A stretch of DNA of 64,000 bases, from the NCBI RefSeq assembly GCF_026000375.1, contig NZ_AP026708.1, forward strand, positions 250,501 to 314,500. Reading direction: 5' to 3'. Source of the stretch: Pseudodesulfovibrio portus. GTDB taxonomy: Bacteria > Desulfobacterota > Desulfovibrionia > Desulfovibrionales > Desulfovibrionaceae. A program made the position numbers and the translations under genes. The notes below the pieces were generated by a model. The model made no database searches, was not told the origin of the DNA, and saw only the letters and a program-made list of their open reading frames with translations. This document shows, in pieces, positions 1 through 64,000 of this stretch. Each line of letters opens with the position of its first letter. The first letter of the stretch is position 1.

Positions 1-2
1 AT

Positions 3-413
3 ACAGGCGTCAAATGGCTTGAAGATGCTTCCAATGATGATCCGAAGTGGACCAGAAATCGCATTCGGAAAAACATCCTTCCCCTCATCCTGCAGGAGAA
101 CCCAAATTTCGGGGACGCTGTTGCCCGATTGTGGAAGATCGGTCGTATCGAGACGGATTATTGGGACGACATGACCCGATCCCTGCCGAAAACCCTCGGC
201 AATGACCTGCTGGAAGGCACACATAAGGCAGCCCGGTTGCGCATGTACAAGGCGTGCCTCGACAATCTGGGCCCAGCCCAGGTTCTGGCCCATAGCCTGT
301 TCAAGCTCGACGAAGCTTGGGAAGAAAAGCGCGTGGGTTCGGTCTTCCAGTTCCCCGGCGAAAAGACAGCAACAATCACTGCTTCCGGCGTTGTTTTCTC
401 CGTCAGCCATTGA
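3..413 (+). CDS. tilS: tRNA(Ile)-lysidine synthase, C-terminal part (5' end outside window)
   Basis: The frame is open from the window edge and ends in TGA at 411-413, so about 136 C-terminal residues are visible. TilS converts the wobble cytidine of tRNA-Ile(CAU) to lysidine. The visible part begins with a WLEDASNDDPKW...RNRIRKNILP segment, the conserved W-x-D-x-(S/T)-N-x-x...R-N-x-(I/L)-R block that follows the N-type ATP pyrophosphatase domain of TilS. The ATP-binding SGGxDS motif must lie upstream of the window. adk follows after about 96 bases. Identification rests on this one block, which is distinctive. Confidence 0.8.
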   Translation, partial: TGVKWLEDASNDDPKWTRNRIRKNILPLILQENPNFGDAVARLWKIGRIETDYWDDMTRSLPKTLGNDLLEGTHKAARLRMYKACLDNLGPAQVLAHSLFKLDEAWEEKRVGSVFQFPGEKTATITASGVVFSVSH

Positions 414-509
414 CTTCCGGCACTCCCCGGTATAAGAGCATGTGATCTTTTGCACAAAGTGCAGAAACCCTTGTCAGGCGTTTCTGTGTATTATCATCAG
501 GAGGAATGT

Positions 510-1175
510 ATGAATATTCTGATTTTCGGCCCCAACGGCTCCGGTAAAGGCACCCAGGGCGACATCGCCAAGGACAAGTACAACCTGGATCACATCGAAT
601 CCGGCGCCATCTTCCGCAAGCACATCGGCGGCGGCACCGAGCTCGGCATGAAGGCCAAAGAGTACATCAACAAGGGCGAGCTCGTTCCTGATGATATCAC
701 CATCCCCATGGTTCTCGACGTTCTGGCCAGCTCCACTGCCGGTTGGCTGCTCGACGGTTTCCCCCGCTCCCTGGTTCAGGGCGAAAAGCTCTGGGAAGCC
801 CTGCAGAAAGACGGCGTGAAACTCGACTACGTCATCGAAATCAAGCTGCCCCGCGAAATCGCCAAGGCCCGCATCATGGGTCGTCGCCTCTGCGAAAACA
901 ACCCGAACCACCCCAACAACGTCGGTATCCCGGTCATCGCCCCTGACGGCGACAAGTGCCGCGTCTGTGGTGGTGCCCTGACCGCTCGTGACGACGACCA
1001 GGACGAAGGCGCCATCGACGTCCGTCACAACATCTACTATGATGAAAAAACCGGCACCATGGCTGCCTGCAACTTCTTCAAGAACCTTGACGGCGCCGAC
1101 TTCAAGTTCATCGAACTGAACGGCGAAGACTCCATCCAGGAGATCAAGGATTACCTGATCAGCCAGCTCGATTAA
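510..1175 (+). CDS. adk: Adenylate kinase with metal-binding LID
   Basis: Reversible phosphoryl transfer between ATP and AMP in the cytoplasm. The start at 510 is preceded by a strong ribosome site (AGGAGGAA at 499-506), which gives 221 residues; the frame is open to 450 but nothing supports an earlier start. The P-loop GPNGSGKGT is at residues 7-15 and DGFPRS at about 82-87. The LID carries C128-x5-H-x15-C-x2-C, which as I recall is the spacing of the metal site (Co/Zn/Fe) described in Desulfovibrio gigas adenylate kinase. A clear terminator follows the stop, so it is probably monocistronic or co-transcribed with tilS. Confidence 0.95.
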   Translation: MNILIFGPNGSGKGTQGDIAKDKYNLDHIESGAIFRKHIGGGTELGMKAKEYINKGELVPDDITIPMVLDVLASSTAGWLLDGFPRSLVQGEKLWEALQKDGVKLDYVIEIKLPREIAKARIMGRRLCENNPNHPNNVGIPVIAPDGDKCRVCGGALTARDDDQDEGAIDVRHNIYYDEKTGTMAACNFFKNLDGADFKFIELNGEDSIQEIKDYLISQLD

Positions 1176-1190
1176 TTCGACGCACTCCTA

Positions 1191-1226
1191 AAGGGCCTCT
1201 CCGATAATCGGAGAGGCCCTTTTTTT
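1191..1226 (+). terminator. Rho-independent terminator of adk
   Basis: AAGGGCCTCTCCGAT and ATCGGAGAGGCCCTT form a near-perfect stem of about 14 pairs, followed by seven T. It lies 15 bases after the adk stop codon. Confidence 0.93.
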
Positions 1227-1267
1227 GTTGTATTCCGACTGAGGAATGGCTTGCTGCTTATTGACCA

Positions 1268-1284
1268 ATGCCTGAAACAGGCAT
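1268..1284. promoter_or_regulatory. Small inverted repeat upstream of the methyltransferase gene
   Basis: ATGCCTG-AAA-CAGGCAT is a perfect 7-base inverted repeat with a 3-base centre, about 90 bases before the next start codon. A TTGACC hexamer (1261-1266) sits directly before it, so the repeat could overlap a promoter spacer as an operator. No regulator gene is adjacent; this is only a candidate site. Confidence 0.3.
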
Positions 1285-1373
1285 ACCCCTTTCGCTCCTT
1301 ACGATCTTGCCTCTTGATGCGTTCCAGGCTGTCGTGTTATTTTTTGTAAAACAGTAATACACAAAGGAATGAT

Positions 1374-1931
1374 ATGGCACGACATACGAAACGGTTTACC
1401 GAAGGCATGCTGGATACCCGGGAGATAATTCGAAAATTGGAACTTCGCCCCGGACTGACTATCGTCGATGCGGGTTGCGGCAACGGATACATGTCCATGC
1501 TGTTCAGTGAGGCAGTAGGACCTGAGGGACTGGTTTACGCATTGGACGTGAACGCACAGTTCATCAAGGAAATCCGAGAGGAAATTACCGCCGACAACAT
1601 CCGGCCCATGGTGGCCGATATATTACAGCCCACTCCCCTGGCTGACGGGTGCGCTGATGTTGTCTATACCGCCACCGTCCTTCACTCCGTGGGACGGGAG
1701 AAGATGCCAGGCGTTGCCGATGAGGTCCGCCGACTGCTCACTCCCGGAGGATTGTTCGGGGTCGTGGAGATTGCCAAGCACGCCACCCGGTTCGGGCCCC
1801 CGCAAGCCCAACGTTACGCGCCGGAGGAACTGCGGGCCGCTTTGCCCTTCACGCCTGTCAGCCTGACATACGTGGCCGAGCATTTTTATCTGCAGGTGTT
1901 CAAGGTCTGGCCTTTCGCCCATCAGATATGA
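1374..1931 (+). CDS. Class I SAM-dependent methyltransferase, substrate unknown
   Basis: A 185-residue protein of the UbiE/Methyltransf_11 type. It has motif I VDAGCGNGYMSM (about residues 31-42), an acidic motif II (ALDVN, about 56-60) and a post-motif region DGCADVVYTATVLHSV (about 90-105). ATG 1374 has an AAAGGAA ribosome site at 1362-1368. It stands alone between two terminators, so the context says nothing about the substrate. The short length and lack of extra domains fit a small-molecule methyltransferase, but the substrate cannot be named. Confidence 0.8.
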   Translation: MARHTKRFTEGMLDTREIIRKLELRPGLTIVDAGCGNGYMSMLFSEAVGPEGLVYALDVNAQFIKEIREEITADNIRPMVADILQPTPLADGCADVVYTATVLHSVGREKMPGVADEVRRLLTPGGLFGVVEIAKHATRFGPPQAQRYAPEELRAALPFTPVSLTYVAEHFYLQVFKVWPFAHQI

Positions 1932-1967
1932 AAAAGGGGAGGACCATACGGCCCTCCCCTTTGTCTT
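1931..1967. terminator. Bidirectional terminator between methyltransferase and secF
   Basis: The stem AGGGGAGG (1935-1942) / CCTCCCCT (1953-1960) has a T-rich tail on the right and five A on the left. It can serve both the rightward methyltransferase gene and the leftward secF. Confidence 0.85.
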
Positions 1968-1985
1968 TTCCATGTGTCTGCCGGA

Positions 1986-3056
1986 CTATGCGTCCGCAGG
2001 GGCAGCTTCCGCTTCGGAGCCCGGACCGAACCCGAGAAGGATCGGGGAGGCAACGAAGATGGAGGAATACGTGCCGACGCCCACGCCGATGAGCAGGGCC
2101 AGGGCGAAGTCGTGGATCACGGACCCGCCCAGCACGAACAGGCAGAACACGACCATCAGCGTGGTGGCCGAGGTCATGATGGTGCGCGACAGGGTCTGGT
2201 TCACGGACATGTTGATGACCGAACCGAACGACTGGTTGCCCTTTCGCGCGATAGTGTTCTCGCGGATGCGGTCGAACACGATGATCGTGTCGTTGAGCGA
2301 GTAGCCGATGATGGTCAACAGCGCGGCGATGATGGTCAGATCGAACTCCTTGCCCAGAATGGAGAAGATGCCGATGGTGATCATCACGTCGTGGATGAGC
2401 GCGACGACCGCTCCCAATGCGTAATTGAGTTTCAGGTACCAGCACAGGCCGACCGTGATGGCCAGCGCCGCCACGATGAGCCAGCCCATCTCCAGTCCGA
2501 GCAGGCCGATGCCGTACACGCCTGCGCCCAGGGCCGCGGCCATGACTCCGGCAACGGTCCAGCGCTGTTCGAAACGACCGGAGATGTACACGGCAATGAG
2601 CAGGACCGCGTAGAACAACGCCTCAAGGGCCTTGGCACGCAGATCCGCGCCCACTTTGGGGCCGACCATTTCCAGTCGCTGTATTTCGTATTTGGCACCG
2701 TCCAGATTGGCGGTCAGCGCGGTATTGACCCTGTTCCGGACATCTTCGGAGGAGATGTCGGAACTGGAGGTGCGGATCAGGTACTCGTGGTCGCCGTCGA
2801 GGCCGAGGGTCTGAACAACCAGACCGGGCAGTTCAACGCCGCTCAGGGCGTCCTTGACCACTTCCACGTCCGTATCCTTTTCGATCTTCACCTGGACGAT
2901 CATGCCGCCTGCGAAGTCGATGCCGTATTTGGGTCCGCCCTTGATGAGCAGCGAGGTCACACCGGCCAATATGAGTACCGCCGACAGTATGAAGGCGATC
3001 TTCTTTATGCCGATGAAGTCGATTTTGGTATCAGGCTTGATTATTTGAAGTCCCAT
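1986..3056 (-). CDS. secF: Protein translocase subunit SecF
   Basis: A 356-residue inner-membrane RND-fold protein that pairs with SecD and uses the proton-motive force to help pull preproteins across the Sec translocon. It has a first TM segment after about 20 residues, a periplasmic domain with the GIDFAGG motif (about residues 44-50), and a C-terminal block of five TM helices with LTIIGYSLNDTIIVFDRIRE (about 266-285), the SecF signature. The length is somewhat longer than E. coli SecF. It is 9 bases downstream of secD, last in yajC-secD-secF, before the shared terminator at 1931-1967. Confidence 0.96.
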   Translation of the reverse strand: MGLQIIKPDTKIDFIGIKKIAFILSAVLILAGVTSLLIKGGPKYGIDFAGGMIVQVKIEKDTDVEVVKDALSGVELPGLVVQTLGLDGDHEYLIRTSSSDISSEDVRNRVNTALTANLDGAKYEIQRLEMVGPKVGADLRAKALEALFYAVLLIAVYISGRFEQRWTVAGVMAAALGAGVYGIGLLGLEMGWLIVAALAITVGLCWYLKLNYALGAVVALIHDVMITIGIFSILGKEFDLTIIAALLTIIGYSLNDTIIVFDRIRENTIARKGNQSFGSVINMSVNQTLSRTIMTSATTLMVVFCLFVLGGSVIHDFALALLIGVGVGTYSSIFVASPILLGFGPGSEAEAAPADA

Positions 3057-3065
3057 GATCGTCTC

Positions 3066-4661
3066 CTAGATGCTCAGCTTGGCGTCCGCGCCACGGTTTC
3101 TGGTGTACAGGTCGAACAGGATGCGCGACACGAAGATGGCCGTGAACATGGAGGTGATGATGCCGAGCGTGAGCGTCACGGCGAATCCGCGGACCGGGCC
3201 CGTACCGAACTGGTACAGGATGACGGCTGCGATGACCGTGGTCACGTTGGCGTCGAGGATGGTCAGGGTCGCCCGGCCGTAGCCTTCCGATACCGCCTGG
3301 GTCGCAGACAGTCCCCGTCGCAGTTCCTCGCGGATGCGCTCGAAGATGATCACGTTGGCGTCAACGGCCATGCCGATGGTCAGGATGATGCCCGCGATGC
3401 CCGGCAGGGTCAGGGTCGCGCCGAACGCCGCCAGACCGCCCAGGATGAGCATGATGTTCAGACACAGGACGATGTCGGCCACGAAACCGGCGAATCCGTA
3501 GTAGATGACCATGAAGATCAGCACGGCGGCCATACCGATGATGGCGGACAGGATGCCGTTGTCGATGGATTCCTGGCCCAGGGACGGGCCGACCGTACGC
3601 TGTTCCAGGATGATCACGGGTGCGGGCAGGGAACCGGCGCGGAGCACCACCGCCAGGTCACGGGCTTCTTCCTTGGAGAAGGTGCCGGTGATGGAGGCCT
3701 TGCCGCCGGAGATGCGTTCCTGGATGACCGGCGCGGAATAGACCTTGCCGTCCAGGACGATTGCCATGCGCCTGTTGACGTTCTCGGCGGTCAGGTTGGT
3801 GAAGATGGTCCCGCCGCGCGCATTGAAGGTCATGGAAACATAAGGTTTGTTCCAGGTATCCAGCAGCACCTTGGCGTCGGTGACGTAATCGCCGGTCAGC
3901 ACGGCGTCCTTCTTGAGGACGATGGGCGACTCGGCATATTCGCCGTTGGGCAGCTTGCGCAGAAGCACGCTCAGCTCGCGACCGGGGGCCAGGATGCCCT
4001 GCTGGGCCTTGGCCACGTCGGCGGTCTCGTCAACCATCTTGAATTCGAGATGGGCGGTCTGGCCGATGATCTTGATGGCCCGCTCGGGGTCCTGAAGGCC
4101 GGGCAACTGCACCTGGATGCGATTGTCCTGCTGACGGCGGATGTCAGGCTCGGCCACACCGAACTGGTCGATGCGGTTGCGGATGGTCTTGATGGCCTGT
4201 TCCATGGTCAGCTTTTCGATCTCAGCCCGATACTGGGGCGACACGGCCAGGGCATACTTGATCTTGTCGTCGTCCATGCCGGTGGAGTTCTCCACGGCAA
4301 ACGGCGAATATTGCTTTATGACTTCCTCGAAGGCGTCCTTCTGTTCGCCCTTGAGCAGCACCACTTCGATGCGGTTCTCGTCGAGAACCGTGGGGCGCAG
4401 GACGAATATTTCCTTTTCCCTGGCGCTGGCCTTGAGGTCGTCGCCCAGGCGGGCAAGGTTGTTGTCCATGGCGGTATCCATGTCCACACCGAGAGTGAGG
4501 TTGATGCCGCCCTTCAGGTCGAGACCCAGGCTCACGGAGTCGCCGGGCAGGATATTGCCCAGTGCGGAGTCCTTGACGCCGGGCAGGGACGGCAGCATGT
4601 AGGCCAGTCCGAGAACCAGGACCACCAGGGCTCCGATGGCTCTGTAGCGCAAACTTTGCAT
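3066..4661 (-). CDS. secD: Protein translocase subunit SecD
   Basis: A 531-residue partner of SecF. The N-terminal TM segment (about 8-26) is followed by the GLDLKGGINL motif (about 46-55), a large periplasmic P1 domain (about 60-340), and six-TM RND architecture at the C terminus with GMAVDANVIIFERIREE (about 440-456), the SecD signature. ATG 4661 is preceded by AGGGAG at a suitable distance. The shorter P1 region than E. coli SecD (615 residues) is usual outside the Gammaproteobacteria. Confidence 0.96.
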   Translation of the reverse strand: MQSLRYRAIGALVVLVLGLAYMLPSLPGVKDSALGNILPGDSVSLGLDLKGGINLTLGVDMDTAMDNNLARLGDDLKASAREKEIFVLRPTVLDENRIEVVLLKGEQKDAFEEVIKQYSPFAVENSTGMDDDKIKYALAVSPQYRAEIEKLTMEQAIKTIRNRIDQFGVAEPDIRRQQDNRIQVQLPGLQDPERAIKIIGQTAHLEFKMVDETADVAKAQQGILAPGRELSVLLRKLPNGEYAESPIVLKKDAVLTGDYVTDAKVLLDTWNKPYVSMTFNARGGTIFTNLTAENVNRRMAIVLDGKVYSAPVIQERISGGKASITGTFSKEEARDLAVVLRAGSLPAPVIILEQRTVGPSLGQESIDNGILSAIIGMAAVLIFMVIYYGFAGFVADIVLCLNIMLILGGLAAFGATLTLPGIAGIILTIGMAVDANVIIFERIREELRRGLSATQAVSEGYGRATLTILDANVTTVIAAVILYQFGTGPVRGFAVTLTLGIITSMFTAIFVSRILFDLYTRNRGADAKLSI

Positions 4662-4725
4662 GAAAACTCCCTATAATACGAAACTAGTTGCACCGTCGTC
4701 GGGGCGATACGCAATAAACGCAAGC

Positions 4726-4761
4726 GCGGACCGGGCCACATGTCGATGTGGTCCGGTCCGC
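4726..4761. other. Long inverted repeat between yajC and secD
   Basis: GCGGACCGGGCCACA and TGTGGTCCGGTCCGC form a 15-base stem with one G-T pair and a 6-base loop, in the 130-base gap between yajC and secD. Neither side has a T tract, so it does not look like an intrinsic terminator. It may act as an RNA stability or processing element that sets yajC apart from secDF; this is inference. Confidence 0.45.
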
Positions 4762-4791
4762 AGGATCGTCTCGGAAAACGGATGCAAAAAC

Positions 4792-5145
4792 CTACTTCTT
4801 GTCGGCTGCGGCCTTGCCGCCGTCTTTGTCGGCGACGAAACCGCGCTTGATGACGACATTGACGCCGGAAGCGATTTCGATGGTGAGGTTGTCACCGTCG
4901 ATGTCCACGATGGTGCCGAGGATGCCGCCGTTGGTCCATACCTTGTCGCCCTTCCTAAGGGCTTCGAGCATGGTTTTGTGAGCCTTCTGCTTCTTCTGCT
5001 GCGGACGGATGAGCAGGAAGTAGAAGATGGCGAACATGAGAACCAGCATGGGCAGCGGGCCGCCGAGGATGGCGCCCAGGCCGCCAGCCTCGCCACCGCC
5101 GCCTGCGGGCGGAGCCATAGCAAAGGCTACGGAATCGAAGAACAT
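4792..5145 (-). CDS. yajC: Sec translocase accessory protein YajC
   Basis: A 117-residue single-pass membrane protein associated with SecDF. A glycine-rich N terminus precedes one TM segment (about residues 33-52, PMLVLMFAIFYFLLIRPQQK). Then come the family motif RPQQKKQKAHK and a small C-terminal beta domain (GDKVWTNGGILGTIVDID). The start at 5145 has a GGAGGAA ribosome site. It lies upstream of secDF as in most bacteria, and 43 bases downstream of the glutamate synthase cluster, with no terminator seen between them. Confidence 0.95.
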   Translation of the reverse strand: MFFDSVAFAMAPPAGGGGEAGGLGAILGGPLPMLVLMFAIFYFLLIRPQQKKQKAHKTMLEALRKGDKVWTNGGILGTIVDIDGDNLTIEIASGVNVVIKRGFVADKDGGKAAADKK

Positions 5146-5188
5146 AGGTTCCTCCAGAGAGAGTTAATGGTGTATGCTTCCCCGCCTT

Positions 5189-5950
5189 CTAGCAAGGAAC
5201 GTACAGGTTGCCGTACGGCCTGTGCGAAAACGGTCGAATTTTCACGAAGTTTTCGCCCAAAATTTCCTTGCTGTCCAGCTTCAATTCTTTGGCGTATTCC
5301 TTGACCAGGCCTTCAATGACCTTCAGATCATCGGAATCCACGGGGGTGGCGGTCAGGCCCGGACCGAGGCGATCCTCGGGGACGCTGCCGCGTACGTAGA
5401 TGACGCCGCCGTGCATGCCCGTTCCGAGACTTCGTCCCGCAATAGGCGCATCAGGCTTATCAGAAAACATACCCAAGAGCAAAATAATTCCGCCGGCCAT
5501 ATATTCTCCGAGGAAATCCCCGGCCTTGCCGCCGACAACAATTTTCGGCTGGTGATCGAGGTATGCCTTCATGTGGATGCCGACCCGGTAGCCCACGTCG
5601 CCCTTGATGAATATCTCGCCGCCGCGCATGGCATAACCGATGACGTCGCCCGCGATACCTTCAATGATCACGCGGCCGTCGTCCATGGTATTGCCCACCC
5701 CGTCCTGGGCGTTGTTGTGGATGCGGACCTTGGGACCGCGCATGAACGCGCCCAGGTCCTGGCCGGGAACGCCGTAAATGTCGAAGGTAAGGTCTCCTTC
5801 GAGCGCCGTGGCGATATAACGCTGGCCGTTGCACTCCTTGATGGTGAAGTCGGTCACGCCTTCCCTCACCAGCGCACGGATTTCCTCGTTGAACTGCCTG
5901 TAATATGTGCGCCCTGCGGTCAGGGTCTTCTTCTTTCTCTTGGCTGCCAT
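5189..5950 (-). CDS. Glutamate synthase GXGXG (GltB C-terminal-like) subunit
   Basis: A 253-residue stand-alone version of the right-handed beta-helix domain found at the C terminus of GltB. Repeated glycine-rich turns (GDVIGYAMRGGEIFIKGDVG, then GKAGDFLGEYMAGGIILLLG, about residues 105-175) are typical. In full-length GltB this domain is structural and joins the glutaminase to the FMN domain. The start codon follows directly on the stop of the glutaminase gene, so translational coupling is likely. It is the last gene of the five-gene split synthase cluster. Confidence 0.88.
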   Translation of the reverse strand: MAAKRKKKTLTAGRTYYRQFNEEIRALVREGVTDFTIKECNGQRYIATALEGDLTFDIYGVPGQDLGAFMRGPKVRIHNNAQDGVGNTMDDGRVIIEGIAGDVIGYAMRGGEIFIKGDVGYRVGIHMKAYLDHQPKIVVGGKAGDFLGEYMAGGIILLLGMFSDKPDAPIAGRSLGTGMHGGVIYVRGSVPEDRLGPGLTATPVDSDDLKVIEGLVKEYAKELKLDSKEILGENFVKIRPFSHRPYGNLYVPC

Positions 5951-7048
5951 TTAGTCCTCCAGGTCCACGATGACGGGTTCGCCCGCCTTGGGCATCCAGA
6001 CGCGGTCCAGTTCCGGACACACGTCGCGCACGGCCGACTCTTCGGAAGACATGAAGATCATGTCGTCCTTTTCGGCCACCAGAAGCGGCCTGAGCTTGAT
6101 GCGGTCGTTGAGCCCCATGAGCCGGTTGTTGTCCGCAACCAGGATGGCGAACGGGCCGTTGAGCATGCCCGGGCCGTAGGTTGCGCGCAGAGCCGTGTAC
6201 AGCTCTTTGTCGTCGGCATCCATGCACTCGATCTCGTCCCAGAAAGGCGGGGCAAAGACCTTGGCCGCCATTTCCCAGGACAGGCCGTGCTTGCGGATGA
6301 GCATGTCCAGCTCGTAGGCCACGACCTCGGTGTCGGTCATCATGGTACACAGGTAATCGTGCTCGCACAGGTAGCGGCGGTTGATCCCGTAGCTCGAGAC
6401 TTCGCCGTTGTGCACGATGGACCAGTTGAGGATGGTGAACGGGTGCGCCCCGCCCCACCAACCCGGAGTGTTGGTCGGGAACCGGTTGTGCCCGGTCCAG
6501 ATGTAGGCCTTGTATTCCTCCAGACGGAAGAAATCGGCGATCTCCTCGGGAAAGCCCACGCCCTTGAACGCGCCCATGTTCTTGCCCGAAGACACGACGA
6601 ACGCGCCGGGCACGGAGGTGTTGATCTTCATGACCACGGCCACGATGTAATCCTCTTCCGGCAGTTCCCGGAATTCGTTTTCCGGCTTCTCGGGCACGGT
6701 CACGAAATACCGGTTGAACCTGGGCGGATTGGGAATGGCCAGGATGCGGCGGGTGGGGATGGGTTCGTAGAAGTGGAGATCGAAGTATTTCTTGATCATC
6801 TCCTCGGACCCCTTGATGGCCGCATCGTCGTCGCACATCATGTGGAAGCAGTACTTGTCCGCGTGTTCCGGATAGATGCCGTAGGCCGCGAAACCGCCGC
6901 CCAGGCCGTTGCCCCGGTCATGCATGCAGGTCATGGCCTGAATGGGCATGTCGCCCGGGATCAGGCCCCGCTTCTTGTGGATGACGCCGAATATCCCGCA
7001 ACCGGAGATATCCTTCTCGAAATCATAATATTTATCAGGTGCTTTCAT
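5951..7048 (-). CDS. Glutamate synthase-type class II glutamine amidotransferase subunit
   Basis: A 365-residue Ntn-type glutaminase. The probable nucleophile is Cys17 in SG-CGIFGVI, preceded by a 16-residue leader that would be removed or be absent after maturation. Further family blocks are GHNRFPTNTPGWWGGAHPF and NGEVSSYG, the RxPTNT/NGE glutamine-binding regions of GltB/PurF-type enzymes. It should release ammonia from glutamine for transfer to 2-oxoglutarate on the FMN subunit (8831-10360). The ribosome site is weak; the gene lies 24 bases after the FAD oxidoreductase gene. Confidence 0.88.
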   Translation of the reverse strand: MKAPDKYYDFEKDISGCGIFGVIHKKRGLIPGDMPIQAMTCMHDRGNGLGGGFAAYGIYPEHADKYCFHMMCDDDAAIKGSEEMIKKYFDLHFYEPIPTRRILAIPNPPRFNRYFVTVPEKPENEFRELPEEDYIVAVVMKINTSVPGAFVVSSGKNMGAFKGVGFPEEIADFFRLEEYKAYIWTGHNRFPTNTPGWWGGAHPFTILNWSIVHNGEVSSYGINRRYLCEHDYLCTMMTDTEVVAYELDMLIRKHGLSWEMAAKVFAPPFWDEIECMDADDKELYTALRATYGPGMLNGPFAILVADNNRLMGLNDRIKLRPLLVAEKDDMIFMSSEESAVRDVCPELDRVWMPKAGEPVIVDLED

Positions 7049-7072
7049 TATCTGCTCTCTCTGCTCCGCTCT

Positions 7073-8359
7073 TTAGTCGGGCTCGACTACGCCGGGGTTC
7101 CAGGTGTCCTTGAAGAAATCGTCGGGCCACATGAGCACGTCCGGCTCACCGGCCATGATCTGCTTCTTGGCGTCCTCCGGGACCGGCATCTGGAACTTGA
7201 CGAAGGCGGTGTACATGCCCGCCATGTCGATGTCGCCCACCAGGACGTAACCGACCAGGTGATCGTTGTGGAACACCAGCTTGCGGTAGCTCTTCTTCTT
7301 TTCGTCCAGGGACACGGCGATCTCATAGGCGTCGTCGCCCTCTGGCGGATTGACCGTGCCCACGGAAATGGTGGGCAGGCCGTAAAAGGAGATGGAATTC
7401 ATGGCCAGGGACCCGGTGAAGGTGATGTCCGCCCCGGCCATGTTCTTGCCCGCGCAGAATCCCTGGTTGTAGGCGTTGGTCCAGATGGGGATGACCCGAT
7501 CGTCGCCGAACAGCAGATCCTTGGCCTGGGCCACGTCGCCGGCCGCGAACACGGAGTCCGCGCTGGTACGCATGTGGTCGTTGACCTTGATGCCGCGATC
7601 AACGTCGATGCCGGAGTCCTTGGCCAGGTCGTAGTTGGGCACCACGCCGATGGCAATGACCACCACGTCGCACTGGAGGAAGTCGCCGTCGGTCAGGTGC
7701 ACGCCCTTGAGGTTGCCCTCCGTATCGCGCTGGATTTCCTTGGCGGAAACGCCGCAACGAACGTGCAGGCCCACCTCTTCCAGGCGTGATCCGGCCAGGG
7801 AGGCCGCGTTTTCGTCAAACGCCAGGCTCAGGATGCGCGGGGACAATTCCAGGATGGTCACGTCCACTCCCCGGTCGAACAGGGATTCACCGGCCTTGAG
7901 CCCGATGAGCCCGCCGCCGATGACCACGGCCCGTTTTATCTCCTTGGCTTTGGAGATGAGCGTCTGGGCGTGGGCCAGGTTGGTGAAGTTGTAGACGCCC
8001 TTCCCTTCCAAACCGGGAATGGGCGGGGTGAAGGGGATGCCGCCGGTGGCGATGAGCAGGTTCTCGAACCCGATGGACTCGCCCTTGTCCGTGGTCACGG
8101 TCTTGGCCTGGGCGTCGATGGACTCAACGCGGGTGCCGAGTTTGAGGGAGACGTTGCTCTTCTCGTAGAACTCCTGCGGACGCAGGGCCAGCCGGTCCGG
8201 TCCGATCTTGCCCGCCAGCAGGTATGAAATGAGCGGGCGGCCGTAGGCCGGGGAATCCTCCGCGCCGATGACCAGGATTTCGTTTTCGGTGTCCACCTTG
8301 CGGATGCCCTCGATGGCTCCGATGGAGGCGATACCGTTGCCGATGATGACGTATTTCAT
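7073..8359 (-). CDS. FAD/NAD(P)-dependent oxidoreductase of the glutamate synthase cluster
   Basis: A 428-residue two-dinucleotide-binding-domain flavoprotein. An N-terminal FAD site IGNGIASIGAIEGI (about residues 4-17) is followed by a second Rossmann motif VVIGGGLIGLKAGESL (about 145-160) and the ATG/GD blocks (IATGGIPF; FAAGDVAQAKD). It resembles NirB/rubredoxin-reductase-type enzymes rather than GltD, because it lacks an N-terminal iron-sulfur domain; that role would fall to the separate polyferredoxin encoded 9 bases upstream. It probably passes electrons from NAD(P)H or another donor to the FMN subunit. Confidence 0.85.
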   Translation of the reverse strand: MKYVIIGNGIASIGAIEGIRKVDTENEILVIGAEDSPAYGRPLISYLLAGKIGPDRLALRPQEFYEKSNVSLKLGTRVESIDAQAKTVTTDKGESIGFENLLIATGGIPFTPPIPGLEGKGVYNFTNLAHAQTLISKAKEIKRAVVIGGGLIGLKAGESLFDRGVDVTILELSPRILSLAFDENAASLAGSRLEEVGLHVRCGVSAKEIQRDTEGNLKGVHLTDGDFLQCDVVVIAIGVVPNYDLAKDSGIDVDRGIKVNDHMRTSADSVFAAGDVAQAKDLLFGDDRVIPIWTNAYNQGFCAGKNMAGADITFTGSLAMNSISFYGLPTISVGTVNPPEGDDAYEIAVSLDEKKKSYRKLVFHNDHLVGYVLVGDIDMAGMYTAFVKFQMPVPEDAKKQIMAGEPDVLMWPDDFFKDTWNPGVVEPD

Positions 8360-8368
8360 GGTATCCCC

Positions 8369-8818
8369 CTAATCCCTTTCTTCGAATTTCAATGCGCCGT
8401 TGGGACAGGCCTGAACGCAGGCCGGGCCTTGCTCGCGGCCCTCGCAGAGGTCGCACTTGATGATCTTGCCTTCGGTGGGATGGCGCTTGATGGCCCCGTA
8501 GGGGCAGGCCATCAGGCAGGACCAGCAGCCCACGCACTTTTCGCGGTCGTACACGGTGCGGCCCGTTTCCGGGTCCTTGTGCAGTCCGCCGGAGATGCAG
8601 GCGGCCACGCAGGAGGGCTCGTCGCAATGGCGGCAGGAGATGGCCACGCAGGTGTCGCCCTTTTCAAAGACCTTTTTGCAGGAATCCAGGCCGTCCTTGG
8701 TCCGCTCTTCGCGGTAGGCAACGATCAGGTCCTTGGACTTCGAGTGGGCGGTTATGCAGGCCAGCTCGCAGAGATGGCAGCCGATGCAGTATTCCTTGTC
8801 AGGATAAACTCGTTTCAT
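8369..8818 (-). CDS. Polyferredoxin with about four [4Fe-4S] clusters
   Basis: A 149-residue protein of the HycB/DmsB-like ferredoxin family. Cysteine groups are C-x2-C-x2-C-x3-C near residues 11-21, C-x2-C-x4-C-x3-C near 62-73, C-x2-C-x2-C-x3-C near 95-105 and C-x2-C-x8-C-x3-C near 124-139, enough for four clusters in the crossed pairing usual for this family. It lies 9-12 bases from both neighbours in the split glutamate synthase cluster, so it should be the electron wire between the FAD enzyme and the FMN subunit. Confidence 0.88.
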   Translation of the reverse strand: MKRVYPDKEYCIGCHLCELACITAHSKSKDLIVAYREERTKDGLDSCKKVFEKGDTCVAISCRHCDEPSCVAACISGGLHKDPETGRTVYDREKCVGCWSCLMACPYGAIKRHPTEGKIIKCDLCEGREQGPACVQACPNGALKFEERD

Positions 8819-8830
8819 GGTGGCTTCCTC

Positions 8831-10360
8831 CTAACGTCCGGCGTGCTTGATGCCGAGGATGTCGAGTTCGGTGTCGGAAATGCCCACGCCGCGCAGTTTG
8901 TCGCGGTTGCCGCGCAGGGACTCGATGGAGTTGAGGCCCATGCCGCCGAGCATCTCTTCGATCTCGTGGCCCCAGGCGCGAATCAGGTTGGCCAGTTTCT
9001 TGGCCGCGATATCCGGGTTCTGACGCTTGGAGAGCTTGGTATCATTGGTGGCGATGCCCCACGGGCACTTGCCTGTGTAGCAGCGGCCGCAGATGGTGCA
9101 GCCCACGGCGATCAGCGTGGCCGTGCCGATGTACACGGCGTCAGCGCCCAGCGCGATGGCCTTGGTCACATCTCCCGAGCAGCGGATACCGCCCGCAGCG
9201 ACGATGGAGACGTTGTTGCGGATGCCTTCGTCCCTGAGTCGCTGGTCCACCTGGGCCAGGGCCAGTTCAATGGGGATGCCCACGTTGTCGCGGATCATGG
9301 CCGGTGCTGCGCCCGTGCCGCCGCGCATGCCGTCGATGGTGATGATATCCGCGCCCGCCCGGGCGATACCCGAGGCGATGGCGGCCACGTTGTGCACCGC
9401 CGCGATCTTGACCGACAACGGGGCCTTGTACTCGCTGGCTTCCTTCAACGCATAGATGAGCTGGAGCAGGTCCTCGATGGAATAGATGTCGTGGTGCGGG
9501 GCCGGAGAAATGGCATCGGAGCCGATGGGGACCATGCGGGTTTCGGACACCTTGTCGTTGATCTTCTCGCCGGGCAGATGGCCGCCGATGCCCGGCTTGG
9601 CACCCTGCCCCACCTTGATCTCGATGCCCGCGCCAGCCTTGAGATAGTCGCGGTGCACGCCGAAACGGCCCGAAGCCACCTGGACAATGGTGTTGGCGCC
9701 GTATTTATATAATGATTTGTGCAGACCGCCCTCACCTGTATTGTAATAGGTGCCGGTTTCGGTGGCGGCGCGCGCCATGGCCCGATGCAGGTTGAAGTTG
9801 ATTGCACCGAAGCTCATGGCCGCGAACATGATGGGCACATCCAGTTCGAGCTGCGGCGTCAGCTTGGTTTTCAACTTGGGCTTGCCGGTCTTGGTGTCCA
9901 CCTTGAAATCGAGCTTGCGCGGCTTGGCGCCCAGGAAGGTCTTGAGCTCCATGGGCTCGCGCAGGGGATCGATGGACGGGTTGGTCACCTGCGAGGCGTC
10001 CAGCAGCATGCGGTCCCAGTAGACAGGGATGTCCACGGGGGAACCCATGCCCGCCAGCAGAACGCCGCCGGTGTCCGCCTGCTTGTAAATATTCTGCAGG
10101 AACACAGGCCGCCACAGGTTGTTGGTCCTGAAATCCGAAGGCTTGTTGCGAATGTTCAGGGCCGCCGTGGGACACAGGGCCTCGCAGCGATGGCAGCCGA
10201 TGCACTTGGTGTTGTCGTGCATGACTTTTTGCCGGGCTTCATCCCAGTAGTGAGCCTCGTACGAACACTGGCGGACGCAGACCTTGCAATTGATGCACAG
10301 GTCCGGGTCCCGGTCGATACAGAACTCATGGTAGTTCTTGTTGATGGGCTGAAAAAGCAA
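8831..10360 (-). CDS. Glutamate synthase FMN subunit with N-terminal ferredoxin domain
   Basis: A 509-residue protein. Residues about 15-75 hold two [4Fe-4S] motifs (CINCKVCVRQC, CIGCHRCEALC). The rest is the GltS FMN barrel with GQGAKPGIGGHLPGEK, the phosphate-binding region SIVAAGGIRCSGD, and C-x2-C-x5-C (CTICGRCYTGKC, about 426-437) for the 3Fe-4S-type site of glutamate synthase. TTG at 10360 is the likely start, with GAGGTG about 8 bases upstream; no better ATG precedes it. First gene of the leftward cluster. The arrangement matches archaeal-type split glutamate synthase, not the fused bacterial GltB/GltD. Confidence 0.9.
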   Translation of the reverse strand: MLFQPINKNYHEFCIDRDPDLCINCKVCVRQCSYEAHYWDEARQKVMHDNTKCIGCHRCEALCPTAALNIRNKPSDFRTNNLWRPVFLQNIYKQADTGGVLLAGMGSPVDIPVYWDRMLLDASQVTNPSIDPLREPMELKTFLGAKPRKLDFKVDTKTGKPKLKTKLTPQLELDVPIMFAAMSFGAINFNLHRAMARAATETGTYYNTGEGGLHKSLYKYGANTIVQVASGRFGVHRDYLKAGAGIEIKVGQGAKPGIGGHLPGEKINDKVSETRMVPIGSDAISPAPHHDIYSIEDLLQLIYALKEASEYKAPLSVKIAAVHNVAAIASGIARAGADIITIDGMRGGTGAAPAMIRDNVGIPIELALAQVDQRLRDEGIRNNVSIVAAGGIRCSGDVTKAIALGADAVYIGTATLIAVGCTICGRCYTGKCPWGIATNDTKLSKRQNPDIAAKKLANLIRAWGHEIEEMLGGMGLNSIESLRGNRDKLRGVGISDTELDILGIKHAGR

Positions 10361-10639
10361 GACAGGTCACCTCTTTCGTTTATTGCCAAAAAAGTCATCT
10401 CGAAAGCGAGACAGCCGGAGCGGGCGTCCGTTCATTTCACAATTCAGGAATTAAACCTGAATTCCAAAGGGCAGCCACAAAACCATAAGTATGTAATACC
10501 TGTCAAGAAAAGTTTTAACAGCTTGATATTGTTGGTTTTGTAAATAATTGCAAAGAATATCGAGCCATATGAAAAAAATATCGGTTTCACCTGCCTCTCT
10601 CCACGCTCGCAGGCCGGCCTTCCTTGAATCCATTCGTGC
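10361..10639. other. Divergent intergenic region, glutamate synthase cluster / Phe attenuator
   Basis: With the leader that follows, this makes about 300 bases without a long gene. It is more AT-rich than its surroundings. It must hold the leftward promoter of the glutamate synthase cluster, but I could not assign that promoter with confidence. The one clear structure is the inverted repeat at 10441-10463. Confidence 0.5.
10441..10463. promoter_or_regulatory. Candidate operator: inverted repeat in the divergent region
   Basis: AATTCAGG (10441-10448) and CCTGAATT (10456-10463) are perfect 8-base arms separated by 7 bases, a dyad typical of a dimeric repressor or activator site. It lies about 80 bases upstream of the glutamate synthase start codon, so it probably belongs to that cluster. 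No regulator gene is adjacent. Confidence 0.45.
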
Positions 10640-10668
10640 TTGACATATCAGATTGTTACGAATATGAA
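10640..10668 (+). promoter_or_regulatory. Predicted sigma-70 promoter of the attenuator/symporter unit
   Basis: An exact TTGACA (10640-10645), a 17-base spacer and TATGAA (10663-10668, 4 of 6). The expected transcript start is near 10675, at or next to the leader ATG (10676), so the leader peptide would have almost no 5' untranslated region. A weaker alternative is TTGAAT (10624-10629) with TATCAG (10646-10651). Confidence 0.55.
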
Positions 10669-10675
10669 TTTTCCC

Positions 10676-10765
10676 ATGAACACAAACCAGAACCGCTTCG
10701 GCTTCTTTTTCTTTTTTAGCTTTCGCTTTTTTAGAAGCGCCTGCGGTCTTGGGGTGTGCAACTGA
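10676..10765 (+). CDS. Phenylalanine-rich leader peptide of an attenuator
   Basis: A 29-codon frame, ATG 10676 to TGA 10763-10765. Nine of the thirteen codons from 10697 to 10735 or just before are Phe: residues 8-19 read FGFFFFFSFRFF. An in-frame ATG at 10664 would add four residues. No Shine-Dalgarno sequence precedes either ATG, which fits the very short 5' end predicted by the promoter. Its design matches PheL of E. coli: ribosomes stall on the Phe run when charged tRNA-Phe is scarce. The peptide itself has no expected function. The opposite strand shows a lysine-rich frame that is only its mirror image. Confidence 0.8.
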   Translation: MNTNQNRFGFFFFFSFRFFRSACGLGVCN

Positions 10766-10827
10766 CTTTTAGCTGATTGCAACCAAACAAGGGCCGTAGG
10801 CGACAAGCTTACGGCCCTTTTCTTTTG
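10692..10827 (+). promoter_or_regulatory. Transcription attenuator responsive to Phe-tRNA
   Basis: All four classical segments can be drawn. Segment 1 (ACCGC 10692-10696 and GCTTCT 10701-10706) pairs with segment 2 (AGAAGC 10733-10738 and GCGGT 10743-10747). Segment 2 (10739-10750, GCCTGCGGTCTT) can instead pair over 12 bases, three of them G-U, with segment 3 (10790-10801). Segment 3 otherwise forms the terminator with segment 4 (10810-10819). A ribosome stalled on the Phe codons frees segment 2 and so blocks the terminator; one that reaches the stop at 10763 covers segment 2 and lets the terminator form. Downstream genes are the symporter pair. Confidence 0.78.
10789..10827 (+). terminator. 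Attenuator terminator hairpin
   Basis: The stem AAGGGCCGTA (10789-10798) / TACGGCCCTT (10810-10819) can extend inward by three pairs. It is followed by TTCTTTT and lies 23 bases after the leader stop codon and 41 bases before the next start codon. Confidence 0.9.
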
Positions 10828-10867
10828 GGTCATGCTTGTCGAGGCCGAAACTGAAGAGGGGTAGGTT

Positions 10868-11002
10868 ATGATGTTGGGTTTTGGCAGTGTCGAAATTGCC
10901 CTGGCCTTTTGGCTGAGTATCGCTTCGACCATTCTGTGCGTCGTTTACGGAATTGTGAACTGGAACAACAAGGGTGACGACAAACCCGGGGGGGATGCAT
11001 AG
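10868..11002 (+). CDS. Symporter small accessory protein (44 aa)
   Basis: ATG 10868 (or 10871) to TAG 11000-11002, with a GAGGGGTAGG ribosome region just upstream. The protein is one hydrophobic helix (about residues 8-31) with the end VVYGIVNWNNKG, a pattern I associate with the small accessory proteins encoded directly before SSS-family symporters. The symporter ATG follows the stop with no gap, so the two are surely co-translated. Likely role: membrane partner needed for assembly or activity of the symporter. It is too short for most gene callers. Confidence 0.8.
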   Translation: MMLGFGSVEIALAFWLSIASTILCVVYGIVNWNNKGDDKPGGDA

Positions 11003-12610
11003 ATGGAAGGCAAAATCCTCGGCGTGCTCCTGTATCTCGGCGTCATTTTCTATCTCGGCTACCGGGCATGGAAAAACACCAAAAAGTCAACCGATTACAT
11101 GCTCGCTGGTCGGTCCATGAATCCGTTTGTACTGGCCATGTCCTATGGCGCCACCTTTGTCTCCACCTCGGCCATCATCGGTTTCGGCGGCGCTGCCGGG
11201 CTGTTCGGCATGTCTCTGCTCTGGCTGACCTTCCTGACCATCTTCGTCGGCATCTTCATCGCCATGGTCTTTTTCGGCAAACGCACCCGGCGCATGGGCC
11301 TTGCCCTCGACACGCATACTTTCCCCGAACTCCTGGGCAGGCGCTACAAATCCAAATTCATCCAGCAGTTCGCCGGTGTGGTCATCTTCGTCTTCATCCC
11401 GGTCTACGCTGCGGCCGTGCTCATCGGCATCTGCCGCATGCTCGAGGTGGCCTTCCCGGCCATCAGCTACGGTGCCTGGCTGCTGATCGTCACCGCCATC
11501 GTGGCCATGTACGTGGTCACAGGCGGACTCAGGGCGGTCATGTACACAGACGCCTTCCAGGGCTCCATCATGGCGATCATGATGCTCATCCTCATCATTA
11601 CCACCTACGTCATGCTGGGCGGCGTGACCGAAGCACACCAGGCTCTCACCGACATGGTCGCCCTGATGCCCGAAAAGCTTCTGAAAGGCGGCGTGGTCGG
11701 TTGGACCACAGGTCCGCACATCAAGTCGCCCCTTGGCCTGACCATCTACACGACCATTATCTATGGCGTGGGCATCGGCGTCCTGGCCCAGCCCCAGCTT
11801 GCCATCCGCTACATGACCGTGCCCAGTGACCGCGAGCTCAATCGCGCAGTGGCCATCGGCGGCATTTTCATCCTGCTGCTGACCGGGGTAGCCTTTGTGG
11901 TCGGCGCCCTCTCCAATGTGGTATTCTTCAATGATACCGGCAACATCGCCATTGCCGCAGCCAAGGGCAACCTGGACAGGATCATCCCGGCCTACATCGA
12001 CACCTACATGCCCGGCTGGTTCTCCGGCCTCTTCCTGGTGGCCATGTTCGCGGCCGCCATGTCCACCATGAGCTCCCAGTATCACGTGGGCGGCACGTCG
12101 CTGTCCCGCGACTTCCTCGAGCAGCACGTCAAGATCGGCAACAGCGGCTCTGCCATGAAGCTCAACCGGCTGGGCGTGACCATCGCCATCATCGCCACCC
12201 TGATCTGGGCCTGGCTGCTGCCCGGCGGCGTCATAGCCCGGGCCACGGCCTTCTTCTTCGGCCTGTGCGCGGCTTCCTTCCTGCCCATTTACGTTCTGGG
12301 CCTGTACTGGAAAGGCATGACCAAGATCGGTGCCAAGATATCCATGGTCGGCGGATTCACCTTCTCCATGTTCTGGCTGCTCTTTATCCACGTCAAGGAG
12401 GCCTCGGTCATCGGTTTGTGCCAGGCCCTCACGGGCAAGGTCACCCTGGTGGCCGACGCGACCCCCATGTCCTGGACCTGGCTCATGCAGTACGTCGATC
12501 CCAACGTGGTCGCCCTGCCCGTGTCCCTGGTCCTGGCCGTAGGCGTCAGCCTGGCCACCCGACGAATGGAACAAAAGCATCTTGACCTGTGCTGGGACGG
12601 CCTCTGTTAA
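11003..12610 (+). CDS. Sodium:solute symporter (SSS family), probably for Phe or an aromatic compound
   Basis: A 535-residue polytopic inner-membrane protein with about 13 predicted TM segments. Family features include the N-terminal YLAGRSMNPF-like turn (here YMLAGRSMNPFVLAMS, about residues 33-48), the GGLRAVMYTDAFQG block (about 174-187), typical of SSS transporters around TM5, and AAMSTMSSQYHVGG (about 352-365), the SSS sodium-binding helix region. Sequence alone does not name the substrate. The Phe-rich attenuator upstream suggests uptake of phenylalanine or a related aromatic acid. A strong terminator follows. Confidence 0.88.
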   Translation: MEGKILGVLLYLGVIFYLGYRAWKNTKKSTDYMLAGRSMNPFVLAMSYGATFVSTSAIIGFGGAAGLFGMSLLWLTFLTIFVGIFIAMVFFGKRTRRMGLALDTHTFPELLGRRYKSKFIQQFAGVVIFVFIPVYAAAVLIGICRMLEVAFPAISYGAWLLIVTAIVAMYVVTGGLRAVMYTDAFQGSIMAIMMLILIITTYVMLGGVTEAHQALTDMVALMPEKLLKGGVVGWTTGPHIKSPLGLTIYTTIIYGVGIGVLAQPQLAIRYMTVPSDRELNRAVAIGGIFILLLTGVAFVVGALSNVVFFNDTGNIAIAAAKGNLDRIIPAYIDTYMPGWFSGLFLVAMFAAAMSTMSSQYHVGGTSLSRDFLEQHVKIGNSGSAMKLNRLGVTIAIIATLIWAWLLPGGVIARATAFFFGLCAASFLPIYVLGLYWKGMTKIGAKISMVGGFTFSMFWLLFIHVKEASVIGLCQALTGKVTLVADATPMSWTWLMQYVDPNVVALPVSLVLAVGVSLATRRMEQKHLDLCWDGLC

Positions 12611-12636
12611 CCTCTTTTGATTAAAAGAAATACAAG

Positions 12637-12668
12637 GGCGCTGGAGCATGGGTTCCAGCGCCTTTTTT
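12637..12668 (+). terminator. Terminator of the symporter unit
   Basis: The stem GGCGCTGGA (12637-12645) / TCCAGCGCC (12654-12662) is followed by six T. It is preceded by TAAAAG-rich sequence 27 bases after the stop. Confidence 0.92.
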
Positions 12669-12749
12669 CGTCGTGTGCCCTGTCTGGCCGATTGACAGCC
12701 GCCCGCAATGCGACCATAAACACAGCCAACCCCATCATAAGGAAGATAC

Positions 12750-13208
12750 ATGAACACGATCCAAGTGAAGATGAAATTCATGCACCCGGTCTGGGAGGAA
12801 AACGAACTGGCCTACGCCACCGATCATTCCGCCGGCCTGGACTTGCGCGCCTGCATCGACGATGAATTCGTCGAGATCGGCCCCGGCGAGAAGTATCCCT
12901 TTCCTGCGGGCGTCGCCATCGAGGTCCTGGAGCCGTCCATTGCGGGCTATATCTTTTCCCGCAGCGGCCTGGGCACCAAGGACGGATTGACCGTCAGCCA
13001 GGGCGTGGGCGTCATCGATCCCGATTATCGCGGCGAAATCAAGGTGTCCCTGCTCAACACCTCGGACAAGGTGCGACGAATCAAGCGCGGCCAGCGCATC
13101 GCCCAACTCGTCTTCATGCCCATTTTCCAGGCCGATATCCTCAAGGTGGAGGAACTCGGCGACACCGACCGGGGAGCCGGAGGCTTCGGTTCAACCGGAA
13201 AACATTAA
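12750..13208 (+). CDS. dut: dUTP diphosphatase (dUTPase)
   Basis: A 152-residue trimeric dUTPase that hydrolyses dUTP to dUMP and pyrophosphate. All five motifs are visible: SAGLDLRA (about residues 27-34), SRSGLGTK (about 70-77), [15 protein letters not shown] (about 84-98), RIAQLVF (about 115-121) and the glycine-rich [10 protein letters not shown] tail (about 140-149) that closes over the nucleotide. ATG 12750 follows AAGGAAG. It is 10 bases upstream of the aminotransferase gene and so probably shares its transcript. Confidence 0.95.
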
Positions 13209-13218
13209 GAGCAGAACA

Positions 13219-14421
13219 ATGAGCAATAAATTCGATCAGATAAAAGAACGGGAATCCGCCCTTCTCTGCAACACCTACGGACGGTATCCCCTGGCCGTAT
13301 CCAGGGCCAAGGGGTGCAGGCTCTACGACCTGGAAGACAACGAATATCTCGACTTCCTGTCCGGCATCGCCGTGTGCAGCCTGGGCCACAGCCGGGACGA
13401 CCTGGCCGACGTCATGGCCGAGCAGGCGCGCAAGCTGGTGCACGTCTCCAACCTCTTCTACCAGGAACCGCAGCTCGACCTGGCTGAAAAGCTGCTTTCC
13501 ACCTGCGCGGCCGGCAAAGTCTTTTTTTGCAATTCGGGAGCCGAGGCAAACGAAGGGGCCATCAAGCTCGCCCGCCGGTACATGCGCACCGTTCGCAACG
13601 AGGACAGATTTGAAGTCATAACTCTGGAAAAATCCTTTCATGGCCGGACGTTGTCCACCCTGACCGCCACCGGCCAGGAAGGCCCCATCAAGGACGGTTT
13701 CGCTCCCCTGCCCGAGGGGTTCGTCACCGTGCCCTTCGGCAACGTCAACGCCCTGCGGGGGGCCATCAACGCCCACACCGCAGCCATCATGATCGAGATG
13801 GTCCAAGGCGAAGGCGGCGTTCGTCCCCTGCCTACGGACTATGTCGACGACATCGTGGCATTGTGCAAGGAAAACAACATCCTGCTCATCGTGGACGAGG
13901 TCCAGACCGGGTTGTGCCGCACCGGTCGTTTCTGGGCACACCAACACTACGGCATCACCCCGGACATCTTCACTTCGGCCAAGGCTCTGGCCAACGGGCT
14001 GCCCATGGGCGCGGTCCTGTGCACGGACGAGGCGGCCAAGGGGTTCGCCCCCGGTTCTCATGCCACCACTTTCGGCGGCGGAGCCGTGGTCTCTGCCGTG
14101 GCCGCCAGGGTCGTCGACATCATGCTTGAACAGGGCATGGCCGAACGCGCCCTGGAGATGGGCGGTTTCGCCAAAGAAGAAGCCGAGAAACTGATGGCCA
14201 AGCATCCCGGCAAGATAGCGGGCACACGAGGCCTCGGACTGCTGTTCGGTGTCGAGCTGTCCTGTGACGGCCCGGCCGTCTGGAAGGGGCTCCTGGAAAA
14301 ACGGGTCGTATGCAACCTGACCCAGGGCACGATCCTGCGCCTTGTGCCCCCCCTGACCGTCGAAAAAGAAGACATCGCCACCTTCATGGAAGTGCTCGAC
14401 ACCGTCCTGGACGAGGTCTAA
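13219..14421 (+). CDS. argD: Acetylornithine aminotransferase-like class III aminotransferase
   Basis: A 400-residue PLP enzyme. Features in order: FFCNSGAEANEGAIKLARRY (about residues 101-120, phosphate cup), SFHGRT (about 138-143), VDEVQTG (about 225-231) and TSAKALANGLPMGA (about 252-265) with the Schiff-base lysine. ArgD interconverts N-acetylornithine and N-acetylglutamate semialdehyde in arginine synthesis and often also serves lysine synthesis (DapC activity). No other arg gene is adjacent; dut is 10 bases upstream. Length and sequence fit ArgD best, but other class III aminotransferases of this subgroup cannot be excluded. Confidence 0.85.
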   Translation: MSNKFDQIKERESALLCNTYGRYPLAVSRAKGCRLYDLEDNEYLDFLSGIAVCSLGHSRDDLADVMAEQARKLVHVSNLFYQEPQLDLAEKLLSTCAAGKVFFCNSGAEANEGAIKLARRYMRTVRNEDRFEVITLEKSFHGRTLSTLTATGQEGPIKDGFAPLPEGFVTVPFGNVNALRGAINAHTAAIMIEMVQGEGGVRPLPTDYVDDIVALCKENNILLIVDEVQTGLCRTGRFWAHQHYGITPDIFTSAKALANGLPMGAVLCTDEAAKGFAPGSHATTFGGGAVVSAVAARVVDIMLEQGMAERALEMGGFAKEEAEKLMAKHPGKIAGTRGLGLLFGVELSCDGPAVWKGLLEKRVVCNLTQGTILRLVPPLTVEKEDIATFMEVLDTVLDEV

Positions 14422-14480
14422 CTGGGGGCTGCTTGACCGCGTATCGGCGACCGAGTATTGTTGTTGAGAGGTGAAAAGCC

Positions 14481-14696
14481 ATGAGCGGAGTTGTACCCAT
14501 AGGCCCCATGCAGGAATTCTCTCCCAATTTGAAGGAAGAGGAAATGGATCGCATGGAGCAGAAAACGACCCAGCCGCCCACGGAAGACACCTCGCCCCAG
14601 GTCGTCAAGAGCGATGCCGAGAAAAAGGCTGAAAACGCTACTCTCTATGGTTTTCGGTACACCGGCATGGGTTCCTTCATAGACAAGGTCTTTTGA
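14481..14696 (+). CDS. Small conserved-looking protein of unknown function (71 aa)
   Basis: Starts at ATG 14481 with a good ribosome site (GAGAGGTG about 7 bases upstream) and is followed by its own hairpin terminator, so it is probably expressed. The protein is hydrophilic and acidic, with no TM segment or signal peptide: an N-terminal VVPIGPMQEF, a charged middle rich in E, K and T, and a C-terminal LYGFRYTGMGSFIDKVF end that looks like a short conserved binding motif. No domain is recognised. It lies between argD and prmA. Confidence 0.6.
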   Translation: MSGVVPIGPMQEFSPNLKEEEMDRMEQKTTQPPTEDTSPQVVKSDAEKKAENATLYGFRYTGMGSFIDKVF

Positions 14697-14726
14697 TCGA
14701 CACCAAACGCATGACACGAAATACAG

Positions 14727-14753
14727 GGCCGGGGAATGCTCCCCGGCCTTGTC
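14727..14753 (+). terminator. Terminator after the 71-aa gene
   Basis: The stem GGCCGGGGA (14727-14735) / TCCCCGGCC (14740-14748) has a 4-base loop and a short T tail (TTGTCAT). It is stable, but the T tract is poor, so read-through into prmA is likely. Confidence 0.65.
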
Positions 14754-14778
14754 ATATTCGCCCTTCGGAGAACGCCAG

Positions 14779-15645
14779 ATGAAATCCACCCTGCTCAAGA
14801 TCGAATTCACCATAACCGAGGACCTGGCCGATGAGGTCGGGGGATTCCTCACGGCCAAGGTCGCCCACGGGTGGGAAGAGACGCCCCTCGAAGACGGACT
14901 CAAAATCACTCTCTACCTTGAAGACCACGCCCTTGGACGGTCCATCGCCAAGGAGTTCCAGGCCCGCTTCCAGAATGCGGGCGTGACCTGCGTCGAAGAG
15001 GAACCCGAGGATTGGGCCATGGCCTGGAAGGACTTCTTCAATCCCGTCACCTGCGGCGAGAGGTTCACGATTTTCCCGCCGTGGCTCAATGGGAACGAGG
15101 ACAACGGGACCACCCACATCGTCATCGAGCCCAAGATGGCTTTCGGCACCGGGCATCATCCCACCACCTCGCTGTGCCTGGCGACCATCGGCTCCCTGGC
15201 CGGAAGCGAGGCAATCAAGCCGGGCAACACCTTTCTCGATCTCGGCACCGGGTCCGGCATCCTCGGCATCGGGCTGGCCAAGCTCGGCCTCAAGGGCGTG
15301 GGCCTGGACAATGATCCTCTGGCCATCCCCTGTGCCGTGGAAAACGCCGGGATCAACGGCGTGGCGGGTTCCCTCGAACTGGCCGTGGGCACCATCGACA
15401 GCCTGGGCGAAGACGTCCTGTTCGATGTCATCGTGGCCAACATCCTTTCCGGCCCGCTCATCGAGATGGCCTCCGACCTGCTGGCGCACATCGCGGAAGG
15501 CGGCTCCCTGGTCCTGTCCGGCATACTGGCGGACAAGCAGTCGGACGCCGTGGCCGCCGCCTACGCAAAACGGGGCATCGGCGAGCCGCAGCGGTTCATT
15601 GAAGGCGAATGGGTCTGCCTTGTCTGGGAGCGAATCGGAGCCTAG
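14779..15645 (+). CDS. prmA: Ribosomal protein L11 methyltransferase
   Basis: A 288-residue SAM-dependent enzyme that trimethylates ribosomal protein L11. The C-terminal catalytic domain has AFGTGHHPTTSLCL (PrmA signature), FLDLGTGSGILGIGLAKLG (motif I) and VVANILSGPLIEMA-like NPPY-type substrate site ANILSGPL. The start at 14779 (ATG after CGGAG) is preferred to an in-frame TTG at 14749, which lies inside the preceding terminator. The next gene begins 5 bases after the stop. Confidence 0.92.
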   Translation: MKSTLLKIEFTITEDLADEVGGFLTAKVAHGWEETPLEDGLKITLYLEDHALGRSIAKEFQARFQNAGVTCVEEEPEDWAMAWKDFFNPVTCGERFTIFPPWLNGNEDNGTTHIVIEPKMAFGTGHHPTTSLCLATIGSLAGSEAIKPGNTFLDLGTGSGILGIGLAKLGLKGVGLDNDPLAIPCAVENAGINGVAGSLELAVGTIDSLGEDVLFDVIVANILSGPLIEMASDLLAHIAEGGSLVLSGILADKQSDAVAAAYAKRGIGEPQRFIEGEWVCLVWERIGA

Positions 15646-15650
15646 CAGCC

Positions 15651-16301
15651 ATGTCGCAATCCGATACAATCCTGGCCATGTATGAGGCCATGCATTCGTC
15701 CCTGGGGCCCAGTCACTGGTGGCCGGGCGAAACGCCCTTTGAGATCGCCGTCGGGGCAATCCTGACCCAGAACACCAACTGGCAGAACGTGAAAAAGGCC
15801 ATTGCCAACCTCAAGGCGCACGATCTCCTCGATGCGCGGGCCATGCACGACCTGCCCCTTACGGAGTTGGCCGAACTGATACGACCGGCCGGGTACTACA
15901 ACGTCAAGGCGCGCCGGATCGCCAATTTCCTGAATTTTCTCAAGGAGGAAGCCGATTACGACCTGAAATCCCTCAAGTCGGAACCGCTCTACGAACTTCG
16001 GCCCAAGGTTCTTGGCGTCAACGGCCTTGGCCCGGAGACGGCCGATTCCATCCTTTTGTACGCCCTCGATTTCCCGACTTTCGTGGTCGATGCCTACACC
16101 GCACGCCTCATGGATCGACACGGGCTGTCATATGAGGGCATAGACTACTATGAATTACAGGCCATTTTCATGGACGCATTGCCGGAAGATGTGGCACTGT
16201 ACAATGAATACCACGCCCTGATCGTCCGTGTCGGAAAAGACTGGTGCAAAAAAAAAGCGGGACTGTGCGACACATGTCCCCTGAAACCTTTTCTCGAGTA
16301 A
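15651..16301 (+). CDS. Endonuclease III-family DNA glycosylase, atypical (MagIII-like)
   Basis: A 216-residue HhH-GPD protein. The helix-hairpin-helix is at VLGVNGLGPETADSILLYAL (residues 120-139), and the catalytic aspartate is D147 in VVDAYTARL. Two canonical endonuclease III features are altered. The lysine of the lyase site (GVGRKTA) is replaced by E129. The C-terminal cluster motif has only C199-x6-C206-x2-C209, and the fourth cysteine position (215) is Leu, one residue before the end. This suggests a monofunctional base-excision glycosylase of the MagIII/3-methyladenine type, with a three-Cys, substituted or absent cluster. It follows prmA by 5 bases. Confidence 0.8.
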   Translation: MSQSDTILAMYEAMHSSLGPSHWWPGETPFEIAVGAILTQNTNWQNVKKAIANLKAHDLLDARAMHDLPLTELAELIRPAGYYNVKARRIANFLNFLKEEADYDLKSLKSEPLYELRPKVLGVNGLGPETADSILLYALDFPTFVVDAYTARLMDRHGLSYEGIDYYELQAIFMDALPEDVALYNEYHALIVRVGKDWCKKKAGLCDTCPLKPFLE

Positions 16302-16311
16302 CATCCTGTCC

Positions 16312-17418
16312 ATGCTTCGCCACCTTCTGCCCATAACACTGATTATCTGCCTGCTGGCAGGTACTGCCATGTCCCAGGACCAAAGCGAGGTCCTGAGCGA
16401 GACGTTGCAGCAGGAGCACCAACGGGCCGACGAGAATGAAGCCAAGGTCCGTGAACTGACCCGCAAGGCGGGTCAGATATCCACCCAATTGACGGACATT
16501 GAACACGACGTGGCGTTGTTGCAGCGCAAGATTCGCAAACAGGAAGCCGCCCTCAACGAAATCAAGGAACACGAGAAAAAGGCCCGGCAGGATCATTTCG
16601 CCCTGGAAGAGGAAAAACAGCGCATCACATTGGAACTCTCCGGCCTCATGAAGACATTGTGGCCCGTGCATCTGCAAAACGTCCGGTCGAGGTTCGAAGG
16701 CGTTGACAGCTGGGACATGTTCGACCGCCGCTTCAACTGGCTGGCCGGAATCTACGACGCCACCAGCCGAAAGCTGACCGAGGCAAAGGCGAACTCCGAG
16801 GAGATCGCCGCCAACCTGGAACATCAGCGCACCCTGGCCATCGAGGCCGAGCAGCAATTGGCCCAGGTCAACAAAAGCAAGGACCGGCTGCTGAACAACA
16901 AGTATGCCCTGCGAAAGAATCTCAAGCAGATCAGAAAAAAACGGCAGGATGCGGAAAGCGAACTGACCGACATCCTGGCCGCCATCGAGGACCTCAAATA
17001 CCAGCTGCAGTCACAGAAGACCAAACGCTTCTCGCTGTACAAGCGAACCCTGCCCTGGCCCGTACAGGGACGCCTCGTGTCCGGCTTCAATCCCAAGGCC
17101 ACCCCGCCCGTGCGCGGGCTGATCATCAGCGCCGCCGAAGGGGCCCAGGTCCAGTCGGTCTTCTGGGGCAAGATTGTGCACAACGACACATTGCGCGGGT
17201 TCGGTCATGTGGTCATCGTCTACCACGGGTATGATTACTATAGTCTTTACGCCTATTTGTCCGACACCTTTGTGCGCAATGGTCAGGAAGTCGAAAAAGA
17301 CGAACCCCTGGGGGTGGCCGGCTATTGCCCCAAGGCGGACGGTCCGGGGCTGTATTTTGAATTGCGTTTTCACCAAAAACCAATTAACCCAAAAACTTGG
17401 CTAACAGCTTCCAAATGA
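16312..17418 (+). CDS. EnvC-like murein hydrolase activator (coiled coil plus degenerate LytM)
   Basis: A 368-residue exported protein. The signal peptide spans residues 1-22 (HLLPITLIICLLAGTAMS). A long coiled coil (about 25-235, rich in E, Q, K, L) is followed by a C-terminal M23/LytM-like domain (about 255-360). The zinc ligands of active M23 peptidases are missing: the HxGxD region reads TPPVRGLIISA and the HxH motif reads LYFELRF. That is the hallmark of EnvC/NlpD-type activators of amidases. It stands ahead of a C-terminal protease and a divergent deacetylase, a common envelope gene order. Confidence 0.85.
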   Translation: MLRHLLPITLIICLLAGTAMSQDQSEVLSETLQQEHQRADENEAKVRELTRKAGQISTQLTDIEHDVALLQRKIRKQEAALNEIKEHEKKARQDHFALEEEKQRITLELSGLMKTLWPVHLQNVRSRFEGVDSWDMFDRRFNWLAGIYDATSRKLTEAKANSEEIAANLEHQRTLAIEAEQQLAQVNKSKDRLLNNKYALRKNLKQIRKKRQDAESELTDILAAIEDLKYQLQSQKTKRFSLYKRTLPWPVQGRLVSGFNPKATPPVRGLIISAAEGAQVQSVFWGKIVHNDTLRGFGHVVIVYHGYDYYSLYAYLSDTFVRNGQEVEKDEPLGVAGYCPKADGPGLYFELRFHQKPINPKTWLTASK

Positions 17419-17467
17419 TGTACTGTTGCCGCAATAACAAGAAGACTCCGATACTCGGGAGGAATGC

Positions 17468-18754
17468 ATGCGTGTATCGCTTTGGATAGTTACCTTTCTT
17501 CTGCTTTTTACCCTGACCGTCGCCCCCGTTCCCTCCATGGCCGGGCGCGAGGACCACTTCGAGGCGCTCAAGCGTTTTTCGCAGATTCTGGACATGGTCG
17601 AAGGGCATTACGTGGAGCCTGTTTCCAAGAAGGAACTCATCGACAATTCCATCAAGGGAATGCTCGAAGAACTCGATCCCCACTCCACCTATCTCTCTCC
17701 CGAGGACTTCAAGGAGATGCAGACCGAGACCGAAGGCCGTTTCAGCGGTATCGGCATTGAAATATCCCAGGACCAGGGACGCATCCTGGTCGTGTCCCCC
17801 ATCGAGGACACCCCCGCCTACAAGGCCGGTCTGCTGGCCGGTGACCTGATTCTGGAAATCGACGGCGAATCCACCCAGGAAATGACGCTCATGGACGCCG
17901 TGAAACGCATCCGCGGCGAGAAAGGCACCACGGTCAACCTGTTGATCCTGCACAAGGACTCCAACAAGCCCGAGGAAGTGGCCATCGTTCGAGGCACCAT
18001 CCCCGTCGTCAACGTCAAGACCCAGTCCCTGGAGGACGGTTACCTCTACCTGCGGCTGACCAAATTCCAGGAATCCTCCACCCGCAATCTTCGCGACTCC
18101 ATCGCCGAGTATCAGAAGGAACACAAGCTCAAGGGCATCGTCTTCGACCTGCGCAACAACCCCGGCGGACTGCTCGGCCAGGCCGTGTCCGTGGCCGATA
18201 CCTTCATCGAGAAGGGAACCATCGTCTACATTCAGGGCAAGGACGAATCCAGCCGAAAGGATTTCTTCGCCACCAAGAACGACAATGAGGTCACCGTGCC
18301 CATGGTTACCCTGATCAATGCCGGGTCCGCTTCGGCCTCGGAAATCGTAGCCGGTGCCCTGCAGGATCACAACCGCTCCCTGCTCGTGGGCGAGCGTTCC
18401 TTCGGCAAGGGCTCGGTCCAGACCATCATTCCGCTGTCCGACGGCTCGGGCATCAAGCTGACCACCGCCCTCTACTACACCCCCAGCGGCCGCTCCATCC
18501 AGGCCCAGGGGATCGAACCCGACCTGCGGATTCCCTTTGTCGCCGCCGACAAGGACGACGACGCTTCCATGCGCAAACGCTTCACGGTTCGTGAAAAGGA
18601 TTTGAGCGGCCATCTGGAAAACGGTCAGAAAGCCAAGAAGGACAAGAAGGACAAGGACGCCGAGAAAGCCAAGGAAATGCTCTCCCGCGACAACCAGGTC
18701 CGCATGGCCCTCGAACTGGTCAAGAGTCTGCCGAGGCTCCGGGAAATCAAGTAA
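17468..18754 (+). CDS. ctpA: S41 family C-terminal processing peptidase
   Basis: A 428-residue periplasmic Ser/Lys protease of the Prc/CtpA family. Signal peptide at residues 1-25 (ends VPSMA); N-terminal cap; PDZ domain about 88-165 with the carboxylate loop GIGIEI; protease core about 190-345 with Ser289 in NAGSASASE and Lys314 in SFGKGSVQ, 25 residues apart as in Prc. The C-terminal tail is lysine-rich. ATG 17468 follows GGGAGG. It lies 49 bases after the EnvC-like gene and 20 before the deacetylase gene; the three probably form an envelope and septum maintenance operon. Confidence 0.93.
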   Translation: MRVSLWIVTFLLLFTLTVAPVPSMAGREDHFEALKRFSQILDMVEGHYVEPVSKKELIDNSIKGMLEELDPHSTYLSPEDFKEMQTETEGRFSGIGIEISQDQGRILVVSPIEDTPAYKAGLLAGDLILEIDGESTQEMTLMDAVKRIRGEKGTTVNLLILHKDSNKPEEVAIVRGTIPVVNVKTQSLEDGYLYLRLTKFQESSTRNLRDSIAEYQKEHKLKGIVFDLRNNPGGLLGQAVSVADTFIEKGTIVYIQGKDESSRKDFFATKNDNEVTVPMVTLINAGSASASEIVAGALQDHNRSLLVGERSFGKGSVQTIIPLSDGSGIKLTTALYYTPSGRSIQAQGIEPDLRIPFVAADKDDDASMRKRFTVREKDLSGHLENGQKAKKDKKDKDAEKAKEMLSRDNQVRMALELVKSLPRLREIK

Positions 18755-18774
18755 CATCCGGGAAGACCGTTTAG

Positions 18775-20007
18775 ATGGACGATCGTTCTTCCGACCAAAA
18801 GAAGAAAAGGACCGGGCTCGATACTCTTTTTGAGAGGTTGTATCGGCCCGGTCCTCTCATTGCGATCTTTGTCGTGGCCTTTGTCGCCCTGGCATCTCTC
18901 GGTGTTTCCCTGCTCCTCGAGGACACGCCGCCGCCCGCAGTCATCCAGGCGGAACCGACTGCTGAGCCCGACCCCGTTCCTGCCAAGGAATACGAAGAGA
19001 CCACCTCCGAAATGGAGGACTTCGTCAAACAGGCGGACCTGGCCATCATCGAAACCCTTCGCGACCTTGCCCTGCCCATGGCCGATCTCGACCTGGTGGA
19101 TGTGGAGCTGCGCCGTCATGATGACCGCGACTACCACTATCAGGTCCTGCAGTTTCCCAAGGTGGACGATCGAAACCACTTTCTCGTCACACTCAGGAAG
19201 CGCCTCTTCCAGCGGTTGCCCGACGCCGTCCTCCTCGACAACGGGGACAACGAGGCCATGGTCAGGATCAACGATCTGCCCACCCACCGCCTCCTGCTGG
19301 AATCCAAGCCTCGCATCATGGCCCGGCCCGAGGCCAAGGGCCCCAAACTGGCCATCGTCATCGACGACGTAGGTGAAAACCAACACCTGCTCAAGGGGTT
19401 GGTGGCCCTTGACCTGCCGTTGACTTTCGCGGTCTGGCCCAACGCCAGTTTCACCCGTGAGGCCGTGGAGTTGATCAGCCATAAACGGCGCGATATTCTT
19501 GTCCATTTTCCCATGGAGCCAAAAGGCTATCCAAAGGTCAATCCAGGTGACGACGCCCTGTTCGTCAACATGAACGACGCCGAACTTGTGGACCGAATCA
19601 ACGCCAATCTGAAACAGATCCCCGAAGCCATCGGCGTCAACAATCACATGGGGTCCCTGTTCACGGCCTTTGAACCCGGCATGACCCTGGCTCTCGGTGA
19701 ATTCAAACGCCACGGACTTTTTTTCCTGGATTCCATGACTTCCGGCAGCAGCGTGGGCAAAAAAGTCGCCAAAGCGACGGCCATCCCCTTCTACAAGCGG
19801 GACACTTTCCTTGATAATGTCAAGGACGTGAGTGCAATAGTACACCAGCTCAACAAGGCGGAGAGAGTCGCCAGACGCTCCGGGACCGCCATCGCCATAG
19901 GTCATCCATACAAAGAGACCCTGGCTGCGTTGCGTTCCTGGCAGGAGACCAGAGACCGGTCCGTCACCGTCATTCCACTTTCCCAGCTTTCTCCGGAACG
20001 CTACTAA
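18775..20007 (+). CDS. Divergent polysaccharide deacetylase (YibQ-type)
   Basis: A 410-residue protein with a short cytoplasmic N terminus, one TM anchor (about residues 24-46), a proline/glutamate-rich linker, a small alpha/beta region (about 80-185), and a C-terminal DUF610/YibQ-type NodB-like domain beginning LAIVIDDVGEN (about 198-208). It keeps FAVWPNASF, HFPMEP and NNHMGSLFT, which mark this divergent family. It is encoded immediately after the EnvC-like and Ctp genes, the position usual for this family. The enzymatic substrate in the envelope is unproven. Confidence 0.87.
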   Translation: MDDRSSDQKKKRTGLDTLFERLYRPGPLIAIFVVAFVALASLGVSLLLEDTPPPAVIQAEPTAEPDPVPAKEYEETTSEMEDFVKQADLAIIETLRDLALPMADLDLVDVELRRHDDRDYHYQVLQFPKVDDRNHFLVTLRKRLFQRLPDAVLLDNGDNEAMVRINDLPTHRLLLESKPRIMARPEAKGPKLAIVIDDVGENQHLLKGLVALDLPLTFAVWPNASFTREAVELISHKRRDILVHFPMEPKGYPKVNPGDDALFVNMNDAELVDRINANLKQIPEAIGVNNHMGSLFTAFEPGMTLALGEFKRHGLFFLDSMTSGSSVGKKVAKATAIPFYKRDTFLDNVKDVSAIVHQLNKAERVARRSGTAIAIGHPYKETLAALRSWQETRDRSVTVIPLSQLSPERY

Positions 20008-20191
20008 TTTTGTTTTAACAAATCATAATGATTGAATTATTTTTGTGCCGCATTTTTAGTCTAGAAAAATTCTAATCTTTTTCCAGATAAATCCGGTCGA
20101 AATCCCGTTCCCGCATTGCCTCTCGCCCGATGTGACTGTACAAGGGAATTAAGGGAAAAGTGAAAAGTGCCGATACGAAAGCAGGATGGAC

Positions 20192-20207
20192 CGGCCCGGT
20201 TTTTGCT
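20192..20207 (+). promoter_or_regulatory. Sigma-54-type promoter upstream of fliM
   Basis: CGGCCCGGTTTTTGCT fits the -24/-12 consensus TGGCACGRNNNTTGCW at all but two defined positions. GG (20193-20194) and GC (20205-20206) are at the required 10-base spacing. Transcription would start near 20218, about 73 bases before the fliM ATG. Flagellar genes are often RpoN-dependent, and rpoN itself lies at 54093-55502. No upstream activator site was identified. Confidence 0.5.
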
Positions 20208-20231
20208 ACTGATTACACGATGTTCAAAAAT

Positions 20232-20270
20232 CCGGCATAAGCCGGTTCAAGTCCGGCCGAACACCGGCCG
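20232..20270 (+). other. Alternating hairpins in the fliM 5' untranslated region
   Basis: CCGGC (20232-20236), GCCGG (20241-20245), CCGGC (20253-20257) and CGGCCG (20265-20270) can pair as neighbours in mutually exclusive ways. An outer TGTTC/GAACA stem (20221-20225 / 20259-20263) is also possible. The middle hairpin GCCGG-TTCAAGT-CCGGC copies a tRNA T-arm, but no full tRNA fits. It ends about 20 bases before the fliM start, so an effect on translation is conceivable. Confidence 0.35.
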
Positions 20271-20290
20271 TAAAATGAGGCTGTTCCCAG

Positions 20291-21268
20291 ATGAGCAAAA
20301 TCCTCGAACAAGATGAAGTTGATGCCCTGCTCCGCGGGCTTTCCGGAGGGGACGTCGAGACGGAGACCGAGATACCGGAGGACGATACCGGGGTGGTCTC
20401 GTTTGACCTGGCCAATCAGGACAGGATCATTCGTGGCCGCATGCCCGTTCTCGAAATCGTCAACGACCGGTTCTCACGGTTGTGCACCAATGCGCTGGCC
20501 AACACCATGCGCAAGCGGGTGGACATCAACCCCATCTCCATCGACATGTCCAAGTTCGGCGACTTCATGCGTTCCCTGCCCGTGCCCACATCCATCTCGA
20601 TCTTCAAGATGGACCCCCTGCGCGGCAACGCCCTGCTGGTCGTCGACTCCCGACTGGTCTTCGCCCTGGTCGAAAATTTCTTCGGCGGCGCCGGCTCCCA
20701 GCCCAAGGTCGAGGGTCGCGACTTCACGCCCATCGAGCAGGCCATCGTCGAGCGCGTGGTCAAGATCGCCCTGGCCAACATGGAGGAATCCTGGAAGCCG
20801 GTGCACGAGGTCCACGTGGAGATGGTGCGCACCGAGGTCAACCCCCAGTTTGCGGCCATCGTGCCCCCGTCCGACGTGGTCATCGTGGTCACGTTCGAAG
20901 TGGAACTGGAAAATGCCATCGGTTCGCTCATCTGCTGCCTGCCCTACGCCACCATGGAACCCATCCGCTCCAAGCTGCACGCCTCCTTCCAGTCCGAGCG
21001 TCTGGAAGTGGACCATGTCTGGATCAATCGTTTCAAGGAACGGCTCATGGAGACCCCCGTGGAGATGGTAGTGCGGCTGGGCAAGACCGCCATCAGCGGA
21101 CGCCAGCTCCTCTACCTCCAGGAAGGCGACATCATCCTGCTGGACACGGACGAGGACGAACTACTCGAAGCCGAAGTGGAAGGCGTGCGCAAGTTCCAGG
21201 GGCTGCCGGGCCGGGTCAAAGGCAACAAGTCCTTCAAGGTGATCAAGGAAGAGGAAATCCGCTACTGA
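20291..21268 (+). CDS. fliM: Flagellar motor switch protein FliM
   Basis: A 325-residue C-ring protein. The N-terminal CheY-P-binding peptide is ILEQDEVDALLRGL (residues 4-17, the LSQxEIDALL motif). The middle CheC-like domain (about 45-230) includes NPQFAAIVPPSDVVIVVTFEV. The C-terminal SpoA domain (about 245-320, VVRLGKTAISGRQLLYLQEGDIILLD) contacts FliN. No other flagellar gene is adjacent, so this is an isolated switch gene with its own sigma-54-like promoter and terminator. It may be one of several fliM copies in the genome. Confidence 0.93.
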   Translation: MSKILEQDEVDALLRGLSGGDVETETEIPEDDTGVVSFDLANQDRIIRGRMPVLEIVNDRFSRLCTNALANTMRKRVDINPISIDMSKFGDFMRSLPVPTSISIFKMDPLRGNALLVVDSRLVFALVENFFGGAGSQPKVEGRDFTPIEQAIVERVVKIALANMEESWKPVHEVHVEMVRTEVNPQFAAIVPPSDVVIVVTFEVELENAIGSLICCLPYATMEPIRSKLHASFQSERLEVDHVWINRFKERLMETPVEMVVRLGKTAISGRQLLYLQEGDIILLDTDEDELLEAEVEGVRKFQGLPGRVKGNKSFKVIKEEEIRY

Positions 21269-21292
21269 TCCTCTTCAATCGAAAACATCTCA

Positions 21293-21319
21293 GGGCCGCG
21301 TCAAGCGGCCCTTTTTTTG
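21293..21319 (+). terminator. Terminator of fliM
   Basis: GGGCCGC (21293-21299), loop GTCAA, GCGGCCC (21305-21311), then seven T. Confidence 0.92.
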
Positions 21320-21359
21320 CCAGTGAACAAGTCGAAACACCTTGACTTTGAACCCGCCA

Positions 21360-21377
21360 GTTGGGAATGTTCCCAAC
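21360..21377. promoter_or_regulatory. Palindrome upstream of the ABC transporter operon
   Basis: GTTGGGAA-TG-TTCCCAAC is a perfect 8-base inverted repeat, 31 bases before the binding-protein start. A TTGACT hexamer at 21342-21347 places the palindrome where a -10 region would fall, so it is a plausible repressor site for the transporter. Confidence 0.45.
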
Positions 21378-21408
21378 ATCTACAGAACTTTGAGGAGGAG
21401 CCAATCCC

Positions 21409-22356
21409 ATGAAAAAAATCCTTGTGACCGTGGCCGCAATATTACTGCTTGCCACCACAGCCTTTGCCAAAAGCTACACCATTTCCGTGACCCAGATCGT
21501 CGAACACCCGGCTCTGGACGCCATGCGCAACGGCGTGGCCGACAGGCTCAAGGAAAAAGGGCTGGACGTGACCTACAACGTCCACATCGCCCAGGGCAAC
21601 ATGGCCACCAACACCCAGATCATCAGCCAGATCATGGGCGAGCAGCCCGACCTGGTTCTGGCCATCGCCACTCCCGGCGCGCAGGCCGCCGCCCAGAAGA
21701 TCAAGGATCGACCCATCGTTTTCACCGGCGTCACCGATCCCGTCTCCGCCGGTCTGGTCAAGGATCTTTCGAACACGAACGGCACCAACATCACCGGCAT
21801 GTCCGACTTCAGCCCCATGGACAAGCATGTGGCCCTGATCAAGGAGATCGTGCCGAACGTGAAGACCATCGGCATCATCTACAACTCCGGCGAGCCCAAC
21901 TCCGTGCCCAACCTCAAGGCCCTGAAGGAAGAAGCCGCCAAGGTCGGCATCAGCGTCGAGGAAGCGACCATCGCCAACTCCAGCGGCGTGTACCAGGCGG
22001 CCAAATCCCTGGTGGGCCGTTGCGACGTAATCTATGTCGGCACCGACAACACCGTGGTTTCGGCCATTGAGTCCGCGGTCAAGGTCTGCACCGACAACAA
22101 GCTGCCGCTGATCGTCGGCGATGTGGACTCCGTTGCCCGCGGCGCCATCGCCGCCGTGGCCGTGGACTACTACAAGATGGGCCTGCAGACCGGCGACATG
22201 ATCGCCCGCATCCTGGTGGACGGCTCCGACGCTGGGTCCATGCCCGTCGAGTTCCTCAATGACCTCAACCTGCACGTGAACAAAAAGGCCGCAACGGCCA
22301 TGGGCGTGACCCTGCCCGCAGCCACCATCGAGCGTGCCGCCAAGGTCATCGAGTAA
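21409..22356 (+). CDS. ABC transporter periplasmic substrate-binding protein (ABC_sub_bind/TrpX-like)
   Basis: A 315-residue exported protein. Signal peptide at residues 1-20 (AAILLLATTAFA). The mature part shows the two-lobe periplasmic-binding fold of the DUF534/ABC_sub_bind family: QIVEHPALDAMRNGVADRL at the N lobe, LVLAIATPGAQAA, then VFTGVTDPVSAGLV and YVGTDNTVVSAIES. It belongs to the same family as TrpX-type binding proteins, but the ligand is not determinable here. GGAGGAG precedes ATG 21409. The permease and ATPase follow downstream past a hairpin. Confidence 0.88.
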   Translation: MKKILVTVAAILLLATTAFAKSYTISVTQIVEHPALDAMRNGVADRLKEKGLDVTYNVHIAQGNMATNTQIISQIMGEQPDLVLAIATPGAQAAAQKIKDRPIVFTGVTDPVSAGLVKDLSNTNGTNITGMSDFSPMDKHVALIKEIVPNVKTIGIIYNSGEPNSVPNLKALKEEAAKVGISVEEATIANSSGVYQAAKSLVGRCDVIYVGTDNTVVSAIESAVKVCTDNKLPLIVGDVDSVARGAIAAVAVDYYKMGLQTGDMIARILVDGSDAGSMPVEFLNDLNLHVNKKAATAMGVTLPAATIERAAKVIE

Positions 22357-22394
22357 TCGAATCGGCATTTGCCAACCGGCCATATAAAGGCTAC

Positions 22395-22424
22395 AAGGCG
22401 CGTTGCTTACAACGCGCCTTTTTC
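22395..22424 (+). terminator. Hairpin between binding-protein and permease genes
   Basis: AAGGCGCGTTG (22395-22405) and CAACGCGCCTT (22410-22420) form an 11-pair stem, followed by TTTCC. As an intrinsic terminator with partial read-through, it would give excess binding protein over membrane components, a common ABC operon device. Confidence 0.8.
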
Positions 22425-22480
22425 CTTGTGTTCAAAGGCCAGGCACTTTGGCCACGGTTTTTCCGAAAACAGGAATTAAT

Positions 22481-23383
22481 ATGACTCTTTATGCATTTTT
22501 CGGAGCATTGGAACAGGGCTTCGCCTACGGCCTCATGGTCATCGGCGTGTACCTGACCTTCCGGATACTGGATTTCCCGGACCTGACCGTGGACGGCAGT
22601 CTGCCGCTGGGGGCGTCCGTGTCCGCCGTGGCTATCACCTCCGGATATTCCCCGCTGATCTCCATCTTCATGGCCACCGGGGCGGGATTCCTGGCGGGCG
22701 TGACCACCGGCATCCTGAACACGAAATTCAAGATTCTCCACCTGCTGGCGTCCATCCTGACCATGATCGCCCTCTACTCCATCAACCTGCGCATCATGGG
22801 ACGGCCCAACATGTCCCTGCTCGGTCAGGAAACCGTGGTCGACCGGTTTCGCGAAATGACCGGCCTGCTGCCGCAGCACTCGACCCCGGTACTGTTCGCC
22901 ATCGTCTGCCTAGTGATAGTGGCCGTCCTCATCTGGTTCATGCATACGGAACAGGGACTGGCCTTCCTCGCAACGGGCGACAACATGCAGATGATCACCA
23001 GCCAGGGCGTGAACACCGACACGGTCATCATCTTCGGCGTGGGCCTGTCCAACGCATTGGTGGCCGCATCCGGCGCACTGGTCGCCCAGAATCAGGGAGC
23101 CGCCGACGTCAACATGGGCGTGGGCACCATCATCGCCGGTCTGGCCTCGGTCATCATCGGCGAGACCGTGTTCGGCGACAAGACCATTTCCCGCGCGCTC
23201 ATCGCGGCCCTGCTCGGCTCGGTTCTCTACCGCATCGCCATCGCCCTGGCGCTCGGCATGAAGCTCGGCTCGTTCTCCATCACCCCGAGCGACCTGAACC
23301 TGATCACTGCCCTCCTGGTGGTCGTGGCCCTGGTCATGCCCAAAATGAAACGCAAGTTCCTCGCCGCAAGGGGGGCCAAATGA
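22481..23383 (+). CDS. ABC transporter permease (partner of the TrpX-like binding protein)
   Basis: A 300-residue membrane protein with about 8-9 TM helices, of the BPD_transp_2 type (branched-chain/ribose-like fold). Features include GLMVIGVYLTFRILDFPDLTVDGSLPLGA near the N terminus and NMGVGTIIAGLASVIIGETVFG (about 215-236), the cytoplasmic coupling region. ATG 22481 follows AGGAAT; longer in-frame starts overlap the hairpin upstream. The stop overlaps the ATPase start (ATGA), showing translational coupling. Confidence 0.88.
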   Translation: MTLYAFFGALEQGFAYGLMVIGVYLTFRILDFPDLTVDGSLPLGASVSAVAITSGYSPLISIFMATGAGFLAGVTTGILNTKFKILHLLASILTMIALYSINLRIMGRPNMSLLGQETVVDRFREMTGLLPQHSTPVLFAIVCLVIVAVLIWFMHTEQGLAFLATGDNMQMITSQGVNTDTVIIFGVGLSNALVAASGALVAQNQGAADVNMGVGTIIAGLASVIIGETVFGDKTISRALIAALLGSVLYRIAIALALGMKLGSFSITPSDLNLITALLVVVALVMPKMKRKFLAARGAK

Positions 23384-24174
23384 TTTCCGTTACCAACATG
23401 ATCAAAGCCTTCAACAAGGGCGACGTCAATGAAGTGACCGCCCTGAACGGCGTGGATCTGGAAGTCAACGACGGCGACTTCATCACCATCATCGGCTCCA
23501 ACGGCGCAGGTAAATCGACTTTTCTCAACGCCCTGGCCGGAATGTTCTTCATCGACGCCGGGAAAATCGTTCTGGACGGCACGGATATCACGCGCTGGCC
23601 CGAACACAAGCGCGCCGGGCTCATCGGTCGGGTCTTCCAGGACCCGCTGCTGGGCACCTGTGCCGGAGCAACCATCGAGCAGAACCTGGCCGTGGCCAGG
23701 AAACGCGGGCTGTCGCGTGGCCTGTCCAGAGGCGTCAAAGCCCGTGACAGGGAGTTCTTCCGCCAGAAGCTGTCCGTGCTCGGCCTGGGCCTGGAAGATC
23801 GGCTCAAGACGCATACCGGGCTTCTCTCCGGAGGTCAGCGTCAGGCTTTGACCATGCTCATGGCCACCCTGGTCCGGCCCAAGCTGCTGCTCCTGGACGA
23901 ACACACCGCCGCCCTGGACCCGAAGACCGGAGCCATGGTCCTGGACCTGACCGACGAGATCGTGGGGTCCGAGAACCTGACCACGCTCATGGTCACCCAC
24001 AACATGAACCAGGCCATTGCCATGGGCAACCGGCTGATCATGTTCCACCGGGGTCGCATCGTCCTCGACATCAGCGGCGACGAAAAAAAGAATCTCAAGG
24101 TCGAAGACCTGCTCCAGCGCTTCGCGGACCTGCGCGGCGGCGAGGGCGTCTCAGACCGCATGTTGTTGGCATAG
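23380..24174 (+). CDS. ABC transporter ATP-binding protein
   Basis: A 264-residue ATPase. Walker [10 protein letters not shown] (about residues 39-47), Q-loop VFQDPLLG, a signature [10 protein letters not shown] (about 149-158) and Walker [14 protein letters not shown] (about 169-181), with the switch histidine in VTHNMNQA. It is coupled by a 4-base overlap to the permease gene. Together with the binding protein at 21409-22356 it completes one importer of unknown substrate. Confidence 0.92.
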
Positions 24175-24190
24175 GCTGTCTGCACAGCCG

Positions 24191-24215
24191 AAGGTCGCTT
24201 GGGGGCGGCCTTTCA
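24191..24215 (+). terminator. Weak terminator after the ABC operon
   Basis: AAGGTCGC (24191-24198) / GCGGCCTT (24205-24212) pair with one G-T and end in TTT. Termination is probably incomplete. Confidence 0.4.
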
Positions 24216-24271
24216 AACAGTGGCAAAATTCTGCCGAAACGTATAAGTACTATGACAAACGGAGGCTTTCC

Positions 24272-24694
24272 ATGGCTATCGAACGCACTTTTTCCATCAT
24301 CAAACCCGATGCCGTCGAGCGCGGCCTGATCGCTGAAATCCTGAAGATGATCACCGACTCCGGCCTGAAGATCAAAGGCATGAAGTTGATCCACATGGAT
24401 CGCGCCAAGGCCGAAGGTTTCTACGCCGTGCACAAGGAACGTCCCTTCTTCGGCGAGCTCGTGGACTACATGATCTCCGGCCCGGTGGTCGTTTCCTGCC
24501 TGGAAGGCGAAAACGCCATCGAGAACTACCGCAAGCTGATGGGTGCCACCAATCCGGCCGATGCCGAGGAAGGCACCATTCGCGCCGCCTACGGCCAAAA
24601 CATCCAGAACAACTCCTGCCACGGTTCCGACGGTCCCGACACCGCCAAGACCGAGGTGGCCTACTTCTTCAACGACGACGAGCTGGTGGGATAA
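24272..24694 (+). CDS. ndk: Nucleoside-diphosphate kinase
   Basis: A 140-residue enzyme that transfers the gamma phosphate between nucleoside triphosphates and diphosphates. It shows [15 protein letters not shown] (residues 4-18) and the active-site region with the phospho-histidine, [20 protein letters not shown] (about 113-132; H117 in the NxxHGSD motif). GGAGG precedes ATG 24272. The stop codon shares a base with the proC start (TAATG), so the two are translationally coupled. Confidence 0.96.
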
Positions 24695-25497
24695 TGACCA
24701 AGAAAATCGGATTCATAGGAGTAGGCAACATGGGCTCGGCCATCATTCGCGGCCTTGCCTCCCGTGACGACATCGAATTGCACGGCATGGACCACCGCAT
24801 GGCCCAGCTCAGGGAACTGAGCGAGGAACTCGGCGTTGTCATGCAGGAGACCGCCCAGGACCTGGTCAAGGTCTGCGACTACATCGTGCTCGCGGTCAAG
24901 CCACAGCATGCTGAAACCGTGGTCAAGGAGATCACGGGGGACCTGAATTCGTCCAAATGCCTCATTTCCATCTGCGCCGGGCTGCCCCTGGCCCGATACG
25001 AGGACTGGACGGAAGGACGTTGCGCCGTGGTGCGGGTCATGCCCAACACCCCGGCCCTGGTCAATGAATCCGTTTCCGCCATTTGCCTGGAAAACGAAAA
25101 CCTGACCGAGGATATGAAGGAATTCGTCCCCGGGGTTTTCGCCGCCATCGGCCAGGCGCACATTCTGCCGGAAAAGATGTTCGACGCCTTCACCGGCGTC
25201 ATCGGTTCCGGCCCCGCCTATGTGTTCTACTTCATGGAAGCCATGATCGAATCCGGCGTTGCCCTCGGCCTGACACGGCCCCAGGCCACGGAGATGGTCA
25301 AGGGGCTGTTCCTCGGCTCCGCAAAGATGGCCGACCAGTCCGAATACTCCGTCACCCAGCTCCGGGAAATGGTCACCTCCCCTGCGGGCACGACCATCCG
25401 GGCGCTCATGCACTTCGACCGCCAGGCGGTCAAGGGAGACATCATCGACGGAGTCTTCGAGTCATACTACCGAAGTGTGGAACTCGGCGAAGAATAA
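24694..25497 (+). CDS. proC: Pyrroline-5-carboxylate reductase
   Basis: A 267-residue NAD(P)H enzyme for the last step of proline synthesis. The N-terminal Rossmann motif is IGFIGVGNMGSAIIRGL (about residues 4-20), and the dimerisation domain ends with the family signature, including GSGPAYVFYFMEAM and SPAGTTIRALMHFD (about 168-250). It overlaps the ndk stop by one base. A strong terminator follows, shared with the convergent cbiB. Confidence 0.95.
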   Translation: MTKKIGFIGVGNMGSAIIRGLASRDDIELHGMDHRMAQLRELSEELGVVMQETAQDLVKVCDYIVLAVKPQHAETVVKEITGDLNSSKCLISICAGLPLARYEDWTEGRCAVVRVMPNTPALVNESVSAICLENENLTEDMKEFVPGVFAAIGQAHILPEKMFDAFTGVIGSGPAYVFYFMEAMIESGVALGLTRPQATEMVKGLFLGSAKMADQSEYSVTQLREMVTSPAGTTIRALMHFDRQAVKGDIIDGVFESYYRSVELGEE

Positions 25498-25500
25498 CAA

Positions 25501-25532
25501 AAAAAAGGGGCTTCATCCGAAGCCCCTTTTTC
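25501..25532. terminator. Bidirectional terminator between proC and cbiB
   Basis: AAAAGGGGCTT (25503-25513) / AAGCCCCTTTT (25520-25530) with an A tract on the left and a T tract on the right; it serves both convergent genes. Confidence 0.93.
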
Positions 25533-25548
25533 CTGCCTGCCGTTCAAT

Positions 25549-26499
25549 TCAGAAAATCCACCTGACCAGCCCCAATGACGGGATGAGCATCCAGGCCGCC
25601 CAGTTGCCGGTGGCTCCGCACAACCGTATCAAGGTCCGGATTTTCCCCTTATCCCAGTCCTGTCCTGTCGGGCCGAGCAGGGGCTTGTCCTTGATTTTTC
25701 CGAAATATACCGTTGGCCCGCCCATCTGCCCCCCTGCGAGCCAGGCCGCTGCAGCCATGGGCCAGCCTGCGTTGGGACTTTCCATTTTCAGCGCGTCACC
25801 CTTGTAGTTGGCCTTTGCCGCCGCATGGTCGAGCCCGAGTCGCCTGCCCGCGAAAAGCATGATTCTGGCCGTGATCCGGGCCGGTATCCAGGCCAGCAAA
25901 TCGTCTGTTTTGGCCGCTCCCCTTCCCAGGTCGCGATAGCGTTCGGTCCTGTATCCCCACATGGAGTCCATGGTGCTGACGGTCTTGTAGGCCCACATGC
26001 CGCCCGGGCCGAACAGGGAAAGATAGAACAACGGAGCCACAAATCCGTCATTGAGATTTTCGCTGACGGTCTCGGCCAGGGTGCGGCGCAAACCGGCCTC
26101 ATCCAGCGTGCCGGTGTCCCGACTGACGAGCATGGCCAATTCGCGGCGGGCTTCGGCCATGCTGCCGTAATCGAGCAGCCTGGCCACGGTGCGAGCGTCC
26201 TTCATGAGACACCCCAGAGCCAGCCCTGCGTAGGCGAAATACACGCCGATGACCACGCCGAGATACGGGATGGCCGTCAGATACGCCACCGCGCCCCAGG
26301 CCGAAACGGCAAACAGGAAGACTGCGACCCAGCCCGCCGCTCTCAAGGGGATGCGTACCCTGCGGGCCGATCCCTCATAGAGTTCGAGGAGCTTGCCGAT
26401 GAACCGCACCGGATGCGGCAAGGACTTGGGGTCGCCGAAGACGCTGTCCAGGGCGACGGCGATGACGGGAATGATGATTATGGTGATGAAGGAGTCCAT
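25549..26499 (-). CDS. cbiB: Adenosylcobinamide-phosphate synthase (CbiB/CobD)
   Basis: A 316-residue inner-membrane protein that joins aminopropanol phosphate (or its phosphate-free equivalent) to adenosylcobyric acid in cobalamin synthesis. The N terminus has the diagnostic DSVFGDPKSLPHPVRFIGKL (residues 18-37). Later blocks are ETVSENLNDGFVAPLFYLSLFGP and YKTVSTMDSMWGYRTERYRDLG, both CbiB signatures. It is isolated from other cobalamin genes and lies directly after the rpoD terminator. No cobalamin riboswitch fits in the short upstream gap, so its promoter is unclear. Confidence 0.93.
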   Translation of the reverse strand: MDSFITIIIIPVIAVALDSVFGDPKSLPHPVRFIGKLLELYEGSARRVRIPLRAAGWVAVFLFAVSAWGAVAYLTAIPYLGVVIGVYFAYAGLALGCLMKDARTVARLLDYGSMAEARRELAMLVSRDTGTLDEAGLRRTLAETVSENLNDGFVAPLFYLSLFGPGGMWAYKTVSTMDSMWGYRTERYRDLGRGAAKTDDLLAWIPARITARIMLFAGRRLGLDHAAAKANYKGDALKMESPNAGWPMAAAAWLAGGQMGGPTVYFGKIKDKPLLGPTGQDWDKGKIRTLIRLCGATGNWAAWMLIPSLGLVRWIF

Positions 26500-26504
26500 T
26501 GGAT

Positions 26505-26543
26505 ATAAAAAAAGCCGGGAAGACGTGGTGACGTCCTCCCGGC
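26505..26543 (-). terminator. Terminator of rpoD / macromolecular synthesis cluster
   Basis: GCCGGGAAGACGT (26514-26526) and ACGTCCTCCCGGC (26531-26543) form a 13-base stem. Reading leftward, it is followed by seven T. Confidence 0.92.
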
Positions 26544-26556
26544 CCGATGGTCTGGT

Positions 26557-28285
<1,729 letters not shown>

Positions 28286-28299
<14 letters not shown>

Positions 28300-30034
28300 C
28301 ATCCCTCCTGCGAGATTCCTTCAAGGCCAAGAGTTCCATTGCCCGCTTGGTGTCTCCGCTTTGCTGTGCCTGCCGTATGGCCTCTGTGAGCTGCTTTTCA
28401 TCCATGTTTTTTTGTCCGGACGAAATTTTTTCGCATATGTGGTTCCACTCCTGAAGCAGTTCCCGGCCGGAAAGAATGTTTGCCCTGATTTCCTCGCGGC
28501 ATCTGTAGTAGAAGCTTTTTTCCTGGTCGTTCAGCAGGCTCGATACCCGGCCCGGCTGCGTGTTTACAAGCTTCTCCCAAAACGCCTTCGCCCAATCCGA
28601 ACGAAGAATCCGTGCAAATCCCCTTTCCGCCAGGGCCGGGACATAGTCCGGGTACTGGATCGGAAACCGTAAAAAATACCTGTCATCCTTGTCGTCCTTG
28701 CCGACGCCCATGCCCACCGGCTGCGAAACCGTCTGTGGTCGCCGAGGCTGTTGCTGCGTATTGCGCTGCGGTGTCATTGCACCGGCATCGCGCCTGAAAT
28801 CAGCCTCCGATAACCCCAGTCCGGTCGCCAGTCGGGGCAAATAGTACGCCCGCAAGGATGCGTCGGACAAATCCGACAAAAAGCTCTTGGCCCACGTCAT
28901 GATGTCCCTGGGAGCATACTCCGCGCGCAGGGTGTTCATGCAAAACGTCAGGCCGTCCGGCGCCTCATTCATGCAAGCTTCCAGTCCATCGACTCCCTTG
29001 GACTGAAGCAGGCTGTCCACGTCCTCGCCCTCCGGCATGAGGACCACGCGGCAGGCCACGCCCTGCAGCAGGATCATCCTGCTGGATTTCATGGCCGCCT
29101 TGCGCCCCGCCCCATCGCCGTCGAAGATCAGATCGACCCGCGACACGAAGCCGGCCAACCGTTTCACCTGGTCCGGCGTCAGGGCCGTGCCCAGGACGCC
29201 GCAGGAGTCGGTGTAGCCGAACTGGTGGAGCGAAATAACATCCATGTACCCTTCGGTCAGTATGGCCCGCTTGGTGCGGGTCATGGTGGACCGGGCCAGA
29301 TTCAACCCGTACAAGTGGTCGCCCTTCTTGTAAATGGGCGTATCCGAGCTGTTCAGGTACTTTGGTTCTCCATCAGTAATTACTCTGCCGCCAAAAGCAA
29401 TAACCCGGCCCGATAAATTTTGAATAGGGAAGATCAATCTTCCACGGAACCGGTCATAAATGTCACCGCGCTCATTTTTGGAAAGCAGTCCGGCCTCGAC
29501 GCCCTGCTCCGGAGAACGGCCCCTGGACTTGAGAAAATTGTCCAGCCCGTGCCAGTCCTCGGGGCTGTATCCCAGGGCGAACTTCTCGATCATCTCGCCG
29601 GTCATGCCCCGATCGGTCAGGTAGCGGCGGCAATGATCCCCTGCGGCAACGCTCAGATTGCGCTGGAACCACTGTTTCGCCTCCTCGTGCATGTCGATGA
29701 GCAACTGCTTGCGCGCCTTGCGCTCTGCAGCGTGTGGATCGTGCGGCACATGGGACAGCTCGATCCCGGCCTCGGCAGCCAGCTGCTCCAATGATTCCCG
29801 GAAATCCAGGCCGTTGATGCGGCCGTAGAAATCGATGACGTCGCCCGACGCCTGGCAGCCGAAACAATAAAAAAAGCCTTCGTCGTCGTTGACCGACATG
29901 GACGGCTTGGTCTCCTGATGAAAGGGACAGGCTCCCATCCACCGGCCGGACACCGGCTTCAGGTCGACATAGCGACGCACTATGTCCGAAATATTGATTC
30001 GGGCCTTGACGGCCTCGACACCACTTCTGTCCAC
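28286..30034 (-). CDS. dnaG: DNA primase
   Basis: A 582-residue primase that makes RNA primers for replication. The N-terminal CHC2 zinc finger has C36-x2-H39 and C57-x2-C60 ([19 protein letters not shown]). The core includes the RNA polymerase basic patch and the TOPRIM fold ([17 protein letters not shown], then [14 protein letters not shown], about 253-310). A variable C-terminal helicase-binding region follows. It overlaps rpoD by about 14 bases and lies 15 bases after mutS2, in the classical order dnaG-rpoD. Confidence 0.96.
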
Positions 30035-30049
30035 CCATTCCTCCGAAAG

Positions 30050-32347
30050 CTACTTGAGCGTCACTTCGGTCATGCCGTCCCCGCCACGATCTTCGTTGGC
30101 CAGGGAAAATTTCGCAACCGCCGGGTAATGCGCGAGGAAGTCATGCACCTCGCGCCGCAGGGCTCCGGTGCCCCGGCCGTGAACAATCTCCATTTTTCCC
30201 GCGCCCTTGCGCAGTGCGTCATCCAGGGCCCGCTCCAACTCGGCAATGGCCACGTCCGCCCGGTTGCCCCGCAGGTCCACTTCCACAACCAGATCGCTCG
30301 GCGCCACCCCCGCAGCCTTGGGCCCCTTGGATGCAGTCTTTTTCGCTGCACTCGCAGGACCGAGATTGTCGGCCTTGACCCACATGGCGACCCCGCCGAT
30401 GTCCACCTTGGCCTGTTGCTTCTTTTCGTTGACTTCCAGCACGATACCGGACTTGTTCCAAGCCAGATACGACACTTTCATGCCCGGGACAATATCCGAG
30501 AAAGAAAAGCCGGGAACTTTTTTCTTCGCTCCGCCCAGATCCTCGACCTTCAACCTGACCTGAGCCAGCTTCTTGCGCGCTTCCTTTCGACCGATGCGGT
30601 CCGCCTGCCACTGCTTGACCACGTCCTGGGCGCGGGCCTGCACATCCTTGAGAATCCTGGTGCGTTCCTGCTCGAACTTGGCTTCCAGCCCGGCCCGCTT
30701 CTTCTCGATCTTCCTGCGCTCCTGCTCAATGGCATCCAGTTCTTCCTCTCGCTTGACGGCCATGGCGTTGAGCCGGTCCAGAACGGCAGAGGTGTCGGAG
30801 CCATCCAGCAACAAATACTTTTCGGCACGAGTGAGGATTTCGTTAGGCAACCCGTGCTCTTTTGCAACATCAAGGGCTATGGACGCGCCCACCTGATCGT
30901 AGGCGAGCTTGAACAGCGGCTTCTTAGTGGAGGGGTCGAACAGCACGCTGGCCGCCCGCACGGACTCCGCAGCCATGGCGTAAGCCTTGAGGGCCGGGAA
31001 ATGGGTGGCAGTAAACGTGGTGGCCTGTTTCTCCACCAGGGAGTCGATGACCGCCTGGGCCAGGGCCGCGCCCTGGGTCGGATCGGTCCCCGCACCGAAT
31101 TCATCAAGAATGAACAGCGAATTACCGTCCACCTTGTCCCAGACGCGCCGCAGATACTGAATCTGCGCCGTGAACGTGGACACGTTTTCCTCCAGGGACT
31201 GCTCGTCGCCCATGATCACGAACACATCGGTCCAGAAAGGCAACCGGCTGCCCTCCCTGGCCGGAACGGGCAGGCCGGAAAAGGCCATCAGCCCGATCAA
31301 GCCGACGGTCTTGAGGCAAACGGTCTTGCCGCCCGCGTTTCCGCCGCTGACGATCATCGCCTTCTGGCCTTCAAGCAGCGCGATATCAATCGCCTGCACG
31401 GAATCGTCGGCCAAGGCCAGGAGCGGGTGGCGCGCCTTGACCAGGCTGGGGGCCCCCTGCTCCACGATCTCGATGGCTCGGCCGTCAAACCGGTCGGCCA
31501 GGCATATCTTGGCCATGAGCACGTCAATGGAGACAACACCCAGGTATGCCTCGTGGACCTCTTCGGCTTCCTCCCGGACAAGCGCGGTCAGGTATTGGAG
31601 AATCTTGTATTCTTCCTCCCTCTCTTCGCGTTTGAGTTCCTGAAGCCGGTTGTTGGTCTCCACCAGGAAAAGGGGTTCGAAATAACAGGTCTCCCCGGTC
31701 TGGGAATAATCGTGAATGATGCCCTTGGTCTTGTTCTTGAAATTCGATTTAATGGGCAACACATACCGGTCGGACGAAATGGTCATGTATTCGTCCTGCA
31801 TGGCCTGGGAAAGGTTCTCCTGGAGGATGAAATCCTTGACCCGCTTGGTGCAGCGTTGATGGATGGCGCGGATTTCCTGGCGCACGGCCAGAAGGTCGGG
31901 AGAGCTTTCATCTCGGATCTGCCCTTCACCGTCAAGGCAACGGGTGATGCCGGATACCGTCTTTTGCGGCCACCCCGAAGCGAACAATGTCTCGCGAAGG
32001 GTTCCCCACTCTCTTTCCTCATAGGCATCGAGAGATTCCCGCGCCTGCCGCGCGATGTCGAGGACGATGCGAAGTGCAAAGAGCGCGTCCTGATCGAGCA
32101 CGGCCGTTTCCCTGCGGATGTGGGGAAAGACGGCGGCCATGTCCGGGAATGGCGTCATCCTGAATCCCGATTCACCCACCCAGGCCGCTGCCTGCTCGAA
32201 CAGTTCACTGGCTCTCCGCACCTCGGCAAAAGAGGTGAAAGGGCGGATTTCAAGACAGGCCGAAGCACCGGGTTCCGAAACGGCGAAACCGGACAACGCC
32301 CCGAGGATCTTGGGGAATTCCAATACCTGGAAAGTTCTGGACTCCAT
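30050..32347 (-). CDS. mutS2: MutS2-family ATPase with C-terminal Smr nuclease domain
   Basis: A 765-residue protein. The N-terminal helical clamp/lever (about 1-310) lacks the MutS mismatch-recognition domain. The ATPase has Walker A SGGNAGGKTVCLK (about 330-342) and FILDEFGAGTDPTQGAALAQA (Walker B/D-loop, about 405-425). A coiled-coil KOW-like region (about 510-640) precedes a C-terminal Smr domain with VDLRGNRADVA and HGRGTGALRREV (about 685-745). The family acts in anti-recombination or in rescue of collided ribosomes. It is inserted between yqeY and dnaG in the macromolecular synthesis cluster. Confidence 0.93.
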   Translation of the reverse strand: MESRTFQVLEFPKILGALSGFAVSEPGASACLEIRPFTSFAEVRRASELFEQAAAWVGESGFRMTPFPDMAAVFPHIRRETAVLDQDALFALRIVLDIARQARESLDAYEEREWGTLRETLFASGWPQKTVSGITRCLDGEGQIRDESSPDLLAVRQEIRAIHQRCTKRVKDFILQENLSQAMQDEYMTISSDRYVLPIKSNFKNKTKGIIHDYSQTGETCYFEPLFLVETNNRLQELKREEREEEYKILQYLTALVREEAEEVHEAYLGVVSIDVLMAKICLADRFDGRAIEIVEQGAPSLVKARHPLLALADDSVQAIDIALLEGQKAMIVSGGNAGGKTVCLKTVGLIGLMAFSGLPVPAREGSRLPFWTDVFVIMGDEQSLEENVSTFTAQIQYLRRVWDKVDGNSLFILDEFGAGTDPTQGAALAQAVIDSLVEKQATTFTATHFPALKAYAMAAESVRAASVLFDPSTKKPLFKLAYDQVGASIALDVAKEHGLPNEILTRAEKYLLLDGSDTSAVLDRLNAMAVKREEELDAIEQERRKIEKKRAGLEAKFEQERTRILKDVQARAQDVVKQWQADRIGRKEARKKLAQVRLKVEDLGGAKKKVPGFSFSDIVPGMKVSYLAWNKSGIVLEVNEKKQQAKVDIGGVAMWVKADNLGPASAAKKTASKGPKAAGVAPSDLVVEVDLRGNRADVAIAELERALDDALRKGAGKMEIVHGRGTGALRREVHDFLAHYPAVAKFSLANEDRGGDGMTEVTLK

Positions 32348-32371
32348 CAGCGAGTCGCTTCCTTCGGATGT

Positions 32372-32818
32372 TTAGGAGAGTTTGGACTTGACCAGTCCGC
32401 TGGCCTTGCCGCCGTCGACCTGCCCCTTGTGGGCACCGAGAACGGCCTGCATCACCTTGCCCATGTCAGCCATGGAGGAAGCGCCGAGATCGGCGATGGC
32501 CTTATCAATGGCCGCTTCCAACTCCTCATCGGAGAGCTGCTTGGGAAGGTAAACCTCGAGCTCGACAAGTTCCTGGGCTTCAACCTGTGCCAGATCGTCC
32601 CTGCCGGCCTTGGTGTACTGGTCAAAGGAATCCTTGCGCTGCTTGACCTGCCGGGCGATGAGTTCCATCACCGCGTCGTCGGACAGCGAGTCGGCCTTAT
32701 CCTCGACCATACGGTTTTTAATGGCCGTCTTGAGATGTCTCAAGACGGCCACTTTTACCGTAGCTTTGGCCTTGTAGGCCTCAATGTAGTCTTTGTCTAT
32801 TTGATTGGAAAGACTCAT
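32372..32818 (-). CDS. yqeY: GatB/YqeY domain protein
   Basis: A 148-residue all-helical protein of the YqeY family, related to the tail domain of amidotransferase GatB. It shows LSNQIDKDYIEAYKAK at the N terminus, an EVYLPKQLSDEELEAAIDKAI block (about 88-108) and the C-terminal MGKVMQAVLGAHKGQVDGGKAS (about 118-139). It probably binds tRNA or ribosome; the precise role is unsettled. It sits 5 bases after rpsU and 24 before mutS2, and rpsU-yqeY pairing is common. Confidence 0.92.
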   Translation of the reverse strand: MSLSNQIDKDYIEAYKAKATVKVAVLRHLKTAIKNRMVEDKADSLSDDAVMELIARQVKQRKDSFDQYTKAGRDDLAQVEAQELVELEVYLPKQLSDEELEAAIDKAIADLGASSMADMGKVMQAVLGAHKGQVDGGKASGLVKSKLS

Positions 32819-32823
32819 TTTTC

Positions 32824-33024
32824 TTACATGCTGCGTATTTTGCGCATCTTTTTGGCAAGCCTCTTCTTGGCGGCAGCTTTCTTTTTCTTCTTCTGCACGC
32901 TGGGCTTTTCATAGTGCTGACGTTTCTTCAGCTCGGACAGGATACCTGCCTTCTCGACCTGCTTCTTGAAGCGGCGGAGAGAGATGTCGAAATTGTCGCT
33001 ATCTTCTAAGTAAACACCTGGCAA
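32824..33024 (-). CDS. rpsU: Small ribosomal subunit protein bS21
   Basis: A 66-residue, strongly basic protein beginning [20 protein letters not shown], with the S21 core [12 protein letters not shown] and a lysine/arginine tail. The start appears to be TTG at 33024 with GAGGGGGTGA upstream; no ATG is available in frame at that place. A GC-rich 6-pair hairpin (33048-33053 / 33064-33069) lies in its leader. First gene of the macromolecular synthesis cluster. Confidence 0.93.
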
Positions 33025-33151
33025 TCAAATCACCCCCTCGGTGAACCACCCGCGCCTTTTATTGCGGGTCGGCGAAATAAGAGGTTATTCATATACACAT
33101 TGAAAACAAAATGCAACCGTTAAACAGGATAGAAAAATCGTTTTCCGATCG

Positions 33152-33192
33152 GACGAGAAAAGGGCCTGTCCGCCGATGGCGGACAGGCCCTT
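33152..33192 (-). terminator. Terminator of the 57-aa membrane protein gene
   Basis: AAGGGCCTGTCCGCC (33160-33174) / GGCGGACAGGCCCTT (33178-33192) form a 15-pair perfect stem with a 3-base loop. Leftward it is followed by TTTTCTCG. Confidence 0.9.
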
Positions 33193-33213
33193 GATGTCAT
33201 ATGAAATCAATGA

Positions 33214-33387
33214 CTAGTGCTGTGCGTTTTTCGCATCACGCAGGGACTGAAAAACAGTGACTGCCAGAGCGACGCCGATAACGCCGAGCACGACGTAGAG
33301 GACGCCGAAAAAGACGAAATGATCGGGCATCCACCAAGGAAGGTCCATGGGTAACGGGCTGTGTACGGTTTCACCGTGAATCATCAT
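33214..33387 (-). CDS. Small membrane protein of unknown function (57 aa)
   Basis: Read leftward from ATG 33387 (second ATG 33384) to TAG at 33214-33216. An AGGGGAG ribosome site is 8 bases upstream, and a perfect terminator starts 22 bases after the stop, so this is a complete small transcription unit. The N terminus has a WWMPDHFVFFGVLYVVLG stretch, with one TM helix (about residues 24-44) and a short basic C-terminal tail ending KNAQH. A periplasmic, histidine-containing N terminus and cytoplasmic tail are likely. I do not recognise a family. It lies between hup and rpsU. Confidence 0.72.
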   Translation of the reverse strand: MMIHGETVHSPLPMDLPWWMPDHFVFFGVLYVVLGVIGVALAVTVFQSLRDAKNAQH

Positions 33388-33406
33388 AGAAATGTCTCCC
33401 CTGAGA

Positions 33407-33679
33407 TTATTTTACAGCGTCCTTAAGGAGCTTGCCGGGGCGGAATTTGACGACCTTGGTGGCCGGGATCTTGATCTCTGCACCGGTGCGGGGGTTACGG
33501 CCAACACGGGCTTTACGGGCTTCGACAACGAAGGTGCCGAAACCGGTCAGGGTCAGCTTGCCGTCGGCAACCAAAGTGCCTTCAACGGTCTCCAGGAAAG
33601 CATTCAGGGCGCGTTCGGCGTTCGCCTTGGTCAGGTTGGCCTTCTCCGCAATTTTGACAACCAATTCAGCCTTTGTCAT
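33407..33679 (-). CDS. hup: HU family DNA-binding protein
   Basis: A 90-residue nucleoid protein. It starts [14 protein letters not shown], has the dimer core [25 protein letters not shown] (about residues 42-66) with the DNA-intercalating RNPRTG arm, and ends with [24 protein letters not shown] is an ideal ribosome site. A second HU/IHF-family gene is at 46507-46782. Confidence 0.95.
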
Positions 33680-33955
33680 CAGTCCTTCCTCCTCAATAGA
33701 AATAATTTCCTTAACGTATCATGCTAAAGTGCTGGCAGAGCACAAAATGCACGCGCACTTTGTTTCCTTCAACAACCTTCCCTAGGCCTTTAAATGAACT
33801 TTTCACCTGTGTCCAGCCCAAGGACCCAAAAAAATGGAAAAAAACTGCGCCAGACGTAGCTTCCGGGGCTTTTTCCCATTTCGGAATCAACATCAAAAAC
33901 ACTCTTTTCGAAAACAAGTCAATAGGGGGATAGCCAATTGTTGTGAAAAAACGCA

Positions 33956-34741
33956 CTAAATCCTTTTCGACAGGGAGCGGAACTGCTCCGCCGTCAGATT
34001 TTCAGGCCTGGATCCCGGGTTGACGCCATTTTCATCAAACCACGCCCCGACCTCCGGGGTCCACCGCTTTTTTAATATAGTTGATATCTGTTTTCGGCGC
34101 TGCTGGAAAAGGAGTTTGATCAATTGCGACAGGGCGTCCGGATCGTCAGGACGGTCCTCTCGGGGCAGGGGATCGAATCGAACCACTGCGGAATCGACCT
34201 TGGGCTGGGGCCGGAAGACCGTGGGCGGAACCTTGAAAAGATAGGTGGTGCGACAGAAATTCTTCACCCAGGCAGTGAGCCCGCCGAACGCCTTGGTAGA
34301 CGGTTCCGCCGTCAACCTGAGCGCCACCTCATGCTGGACCATGAACACGACCCGCTCGAGGGTCTCCACCCGGCTGACGATATCCCAGATGAGCTTGGAA
34401 CCCACATTATACGGCAGGTTCCCTATGATCTTGCAGGGACCGGTCTCATTAAGGGATGCCCAGGGAAACTTGGTGGCGTCGGCCCGCACGACTTCGAGAT
34501 CGGGCCAGCGACCGGCCAAATGGTCCGCCAGTGAGTCATCCTTCTCAATGGCAACGAGCTTACGTGCGCCGACTTCGGCCAGGTGCTCGGTGAGCGCCCC
34601 CTGCCCCGGGCCGATCTCGATGATGTAATCATCCGTCCCGGGCGCAAGAGAATCCACGATCTTGCGGCAGATGTTCGGATCCCGAAGAAAATTTTGCCCG
34701 AGGCTCTTCTTGGCCCTGTGTCCTGTGGCGCGATCAGCCAT
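33956..34741 (-). CDS. rsmA: 16S rRNA dimethyladenosine transferase KsgA/RsmA
   Basis: A 261-residue enzyme that dimethylates A1518 and A1519 of 16S rRNA. It shows KKSLGQNFLRDPNICRKIV (residues 11-29), the SAM motif IIEIGPGQGALTEHLAE (about 40-56) and the catalytic IIGNLPYNVGSKL (about 105-117, NLPY). The C-terminal helical domain contains LFQQRRKQISTIL. The gene is divergent from apt. About 275 bases separate its stop from hup, and I see no convincing gene there. Confidence 0.95.
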   Translation of the reverse strand: MADRATGHRAKKSLGQNFLRDPNICRKIVDSLAPGTDDYIIEIGPGQGALTEHLAEVGARKLVAIEKDDSLADHLAGRWPDLEVVRADATKFPWASLNETGPCKIIGNLPYNVGSKLIWDIVSRVETLERVVFMVQHEVALRLTAEPSTKAFGGLTAWVKNFCRTTYLFKVPPTVFRPQPKVDSAVVRFDPLPREDRPDDPDALSQLIKLLFQQRRKQISTILKKRWTPEVGAWFDENGVNPGSRPENLTAEQFRSLSKRI

Positions 34742-34855
34742 GTTCGTTCTCCATGGTGGTCTGGATAGCGAATGGCCTGCGGTCTGGCAACAACATTGAC
34801 ACCATATCCGCTCAAACCGTATGACTCTCCGGTATTCATATTTTCAGGAGGCACC

Positions 34856-35377
34856 ATGAATTTACGCCATTACGTCAGAGACATCCCGGATTATCCCAAA
34901 AAGGGCATTACCTTTTTCGACATAACCCCCATCCTCAAGTCGCCCGAGGCTTTCCAGTACTGCATCGACCGCTTCGCGGATCTTTACGGGGAAAGCGGCG
35001 CGACCAAGATCGTGGCCGCAGATGCACGCGGCTTCATCTTCGGAGCCCCCCTGGCCCTGAAACTGGGCATCGGCTTCGTCCCCATCCGCAAACCCGGCAA
35101 GCTGCCCTACAAGAACCGTTGCGTCACCTATGACCTCGAATACGGCACGGACACCCTGTGCATGCACGTGGACGCCATCAATGCGGACGACAAGGTGCTG
35201 ATCATCGACGACCTCATGGCCACCGGCGGCACCGCCGAGGGCATGATCAAGCTGATCCGGGAAGTGGGAGCCGAAATCGTGGCCGCAGGCTTCGTGGTGC
35301 AGTTGACCTACCTTGACGGCGACGAGGTCATGAAGGCCAACGACGTCAGGTGCGACTATCTCCTTGAAATCGATTAG
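34856..35377 (+). CDS. apt: Adenine phosphoribosyltransferase
   Basis: A 173-residue salvage enzyme: adenine + PRPP to AMP + PPi. It shows IPDYPKKGITFFDITPIL (residues 9-26), the VAADARGFIFGAPLALKLG region (about 60-78) and the PRPP loop VLIIDDLMATGGTAEG (about 115-130). The start at 34856 has CAGGAGG 5 bases upstream; longer frames do not. The next gene, mtnP, starts 12 bases later and produces adenine, so this gene very likely recycles the adenine released from methylthioadenosine. Confidence 0.95.
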   Translation: MNLRHYVRDIPDYPKKGITFFDITPILKSPEAFQYCIDRFADLYGESGATKIVAADARGFIFGAPLALKLGIGFVPIRKPGKLPYKNRCVTYDLEYGTDTLCMHVDAINADDKVLIIDDLMATGGTAEGMIKLIREVGAEIVAAGFVVQLTYLDGDEVMKANDVRCDYLLEID

Positions 35378-35389
35378 GAAGGATCAGGC

Positions 35390-36139
35390 ATGAGTAAGAT
35401 CGGCATAATCGGCGGCAGCGGCCTGGACAACCCCGACCTGTTGCTGAATTCCAGCGACGTGACGGTGGAGACCCTCTACGGCCCGCCTTCAGCTCCGCTC
35501 AAGCAAGGGACCATCGAAGGACGCGAGGTGGTGCTCATCGCCCGCCACGGGCGCGAACACACCATTCCGCCCACGTTCGTCAATTACCGCGCCAATATCC
35601 AGGCGCTCAAGGACGCAGGCTGCTCCAGCATCCTGGCCACCACCGCCTGCGGTTCCCTGCGCAAGGAGATCGACCGCGGCCACCTGGTCATCCTGGATCA
35701 GTTCATCGACTTCACCCGCCGCCGCCCGGTTTCCTTCCATGAGGAATTCGAGCCCCACGGCGCAGTGCACACACCCATGGCCGACCCCTTTGACGAAAAA
35801 CTGCGAGGACTGTTCAACGCTGCCTGCGACACGCTCGGCCTGGCCCACCACAAGTCCGGCACCGTGATCACCATCGAGGGCTCCCGCTTCTCAACCCGTG
35901 CGGAATCCAACATGTTCCGCATGTGGGGCGCGGACGTCATCAACATGTCCGTGGCCCCGGAATGCATCCTGGCCAACGAGGCGGGAATCCCCTATGCCGC
36001 CGTGGCCATGTCCACCGACTACGACTGCTGGAAGACCGACGAGGCGCCTGTGACCTGGGAGGAGATTCTTGAAGTCTTCCAGGGCAACGTGGAAAAGGTG
36101 ACCTCCCTGCTCGTCGAAGTCATCAAGAATATGGATTAA
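35390..36139 (+). CDS. mtnP: S-methyl-5'-thioadenosine phosphorylase
   Basis: A 249-residue enzyme that cleaves methylthioadenosine with phosphate to adenine and methylthioribose-1-phosphate. It shows IGIIGGSGLDNPDLL (residues 4-18), the phosphate site ARHGREHTIPP (about 50-60), ATTACGSLRKEIDRG and the base-binding INMSVAPECILANEAGI (about 183-199), family II purine phosphorylase features. AGGAAGG precedes ATG 35390. In operon with apt (adenine use) and mtaD. Confidence 0.92.
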   Translation: MSKIGIIGGSGLDNPDLLLNSSDVTVETLYGPPSAPLKQGTIEGREVVLIARHGREHTIPPTFVNYRANIQALKDAGCSSILATTACGSLRKEIDRGHLVILDQFIDFTRRRPVSFHEEFEPHGAVHTPMADPFDEKLRGLFNAACDTLGLAHHKSGTVITIEGSRFSTRAESNMFRMWGADVINMSVAPECILANEAGIPYAAVAMSTDYDCWKTDEAPVTWEEILEVFQGNVEKVTSLLVEVIKNMD

Positions 36140-36145
36140 CCGCTC

Positions 36146-37492
36146 ATGAGCGATACCGCCGCCATGTCCGTCCCCCGCCCCTGCGACCTGCTCGTGCGGG
36201 CGGATGCGGCCGTAACCCAGGACCGTGACCGTCGGGTCCTTACCGACGCGGCAGTGGCCGTGAAGGACGGCCTCGTCCTGGAAGTGGGCGGCCAGGCCGA
36301 GTTGGAAGCCGGCTATGAACCGGAGCAGCGTCTCGACCTGTCGGGCAAACTGCTCCTGCCGGGACTCGTCAACGGTCACACCCACCTGCCCATGACGCTG
36401 CTCCGCGGCTATGCCGACGACCTGCCGCTCATGGATTGGCTGGAAAAACATATCTGGCCTGTGGAATTCCAACTCACGGACGATCTGCTCGACACCGGCG
36501 CCAGGTTGGGGTGCGCCGAACTGATCCGTACAGGATGCACCGCGTTTCTCAACGGCTACTTCCACGAGCATGTCACCGGACAGGCGGTCATCGACTGCGG
36601 AATGCGGGGGGTGCTGGGCGAGGGGTTCTTCGGCTTCCCTTCCCCGCTCTTTCCCACTGCCGAGGATTGCTGGAACACCATACGAAATCTCGAAACGCGT
36701 TTTGAGAACCACCCGAGACTGCGTACGGCGGTCACACCCCATGCGGCCTTCACGGTTCCGCCGGAGGAATTGGCCGCGAGCTTCGCGCTGGCCGAGGAGC
36801 TCGACATCCCATGGCAGATCCACCTGGCCGAATCTCCCACCGAGACAGCCGTCTGCCTCGACAAGTACGGCAAGCGGCCCGTGGCCCTGCTCCAGGAGCA
36901 CGGTCTCCTGACCGAACGGACCACTCTGCATCACTGCGTGGACGTGACGGACGAGGAAATCGCGCTCATGGCCGAAACAGGCGTCAACGTCGTCCACAAC
37001 CCTGCGTCCAACTTCAAGCTTGCCTCCGGCATGTCACCGGTACAGAAGATGCTTGAGGCGGGCGTGACGGTGGGACTGGGTACGGACGGCGCATCAAGCA
37101 ACAATCAACTCAACATGTTCCGGGAGATGGGACTGGCGGCCCTCATGGGCAAGGTCAGGGCCGAAGACGCTTCGGCCGTGAACGCCCAGGCCGCCCTGGA
37201 CATGGCCACCCTGGGGTCCGCCAAATGCCTCGGATGGCCGGAACTGGGCCGCATCGAAAAAGGGTGTCCGGCGGATATGATCGCCCTTGATCTCGGCTTC
37301 CCCAACCTGATGCCCGTTTTCAATCATGTCTCCCATGCGGTGTACGCGGCGACGGGCATGGAAGTGTGCATGACCATGGTCGCCGGAGAAGTGCTCTATC
37401 TTTATGGAGAGTTCAGGACAATGGACGTGATATCCTTGAAAACAAAGGCTCGAGAGGCCGCAAAGTGGGTTTGTAACGCGGCAGAAAAATAA
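36146..37492 (+). CDS. mtaD: 5-methylthioadenosine/S-adenosylhomocysteine deaminase (amidohydrolase)
   Basis: A 448-residue metal-dependent amidohydrolase. Metal ligands are in NGHTHLPM (about residues 76-83), HLAESPTETA (about 229-238) and LGTDGASSNN (about 311-320), with the LRGYADDLPLMDWLEKHIWP block near 87-106 that marks the MtaD/SsnA branch. MtaD deaminates methylthioadenosine or adenosylhomocysteine to the inosine analogues. It is the third gene of apt-mtnP-mtaD, so two alternative fates of methylthioadenosine are encoded side by side. Confidence 0.87.
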   Translation: MSDTAAMSVPRPCDLLVRADAAVTQDRDRRVLTDAAVAVKDGLVLEVGGQAELEAGYEPEQRLDLSGKLLLPGLVNGHTHLPMTLLRGYADDLPLMDWLEKHIWPVEFQLTDDLLDTGARLGCAELIRTGCTAFLNGYFHEHVTGQAVIDCGMRGVLGEGFFGFPSPLFPTAEDCWNTIRNLETRFENHPRLRTAVTPHAAFTVPPEELAASFALAEELDIPWQIHLAESPTETAVCLDKYGKRPVALLQEHGLLTERTTLHHCVDVTDEEIALMAETGVNVVHNPASNFKLASGMSPVQKMLEAGVTVGLGTDGASSNNQLNMFREMGLAALMGKVRAEDASAVNAQAALDMATLGSAKCLGWPELGRIEKGCPADMIALDLGFPNLMPVFNHVSHAVYAATGMEVCMTMVAGEVLYLYGEFRTMDVISLKTKAREAAKWVCNAAEK

Positions 37493-37511
37493 AAAAATAG
37501 TCGCAAAAACC

Positions 37512-37541
37512 TTGACAACACCTACCCTGGGTGCATATCGA
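37512..37541 (+). promoter_or_regulatory. Predicted promoter of the PxxKW protein gene
   Basis: An exact TTGACA (37512-37517) is followed 17-18 bases later by a weak -10 around ATATCG/TATCGA (37535-37541). The gene starts about 70 bases downstream and no terminator separates it from mtaD. Confidence 0.45.
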
Positions 37542-37611
37542 ATTCTGCTCTTGCATTGATATGAAATTTTCCGTGGCAGCCGCCACATGATTTTTAGGAG
37601 GAAGGCACGAC

Positions 37612-37899
37612 ATGGCCAAGAAGAAAACTATCGTTTCCCTGGAAGGCGCCGTCAAGACCGATGCCGGTCTGAGCTACAAGGGCGTCGTCCTGGAACCCGT
37701 TGTCGAAAAGTGTGAAGGTTGCGAACGCATCGTTCCCTTCGAAGATGAGAAGTATTGCCCGACCTACGCCCAGCCCGAACGCAAGTGGGCCCACGGCGTC
37801 TGCAACTTTGCCACCCACGTCCGCGCCGAAGTGGACAAGACCGGCAAGGTCAAGGTCAACCCGCTCAAGGCTTCCAAGCGCGCAGCACGCGGCCGCTAG
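37612..37899 (+). CDS. PxxKW family cysteine-rich protein
   Basis: A 95-residue basic protein with C-x2-C (CEGC, about residues 42-45), a third and fourth cysteine (YCPTY, about 57; VCNF, about 72) and the family-defining PERKW (about 63-67) in the middle; four cysteines could hold one metal. GGAGGAAGG precedes ATG 37612. Its own promoter and a strong terminator suggest a highly expressed single-gene unit. I know this family from sulfate reducers and relatives but not its function. Confidence 0.85.
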   Translation: MAKKKTIVSLEGAVKTDAGLSYKGVVLEPVVEKCEGCERIVPFEDEKYCPTYAQPERKWAHGVCNFATHVRAEVDKTGKVKVNPLKASKRAARGR

Positions 37900-37912
37900 G
37901 ATATCGCACGCC

Positions 37913-37948
37913 AAAAAGGCGGGGGCTTCTGTCCCCGCCTTTTTTTTG
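37913..37948 (+). terminator. Terminator of the PxxKW gene
   Basis: AGGCGGGG (37917-37924) / CCCCGCCT (37933-37940), preceded by A5 and followed by seven T. Confidence 0.92.
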
Positions 37949-38002
37949 TTTTTACAAACACTTTTTTGGTCTAACGTATCGGAAACACTTCGGAGGCACC
38001 CC

Positions 38003-39226
38003 ATGGACCAACTCTTCGCTCTTCTCGACCGGCATTCCGATAAAGTCGTCGAATTGCAAAGGAATCTTACGGCCATCCCCGCTCTCGGCCCCAAGAACGG
38101 CGGCGACGGCGAAAAGGAAAAGGCGGAATATCTGCTCGGCTACCTCAAATCCATGGGCATCGAAGACGTCCGCGAATTTCAGGCCCCGGACAGCGAGGTC
38201 TCGTGCGGCTACCGCCCCAACCTGCTGGCCCTGATCCCCGGCAGGGACACGAGCAAGACCCTGTGGGTCATCTCCCACATCGACGTGGTGCCTCCGGGAG
38301 ACCTGACGCTCTGGAAATCCGATCCCTATGACATGGTCCGCGACGGCGACACCCTTATCGGACGCGGCGTCGAGGACAACCAGCAGGGCATCGTCTCCTC
38401 GCTCCTGGTCGCGCACGCCCTTCTGGACGGAAAGATCACGCCCGAGATCAACTACGGCATGCTCTTCGTGGCCGACGAGGAAACCGGCTCCACCTTCGGG
38501 TTGGACTACCTGGTGCGCGAGCACGAGAACCTGTTCAAAAAGGAAGACTTCTTCCTGATTCCCGATTCCGGAGAACCCACCTCCGAGCAGGTGGAAGTGG
38601 CCGAAAAGTCCATGTTCTGGCTCAAGATCATCATCGAGGGCAAGCAGTGCCATGCGTCCACCCCGAGCCAGGGTGTGAACACCCTGGTGCCGTGCGCCGA
38701 ATTCATCCTGCGCATCAAGGAACTCGAATCGCTCTACCCGGCGGAGAATCTCCTGTACGACCCGCCCCGCTCCACCTTTCAGCCGACCATGAAGGAAGCC
38801 AACGTCACCAACGTGAACACCATCCCGGGCCGGGACGTGTTCTACGTGGATTCCCGCGTCATGCCCGAATACGACCTGTCCGAGGTGCTGGGGACCATCA
38901 AGGGGTTCGGCTCTGAGATCGAGAAGAAGTACGGCGTGACCATTTCCTATGACACGACCATGTATGAGCAGGCTGCTCCGGCCACTCCGGCGGACAGCGA
39001 AATCGCTCTGAAGACCATGCGCTCCATCAAGAAGGTGTACGGCAACAATCCCCGCACCGTTGGCGTTGGCGGCGGCACCGTGGCCGCGTTCCTGCGCCGC
39101 CGGGGATATGAGGCCGTGGTCTGGGCCACGCTCAACCACAACGCCCACCAACCCAACGAATGGGCATCCATCAAGAACACCATCGGCGACGCCAAGGTCA
39201 TCGCCGACATGCTCTTGACCGTATAG
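38003..39226 (+). CDS. M20 family metallo-hydrolase (ArgE/DapE-type)
   Basis: A 407-residue di-zinc peptidase or deacylase. Metal-binding blocks are [12 protein letters not shown] (about residues 93-104), RGVEDNQQG (about 122-130), DEETGS (about 158-163), and a C-terminal histidine region ([14 protein letters not shown], about 378-391). A lid domain spans about 190-310. The start at 38003 follows CGGAGG; the longer frame upstream is only the shadow of the PxxKW gene. The substrate is unknown: DapE, ArgE and dipeptidases share these motifs. Fourteen bases upstream of mnmG. Confidence 0.87.
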
Positions 39227-39239
39227 CAGCGAGAGGAAC

Positions 39240-41123
39240 ATGCAGCGCAAAGCCCCGTTCCCGGGAACATTCGACCTGATCGTGGTCGGTGCGGGCCATG
39301 CCGGTTGCGAAGCCGCCATGGCCGCCTCCCGGCTGGGGCTCAAGACACTGCTGTTGACCATCAACGCCGACCGCATCGGCCACCTGTCATGCAATCCGGC
39401 CATCGGCGGCCTGGCCAAGGGCCACATGGTCAAGGAGATCGATGCCCTTGGCGGCATGATGGGACTGTGGGCCGATGCCGCAGGCATCCAGTTCCGCATC
39501 CTGAATACCCGCAAGGGCCCGGCGGTCCGCTCCAGCCGCGCACAGATAGACCGCGCCGAGTACATGCGCGTGGTCCAGCGCTCCATCTTTTCCCAGGACA
39601 ACCTGTGGGTCTTTCAGGACACCGGGGCCGCCGTCCTGACCAAGGACGGACAGGCGTGCGGGGTGCGCACCGAACTGGGCGAAATCCTTCCGTCCAAAGC
39701 CGTGTTGCTGACCACCGGCACCTTCCTGCGCGGCCTCATGCACATCGGCCTGGAAAGTTTCACCGGCGGGCGCATGGGCGACCCCCCGTCCAATCAACTC
39801 TCCGACAACCTGCGGGAACTCGGCTTCACCCTCGGTCGCCTCAAGACCGGCACAACGCCGAGGCTGCTCAAGGATTCCATCGATTTCGACGCCATGCAGG
39901 TCCAGCCCGGCGACGACCCGCCCATGCCGTTCAGTTTCCGCAACACCACGGTGCCCATGCCGCAGGTGCCCTGTTACCTGACCTACACCAATGAGAAGGC
40001 CCACGAGGCCATCCGGTCCGGATTTGACCGCTCTCCCATGTTCACAGGCATCATCGAGGGCACCGGAGCGCGCTACTGCCCGTCCATCGAGGACAAGGTG
40101 GCCCGGTTCCCGGAAAAGGACCGGCATCAGATTTTCGTGGAGCCGGAGGGACTGCACAGCGCCGAGATGTATCCCAGCGGAATCCCCACCAGCCTGCCCT
40201 TCGATGTGCAGAAAAAGATGGTGGCGGCCATCGTGGGCTTGGAAAATGCCCAGATCGTCCGGCCCGGCTATGCCATCGAGTACGACTACGCGCCGCCCAC
40301 ACAGCTCAAGCCCACCCTGGAGACAAAGGCCGTGCCCGGCCTGTACTTCGCGGGTCAGATCAACGGCACGTCGGGTTACGAGGAGGCAGCGGCCCAGGGA
40401 CTTTGGGCCGCCCTGAACGCAGTCGCCAAGCTGCGCGGCAGGGACCCGTTCCTGCTCTCCCGCGATCAGGCGTACATGGCCGTGCTGGTGGACGACCTGG
40501 TGACCAAGGGGACGGAAGAGCCCTACCGCATGTTCACCTCCCGTGCCGAACACCGCCTGCTGTTGCGCGAGGGCAACGCCGACGAACGGCTGACTCCCAT
40601 CGGTCGCGACATCGGGCTGGTGGACGACGACCACTGGGCCCTGTTCTCATCCAAGCGGGAAATGATGCGGGAGACCCTCGAAGCCATGCACGCCATCCGC
40701 ATCCGTCCGGACGCCTCGACCCGGGAGACCCTGTCGGAAATCGGCGCGGCCGTGCCCGGCAAGGCCGTGGAACTGGCCGCCCTGCTGCGCCAGCCGCAGA
40801 TGACGATCGAACAGCTGGCCGTTTTTCATCCTCCCCTTGCCGACACCCCGGAGAACGTACTCCGCGAGGTGGAGACGCAGGTCCGCTACGAGGGCTACCT
40901 GGTCAAGCAGGAGGAATTGGTGTCCAAGTTCCGGTCCATGGAGGACGTGGTCCTGCCCGAGGACATGAACTACGCAGCCGTGTCCGGCCTGACCCGCGAG
41001 GTGGTGGAGAAACTGACCAGGGTACAGCCCATGACACTGGGTCAGGCGGGCCGCATATCCGGGATCACCCCGGCCGCCCTGTCCTGCCTGGAAATCCATT
41101 TGAAAAAGCATGGACAGCTGTAA
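39240..41123 (+). CDS. mnmG: tRNA U34 carboxymethylaminomethyl modification enzyme MnmG (GidA)
   Basis: A 627-residue FAD protein that, with MnmE, modifies U34 of several tRNAs. FAD-binding [20 protein letters not shown] (about residues 15-34), [17 protein letters not shown] (about 57-73) and [14 protein letters not shown] (GidA signature, about 92-105), then [16 protein letters not shown] (about 378-393) and a C-terminal MnmE-binding helical domain. The ribosome site is GAGAGGAA. No mnmE is in the window. Confidence 0.96.
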
Positions 41124-41145
41124 CGAAATCCTTTCCCTCACTGTA

Positions 41146-41174
41146 TTGACAGCCCCCCGGACACCGACTAGATT
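41146..41174 (+). promoter_or_regulatory. Predicted sigma-70 promoter of the CorC-like gene / lnt / prfB run
   Basis: An exact TTGACA (41146-41151), a 17-base spacer and TAGATT (41169-41174, 4 of 6), 23 bases after the mnmG stop. Confidence 0.6.
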
Positions 41175-41252
41175 GTAAATCAAGGAAAAACGGATGTATC
41201 GTCACCGTTTCATCTCCATTCAATCCATCGAACCCTTTCAAGGAGTCTGATC

Positions 41253-42074
41253 TTGGACGAAGGATCTGACAGTCGATTTCTTTCAGTTTTCAAAAAATTT
41301 TTTGGTGCCAACGACCAGCACATTGAGGAACACATCCTCGAAGCCCGCGCGGACGGCGAGATCGACCGCAACGAGGTTTCGATGCTTCTCAACGTCTTGG
41401 AATTGGACGAAAAAATGGTGAAGGAGATCATGGTCCCCAGAACGGACATGGTCTGCGCAGAATCCGGCAGCCCGGTCAGGGCGGTGGCCGACACCATCGT
41501 GAGCAAGGGGGCGCACTCCCGCATCCCCATCTTTGAAGGCACCAAGGATCACATCATCGGCGTGGTGCATGCCAAGGACCTGCTGGAGTCCTTCCTGCAC
41601 GGACGCACCGAAGATTCCGTGAACGACCTCATGCGTCTGCCGTTTTTCGTCAACGAAGAGGAACGGCTGGACGAAATCCTTGCCGCGTTGAAAAGGGAAA
41701 AGCTCCACATGGCCATCGTCCGGGATGAATACGGCGGGACCGCAGGCATCGTGACCATGGAGGATGTGCTGGAAGAAATCGTGGGCGAAATCGCCGACGA
41801 ATACGACCAGGGCCGTCCCGAGGACATCAGGGAGCTGCCCAACGACATCTACATCGTGTCCGGGCGCGTTCCTTTGGACGAAGTCAGCGAACGGTGCGAC
41901 ATTACCCTTGAAAGCGAGGACGTGGACTCCATCGGCGGTTTCGTGGCCGCCATGGCCGGACGCATTCCGGGCCAGGGCGAATTCTACACTTTCGACAATC
42001 GCCGATTCACCGTTCTCAAGGCCGACGAACGTCAGATCTGGTCCATTCGGATCGAGCCCCTGGAGACGGTCTAG
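41253..42074 (+). CDS. corC: CBS/CorC_HlyC domain protein (CorC/HlyC family)
   Basis: A 273-residue cytoplasmic protein without the membrane DUF21 domain. It has two CBS domains (about residues 60-180; [21 protein letters not shown] at about 164-184) and a C-terminal transporter-associated domain (about 195-270, [11 protein letters not shown]...DSIGGFVA). The start is TTG at 41253 with AAGGAGT 7 bases upstream; no ATG fits. E. coli CorC/YbeX stands next to lnt, as here, and has roles in envelope magnesium/cobalt handling and translation. The lnt GTG start lies 3 bases after the stop. Confidence 0.9.
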
Positions 42075-42077
42075 CCC

Positions 42078-43595
42078 GTGCTGGCCCTGGTCTGCATAGC
42101 GACGGTCGGCGCCTGGATCGGATTCTCCAATCCCCTGTTTCACTTTCCTCTCGCAGCGCTGGCCTTTCCCCTGGGCCTGGCCTGGATAGGCCTGCGCGCC
42201 ACATCCGGCAGGAACGCCTTCAAATACGGCTGGCTGGGCGGCACGCTGGCAGCCGCAGGCTGCTATTACTGGATGGTCATCCCGGTCCAGATATACGGGG
42301 GGTTGCCCTGGTACATCGCCCTGCCCTGCCCGGTCCTGCTGGCCGCATTCATGAGCCTTTACTACGGCTTTTTCTCACTTGGCATGTACCACGCAGGACA
42401 ACGGGTCACCGGCGTCATGCTCTGCCTGCTGGCCGGGCTCTCCTGGACCGCTCTTGAAATGCTGTCCAGTTTCGTGCTCTCCGGTTTCCCGTGGATCAAC
42501 CTGTCCGCAGCCTTTGCACGGTGGCCCTTCGCCATCCAGGGCGCGTCCGTGCTGGGAGCCTACGGCCTGTCCGGCGTCCTGGCCTGCCTGGCCGTGGCCG
42601 GATTGCTGTACTCCACCTATCGCAGCGCCCTGTGGCTGGCCGTCGGGCTGGCCGTGACGCTGACGGTGTTCGGCGTATACCGGACCGCCACCTTCGACGT
42701 GGGGGAAAGGGACTACACCGTGTCCCTGATTCAGGGCAACGTGGATCAGGGCGTCAAGTGGAACCCCGATTCCCAGGCGGAGACGGTCAAGAAATACGCG
42801 AGCTTGAGCCTCAAGGCCATCCGGGCCGAATCCCCGGACCTGATCATCTGGCCGGAAACGGCCATGCCCTTTTTCGTCCAGGACCAGACGCCGCTGCGCC
42901 GGGGCATGGAAATCCTGGCCCGCGACACGCAGACCAACATCATCACCGGCTCTCCGGCCTACAAGATCATCGATCCCGAAACCCGTGCCTACATCCTGTA
43001 CAACCGGGCGTGGCTCATGGACACCGACGGAAATATCGGACAGCACTACGACAAGGAACATCTCGTCCCCTTCGGCGAATACATGCCGTTCGAGGAATGG
43101 GTGCCGTTCAAGAAGCTGGTCCAAGGCGTAGGCAACTTCCGGCCCGGCGTGGACAACAAGCCGATTCAATCCGGCGACGTTGCCCTCGGCATGCTCATTT
43201 GCTATGAAGCCATCTTTCCGGAACTTGCCCAGCAGCAAGTGGCCCGGGGCGCCGACATCCTGGTGAACATCAGCAATGACGCCTGGTTCGGCAACACGTC
43301 AGCTCCCGCCCAGCACCTCGACCTGGCCGTCATGCGAGCCGTTGAACAGGGCCGCTGGCTGGCCCGGGGCACCAACACGGGCATCTCTGCCTTCATTGAC
43401 CCCGTGGGCCGGATCGCGGCCAGGGGAACACAGTTCCAGGCGGAAAGCCTGAGCATGAAAATCGCCCCGCTCAAAGGCGTGACCGTCTACCATCAGGTCC
43501 GGGACCGGCTCGACGCATTCGTGTTCATCATGACCGTTGCCATATACGCCTGGCTGGCATATAACGCCTTGAAGAAGAAAGGAAATACTCCATAA
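42078..43595 (+). CDS. lnt: Apolipoprotein N-acyltransferase
   Basis: A 505-residue inner-membrane enzyme that adds the third acyl chain to lipoproteins. About seven TM helices are N-terminal, then a nitrilase-like periplasmic domain from about residue 215, with the triad Glu in LIIWPETAMPF (about 255-265), Lys in DKEHLVPFGEYMPFE (about 321-335) and Cys in LICYEAIFPELA (about 374-385). GTG start 4 bases after corC. The TAA stop overlaps the ATG of prfB, so these genes are coupled. Confidence 0.94.
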   Translation: MLALVCIATVGAWIGFSNPLFHFPLAALAFPLGLAWIGLRATSGRNAFKYGWLGGTLAAAGCYYWMVIPVQIYGGLPWYIALPCPVLLAAFMSLYYGFFSLGMYHAGQRVTGVMLCLLAGLSWTALEMLSSFVLSGFPWINLSAAFARWPFAIQGASVLGAYGLSGVLACLAVAGLLYSTYRSALWLAVGLAVTLTVFGVYRTATFDVGERDYTVSLIQGNVDQGVKWNPDSQAETVKKYASLSLKAIRAESPDLIIWPETAMPFFVQDQTPLRRGMEILARDTQTNIITGSPAYKIIDPETRAYILYNRAWLMDTDGNIGQHYDKEHLVPFGEYMPFEEWVPFKKLVQGVGNFRPGVDNKPIQSGDVALGMLICYEAIFPELAQQQVARGADILVNISNDAWFGNTSAPAQHLDLAVMRAVEQGRWLARGTNTGISAFIDPVGRIAARGTQFQAESLSMKIAPLKGVTVYHQVRDRLDAFVFIMTVAIYAWLAYNALKKKGNTP

Positions 43596-44711
43596 TGCTT
43601 GAATATCCCGAACTCAAAGCCGCTTCGGCGGAACTCCTCAAACAATTTCAGACCCTCTGGGGGCGTCTTTGACTACGCCGAAACCCGGCACCGCCTTGGT
43701 GAAATAGAAAAAGACCTCTCCAAGCCGGGTGCGTGGGACAAGCCTGACGCCCTGACCCCGATCCTCAAGGAAAAAAGCCAGCTCACCACCAAGCTCGACA
43801 TGTACGAGGGATTGTCCGAAGCCAAGGACGATCTCGACGCGTGGCTGGAGCTGGCGCAGGAAGCCCCGGACGAGGAGTCCCTGTCCGCGCTCTCGGCCCA
43901 GGTGGACCTGCTCAGGGACCGGCTGGCAAGCACCGAGCTGGCCACCATGTTCGCCTTCGAACACGACAAATCCAACGCCATCCTGGAAATCCATCCCGGA
44001 GCGGGCGGCGTTGAGTCCCAGGACTGGGCGGAAATGCTCCTGCGCATGTACAACCGCTACGCCGAGCGCAAGGGGTTCAAGGTCACCCAGCTCGATTATC
44101 AGGCGGGCGACGAGGCGGGCGTCAAGTCCGTCACCCTGCAGATCGAAGGATTGTTCGCCTACGGCCTGCTCAAGGGCGAATCGGGCGTGCACCGGCTCAT
44201 CCGCATCTCTCCCTTCGACTCCTCGGGCAGGCGACACACGTCGTTTGCCTCGGTGGACGTCTACCCGGACATGGACGACGACATCGAGATCGAGGTCAAG
44301 GACGAGGACCTGCGCATCGACACCTTCCGGTCCAGCGGTCCGGGCGGCCAGTCGGTGAACAAGACCAGCTCTGCCGTGCGCATCACGCACATTCCCTCGG
44401 GGATAGTGGCCCAGTGCCAGAACGAAAAATCCCAACACAGGAACAAGGCCACGGCCCTGCGCCTGGTCAAGGCCCGCCTCTACGAGCAGGAGCTGAAGAA
44501 GCTTGAGGAAAGCCGCAGGCAGGACTACCAGGCCAAGGAGGCCATAGCCTGGGGCAGTCAGATCCGGACCTATACTCTGCAACCGTATCGTCTGGTCAAG
44601 GACCACCGCTCCAACAGCGAAAACGGCAACGTTGACGCTTTCCTGGACGGCGATCTGGACGGGATGATCAGAAACCACCTACTCTGGATACATGCCCAAG
44701 GACAAAAATAG
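43595..44711 (+). CDS. prfB: Peptide chain release factor 2, expressed through a +1 frameshift
   Basis: RF2 reads UGA and UAA stop codons. ATG 43595 opens a 25-codon zero frame (MLEYPELKAA...WGRL) that ends in CTT TGA at 43667-43672. Shifting +1 at CTT-TGA-C continues as DYAETRHRLGEIEK and runs to 44711, giving 371 residues. The long frame contains the PTC motif GPGGQSVNKTSSA (GGQ) and the SPF stop-recognition tripeptide (RISPFDSSGRRHTS). The coding sequence is therefore 43595-43669 joined to 43671-44711. It starts at the lnt stop. Confidence 0.95.
43659..43673 (+). promoter_or_regulatory. Programmed +1 frameshift site of prfB
   Basis: GGGGG (43659-43663), three bases, then CTTTGAC (43667-43673). 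This is the canonical RF2 autoregulation cassette: an internal Shine-Dalgarno-like element just before CUU-UGA-C. Low RF2 slows UGA decoding and raises frameshifting. Confidence 0.93.
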
Positions 44712-45546
44712 CACTTTCCCCGAGAACGAGCTGGCCTCGGAGCTCTCCGTGCTCCAACAGGAGCTCAGTGAATTCTCCAAAGGGAATAAGGATGTGGACC
44801 CCGCCGATGCGGTCTGGGTTTTCCGACTCTTCCAGGGTGTGACCCCGGAAGAGTTCGAGACCCTGTCGGCCCGGCACGATTTCAAGCAGTGGCTGACGCT
44901 GCCCATCAACGGAGACGCGTTTCCGCATCTCAAGCAGCTTCAGGAGACTCTGGAAAAGCTCGCCTACCAGACGGATCACGACGCCCTGACGGGGCTGGCC
45001 AACCGCAGGGCCTTCGATCGCATCCTGGACATCGAGATCGAACGCTCCAAGCGCACCAGGACCCCGCTTTCCCTGGCCATTCTGGATCTGGACAACTTCA
45101 AATACGTCAACGACACCTTTGGTCATCCCAAGGGCGACGAAGTGCTGATCCGTTTCGCCAAGCAGTTGCAGGCGTCCACCCGCCGTTACGATCTGGCCGC
45201 CCGGTTCGGCGGCGAGGAGTTCGCCCTGATCATGGCCGGTTCCGGCGTGGTCAAGGCCCAGCGCCTCCTGGACCGGCTGCTCGGCGAGTTCCGGGCCATG
45301 GAATTCGGCACCCCGGAAGGCGGCGAGATGTTTTCCGTCACCTGCTCCGCAGGCCTGACCTGCTACAAGGGCGGCGCTCCCATGACGGGTGAGGCATTGG
45401 TCAAGCTGGCGGATGACGCCCTTTACGAGGCCAAGGCTGCGGGCAAGGATCAGGTCAAGGTGTCCAAACTGTCATTCGTGGACAATGTCCCCAACGACAC
45501 TTTGGTCCAGGCAAACGAGAAGCAATTCCTGTTCGGCGGGAAATAA
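44692..45546 (+). CDS. Diguanylate cyclase (GGDEF domain protein)
   Basis: A 284-residue cytoplasmic protein with no TM segment. The N-terminal 90 residues form an uncharacterised helical region, then the linker AYQTDHDALTGLANRRAFD and a GGDEF domain. The active motif is GGEEF (173-177), and the product-inhibition I-site RRYD (164-167) is at the correct distance, so c-di-GMP synthesis with feedback control is expected. The start overlaps the end of prfB by 20 bases, with a weak ribosome site. An FlhG-like ATPase follows, which may tie it to motility control. Confidence 0.9.
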   Translation: MPKDKNSTFPENELASELSVLQQELSEFSKGNKDVDPADAVWVFRLFQGVTPEEFETLSARHDFKQWLTLPINGDAFPHLKQLQETLEKLAYQTDHDALTGLANRRAFDRILDIEIERSKRTRTPLSLAILDLDNFKYVNDTFGHPKGDEVLIRFAKQLQASTRRYDLAARFGGEEFALIMAGSGVVKAQRLLDRLLGEFRAMEFGTPEGGEMFSVTCSAGLTCYKGGAPMTGEALVKLADDALYEAKAAGKDQVKVSKLSFVDNVPNDTLVQANEKQFLFGGK

Positions 45547-45558
45547 CGGAGTCGTGTC

Positions 45559-46368
45559 ATGAATAAGAATAAAACGCTTTCACTCTCCATCCTGAGCGGC
45601 AAGGGCGGCGTGGGCAAGACCAACATCATCCTCAATCTCGGTTACGCCCTGCACATGGCCGAGAAGCGGGCCCTGCTCATGGACTGCGATCTCGGCCTGG
45701 CCAACCTCGACGTGCTGCTCGGCATTTCGCCCGACCGGAATCTCTCCGACCTGATGCAATCCGGCGTGACCGCCGAAGAAGTACTGGTGTCCATCGAGGA
45801 TGGATTCGACATGCTCCCGGCCACAAGCGGCGTGCCTGAACTCGTCGAGATGGACGAAGACCTGCAGGACATCCTGTTCAGCAAGCTGATCACCATTGCG
45901 GGCGAATACGATTATCTCATGCTCGATCTCGGCGCCGGCATCTCCCCCACGGTTCTTTCCCTGGCCTCCCTGACCCAGCTTCGACTCGTCGTCGTCACCC
46001 CGGAGCCGACCTCCCTGACCGACAGCTACGCCATGATCAAGGTCCTGGCCACACAGTACGGCATCAAGGATTTCCTGGTGCTGGTCAACCAGGCGACCAG
46101 CGCTTCCGAGGCCAACCAGACCTTTGACAGGCTGGATGCGGCCTGCCGTAATTTCCTCGGTATCGAACTGCGAAACCTCGGATTCATCCACCAGGACCCG
46201 ACGGTTGTCGAGTCCGTACGACGCCAGACGCCGCTCATGAAATTCGCCCCTGAAGCACCAGCCGGCAAGGATATCCGGTCCCTGGCAGGCAGGATCATGC
46301 GCTATCGAGAAGACAACCTCGCCCGCATCGCCGAACGTCCCATCCTGAGGGATTTCCCGGATGCCTGA
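45559..46368 (+). CDS. MinD/ParA-family ATPase, FlhG-like
   Basis: A 269-residue deviant Walker A ATPase: SGKGGVGKTN (residues 13-22), DCDLGLANLDVLLG (switch region, about 53-66) and MLDLGAGISPTVLS. The DCDLGLANLDVL sequence and overall length match the FlhG/YlxH/FleN branch, which sets flagellar number or position. There is no N-terminal DQAxxLR FlhF-activating motif, so this may be a divergent paralogue. CGGAG precedes ATG 45559. It follows a GGDEF gene by 12 bases; no flagellar gene is adjacent. Confidence 0.85.
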   Translation: MNKNKTLSLSILSGKGGVGKTNIILNLGYALHMAEKRALLMDCDLGLANLDVLLGISPDRNLSDLMQSGVTAEEVLVSIEDGFDMLPATSGVPELVEMDEDLQDILFSKLITIAGEYDYLMLDLGAGISPTVLSLASLTQLRLVVVTPEPTSLTDSYAMIKVLATQYGIKDFLVLVNQATSASEANQTFDRLDAACRNFLGIELRNLGFIHQDPTVVESVRRQTPLMKFAPEAPAGKDIRSLAGRIMRYREDNLARIAERPILRDFPDA

Positions 46369-46386
46369 TAAAAAACAAATAAGGGG

Positions 46387-46416
46387 TTGACGAAAAGAGT
46401 TATTTTTCGGCATAGT
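46387..46416 (+). promoter_or_regulatory. Predicted promoter of the HU-like/selenoprotein pair
   Basis: TTGACG (46387-46392), an 18-base spacer and CATAGT (46411-46416), about 90 bases before the HU-like start. The spacer holds a CGAAAA/TTTTCG inverted repeat. Confidence 0.4.
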
Positions 46417-46506
46417 TAGTGAGAATTTCGGAAATGATTTCTTTTAAGTTTTCTCGCAGGGAGCTTTTTCCTTTCTGCGGGCAATGTATCATTTCAGGGG
46501 GAAACC

Positions 46507-46782
46507 ATGAATAAGAGCGAATTGATCAAGGCTCTGTCTGAACAGAAAAAAATGCACGTGGACGAAGCCACCAAAGTGGTTGGAGCCTTCGTCGATTCCG
46601 TCAAGGAAGCCCTTCTCCGTGGCGACCGTGTCGAAATCAGAGGTTTTGGCAGCTTCAAGATCAAGGACTATGAAGGGTATACCGGACGCAATCCGAAGAC
46701 CGGTTCCGTCGTCCAGGTCAAACCCAAGAAGCTTCCTTTCTTCCGTCCCGGTAAAGAGCTGAAGGAATACATCAACCAGTAG
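46507..46782 (+). CDS. HU/IHF family DNA-binding protein (second copy)
   Basis: A 91-residue protein. MNKSELIKALSEQKKMHVDEATKVV at the start, core VEIRGFGSFKIKDYEGYTGRNPKTG (about residues 39-63) with the RNPKTG intercalating arm, and FFRPGKELKEYINQ at the end. The second half is closer to IHF/HU hybrids than the hup at 33407-33679. AGGGGGAAACC precedes the ATG. The probable selenoprotein gene starts 2 bases after its stop, so they share a transcript. Confidence 0.92.
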   Translation: MNKSELIKALSEQKKMHVDEATKVVGAFVDSVKEALLRGDRVEIRGFGSFKIKDYEGYTGRNPKTGSVVQVKPKKLPFFRPGKELKEYINQ

Positions 46783-46783
46783 G

Positions 46784-47644
46784 ATGCGACGGTTTGCGTA
46801 CTGCCTGATTCTGGCGGTCGTCATTTTCGTCTGTGGTCCAGCCCGGGCGGAGCAAGCTGTCCTGAGTATCCTTTACTCGGCAAATACGTATGGCACGGTG
46901 CGGCCATGCCCTTCTTGAGGCGGTAAAACCCTCGGGGGCCTGGCCCGGCGGGCCACGTATTTTTTTGACGTCCACAAGACATCGGTTCCACGGCTCCTGG
47001 TTTCCGGCGCATGGGAATACATGCGCCCGGGCAGCCGGCCGGCTTCTTCACAAGTCCTGACCTCCATTTCAAAGGTCATGGACCTCATGCGCTATGACGT
47101 GGGCTTTCTCTCCGACGAGGAAGGCGACGCTCTGGGCCGGATGGGCGTAACTGCGCCTTCCTGGCAGCAGACGGCCTCTAGGGAGCCGTTTTCAGTGATC
47201 ACCACGACGGGGGGAGACAGGATCGGGTTTCTGCGCTTCCCTTCCCTGCCTCCCGGAAACGCCGAGCCGCAAAAAGCGTTGCTGGAACGACTCGCCCACG
47301 ACATCAGGAAGTACCGAACGGAAGTTCGTCTGCTGATAGGTCTTTCCGATTGGGGCTGGTTGGCCGAACAGGAGTACCTGTCGGGGAATTCCGGGGACGT
47401 GCCGGACCTGCTTCTTGGCAGCGGCAGAGGGTCTGGCGTGAACGGGCGGATACAGGCCGACGGACGCTGCCTCTGGGTCAGGGCCTATGACAAAGGCAGA
47501 AGTATAGCGGAAATTACGATTCTCGAATGGCCCGATCGGGAAAATTCATTTGCATGGAATCCGTCGAGGAACTATAAAACCTCATCAATCGGTATGAATG
47601 ACCAGATAAGGGATTACCCGGCCGTTAGCGATATTCTTGAATGA
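46784..47644 (+). CDS. UshA-like protein, probable selenoprotein with in-frame UGA (Sec45)
   Basis: ATG 46784 lies 1 base after the HU-like stop. The frame has a signal peptide (residues 1-22, cleavage after ARA), then SILYSANTYGTVRPCPS, an in-frame TGA at 46916-46918 (codon 45), and GGKTLGGLARRATYFFDVHK, open for another 241 codons to TGA at 47642-47644. The pattern resembles the N terminus of 5'-nucleotidases (ILYTNDxH...GGLARRAT) with the metal-binding NDxH lost and a CPSU redox-like motif gained. I recall UshA-like selenoproteins with this motif. A SECIS-like hairpin follows the UGA. If UGA were not read as Sec, this would be a disrupted gene, but base composition and frame stay gene-like on both sides. 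Confidence 0.78.
46916..46955 (+). promoter_or_regulatory. Candidate bacterial SECIS element
   Basis: Downstream of the UGA, TGGCCC (46941-46946), loop GGC (46947-46949) and GGGCCA (46950-46955) form a 6-pair hairpin. The loop starts 28 bases after the UGA and begins with GG, within the usual bacterial rules of a short G-containing apical loop about 16-37 bases from the UGA. SelB binding is inferred. Confidence 0.55.
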
Positions 47645-47695
47645 TACCGCCCGGTCGATAAGATAATTCACTCACAGCGTGACAAGGAGATGACA

Positions 47696-48577
47696 ATGGA
47701 ATTTCGAGGAGCATTCACAGCCCTCTCGACCCCGTTCAAGGACGGGGAAATCGATGAAGCCACATATCGAGACTTCATCGAATGGCAGATCGAGCAGGGA
47801 ATCGACGGATTGGTGCCGTGCGGCACCACCGGAGAGGCGGCCACCATGTCCCACCAGGAACAGGGGCAGACCATCAAGATCTGCGTCGAACAGGCCAAAG
47901 GACGTGTTCCGGTAATCGCCGGGGCCGGCTCGAACTCCACAAAGGAGGCCATCGAGTTGACCAAGATGGCCAAGGAGGCCGGTGCCGACGCCGCGCTCCA
48001 GATCACGCCCTACTACAACAAGCCCACGCCCGGCGGCCTGGTGGAGCACTTCAAGGCTATCGCCAAGGAAGCCTCCATGCCCTTCGTCATCTACAACGTG
48101 CCCGGCCGCACCGGTCTGAACTGTCTGCCCGAGCACCTCAAAATGATTGTGGACGCTGTTCCCGAAGCCGTTGCGGTCAAAGAGGCCACCGGCAACATGA
48201 CCCAGGCTGCCCAGGTCATCGAACAGTGCGGCAGGAATTTCAATCTCATGTCGGGCGACGACTTCACGGTCCTGCCCCTGCTCGCCGTGGGCGGCTGTGG
48301 CGTCATTTCGGTCATCTCCAACATCATGCCCGCTGCGATGAGCGGCATGGTCAAGGCCTTCTTCGAAAAGGACCTGGACAAGGCCATCGACCTGAGCCTG
48401 AAGATGGCCCCGGTCAACCGGGCCATGTTCATGGAGACCAACCCAATTCCGGTCAAGACCTCCTTGGCCATGATGGGGCTGTTCAAGGATGCGCAGTTCC
48501 GGCTGCCCATCGTTCCCCTGCAGGAAGAGAACAAACCCAAACTGGAAGCCGTCCTGAAGAACGCCGGCGTCTTGTAA
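47696..48577 (+). CDS. dapA: 4-hydroxy-tetrahydrodipicolinate synthase
   Basis: A 293-residue TIM-barrel enzyme that condenses pyruvate and aspartate semialdehyde in lysine/diaminopimelate synthesis. It has GTTGEAATMSHQEQ (about residues 43-56), YNVPGRTG with the catalytic Tyr (about 133-140) and VKEATGNM with the Schiff-base Lys (about 160-167). AAGGAG lies immediately before an ATG at 47690, so the second ATG (47696, 6-base spacing) is the better start. Two tandem terminators follow. Confidence 0.95.
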   Translation: MEFRGAFTALSTPFKDGEIDEATYRDFIEWQIEQGIDGLVPCGTTGEAATMSHQEQGQTIKICVEQAKGRVPVIAGAGSNSTKEAIELTKMAKEAGADAALQITPYYNKPTPGGLVEHFKAIAKEASMPFVIYNVPGRTGLNCLPEHLKMIVDAVPEAVAVKEATGNMTQAAQVIEQCGRNFNLMSGDDFTVLPLLAVGGCGVISVISNIMPAAMSGMVKAFFEKDLDKAIDLSLKMAPVNRAMFMETNPIPVKTSLAMMGLFKDAQFRLPIVPLQEENKPKLEAVLKNAGVL

Positions 48578-48582
48578 TATTC

Positions 48583-48613
48583 AAAGCCCCTGCTTGTCGG
48601 CAGGGGCTTTTCG
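48583..48613 (+). terminator. First terminator of dapA
   Basis: AAAGCCCCTGC (48583-48593) / GCAGGGGCTTT (48600-48610), then TTC. Confidence 0.85.
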
Positions 48614-48622
48614 TCATCTCCG

Positions 48623-48655
48623 AACGGGATGGCCTGCGGGCCATCCCGTTTTTAT
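48623..48655 (+). terminator. Second, tandem terminator of dapA
   Basis: AACGGGATGGC (48623-48633) / GCCATCCCGTT (48640-48650) followed by TTTATTG. It overlaps the stop of the convergent binding-protein gene. Confidence 0.75.
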
Positions 48656-49416
48656 TGTACCTTCCACTTGCGCAGGGCTGTGGCCATGCTCCCGTCCTGC
48701 ATCAACTCGACAATGGCGGCATTCAATCGATCCCGCAGCCGCAGCTCTCCTTTGTTCACGGCCAGGGCAACGGAAACGCCGGGATCGACATCGTCGATGA
48801 CCTTCAACGCCATTCGGTACCGAAAGCCAAGATGATACCCAACGGCCATGGGGGCGATGAGGGCAACCACTTCCCCTGATCTGAGCATTCTGAAGGACTT
48901 GTCCTTGCTTTCGGTATACAGGATGCGGATTCGTTGCTCGGGATACAGGCGAGACAAGCGTTCATCCGCAGCGGAATGCCGGTCACCGGCTATGATCCGC
49001 CCCCTGAGATCATCCAGGCTATTGATGTCCCAATTGTCCACCAATGTGAACACGATGCTGCGACGGGTATAGTAAGGGTTCGTAAAATCGAAGATTCGCC
49101 CACGCTTTTCGGTCATTTCCATACCGGCCACGCAATCGACCTTTCCGGTACGCAACATGGTCAGCATGTCTTCCCACGGCCCCTGGACGATGTTGACCTC
49201 AACGCCCAACCGCGCGCAAACAAGCTTGACAACGTCTACGTCAAGTCCCGTCGGCGCACCCTCGTCCGTCTCGAACTGGTAGGGAGGAAATCCCGTAGCC
49301 ACGGCGAAGACCAATACTTTTTTCGCGTGATCCGCACAAACCGGAACGGGAAAAAACATCATGCAAAGCATTGTGCACAAGCAAAGGCGGCACAGGATTT
49401 TGATGACATTTTCCAT
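48652..49416 (-). CDS. Periplasmic amino-acid-type solute-binding protein (SBP_bac_3)
   Basis: About 254 residues from ATG 49416, which gives a clean signal peptide (KILCRLCLCTMLCMMFFPVPVCA). The frame stays open to 49497, but that part lies inside the pyrophosphatase terminator; ATG 49443 is the other option. The mature region has FAVATGFPPYQFETDEGAPTG and the SBP_bac_3 signature GLDVDVVKLVCARLG, then VDCVAGMEMTEKRGRIFDFTNPYY. No permease or ATPase is adjacent, so it may feed a distant transporter or act as a sensor. The start has no clear ribosome site. Confidence 0.8.
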   Translation of the reverse strand: MENVIKILCRLCLCTMLCMMFFPVPVCADHAKKVLVFAVATGFPPYQFETDEGAPTGLDVDVVKLVCARLGVEVNIVQGPWEDMLTMLRTGKVDCVAGMEMTEKRGRIFDFTNPYYTRRSIVFTLVDNWDINSLDDLRGRIIAGDRHSAADERLSRLYPEQRIRILYTESKDKSFRMLRSGEVVALIAPMAVGYHLGFRYRMALKVIDDVDPGVSVALAVNKGELRLRDRLNAAIVELMQDGSMATALRKWKVQ

Positions 49417-49474
49417 AGAGAAGCAATACGCTCTGATCATCATGCGGTAAATGATAACCTGGCAAGGGCTGAAA

Positions 49475-49509
49475 ACATAAAAGGCCCGCCAGCACAATGC
49501 TGGCGGGCC
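49475..49509 (-). terminator. Terminator of the pyrophosphatase gene
   Basis: GGCCCGCCAGCA (49483-49494) / TGCTGGCGGGCC (49498-49509), a 12-pair perfect stem. Leftward it is followed by TTTTATG. Confidence 0.93.
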
Positions 49510-49536
49510 GATACTTTGCGCTCAATCAGGTGGTTG

Positions 49537-50457
49537 CTAGCCTTCGAAGGCCTTGATGAAGTTGGGAGCAACCTGCTTCTTGCGGCTCATGACGCCGTCA
49601 AGGTACACGGACTCGCCGGTGGTGGCGACGCCGAAGGCCTTTTCGACCACGGAGGGGTCGTCGGAAGCGATAAGCATCTCGGAGCCTTCCTTCATGATGT
49701 CGGTCAGCAGCAGGAAGACGGAGTGACGGCCGTCAGCCTTGACCTTCTCGATTTCAGCCTGCAGGGCGGCCTTGTGGGCGTCCAGCATGGACAGGTCCAC
49801 GACTTCCAGCTGGCCGATGCCGACCTTGTTGCCGGACATGTCGAAGTCCTTGTAGTCACGGAAGACCAGTTCGCTGGGGGAAGCGCCGTCAACGGCGGAC
49901 TTGACCTTGAACATTTCCATTCCCAGAGCCATGACGTCGCCGACACCGGCGATCTTTGCCAGAGCTTCAACGGCGGCCTTGTCGGCGTCGGTGCAGGTAA
50001 CGGACTTGAACATGACGGTGTCGCTCAGGATGGCACAGAGCAGGATGCCGGCGATGTTGGCCGGGACTTCAACGTTGTAGAAGTCGTACATGGACTTCAG
50101 GACGGTGCCGGTGCAGCCCACGGGCCAGACCCACATTTCCAGGGGGCCGGGGGTGGTGACGTCGCCCAGCTTGTGATGGTCGACGACGGCGACGAGTTCG
50201 CCCTTGTCCAGGTTGTCGATGGTCTGGGAAATGTCGGTGTGATCGACCAGGATGATCTGCTGATCAGTGGCGTCGGTGACAATCTCAGGAGCGGCAAAGC
50301 CGAACTTTTCCAGGACAAAGGCGCTCTCAGGAGCGATTTCGCCCTGGGTGACAGCCTTGGCGTCCATACCACGCTTGGTAAACAGGTCAGCGGCAGCAAT
50401 CGCGGAAGCGACAGTGTCGGTATCAGGATTTTTGTGTCCAACAACCAAAATAGCCAT
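49537..50457 (-). CDS. ppaC: Manganese-dependent inorganic pyrophosphatase
   Basis: A 306-residue family II pyrophosphatase of the DHH superfamily. It has the N-terminal metal ligands in VVGHKNPDTD (H8, D12, D14), LVDHTD (about 71-76) and VVDHHKLGD (about 91-99, the DHH motif). The C-terminal DHHA2 domain ends with the substrate-binding SRKKQ (about 291-295). AGGAGGA precedes ATG 50457. It has its own terminator. In sulfate reducers, pyrophosphate from sulfate activation must be hydrolysed, so high expression is expected. Confidence 0.96.
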   Translation of the reverse strand: MAILVVGHKNPDTDTVASAIAAADLFTKRGMDAKAVTQGEIAPESAFVLEKFGFAAPEIVTDATDQQIILVDHTDISQTIDNLDKGELVAVVDHHKLGDVTTPGPLEMWVWPVGCTGTVLKSMYDFYNVEVPANIAGILLCAILSDTVMFKSVTCTDADKAAVEALAKIAGVGDVMALGMEMFKVKSAVDGASPSELVFRDYKDFDMSGNKVGIGQLEVVDLSMLDAHKAALQAEIEKVKADGRHSVFLLLTDIMKEGSEMLIASDDPSVVEKAFGVATTGESVYLDGVMSRKKQVAPNFIKAFEG

Positions 50458-50555
50458 ATCAAGTCCTCCTAAATTGATTTATCCGAGAATGGAATAAATG
50501 CCTTGGAAATAGAATGTGACGGATATCACAATCCCCCCCCGCTGCCAAGCTAAAA

Positions 50556-51247
50556 TCAGGCGAAAAGGGTGAAAAGGACAAAAAGAGTTATGCCTGTGCC
50601 AAGAACGGCATAAGCCCGTTTCAAACGCAGCGCCATCACCCCTCCCAGCGTTGCCGCGCCCCAGAGATGCGCCCACTGGATATTCACCGAAGCGAGTGCG
50701 CCTGGATAGAGTGTGAAAAGTGTATCAAACACCACTTTCAAGACAAGCACGGACGCATAAAAACCGATCCATGAAACGATGAAAGTCCTGGTCAGGGAAC
50801 CGAGGATGATCCTGCCGGGACCGTTGGAATCACCGGGTTGGCGCACCCAATGAAGCAACCGGTTGTACCCCGCCCGCTCCTGATCCCGGATCCACATCTC
50901 CACCTTGCTCCCGAGCCAGGCCAGGGGCATGCAGGCCAGGATCACGCCCAGGATGCTGGCCGGATGCGTCAGTCCGAAATAGGTGGTCAGCGAAAGGGCA
51001 GAGAAGGTGACGGCTGCCAGATGGGGAGGAATGAACGTCCCCACCGGAATCAGATCAAGCCAAAAAAGCTCAAAGAATATGGCTATATTGAGGCTGATTA
51101 TGTATTCGCCGGTGAATACGCCCCAGAGAAAGCCGACCACCAGCGGTCGCTCGAGCAGACCTATGCTTATGGAGTAGCGAAACAGGGAGAAGAGGGCAAA
51201 AAAAAAGCGATCAGGGCGAACCAGGCAAAGGGATTGTCCATGGACAT
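50556..51247 (-). CDS. Mannose-type PTS EIIC, frameshifted at a nine-base homopolymer
   Basis: Read leftward, ATG 51247 lies 1 base after the EIIB stop and has GAGGT upstream. It opens SMDNPFAWFALIAFF, then runs into a 9-T tract (plus-strand A9, 51198-51206) and would stop soon after. Adding one base to the tract joins it to the long frame (FALFSLFRYSISIGLLERPLVVGFLWGVFTGEYI...) that ends at 50556, giving about 230 residues. The restored protein has about six TM helices and the EIIC motif GLLERPLVVGFLWGVFTGE. Without the shift, translation of the long frame would need a GTG at 51140 that has no ribosome site. True frameshift, slippage or sequence error cannot be told apart here. Confidence 0.75.
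51198..51206. repeat. A9/T9 homopolymer inside the EIIC gene
   Basis: Nine consecutive A on the plus strand at the exact point where the EIIC reading frame is broken. Such runs are prone to polymerase slippage in replication and transcription, and to sequencing error. Confidence 0.9.
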
Positions 51248-51248
51248 A

Positions 51249-51719
51249 TCAGAACCTCACCTGAACCTGGTCGTTGGGAACACAGCGGAAGTCGAGCTCC
51301 ACACCCTTCCTGCTGAGATGGCGCAGACAGCTTTCATCCTCGTCCGACAGGGCTACGCTCGGCGACACCTGCCGCTTGCCGGGGCTGTAGTGGACGTTGC
51401 CCACGTTCAAAATATCGAAACCGAACCCGGCATCAAATGCACGCCGGGCGTCGGAACAGTTTGAAAAGAGAATGATGACGTCATGGCCCTCGCCGTATCC
51501 GTTGTCTTCCACGGCACGGGAAAGCCCTTCCACCGACACGAAAAAGCTGTCCACGGTCTGGGGGATCGCCAATGACATGATCTCCTGCTGCAGGACGTCG
51601 TGGACCAATTCGTCGTTGGCCACGAAAACGCGCTGTGCTCCGGTATAAGGCAGCCACGTTTCGATAATCTGGCCATGAATCAGCCGGTTGTCGATACGAA
51701 CGAGAATCACGGCGGCCAC
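51249..51719 (-). CDS. Mannose-type PTS EIIB
   Basis: A 156-residue cytoplasmic phosphocarrier. RIDNRLIHGQI places the phospho-histidine at His15, and the rest shows the EIIB-Man fold (VFVANDELVHD, then ILNVGNVHYSPGKRQVSPSVAL). It begins 1 base after the EIIA stop. Together with EIIA it keeps all phosphorylation residues, so the phosphorelay may be intact even if EIIC is not. Confidence 0.92.
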   Translation of the reverse strand: MAAVILVRIDNRLIHGQIIETWLPYTGAQRVFVANDELVHDVLQQEIMSLAIPQTVDSFFVSVEGLSRAVEDNGYGEGHDVIILFSNCSDARRAFDAGFGFDILNVGNVHYSPGKRQVSPSVALSDEDESCLRHLSRKGVELDFRCVPNDQVQVRF

Positions 51720-51720
51720 C

Positions 51721-52158
51721 CTACTTCTTTGCCTTCTTGCGCAGCATGGCGCCCGCGACCTTGATGCCCTGCTGCCCGGCAGACTTGACCTTCTCGGCCA
51801 GTGCCTGGAGGTCCATGGACCGGGACTGCAGAGTCGCCACCAACATGGGCAGGTTCACCCCTGTGATGACTTCAAGATTTTCGGATTTCATGAGCGACAG
51901 ACTCATGGTGGTGGGGGAACCGCCGAAAAGATCGGTCAGTGCGACCACGCCCTTGCCCCGCTCCACCTTCTGGATGGATGAGCGGATCAGTTCCATGGTC
52001 TCGTCCACGCTCCGTTCCACGTCTACGCCCACGGCCAGACAGTTGTCCTGCTTGCCCATGACCATCTCCGCAGCTTCGAGCAGCGTTTCACCAAACGTGC
52101 CGTGGGTCACCAGCACGATGCCCACCACAGGGATATTCTTTTTGGACTTTTCAGCCAT
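51721..52158 (-). CDS. Mannose-type PTS EIIA
   Basis: A 145-residue protein with the phospho-histidine in VLVTHGTFGE (His19) and the EIIA-Man core VVALTDLFGGSPTTMSL (about residues 71-87). The C terminus is basic (MLRKKAKK). It starts 5 bases after rapZ, within the rpoN cluster, which suggests a regulatory phosphorelay linked to EIIANtr rather than a simple sugar permease. Confidence 0.92.
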   Translation of the reverse strand: MAEKSKKNIPVVGIVLVTHGTFGETLLEAAEMVMGKQDNCLAVGVDVERSVDETMELIRSSIQKVERGKGVVALTDLFGGSPTTMSLSLMKSENLEVITGVNLPMLVATLQSRSMDLQALAEKVKSAGQQGIKVAGAMLRKKAKK

Positions 52159-52163
52159 CGATA

Positions 52164-53072
52164 TTATCCAAGTTCCATGTGTCGATGTTCAATCGAAACA
52201 CTATACCCTTTTTTCTTCAGGGTCGCCAGCAGGGATTCGGCCACGGAAACGGATCGATGACGGCCGCCGGTACAGCCGAGAGCCAGCGTGATGCGGTATC
52301 GGCCCTCTTCCGCATAGAGCGGAAGTATGTAGCTCATGAAATCCTGAAACCGCTCGTTGAACCCGCTGCCCACCTCGTTGTCGAGCACGAACTTGGAGAT
52401 GGCCGGGTCCAACCCGGACAGAGGACGCAGGTCCTTGTCGAAATGAGGGTTGGGCAGGAAGCGGAGATCGAACACGAGGTCTGCTTCGGACGGCACGCCG
52501 TACTTGAAGCCGAAAGTGATGATGTGAACCCGCATGCCCCGCCCCGCTTCTTCCAGGGCGGACCATTTGGTCTGAATGACCCGTCGCAGGTCGTGAATGG
52601 AATAATCGGTCGTGTCGAGGACCAGCGCGGCTGCCATGCGCACCGGGGCCAGGAGTTCCTTTTCCTTTTCCAGCGCCTTTTCCAGGCCCAGATCGGTGCT
52701 CTCGAGCGGATGCAGCCTGCGAGTGGTGGCGTACCGGCGGACAAGTTCGCCCTTCTTGGCTTCCAGGAAAACCACCTGCGGGCTTATGCCGATCTGGGCG
52801 AAATCCTTCAGGGCCTGGTCCCAGCCTTCGACGAATTCGTTCTGGCGGAGGTCCATGCCCAAGGCAAGCCCTCGGTACTTGGTGTCATTCTTGTGAACCA
52901 GGTCCGCGATCTTGGGGGACATCTCGGACGGCAGTCCGTCGATGCAGAAGAACCCGAGGTCCTCGAACACGTTGAGCGCCGTACTCTTTCCTGAACCGGA
53001 CATGCCGGTGACGATGACGACGGGGAAAGTGTTCAACGGAGTCACGGACTTCGGACCTTCTCGGTTAGACAC
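52164..53072 (-). CDS. rapZ: RNase adapter / nucleotide-binding protein RapZ
   Basis: A 302-residue P-loop protein. Walker [13 protein letters not shown] (about residues 22-33) and the C-terminal RapZ signature [17 protein letters not shown] (about 266-282). In enterobacteria it senses glucosamine-6-phosphate and guides small RNA decay; in other phyla its role is less clear. It overlaps ptsN by 8 bases, the conserved order rpoN-hpf-ptsN-rapZ. Confidence 0.94.
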
Positions 53073-53514
53073 CCTTGATCAACTGCCAGAGCGATTCGAA
53101 ACCGTCGGCCTCCATAAAGGCCTTGCGGAATTCCTCGTCCTTGAGCAGACGGGATATCTGGGCCAGGACGCGAAGGTGCATTCCGGCCACCTGCTCCGGA
53201 GCCAGCACCAGAAAGAAGATGGAACAGGGATTGTGGTCCAGGGCATCATAGTCAACGCCCTTGAGGCTTCGGCCCACGACAACGACGACCTGTTCCAGGT
53301 CCTCGAGTTTGCCGTGGGGAATGGCGATGGAGTCGCCGATCCCGGTGGTGCCGAGCTTCTCACGGTCGAGAAGGACACGGACCGCCTGGTCCGTGTCCAT
53401 CTCGGGATATTTAACGCCCACGGGGGCGATGAGTTCTTTCAATACGTCCGACTTGGTGCCGGACGCCAATTCGGGAAGGACAAGTTCCTTCGCCAGGTAG
53501 TCGCCGAGTTTCAT
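53065..53514 (-). CDS. ptsN: PTS nitrogen regulatory EIIA (EIIANtr)
   Basis: A 149-residue EIIA of the fructose/Ntr type. The phospho-histidine is H67 in SIAIPHGK. It is a regulatory, not sugar-transporting, phosphoacceptor for the PTSNtr chain. The genes for its donors (PtsP or EI, NPr or HPr) are not in the window. The gene is 2 bases after hpf and overlaps rapZ. Confidence 0.94.
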
Positions 53515-53516
53515 AA

Positions 53517-54056
53517 TCAGTATCCGGGATCGATGAGGCCGTAATCGCCGTTCTTACGTTTGTAGATCACATTCACACCCTCGGTCTCCGCATTGCGGAA
53601 GACAAGGAACTCGTTTTCGAGCGCATCAAGTTGCATGGCGGCTTCGTCTATGGACATGGGCTTGGGCACATATTCGTCCGTGCCCACTATCTTGGGGGCT
53701 TCCCCGGGAGTCTTGTCCTCGTAGGTGAGGACGTTCATCATCACCTTGTTGCCCCGCGCCTTCTTGACCCGGCTCTTCTGCTTTTCACGCATTTTCCTGA
53801 GTTGGGCTTCGAGCTTGTCCAGCACCATGTCGATGGTGGAGTACATGTCCTCGGAGTCCTCGTACGCAGATATATGTATGCCTTCGGAATTGAGAATCAC
53901 GTCGGCCTTGTGACGATATTTGTCGACCAGCAGATTGACCTGAAGATCGGATTCCGCATCGGAAACGTATTTTGCCACTTTTTCAAATCGCTTGTTCGCG
54001 TAGCCCTTGAGATGATCGGACGGCTCGAAGTTCTTGAAAGTGAAGCTGATGTTCAT
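53517..54056 (-). CDS. hpf: Ribosome hibernation promoting factor, long form
   Basis: A 179-residue protein. The N-terminal S30AE domain spans about 1-100 (ISFTFKNFEPSDHLKGYANKRFEKV). The C-terminal dimerisation domain about 120-178 includes VGTDEYVPKPMSIDEAAMQLD. The extra C-terminal domain marks the long HPF class, which dimerises 70S ribosomes by itself. It lies between rpoN (37 bases) and ptsN (2 bases). Confidence 0.94.
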   Translation of the reverse strand: MNISFTFKNFEPSDHLKGYANKRFEKVAKYVSDAESDLQVNLLVDKYRHKADVILNSEGIHISAYEDSEDMYSTIDMVLDKLEAQLRKMREKQKSRVKKARGNKVMMNVLTYEDKTPGEAPKIVGTDEYVPKPMSIDEAAMQLDALENEFLVFRNAETEGVNVIYKRKNGDYGLIDPGY

Positions 54057-54092
54057 ACGCTGCCTCCTTGGTAGAAGTCCGGCAAACAGTGG

Positions 54093-55502
54093 TTAGAAAT
54101 ACTGCTTGCGTTTGGAAGACGAAGGGATGCCCATGGCCGAGCGATACTTGGCGACCGTGCGCCGGGCGATGTTCACCTCGAGCTTGTCCTTGAGGATTTC
54201 ACCGATCCGTTCATCACTCAGCGGCTTCTTCGTATCTTCACCTGCTATCATCTGCTTGATGAGCGCCTTGACGCTCTCCGAACCCACCTGGGAACCGTCA
54301 TCAAGATCCAAGGCCGAATTGAAGAAGAACTTCAGTTCGTAGATCCCGTGCGGCGTCGAGACGTACTTGTTGGTAGTGATACGACTGACGGTGGATTCAT
54401 GCATCTCGATATCCTCGGCCACCTCCTTGAGAATCAATGGTTTGAGCTTTGTCACGCCATCGATGAAGAATTCCCGCTGAAAGCGGACAATGCTCTCAAC
54501 TACTTTATACAGCGTCCTCTGCCTCTGGTACAGGCTTTTCATGAGCCATGCAGCAGAACGCATCTTTTCCTGGAAATATTCCTTTTCCTTGTCGGCGGCC
54601 CCTTTCATGGAATCCATGTAAAAGGTGTTCATCTGCAACCGGGGCAGGCCATCCTCATTCAGGATGATGACGAAATCCTCTCCGTATCGGTAAACATACA
54701 CGTCCGGGCTGACGTAATGAGGCTCGTTGCTGGAAAAATTGGTGCCCGGCATGGGGTCCAGCGTCTGCAGGAGGTCAAGGTACTCCTTGAGCTCGTCCAT
54801 GGACAACTTGAACTTGCGGGCCAGGGGCTTGTAGCGGTTCTTCTCCAGGTCCTCCAGATGGTCCTTGACCAGGGAGACCAGGATCGGATCATCGAGGCCG
54901 AGAACTTCCATCTGGACGAGAAGACACTCCTGTGGAGTACGGGCGCCGACCCCGACCGGGTCCAGGCGCTGGATACGCATCAGCAAGTCCTCGACTTCCT
55001 CTGCGGAAGCCTGGACCATCAGCCGTATCTCGTCCACCGACGCCTGAAGATAGCCGTTGGTGTCGAGATTGCCCAGGATGATCTCGCTGATGGCGATCTC
55101 CTGGTCGGTAAAATTGGATAGCCGCATCTGCCAATTCAGGTGGCCTTCAAGGGAGGGCTTGGACGCCAGGCGGGCTTCGAAGGAGAGGCCGTCCTCCGGG
55201 ACTTCGGCATCACGGGCCGTGGCCTGCTTGGACGTGCTGGAAAATTCGCCCAGATAGTTCTCCCAGTCCGCATTGCGCACCAGTTCTTCTTCAGCCTGGG
55301 ATTCGGTCAGCTTCTCCGAGGAATCGTGCACTTCGGCTTCGGTTTCCAACTCATCGAGAAACGGGTTCTCCATGAGTTCCTGCTGCACGGTTTCAAGCAG
55401 CTCCAAACGAGACAACTGCAGCAGCTTGATAGCCTGCTGCAACTGCGGCGTCATGACCAGTTGCTGGGAAAGTTTGAGTTGTTGCCTGAGTTCCAAACCC
55501 AT
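54093..55502 (-). CDS. rpoN: RNA polymerase sigma-54 factor RpoN
   Basis: A 469-residue sigma factor that needs AAA+ activators. The N-terminal activator-interaction region is Gln/Leu-rich (LRQQLKLSQQLVMTPQLQQAIKLLQLSRLEL, residues about 4-34). The core-binding domain is in the middle. The C-terminal HTH and RpoN box ARRTVAKYRSAMGIPSS (about 447-463) recognises the -24 element. Leads the hpf-ptsN-rapZ-EIIA-EIIB-EIIC group. A sigma-54-type promoter candidate is seen before fliM in this window. Confidence 0.96.
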   Translation of the reverse strand: MGLELRQQLKLSQQLVMTPQLQQAIKLLQLSRLELLETVQQELMENPFLDELETEAEVHDSSEKLTESQAEEELVRNADWENYLGEFSSTSKQATARDAEVPEDGLSFEARLASKPSLEGHLNWQMRLSNFTDQEIAISEIILGNLDTNGYLQASVDEIRLMVQASAEEVEDLLMRIQRLDPVGVGARTPQECLLVQMEVLGLDDPILVSLVKDHLEDLEKNRYKPLARKFKLSMDELKEYLDLLQTLDPMPGTNFSSNEPHYVSPDVYVYRYGEDFVIILNEDGLPRLQMNTFYMDSMKGAADKEKEYFQEKMRSAAWLMKSLYQRQRTLYKVVESIVRFQREFFIDGVTKLKPLILKEVAEDIEMHESTVSRITTNKYVSTPHGIYELKFFFNSALDLDDGSQVGSESVKALIKQMIAGEDTKKPLSDERIGEILKDKLEVNIARRTVAKYRSAMGIPSSSKRKQYF

Positions 55503-55592
55503 ATTTACATCTCTGAACCTGCTATAATCGAATTACGTCTGGAAATATTCCATGCGATTTTTTTTCATTCAATACATCATTTCTACACATTC

Positions 55593-55621
55593 AGTATGGC
55601 ACATTCGAGAAAGGGAAGCAA
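55593..55621 (-). promoter_or_regulatory. Predicted sigma-70 promoter of the rpoN operon
   Basis: On the minus strand TTGCTT (55621-55616), a 17-base spacer and CATACT (55598-55593). It lies in the AT-rich 240-base gap between lptB and rpoN, about 90 bases before the rpoN start. The rest of that gap shows no gene and no clear terminator for lptB. Confidence 0.4.
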
Positions 55622-55742
55622 CAAGATTGTTATAACACTCTGTTACTATTGGCAATAAAATGGACATTAATCACTATGAAAAAAGTGTACCAACCTTTGG
55701 GTAAGGTGTAAATCGGGAATCGGCAAAAATGTAGGATGCGGG

Positions 55743-56471
55743 CTACAGGCTGAAGTCTTCGCCCAGGTAGATTTGGCGGGCCTGACTATTCTGGACGATC
55801 TCGTCCGGCGCTCCTTCAAGGATGACAGTGCCCTCGTAGACGAGATAGGCGCGATCGCAGATATTCAAAGTTTCCCGAACGTTATGATCGGATATGAGAA
55901 TACCTATGCCCATGGACTTGAGCACGGAGATGATTTCCTGGATGTCGATGACCGCGATCGGGTCGATGCCCGCAAAGGGCTCGTCAAGGAGGATGAACTG
56001 CGGGTCCATGATCAGGGCCCGGGCAATTTCGAGCCTGCGCCGCTCGCCGCCGGACAGGAACATGGCCGCCTGGTCCGCAAGCTTGGTGATGGTGAACATC
56101 TCCATCAGTTCGTCCGCCCTGGCCATCTGCTCACGAGGCGTCATGGTCGTCTGCTCCAGTATGATCTGGAGATTCTGGCGCACGGTCAGCTTTTTGAAGA
56201 TGGAACTTTCCTGAGGCAGGTAGCTGACTCCCATGCGGGCCCGCTCGTGCAGGGGCTTGTCGGTCATGGGCTCGCCGTTCAGGGAGACAAGCCCGGTATT
56301 GGGCGTGACGATGCCCACCAGCATGTAAAACGTGGTGGTCTTGCCCGCACCGTTGGGGCCAAGCAGGCCGACAACTTCCTTGGGATTCAATTCAAGGTTG
56401 ATGCCGTGCACGACCTCTTTCTGGCCGTATCGCTTGGAGAGGTTCGCCGCCCTCAGTCCGGCTGTCGTCAT
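55743..56471 (-). CDS. lptB: LPS export ABC transporter ATPase LptB
   Basis: A 242-residue ATPase that powers lipopolysaccharide extraction with LptFG. Walker A GPNGAGKTT (about residues 38-46), GVSYLPQESSIFKKLTVRQNL (LptB-specific region, about 84-104), signature LSGGERRRLEIARAL (about 139-153) and Walker B FILLDEPFAGIDP. The start follows the lptA stop with no gap. Last gene of pyrG-kdsA-kdsC-lptC-lptA-lptB. Confidence 0.95.
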   Translation of the reverse strand: MTTAGLRAANLSKRYGQKEVVHGINLELNPKEVVGLLGPNGAGKTTTFYMLVGIVTPNTGLVSLNGEPMTDKPLHERARMGVSYLPQESSIFKKLTVRQNLQIILEQTTMTPREQMARADELMEMFTITKLADQAAMFLSGGERRRLEIARALIMDPQFILLDEPFAGIDPIAVIDIQEIISVLKSMGIGILISDHNVRETLNICDRAYLVYEGTVILEGAPDEIVQNSQARQIYLGEDFSL

Positions 56472-57350
56472 CTACTGCACCTTCAAGTTTTCAGGCGTCA
56501 TGAAGATGGCCTTGACGCGATCCTTGCCGCCTTCGACCTCGGACCGGTTTTCCCTGATATGGAAATTGATGACTTCGCCGGTCAGGCTGTTGGGACCGTC
56601 CTGAAGAAGCGGCTTGTCCTCCATCCGGAGCAGCTGACGATCAACGAAATAGGTCAGCTTGCCGCAGGTGCCCTCGGTGGACTCCTTCTTTGCCTTGACG
56701 TTGCCCTCGGCCACGATCCGTTCAACGGAGTCGGCGGAAAACTTCTTGTCGGTCTTGGAAGCCAGATAGGCGGACAACCGGTCGGCCCACAGGGTCAGCT
56801 GGCCGTGTTCGGCCACCACGTTGCCCACAAAAGACACGACCTTGCCCGACTCGTCATAGGTCATGCGATCGGAAGTGATCTTGACCGGCATCCGACTCGG
56901 GTCCACCCCCACCCTGATGGGATCGATGGAGGGTTCCTCCACCACAGGAGCCTTGATCTCTCCCGGGCCGCTCTGGGCGGGCGCAGCGGATTTGGTGGAG
57001 ACCACGGGAGCATCGGGCTCGGCCTTTGGGGCGGGAGCCGGAGCGCCCTTCTTCCTCGGAATGACTTTGAGATACTTGGCGTTGGCAAACCCGACCGCGC
57101 GGGAAAGCTCCCGTTTGGATTCGTTCAGGTTGAATATTGCCACCCATCCGTCATCGGTCATGAAGTCGGTCTTAACCCGCTGCCCCTTGGCCAGGGTGAG
57201 TACATGCTCACTCGCTCTGTCGGGCTTTTCGCGAACGTTGAGATTGAGGGTGGCTTGGCGGATTTCTCCCCACTCTTCGGCGGCGGCCAGTGAAGGCAGA
57301 AGCAACGCAGCCACGGCAAGCAGGATCGTCAAAGCACGTAGGTTCAACAT
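56472..57350 (-). CDS. lptA: LptA-type LPS transport protein with N-terminal SH3 domain
   Basis: A 292-residue periplasmic protein. ATG 57350 has GAGGAG 9 bases upstream and gives a clear signal peptide (LTILLAVAALLLPSLAAA); an ATG at 57374 is in frame but poorly placed. Residues about 25-95 form a bacterial SH3-like domain (NLNVREKPDRASEHVLTLAKGQRV), then a Pro/Ala-rich linker (about 98-140), then an OstA/LptA beta-jellyroll (about 150-290: ITSDRMTYDESGKVVSFVGNV). E. coli LptA has only the last part. The SH3 addition suggests contact with peptidoglycan or a partner protein. Confidence 0.87.
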   Translation of the reverse strand: MLNLRALTILLAVAALLLPSLAAAEEWGEIRQATLNLNVREKPDRASEHVLTLAKGQRVKTDFMTDDGWVAIFNLNESKRELSRAVGFANAKYLKVIPRKKGAPAPAPKAEPDAPVVSTKSAAPAQSGPGEIKAPVVEEPSIDPIRVGVDPSRMPVKITSDRMTYDESGKVVSFVGNVVAEHGQLTLWADRLSAYLASKTDKKFSADSVERIVAEGNVKAKKESTEGTCGKLTYFVDRQLLRMEDKPLLQDGPNSLTGEVINFHIRENRSEVEGGKDRVKAIFMTPENLKVQ

Positions 57351-57370
57351 CAAAACTACACTCCTCATCG

Positions 57371-57972
57371 TCATTGCAGAGGGTTATCCTCAAGGCCTTG
57401 CGGGGCCAGGAGCGCCTCCACGCCGCCCGCCGCAATCAGCTGGCGGGTGACGAGATCGATCTCCATGGCCTTGGCCGTTATGGTCATGTCCGGACGGCGC
57501 ACGGCAACGCCGCCCTTGAGATACACTTTATCAATCGCGCCGACATAATCAAGAAATTGCGCATCCAGGGCCAGGTCGCCGAGACGACCGCTCACCCCGT
57601 CGTACAGGGTCAGGTTGTCGTTGTTCTGATCAACGTCGCCCCGATCCGCCCGAACGTAAACTTCCTGGCGGTCTTCGCCGAAATAGGCGGTCAACTGCGG
57701 AAACTCCACCCCGATAAGGCCCTTTTCCTGGTTGTACTTCGCTGTCTTGGCGAGCAGTTTCCAGGTCATGACCCCCTGTTTTCCCTGCACCAGTTCGATG
57801 TCCTCGGCGGACACGTCGGCGTCCTCAAGGAGCTGCTGCCGCGTTCTGGGATCGTTCTCGGTGTCGGCCGGCTCCACCAGGGGATCGGAAAAGAACAGCG
57901 TCTTGACCGCGATGCCGAGCACCAGGCCGCCCACGAAAATGAGTATGAAGATCAGAGCCGGACGCCCTTTCA

Positions 57973-57985
<13 letters not shown>
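57371..57985 (-). CDS. lptC: LPS export periplasmic protein LptC
   Basis: A 204-residue bitopic protein: one N-terminal TM helix (about residues 9-28, LIFILIFVGGLVLGIAVKTL), then an OstA-like periplasmic domain (ELVQGKQGVMTWKLLAKTAKYNQEKGLIGVE region) that passes LPS from LptB2FG to LptA. The start overlaps the end of kdsC by 13 bases. The gene order with kdsC upstream and lptA downstream is the conserved LPS transport order. Confidence 0.9.
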
Positions 57986-60967
<2,982 letters not shown>

Positions 60968-61110
60968 TTATAAGAATATATTATGGTCGACAAAGCGCGT
61001 CGCCCATGTTGACTGTCGAGCGTCGGGCAAGTATGTTCCTGCCCATCACGCCGCTGCTTTGCAAATTTTGCAGGGTAGCGAGGTAAAGTCAATACGAAGA
61101 GGAGATTTTC

Positions 61111-61926
61111 ATGGCTCGCGTCAACGCACTCGTCATTACCGGTTACGGGACCAATTGCGACAAGGAATCCGCCTATGCGCTCACCCAGGCCGGTGCCGAC
61201 AATGCTGATATCGTCTTTTTTTCCGACCTGGCCGCCGGTCACGTGAGCATGGACAAATACAACTACCTGCTGTGTCCCGGCGGGTTCCTCGACGGCGACG
61301 ACCTCGGCGCGGCCCAGGCCGCGGCCCTGCGCTGGCGCTGGTCCAACGACGCGGACGGCAAGCCGGTCCTCGATCAGCTCAAGGGATTCTTCGACAACGG
61401 CGGCATCATCCTCGGCATCTGCAACGGCTTTCAGCTGTTGTGCAAGCTCGGCCTGCTCCCGGCCATCGGCGGCAAATACTTCGAACGCCAGGTATCCCTG
61501 TCATACAACGACTCCGGCCGCTTCGAAGACCGGTGGGTGCGGCTCAAGGCCAACCCGGACTCCCCCTGCGTGTTCACCAGGGACATCACCTACCTCGACG
61601 TGCCCATCCGCCACGGCGAAGGCAAGATCATCCCGATGGACGACGCCACCTTCCAGGCCTTGCAGGACAACAACCTGATCGCCGTCCAGTACGTCCACCC
61701 CGACACCAACGAGGTCACCCAGGAATACCCCTACAATCCTAACGGCTCGCCGCTGGGCATCGCGGGCCTGACCGATCCCTCGGGCCGCATCCTGGGGCTC
61801 ATGCCCCACCCCGAGGCATACAACCACCCCACCAACCACCCGTCATGGACGCGCGGCACCGACCCGGACATGCCGCTGGGCCTGGTCATGCTCGAAGCCG
61901 GGGTGCAGTACCTCAAGAACCGGTAG
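61111..61926 (+). CDS. purQ: Phosphoribosylformylglycinamidine synthase, PurQ-type glutaminase subunit
   Basis: A 271-residue class I glutamine amidotransferase. It has CPGGFLDGDDLGAAQAAA (about residues 55-72), the nucleophile Cys104 in LGICNGFQ and the C-terminal His in LMPHPEAYNHP (about 233-243), as in PurQ. It feeds ammonia to PurL in the fourth step of purine synthesis. It is longer than Bacillus PurQ (227) and close to archaeal/deltaproteobacterial forms. No purL or purS is adjacent. GAAGAGGAG precedes ATG 61111. Confidence 0.9.
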   Translation: MARVNALVITGYGTNCDKESAYALTQAGADNADIVFFSDLAAGHVSMDKYNYLLCPGGFLDGDDLGAAQAAALRWRWSNDADGKPVLDQLKGFFDNGGIILGICNGFQLLCKLGLLPAIGGKYFERQVSLSYNDSGRFEDRWVRLKANPDSPCVFTRDITYLDVPIRHGEGKIIPMDDATFQALQDNNLIAVQYVHPDTNEVTQEYPYNPNGSPLGIAGLTDPSGRILGLMPHPEAYNHPTNHPSWTRGTDPDMPLGLVMLEAGVQYLKNR

Positions 61927-61938
61927 GAGCTCCTTTTC

Positions 61939-62427
61939 ATGCCCGCTCCCACGCCACCGCAGCCGCCCCACGGGACGAGCTGGCGCTCGCTCATGGACAT
62001 CGCTTTCGGCGAGGCGTGCCGGGCGCAGGACAAGGGCGAGGCCCCCATTGGGGCGGCCCTGTTCTCCTCCACGGGCGAACTCATCGCCAAGGCGCACAAC
62101 CAACCCATTTCCCTCAATGACCCCACAGGCCACGCCGAGGTGCTCTGCCTTCGCAAGGCGGCGCTCGCCATGGGCAACTACCGGCTGACCGACACCATCA
62201 TGACAGTAACCCTCGAGCCGTGCCTGATGTGCACGGGCGCACTCATCCACGCCCGCGTATCCGGGGTCGTGTTTGCCGCCCGCGACGAACGGGCCGGGGC
62301 CCTGGTGTCCAACCTTGACGGCGCCGCCCTGCCCTTTGCAAACCACAGGATGTGGACCGTGGAAGGCGTCATGTTCGAGGAGTGTTCCGCCCTGCTGAAG
62401 AGATTTTTCCTCATGCGCCGCAAATAG
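61939..62427 (+). CDS. tadA: tRNA-adenosine deaminase-like nucleoside deaminase
   Basis: A 162-residue zinc deaminase. Zinc site H65-A-E67 (TGHAEVLCLRKA) with the catalytic Glu, and P-C95-x2-C98 (LEPCLMCTGALIHARV). The TadA-type body makes inosine 34 in tRNA-Arg(ACG) most likely, although guanine or cytosine deaminases share the fold. An unusual proline-rich N terminus (PAPTPPQPPHG) is present. The ribosome site AGGAGC overlaps the purQ stop region. Confidence 0.87.
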   Translation: MPAPTPPQPPHGTSWRSLMDIAFGEACRAQDKGEAPIGAALFSSTGELIAKAHNQPISLNDPTGHAEVLCLRKAALAMGNYRLTDTIMTVTLEPCLMCTGALIHARVSGVVFAARDERAGALVSNLDGAALPFANHRMWTVEGVMFEECSALLKRFFLMRRK

Positions 62428-62506
62428 CATTTCCCCCCTTTACAATCGGTTTTCACGCGTTATTCTCCCATATCGAAATCAACTCAGATATTCAGGAGAC
62501 AGAAGC

Positions 62507-62884
62507 ATGATACTCGCACTACCCACCCGGGACGGCAACATCGACGATCATTTCGGCCATTGCGACCACTACACCCTGGTCACAGTGGACGACGAGAACA
62601 AGGTCGTTTCCAAAGAACGCATGGATTCCCCTGAGGGATGCGGCTGCAAGTCCGACATCGCCCCGGTCCTGGCCGACAAGGGAGTCAAGGTCATGCTGGC
62701 CGGCAACATGGGCCAGGGCGCGACCAACATCCTGACCGGCGTCGGCATCCAGGTCATCCGAGGCTGCTCCGGCCCCATCGAAGAAGTGGTCGAAAAATGG
62801 CTCTCCGGCGAAATCAAGGACAACTCCATCGTCTGCGACCACCACGACTGCGGCAGTCATGGGCACGACCTCAAACCGCTGTAG
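62507..62884 (+). CDS. NifX/NifB-type dinitrogenase iron-molybdenum cofactor family protein
   Basis: A 125-residue small alpha/beta protein of the Nitro_FeMo-Co family. It begins ILALPTRDGNIDDHFGHCDHYTLV, the standard opening (HFGH) of this family, followed by CGCKSDIAPVLADKGVKVMLAGNMGQGA and a His/Cys-rich tail (CDHHDCGSHGHD). Such stand-alone proteins are common in anaerobes, also without nitrogenase, and probably bind Fe-S or Mo clusters. A bidirectional terminator follows. Confidence 0.9.
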   Translation: MILALPTRDGNIDDHFGHCDHYTLVTVDDENKVVSKERMDSPEGCGCKSDIAPVLADKGVKVMLAGNMGQGATNILTGVGIQVIRGCSGPIEEVVEKWLSGEIKDNSIVCDHHDCGSHGHDLKPL

Positions 62885-62902
62885 CCCCCCCTTTTGAACA
62901 AC

Positions 62903-62939
62903 AAAAAGACCCCGAAGCCCAATGCTTCGGGGTCTTTTC
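62903..62939. terminator. Bidirectional terminator
   Basis: AAAAGACCCCGAAGC (62904-62918) / GCTTCGGGGTCTTTT (62924-62938), a perfect stem with A and T tails for both convergent genes. Confidence 0.95.
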
Positions 62940-62956
62940 GTTACGAGTATGGGCAG

Positions 62957-63988
62957 CTACCTGAGCCGCATCGACTTGACGATGGTGCCGTTGATGAGGA
63001 CCAGCGCGTAGAGCTTTTTCGTGTTGGTGCTCCGTTCAATCTTGAAGGGCACGTATACGACGGGCCAGCTCTTGCCTGTGGAATACACCGGTCGCATGGT
63101 GGACCTGAAATCGGAGTCTTTCCGGTTCTCGAATTCGGAAAAACCGACCTGGATGGCTGAATCCTTGGGTAGCTGGTCCATGAAGTACAGCGCGGCGAGG
63201 AAGCTGCCGCCGCTCTTGGACCTGGACGGGAGCTGCGCTTCGGGTATGGCCTTGGCGGCAACCGCCGACATGCTTGCAAATCCCTTGAGATAGGTGTCGG
63301 GGTCGTTTTTGGCCAGGACTTCATCCATGATGTACATGCTGTACCTCGGATTGTCCGGGTAGATCGGAGCGGAGGCCAACAAAGAGAATTCCTGTATCCC
63401 GAGGGCTTTTGCCATGGCCATGGACGTCTGGGGACCGAGCGCTCCGTCAGCGGTGAGACCGGCCTGTTGCTGAAACGCCGTCACGGCCTCCCGGGCCTCC
63501 TGCTTGGCCTCTTCGGTGCCTGATTTCATGACCGTCTTGTAGTCCGTGATGAAGGCGACGGAATTGGCATTCAACTCCCCTTTCGTCGGTTGCTGCATGG
63601 AGTAGACGGCCATGTCGAGCATCATCTGGGTGCGGCCGTTGGCATCTTCGAACCGACGCAACACCTCGACCATATTGTTGCCGTCCTGCATCGTCCGGAC
63701 GTTGGAAATCCTTGTGTCCGTCTGGGAAAAACCGGTTTCCGGACCGATCAAAGCCACTTGCGCGTTGGGAGCAAGGCGAACAGTTCCGGATTCAGGCGAA
63801 ACGCCTGTCCGAGCGATATCCAGGACGGCTACCGCATTCAGATCAGCACCCGTCAATTTGTCCCCACCCTTGGCCTGAACCTGCACGACGGGCAACACAG
63901 GCGCTGTTGTGGGCTTGGAGGCCACACAGCCGGCGATCAACACAACGGACAAAGCCGCACACATAAACATATTGAATCTATTCTTCAT
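62957..63988 (-). CDS. Lipoprotein with peptidoglycan-binding-like domain, unknown function
   Basis: A 343-residue lipoprotein: signal peptide with lipobox LIAGC (Cys21). No Asp follows the Cys, so outer-membrane sorting is possible. Middle segment AREAVTAFQQQAGLTADGALGPQTSMAMAKAL (about residues 166-197) matches the PG_binding_1 motif (FQ..GL..DG..GP.T). The N-terminal CsgG-like part (LNAVAVLDIARTG...VRTMQDGNNMVEVLRRFEDANGRTQMM) hints at an assembly or secretion role. The upstream region is cut by the window end. Confidence 0.8.
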   Translation of the reverse strand: MKNRFNMFMCAALSVVLIAGCVASKPTTAPVLPVVQVQAKGGDKLTGADLNAVAVLDIARTGVSPESGTVRLAPNAQVALIGPETGFSQTDTRISNVRTMQDGNNMVEVLRRFEDANGRTQMMLDMAVYSMQQPTKGELNANSVAFITDYKTVMKSGTEEAKQEAREAVTAFQQQAGLTADGALGPQTSMAMAKALGIQEFSLLASAPIYPDNPRYSMYIMDEVLAKNDPDTYLKGFASMSAVAAKAIPEAQLPSRSKSGGSFLAALYFMDQLPKDSAIQVGFSEFENRKDSDFRSTMRPVYSTGKSWPVVYVPFKIERSTNTKKLYALVLINGTIVKSMRLR

Positions 63989-64000
63989 ATCCCTGTCCCT

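Follow-up and report, generated by a model that had tools for sequence, protein, structure and literature searches.

Solute symporters of the sodium:solute symporter (SSS) family are hard to assign to a substrate by sequence, and the question raised by this locus is whether the regulatory RNA in front of such a gene names a candidate substrate. The window analysed here, a stretch of 64,000 nucleotides from Pseudodesulfovibrio portus, carries on its plus strand a gene for a 44-residue symporter small accessory protein (10868-11002; NF045580.1, 58.3 bits, cut-off 35), the stop codon of which directly adjoins the start codon of a gene for a 535-residue SSS symporter (11003-12610; PF00474, 177.9 bits). 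The small protein and the symporter that the original prediction had placed downstream of a phenylalanine leader are therefore both recognizable by family models. A probable intrinsic terminator at 12637-12668 on the plus strand (GGCGCTGGA...TCCAGCGCC TTTTTT) would end the operon; the terminator scan lists this hairpin on the minus strand only. No family model gives the symporter a substrate. The best NCBIfam model is that of the proline symporter PutP (TIGR02121), and this identity was rejected because the score of 186.4 bits misses the curated cut-off of 515.5 bits. The match to the solved vSGLT is distant (E 7.9e-16), and the source genome has a single such symporter, the next two matches being 24 and 27% identical. 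No close relative with a tested substrate was found: the relatives with solved structures are distant, and among the 120 proteins listed out of 6115 matches, names are absent, generic or transferred from the family. A protein of Oleidesulfovibrio alaskensis (P0074), a species used as a genetic model, is among these matches, and its best counterpart at the fetched loci, at 72.7%, is not a close one.

The leader, read directly from the sequence, is an open reading frame of 29 codons at 10676-10765 on the plus strand (MNTNQNRFGFFFFFSFRFFRSACGLGVCN), which starts with ATG at 10676, ends with a stop codon at 10763-10765 and has nine Phe codons between 10697 and 10732, as had been predicted. The sole correction concerns position 10640, at which the region given in the original prediction begins. 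The program-made list of open reading frames gives the identical frame with a TTG start at 10640, but this position belongs to a -35-like TTGACA outside the leader. We predict a sigma-70-like promoter at 10640-10668 (plus strand) with TTGACA at 10640-10645, a spacer of 17 nt and TATGAA at 10663-10668, and hence a transcription start at about 10675-10676, which coincides with the leader ATG. In the alignment of the window's genus, CTTGAC is invariant and the TA 17 nt further on is nearly so, the sequence between this TA and the leader ATG is variable, and an extra in-frame ATG at 10664 is not conserved. The promoter is absent from the list of a consensus promoter scan of the window, since that scan demands a T at position 6 of the -10 element.

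The RNA around and behind the Phe codons is also predicted to adopt competing structures. The terminator hairpin at 10789-10819 begins 23 nt past the leader stop codon and has a 13-pair G+C-rich stem, a loop of 5 and the tail TTCTTTTG, in agreement with the strong hairpin expected after the leader. Its 5′ arm, segment 3 (10789-10802), is also the 3′ arm of the antiterminator, and segment 4 with the U-rich tail (10807-10825) includes its 3′ arm (10807-10819). Segment 2 (10733-10750), inside the leader, pairs through 10738-10750 with segment 3 and through 10733-10747 with segment 1 (10692-10706), the stretch that would lie under a ribosome stalled where the Phe codons begin. The unbroken pairing of 10739-10750 with 10790-10801 that had been claimed over 12 bases is extended by one further pair, 10738 with 10802, to give a 2:3 helix of 13 pairs with a duplex energy of -24.9 kcal/mol, matched by none of 200 shuffled leaders. 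The claimed pairing of segment 2 with the start of the leader likewise holds for parts of 10733-10747. When 10676-10827 is folded, the energy is -54.9 kcal/mol, far better than the mean of -36.9 for shuffled sequence (z -4.66, with 1 shuffle in 200 reaching it), and the 1:2 pairs in this fold join 10692-10696 with 10743-10747 and 10701-10706 with 10733-10738. By these sequence features, the region would belong to the class of ribosome-mediated attenuators.

How would the choice between the structures be made? While Phe-tRNA is plentiful, the leader would be completed, helices 1:2 and 3:4 would form, and transcription would stop at about 10825. While Phe-tRNA is scarce, the ribosome would stall at the Phe run and cover segment 1; helix 2:3 would then pair before segment 4 is synthesized, and RNA polymerase would read through into the operon. 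In staged folding, covering segment 1 before segment 4 is transcribed leaves 2:3 as the minimum-energy structure (-31 to -33 kcal/mol). The 2:3 helix, and not 1:2, is still the best fold if segment 1 is left free at this stage, so any protection by 1:2 must depend on its earlier formation. Once segment 4 is present, the terminator fold is better than a forced 2:3 helix by about 6 kcal/mol (-41.7 versus -35.6), and read-through must therefore be a kinetic choice. The choice between structures in trp attenuation is generally held to be kinetic. An Rfam search of the window, including the amino-acid leader families and the T-box, gave no match at gathering score. Seven matches near the leader fall under it; the best of them, to the sRNA family BjrC68 (22.2 bits, gathering score 39), looks like a generic terminator match and was rejected as the identity of the leader.

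We then turn to the conservation of these helices. At each of the 64 leader loci detected by script, a hairpin followed by a T run is predicted, as is a 2:3 helix within the tail of the leader, and for each distinct leader only 0 to 10 of 200 shuffles equalled the real 2:3 helix. Covariation was scored in an alignment of 27 sequences of the window's genus against 500 shuffles. For helix 1:2, 86.9% of the cells are paired and both-side changes occur at 6 of 14 pairs, a count reached in 4 of 500 shuffles; these are changes of Pseudodesulfovibrio and near relatives. Helix 3:4 has 94.3% of its cells paired and both-side changes at 3 of 13 pairs, again with 4 of 500 shuffles reaching the count, and these include a change of CG to UA in eight sequences. 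Of the compensatory changes proposed as a check on the 2:3 and 3:4 helices, those in 3:4 are thus present, whereas those in 2:3 within the genus are as in shuffled alignments: 94.6% of the cells are paired, a both-side change is seen at 1 of 13 pairs, which 233 of 500 shuffles equal or exceed, and the covariation score, reached by 419 of 500 shuffles, shows no excess. Helix 2:3 is uninformative for covariation in the genus because there is too little variation. Counts of pair types also show no excess, being as high in 54, 140 and 500 of 500 shuffles for 1:2, 2:3 and 3:4. At one locus (L020), linked changes keep CCGU, ACGG, CCGU and ACGG in segments 1 to 4 in standard pairs throughout all three helices. 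Across genera, both-side changes in 2:3 are found at several positions, such as G-C to A-U between Phe and Tyr paralogues, in a count over 36 distinct rows that was made on predicted duplexes and is biased towards pairing. When segment 3 was exchanged between groups, segment 2 paired better with its cognate partner in 47 of 56 comparisons and with a non-cognate one in 9. The description of the attenuator as complete holds for the window's genus and less so for Maridesulfovibrio, where helix 1:2 is weak, so that 1:2 is not a general part of the design.

The leader is widespread among orthologous loci. Orthologues of the symporter were counted in 64 of 247 genomes of the order (E <= 1e-120), in 67 of 288 genomes of the family (E <= 1e-90) and in 35 of 395 genomes of a phylum sample that includes the source genome. 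Upstream sequence was available for 114 of the 116 symporter places examined (L076 and L077, which lack it, were left out), and six duplicates or truncated copies (L033-L038) were excluded from the counts. The order contributes 79 loci for which upstream sequence is available: a Phe-rich leader is present at 58 and a Tyr-dominated one at 7, and 14 are without a leader; one of the Phe leaders (L053) was added by hand because the finder script demanded a promoter-like motif. The Desulfovibrionaceae upstream regions thus have the Phe codons and competing helices for which a search of orthologous loci had been proposed, and the comparison speaks for the original prediction, its exceptions being the 7 Tyr-dominated leaders and the 14 loci without a leader. 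One of these 14 follows a leader-bearing symporter gene as the second member of a tandem; another is the symporter of Desulfocurvibacter, though its genome has leaders on ADH-synthase loci. The window's genus has the symporter in 32 of 36 genomes (four have no orthologue, and two have truncated loci), and wherever the upstream sequence could be read (30 genomes), a Phe leader stands before the principal copy. Two of these genomes (G245 and G329) have a second symporter copy without a leader. At L073 and L075, second copies in two genomes of this genus with no detected leader, the 700 nt upstream look coding on the opposite strand. At the 35 loci from the rest of the phylum, no aromatic-rich open reading frame with a terminator behind it was found within 700 nt upstream. 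Some Phe-containing frames outside the order (e.g., L098 and L103) have no detected terminator and were excluded as leaders. Since leaders were detected at loci of the order alone, the attenuator looks like a gain within the order.

The predicted coincidence of transcription start and start codon recurs across these loci. Of 60 distinct leader loci, picked irrespective of promoter, 58 have TTGAC at 35-38 nt ahead of the ATG (35, 36, 37 and 38 nt in 9, 27, 20 and 2 loci); the in-frame ATG closest to 36 was used, which somewhat favours this result. For one of the two others (L027) the wrong frame had been picked and the real leader has an offset of 36, and the second (L053) is a genuine exception with no TTGAC at the expected distance. 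A sigma-70 promoter at that position would start transcription about 2 bases or less from the ATG, so the mRNA of the symporter leader is probably leaderless, with its first codon at the transcription start, and would be translated as such. A Shine-Dalgarno-like motif was found, by a crude test, before 9 of 60 leaders versus 45 of 60 accessory genes. The leaderless layout is not general in the aromatic regulon described below, as the aro-type leaders of Halodesulfovibrio (L162-L164 and L176, in three genomes) have no TTGAC or TTGAA at that distance. A precedent for the layout is trpL of Sinorhizobium meliloti, whose attenuator transcript, according to the available part of PMC7298713, starts at the leader ATG. 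The products of that leader, rnTrpL and peTrpL, act in trans, and the same layout here could mean that the terminated leader RNA or peptide does so too, with control of the symporter being secondary. The conservation of the peptide RSACGLGV after the Phe run in the genus would fit such a role, but that stretch overlaps segment 2, and RNA pairing thus accounts for the conservation. The leader also precedes the same symporter operon at 64 loci, though the leaders were found through the symporter. We regard a primary function in trans as very improbable and keep to control of the symporter operon in cis.

Does the source genome use such leaders elsewhere? A second attenuator of similar design at about 565139-565330 (L082, L130) has the leader MHHNTARFFFFFSFYYRNACGLGVH, Phe-rich with two Tyr, and precedes a stand-alone gene for 2-amino-3,7-dideoxy-D-threo-hept-6-ulosonate synthase (ADH synthase, ADHS). 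A third leader, MKTTTVSNAYFSNFYFWYWYSHARGLGRGAV, combines codons for Phe, Tyr and Trp and is found on the minus strand of L131, before 7531. Behind it lies the operon ADHS-DHQS II-pheA-aroA-tyrA-trpE, in which aroA is named by sequence and place. The third ADHS paralogue of the genome (L189) has no such leader. Strings coding for FFFF occur at 31 places in the genome, one of which is the window leader; 12 of the other 30 were inspected, and they included one new attenuator, that before the ADH synthase. A genome scan with a promoter-ATG-GGCCGY pattern gave 43 matches versus 7 in the reversed control. Judged on the first 80 letters of each match, no attenuators other than those at 261140 and 565139 were conspicuous, and the pattern missed the leader of the aro operon. 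A search for ADHS listed 101 places, and 30 loci of the genus, one per genome, were fetched. An aromatic-rich leader with a terminator is present at 29 of the 30 (24 Phe-rich and 5 with Phe, Tyr and Trp), and none was found at L145. Comparable leaders are also seen in other genera, ahead of presumed ADHS genes. Leaders of the Phe/Tyr/Trp type lie beside ADH synthase genes at L146, L148, L153, L155, L161-L165, L169, L171, L172, L174-L176 and L182.

The regulon in the source genome supports an aromatic substrate for the symporter. It also bears on how narrow that substrate is. The enzyme behind the Phe-rich leader with two Tyr catalyses a first step of the aromatic pathway as a whole. A Phe leader can thus stand before a gene that serves more than Phe, and the symporter could accordingly be a general importer of aromatic amino acids for which Phe is just the regulatory signal. 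Against such a breadth, the aro operon leader carries Phe, Tyr and Trp codons together, and the symporter itself has been duplicated into Phe and Tyr copies, which suggests a narrower specificity. We consider a general importer unlikely, albeit the most serious of the alternatives to a transporter of Phe itself.

The duplicated copies are found in six Halodesulfovibrio genomes, in which tandem symporters (L059, L060, L061, L064, L065 and L066) have one MNKLNTNFFFAFFGFRGIQACGSVECVRA-type and one MNTINRHMNSYFYAYYGYRVIKTCGSVECV-type leader, for Phe and Tyr; the genus name rests on a 99.8% match of one Tyr-leader protein to a protein so named. In a tree obtained by a short search without bootstrap, the Tyr copies and the Phe copies, six of each, form sister clades (SH-aLRT 98 and 99) nested among Phe-leader loci. 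The simplest history is thus a duplication followed by recoding of the leader from Phe to Tyr. A seventh Tyr-dominated leader, in a Desulfonauticus-like genome, is mixed, with five Tyr and four Phe codons. The recoded leaders drop the U run and keep the run of aromatic codons, which indicates that the codons, and not a pyrimidine tract, are conserved. This bears on the reading that the locus has a constitutive terminator behind a pyrimidine-rich tract in which the Phe frame is incidental. Phe codons are U-rich, the columns of the Phe run are conserved as nucleotides in the genus, and FFFF-coding strings are not enriched in the genome (48 matches versus 56 in the reversed control), all of which would fit such an artefact. 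However, the Tyr leaders of the paralogues have no U run, the aro leaders mix Phe, Tyr and Trp, the distance from promoter to ATG is nearly fixed, and there is a second, mutually exclusive helix. The first two of these observations led us to reject the artefact, which can hardly be correct. The proteins of the Phe and Tyr paralogues have 31 fixed differences. When these are set beside a single alignment to vSGLT, Phe298 to Tyr and Cys422 to Ser/Thr (window numbering) stand out, and the comparison identified no binding site.

Taken as a sensor of charged tRNA-Phe, the leader would adjust the supply of what relieves a shortage of it, and this can be read more than one way. The attenuator may act as described and the symporter carry an aromatic precursor or keto acid, such as phenylpyruvate, 4-hydroxyphenylpyruvate or phenylacetate; solutes of the SSS family are very diverse, no near relative among the matches listed has a tested substrate, and a Phe-specific precursor for one copy and a Tyr-specific one for the other would fit the paralogue pair as well. 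A shortage of charged tRNA-Phe is, however, relieved most directly by Phe itself, and with pheA and tyrA present an imported precursor would still need transamination, which makes a precursor rather improbable, and more so than a general importer. Phe is thus the most direct reading of the substrate, and Tyr that of the sister copy, with a broader aromatic range or a precursor being less probable; most probably the symporter of the window would import Phe and the Tyr-leader paralogue Tyr. Our main reading is that a ribosome-mediated attenuator of the trp/phe type senses charged tRNA-Phe and controls the operon of accessory protein and SSS symporter as part of an aromatic regulon, the symporter being a proposed importer of Phe (an aromatic amino acid); we give it a probability of roughly 0.8. 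We lean slightly towards a wider proposal for the Desulfovibrionaceae, in which the leader codons mark an aromatic regulon (Phe, Tyr and Trp for the aro operon, mainly Phe for the extra first-step enzyme, Phe for the symporter and Tyr for its Halodesulfovibrio sister), the leaders are mostly leaderless, and recoding went along with a change of substrate. If recoding did accompany a substrate change, leader codons could be used to assign the substrates of SSS symporters where homology fails, and the family would have a Phe/Tyr branch.

These features have parallels in known systems. The pheA and pheST attenuators of Escherichia coli combine a Phe-rich leader peptide, alternative RNA segments and an intrinsic terminator, and the genes that they control make Phe or the Phe tRNA synthetase. 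The arrangement in the window would work like the pheA switch. Unlike these systems, its leader stands before a symporter operon and is probably read from a leaderless mRNA, and there is no Rfam match at gathering score. T-box control of amino-acid transporters in Firmicutes also raises uptake when tRNA is uncharged; there, the tRNA binds the RNA directly, without a leader ORF, whereas the window has no T-box match. Histidine transporters of Firmicutes are among those under T-box control (PMC9413887, available part). For Erysipelotrichaceae and Peptostreptococcaceae, the same part of that paper predicts attenuators with a His leader on his operons and/or on the hisZ*YX transporter, so that regulation of an amino-acid transporter through a leader peptide had already been predicted. 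That case resembles the window in being a leader-peptide attenuator predicted on an amino-acid transporter, and differs from it in concerning Firmicutes, histidine and an ABC transporter, with no leaderless layout or recoded paralogue seen in the available text. For the aroA'-aroB'-pheA-aroF-tyrA-trp supraoperon of D. vulgaris, a related bacterium with a kind of operon like that behind the aro leader of the source genome, a putative attenuator is listed that was taken from a website (PMC1173090, Table 7); the available part of the paper does not mention leader codons, a stand-alone ADHS or a transporter. S. meliloti trpL is unlike the window in its Trp codons, its biosynthetic gene and its known trans-acting products (PMC7298713, available part).

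The mechanism as such is thus known. What appears new, within the open-access literature searched, is its target, its layout and the recoding. The original claim that no description of this arrangement was known stands for that literature, in which we found no Phe leader on a symporter; most subscription papers lie beyond this coverage. The search also identified no Phe importer in a Desulfovibrio. A study of D. vulgaris reports, in its available part, no gene specifically important for Phe use (PMC10102598), and in the available main text of a review of prokaryotic SSS symporters the words phenylalanine, tyrosine and aromatic do not appear (PMC7918813). At this locus, a transporter of sulfate reducers would have joined a regulon of codon-specific attenuators, and the Halodesulfovibrio copies suggest that an attenuator can be re-aimed through a change of codons after gene duplication. 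This natural pair of Phe and Tyr leaders is a clean two-by-two test system for regulation and transport.

The surroundings of the operon contain further frames on the minus strand. Upstream of the leader, and divergent from it, a 509-residue protein with a glutamate-synthase domain and 4Fe-4S domains is encoded at 8831-10360. An open frame of 564 codons at 11087-12781 lies antisense to the symporter and is probably a by-product of composition.
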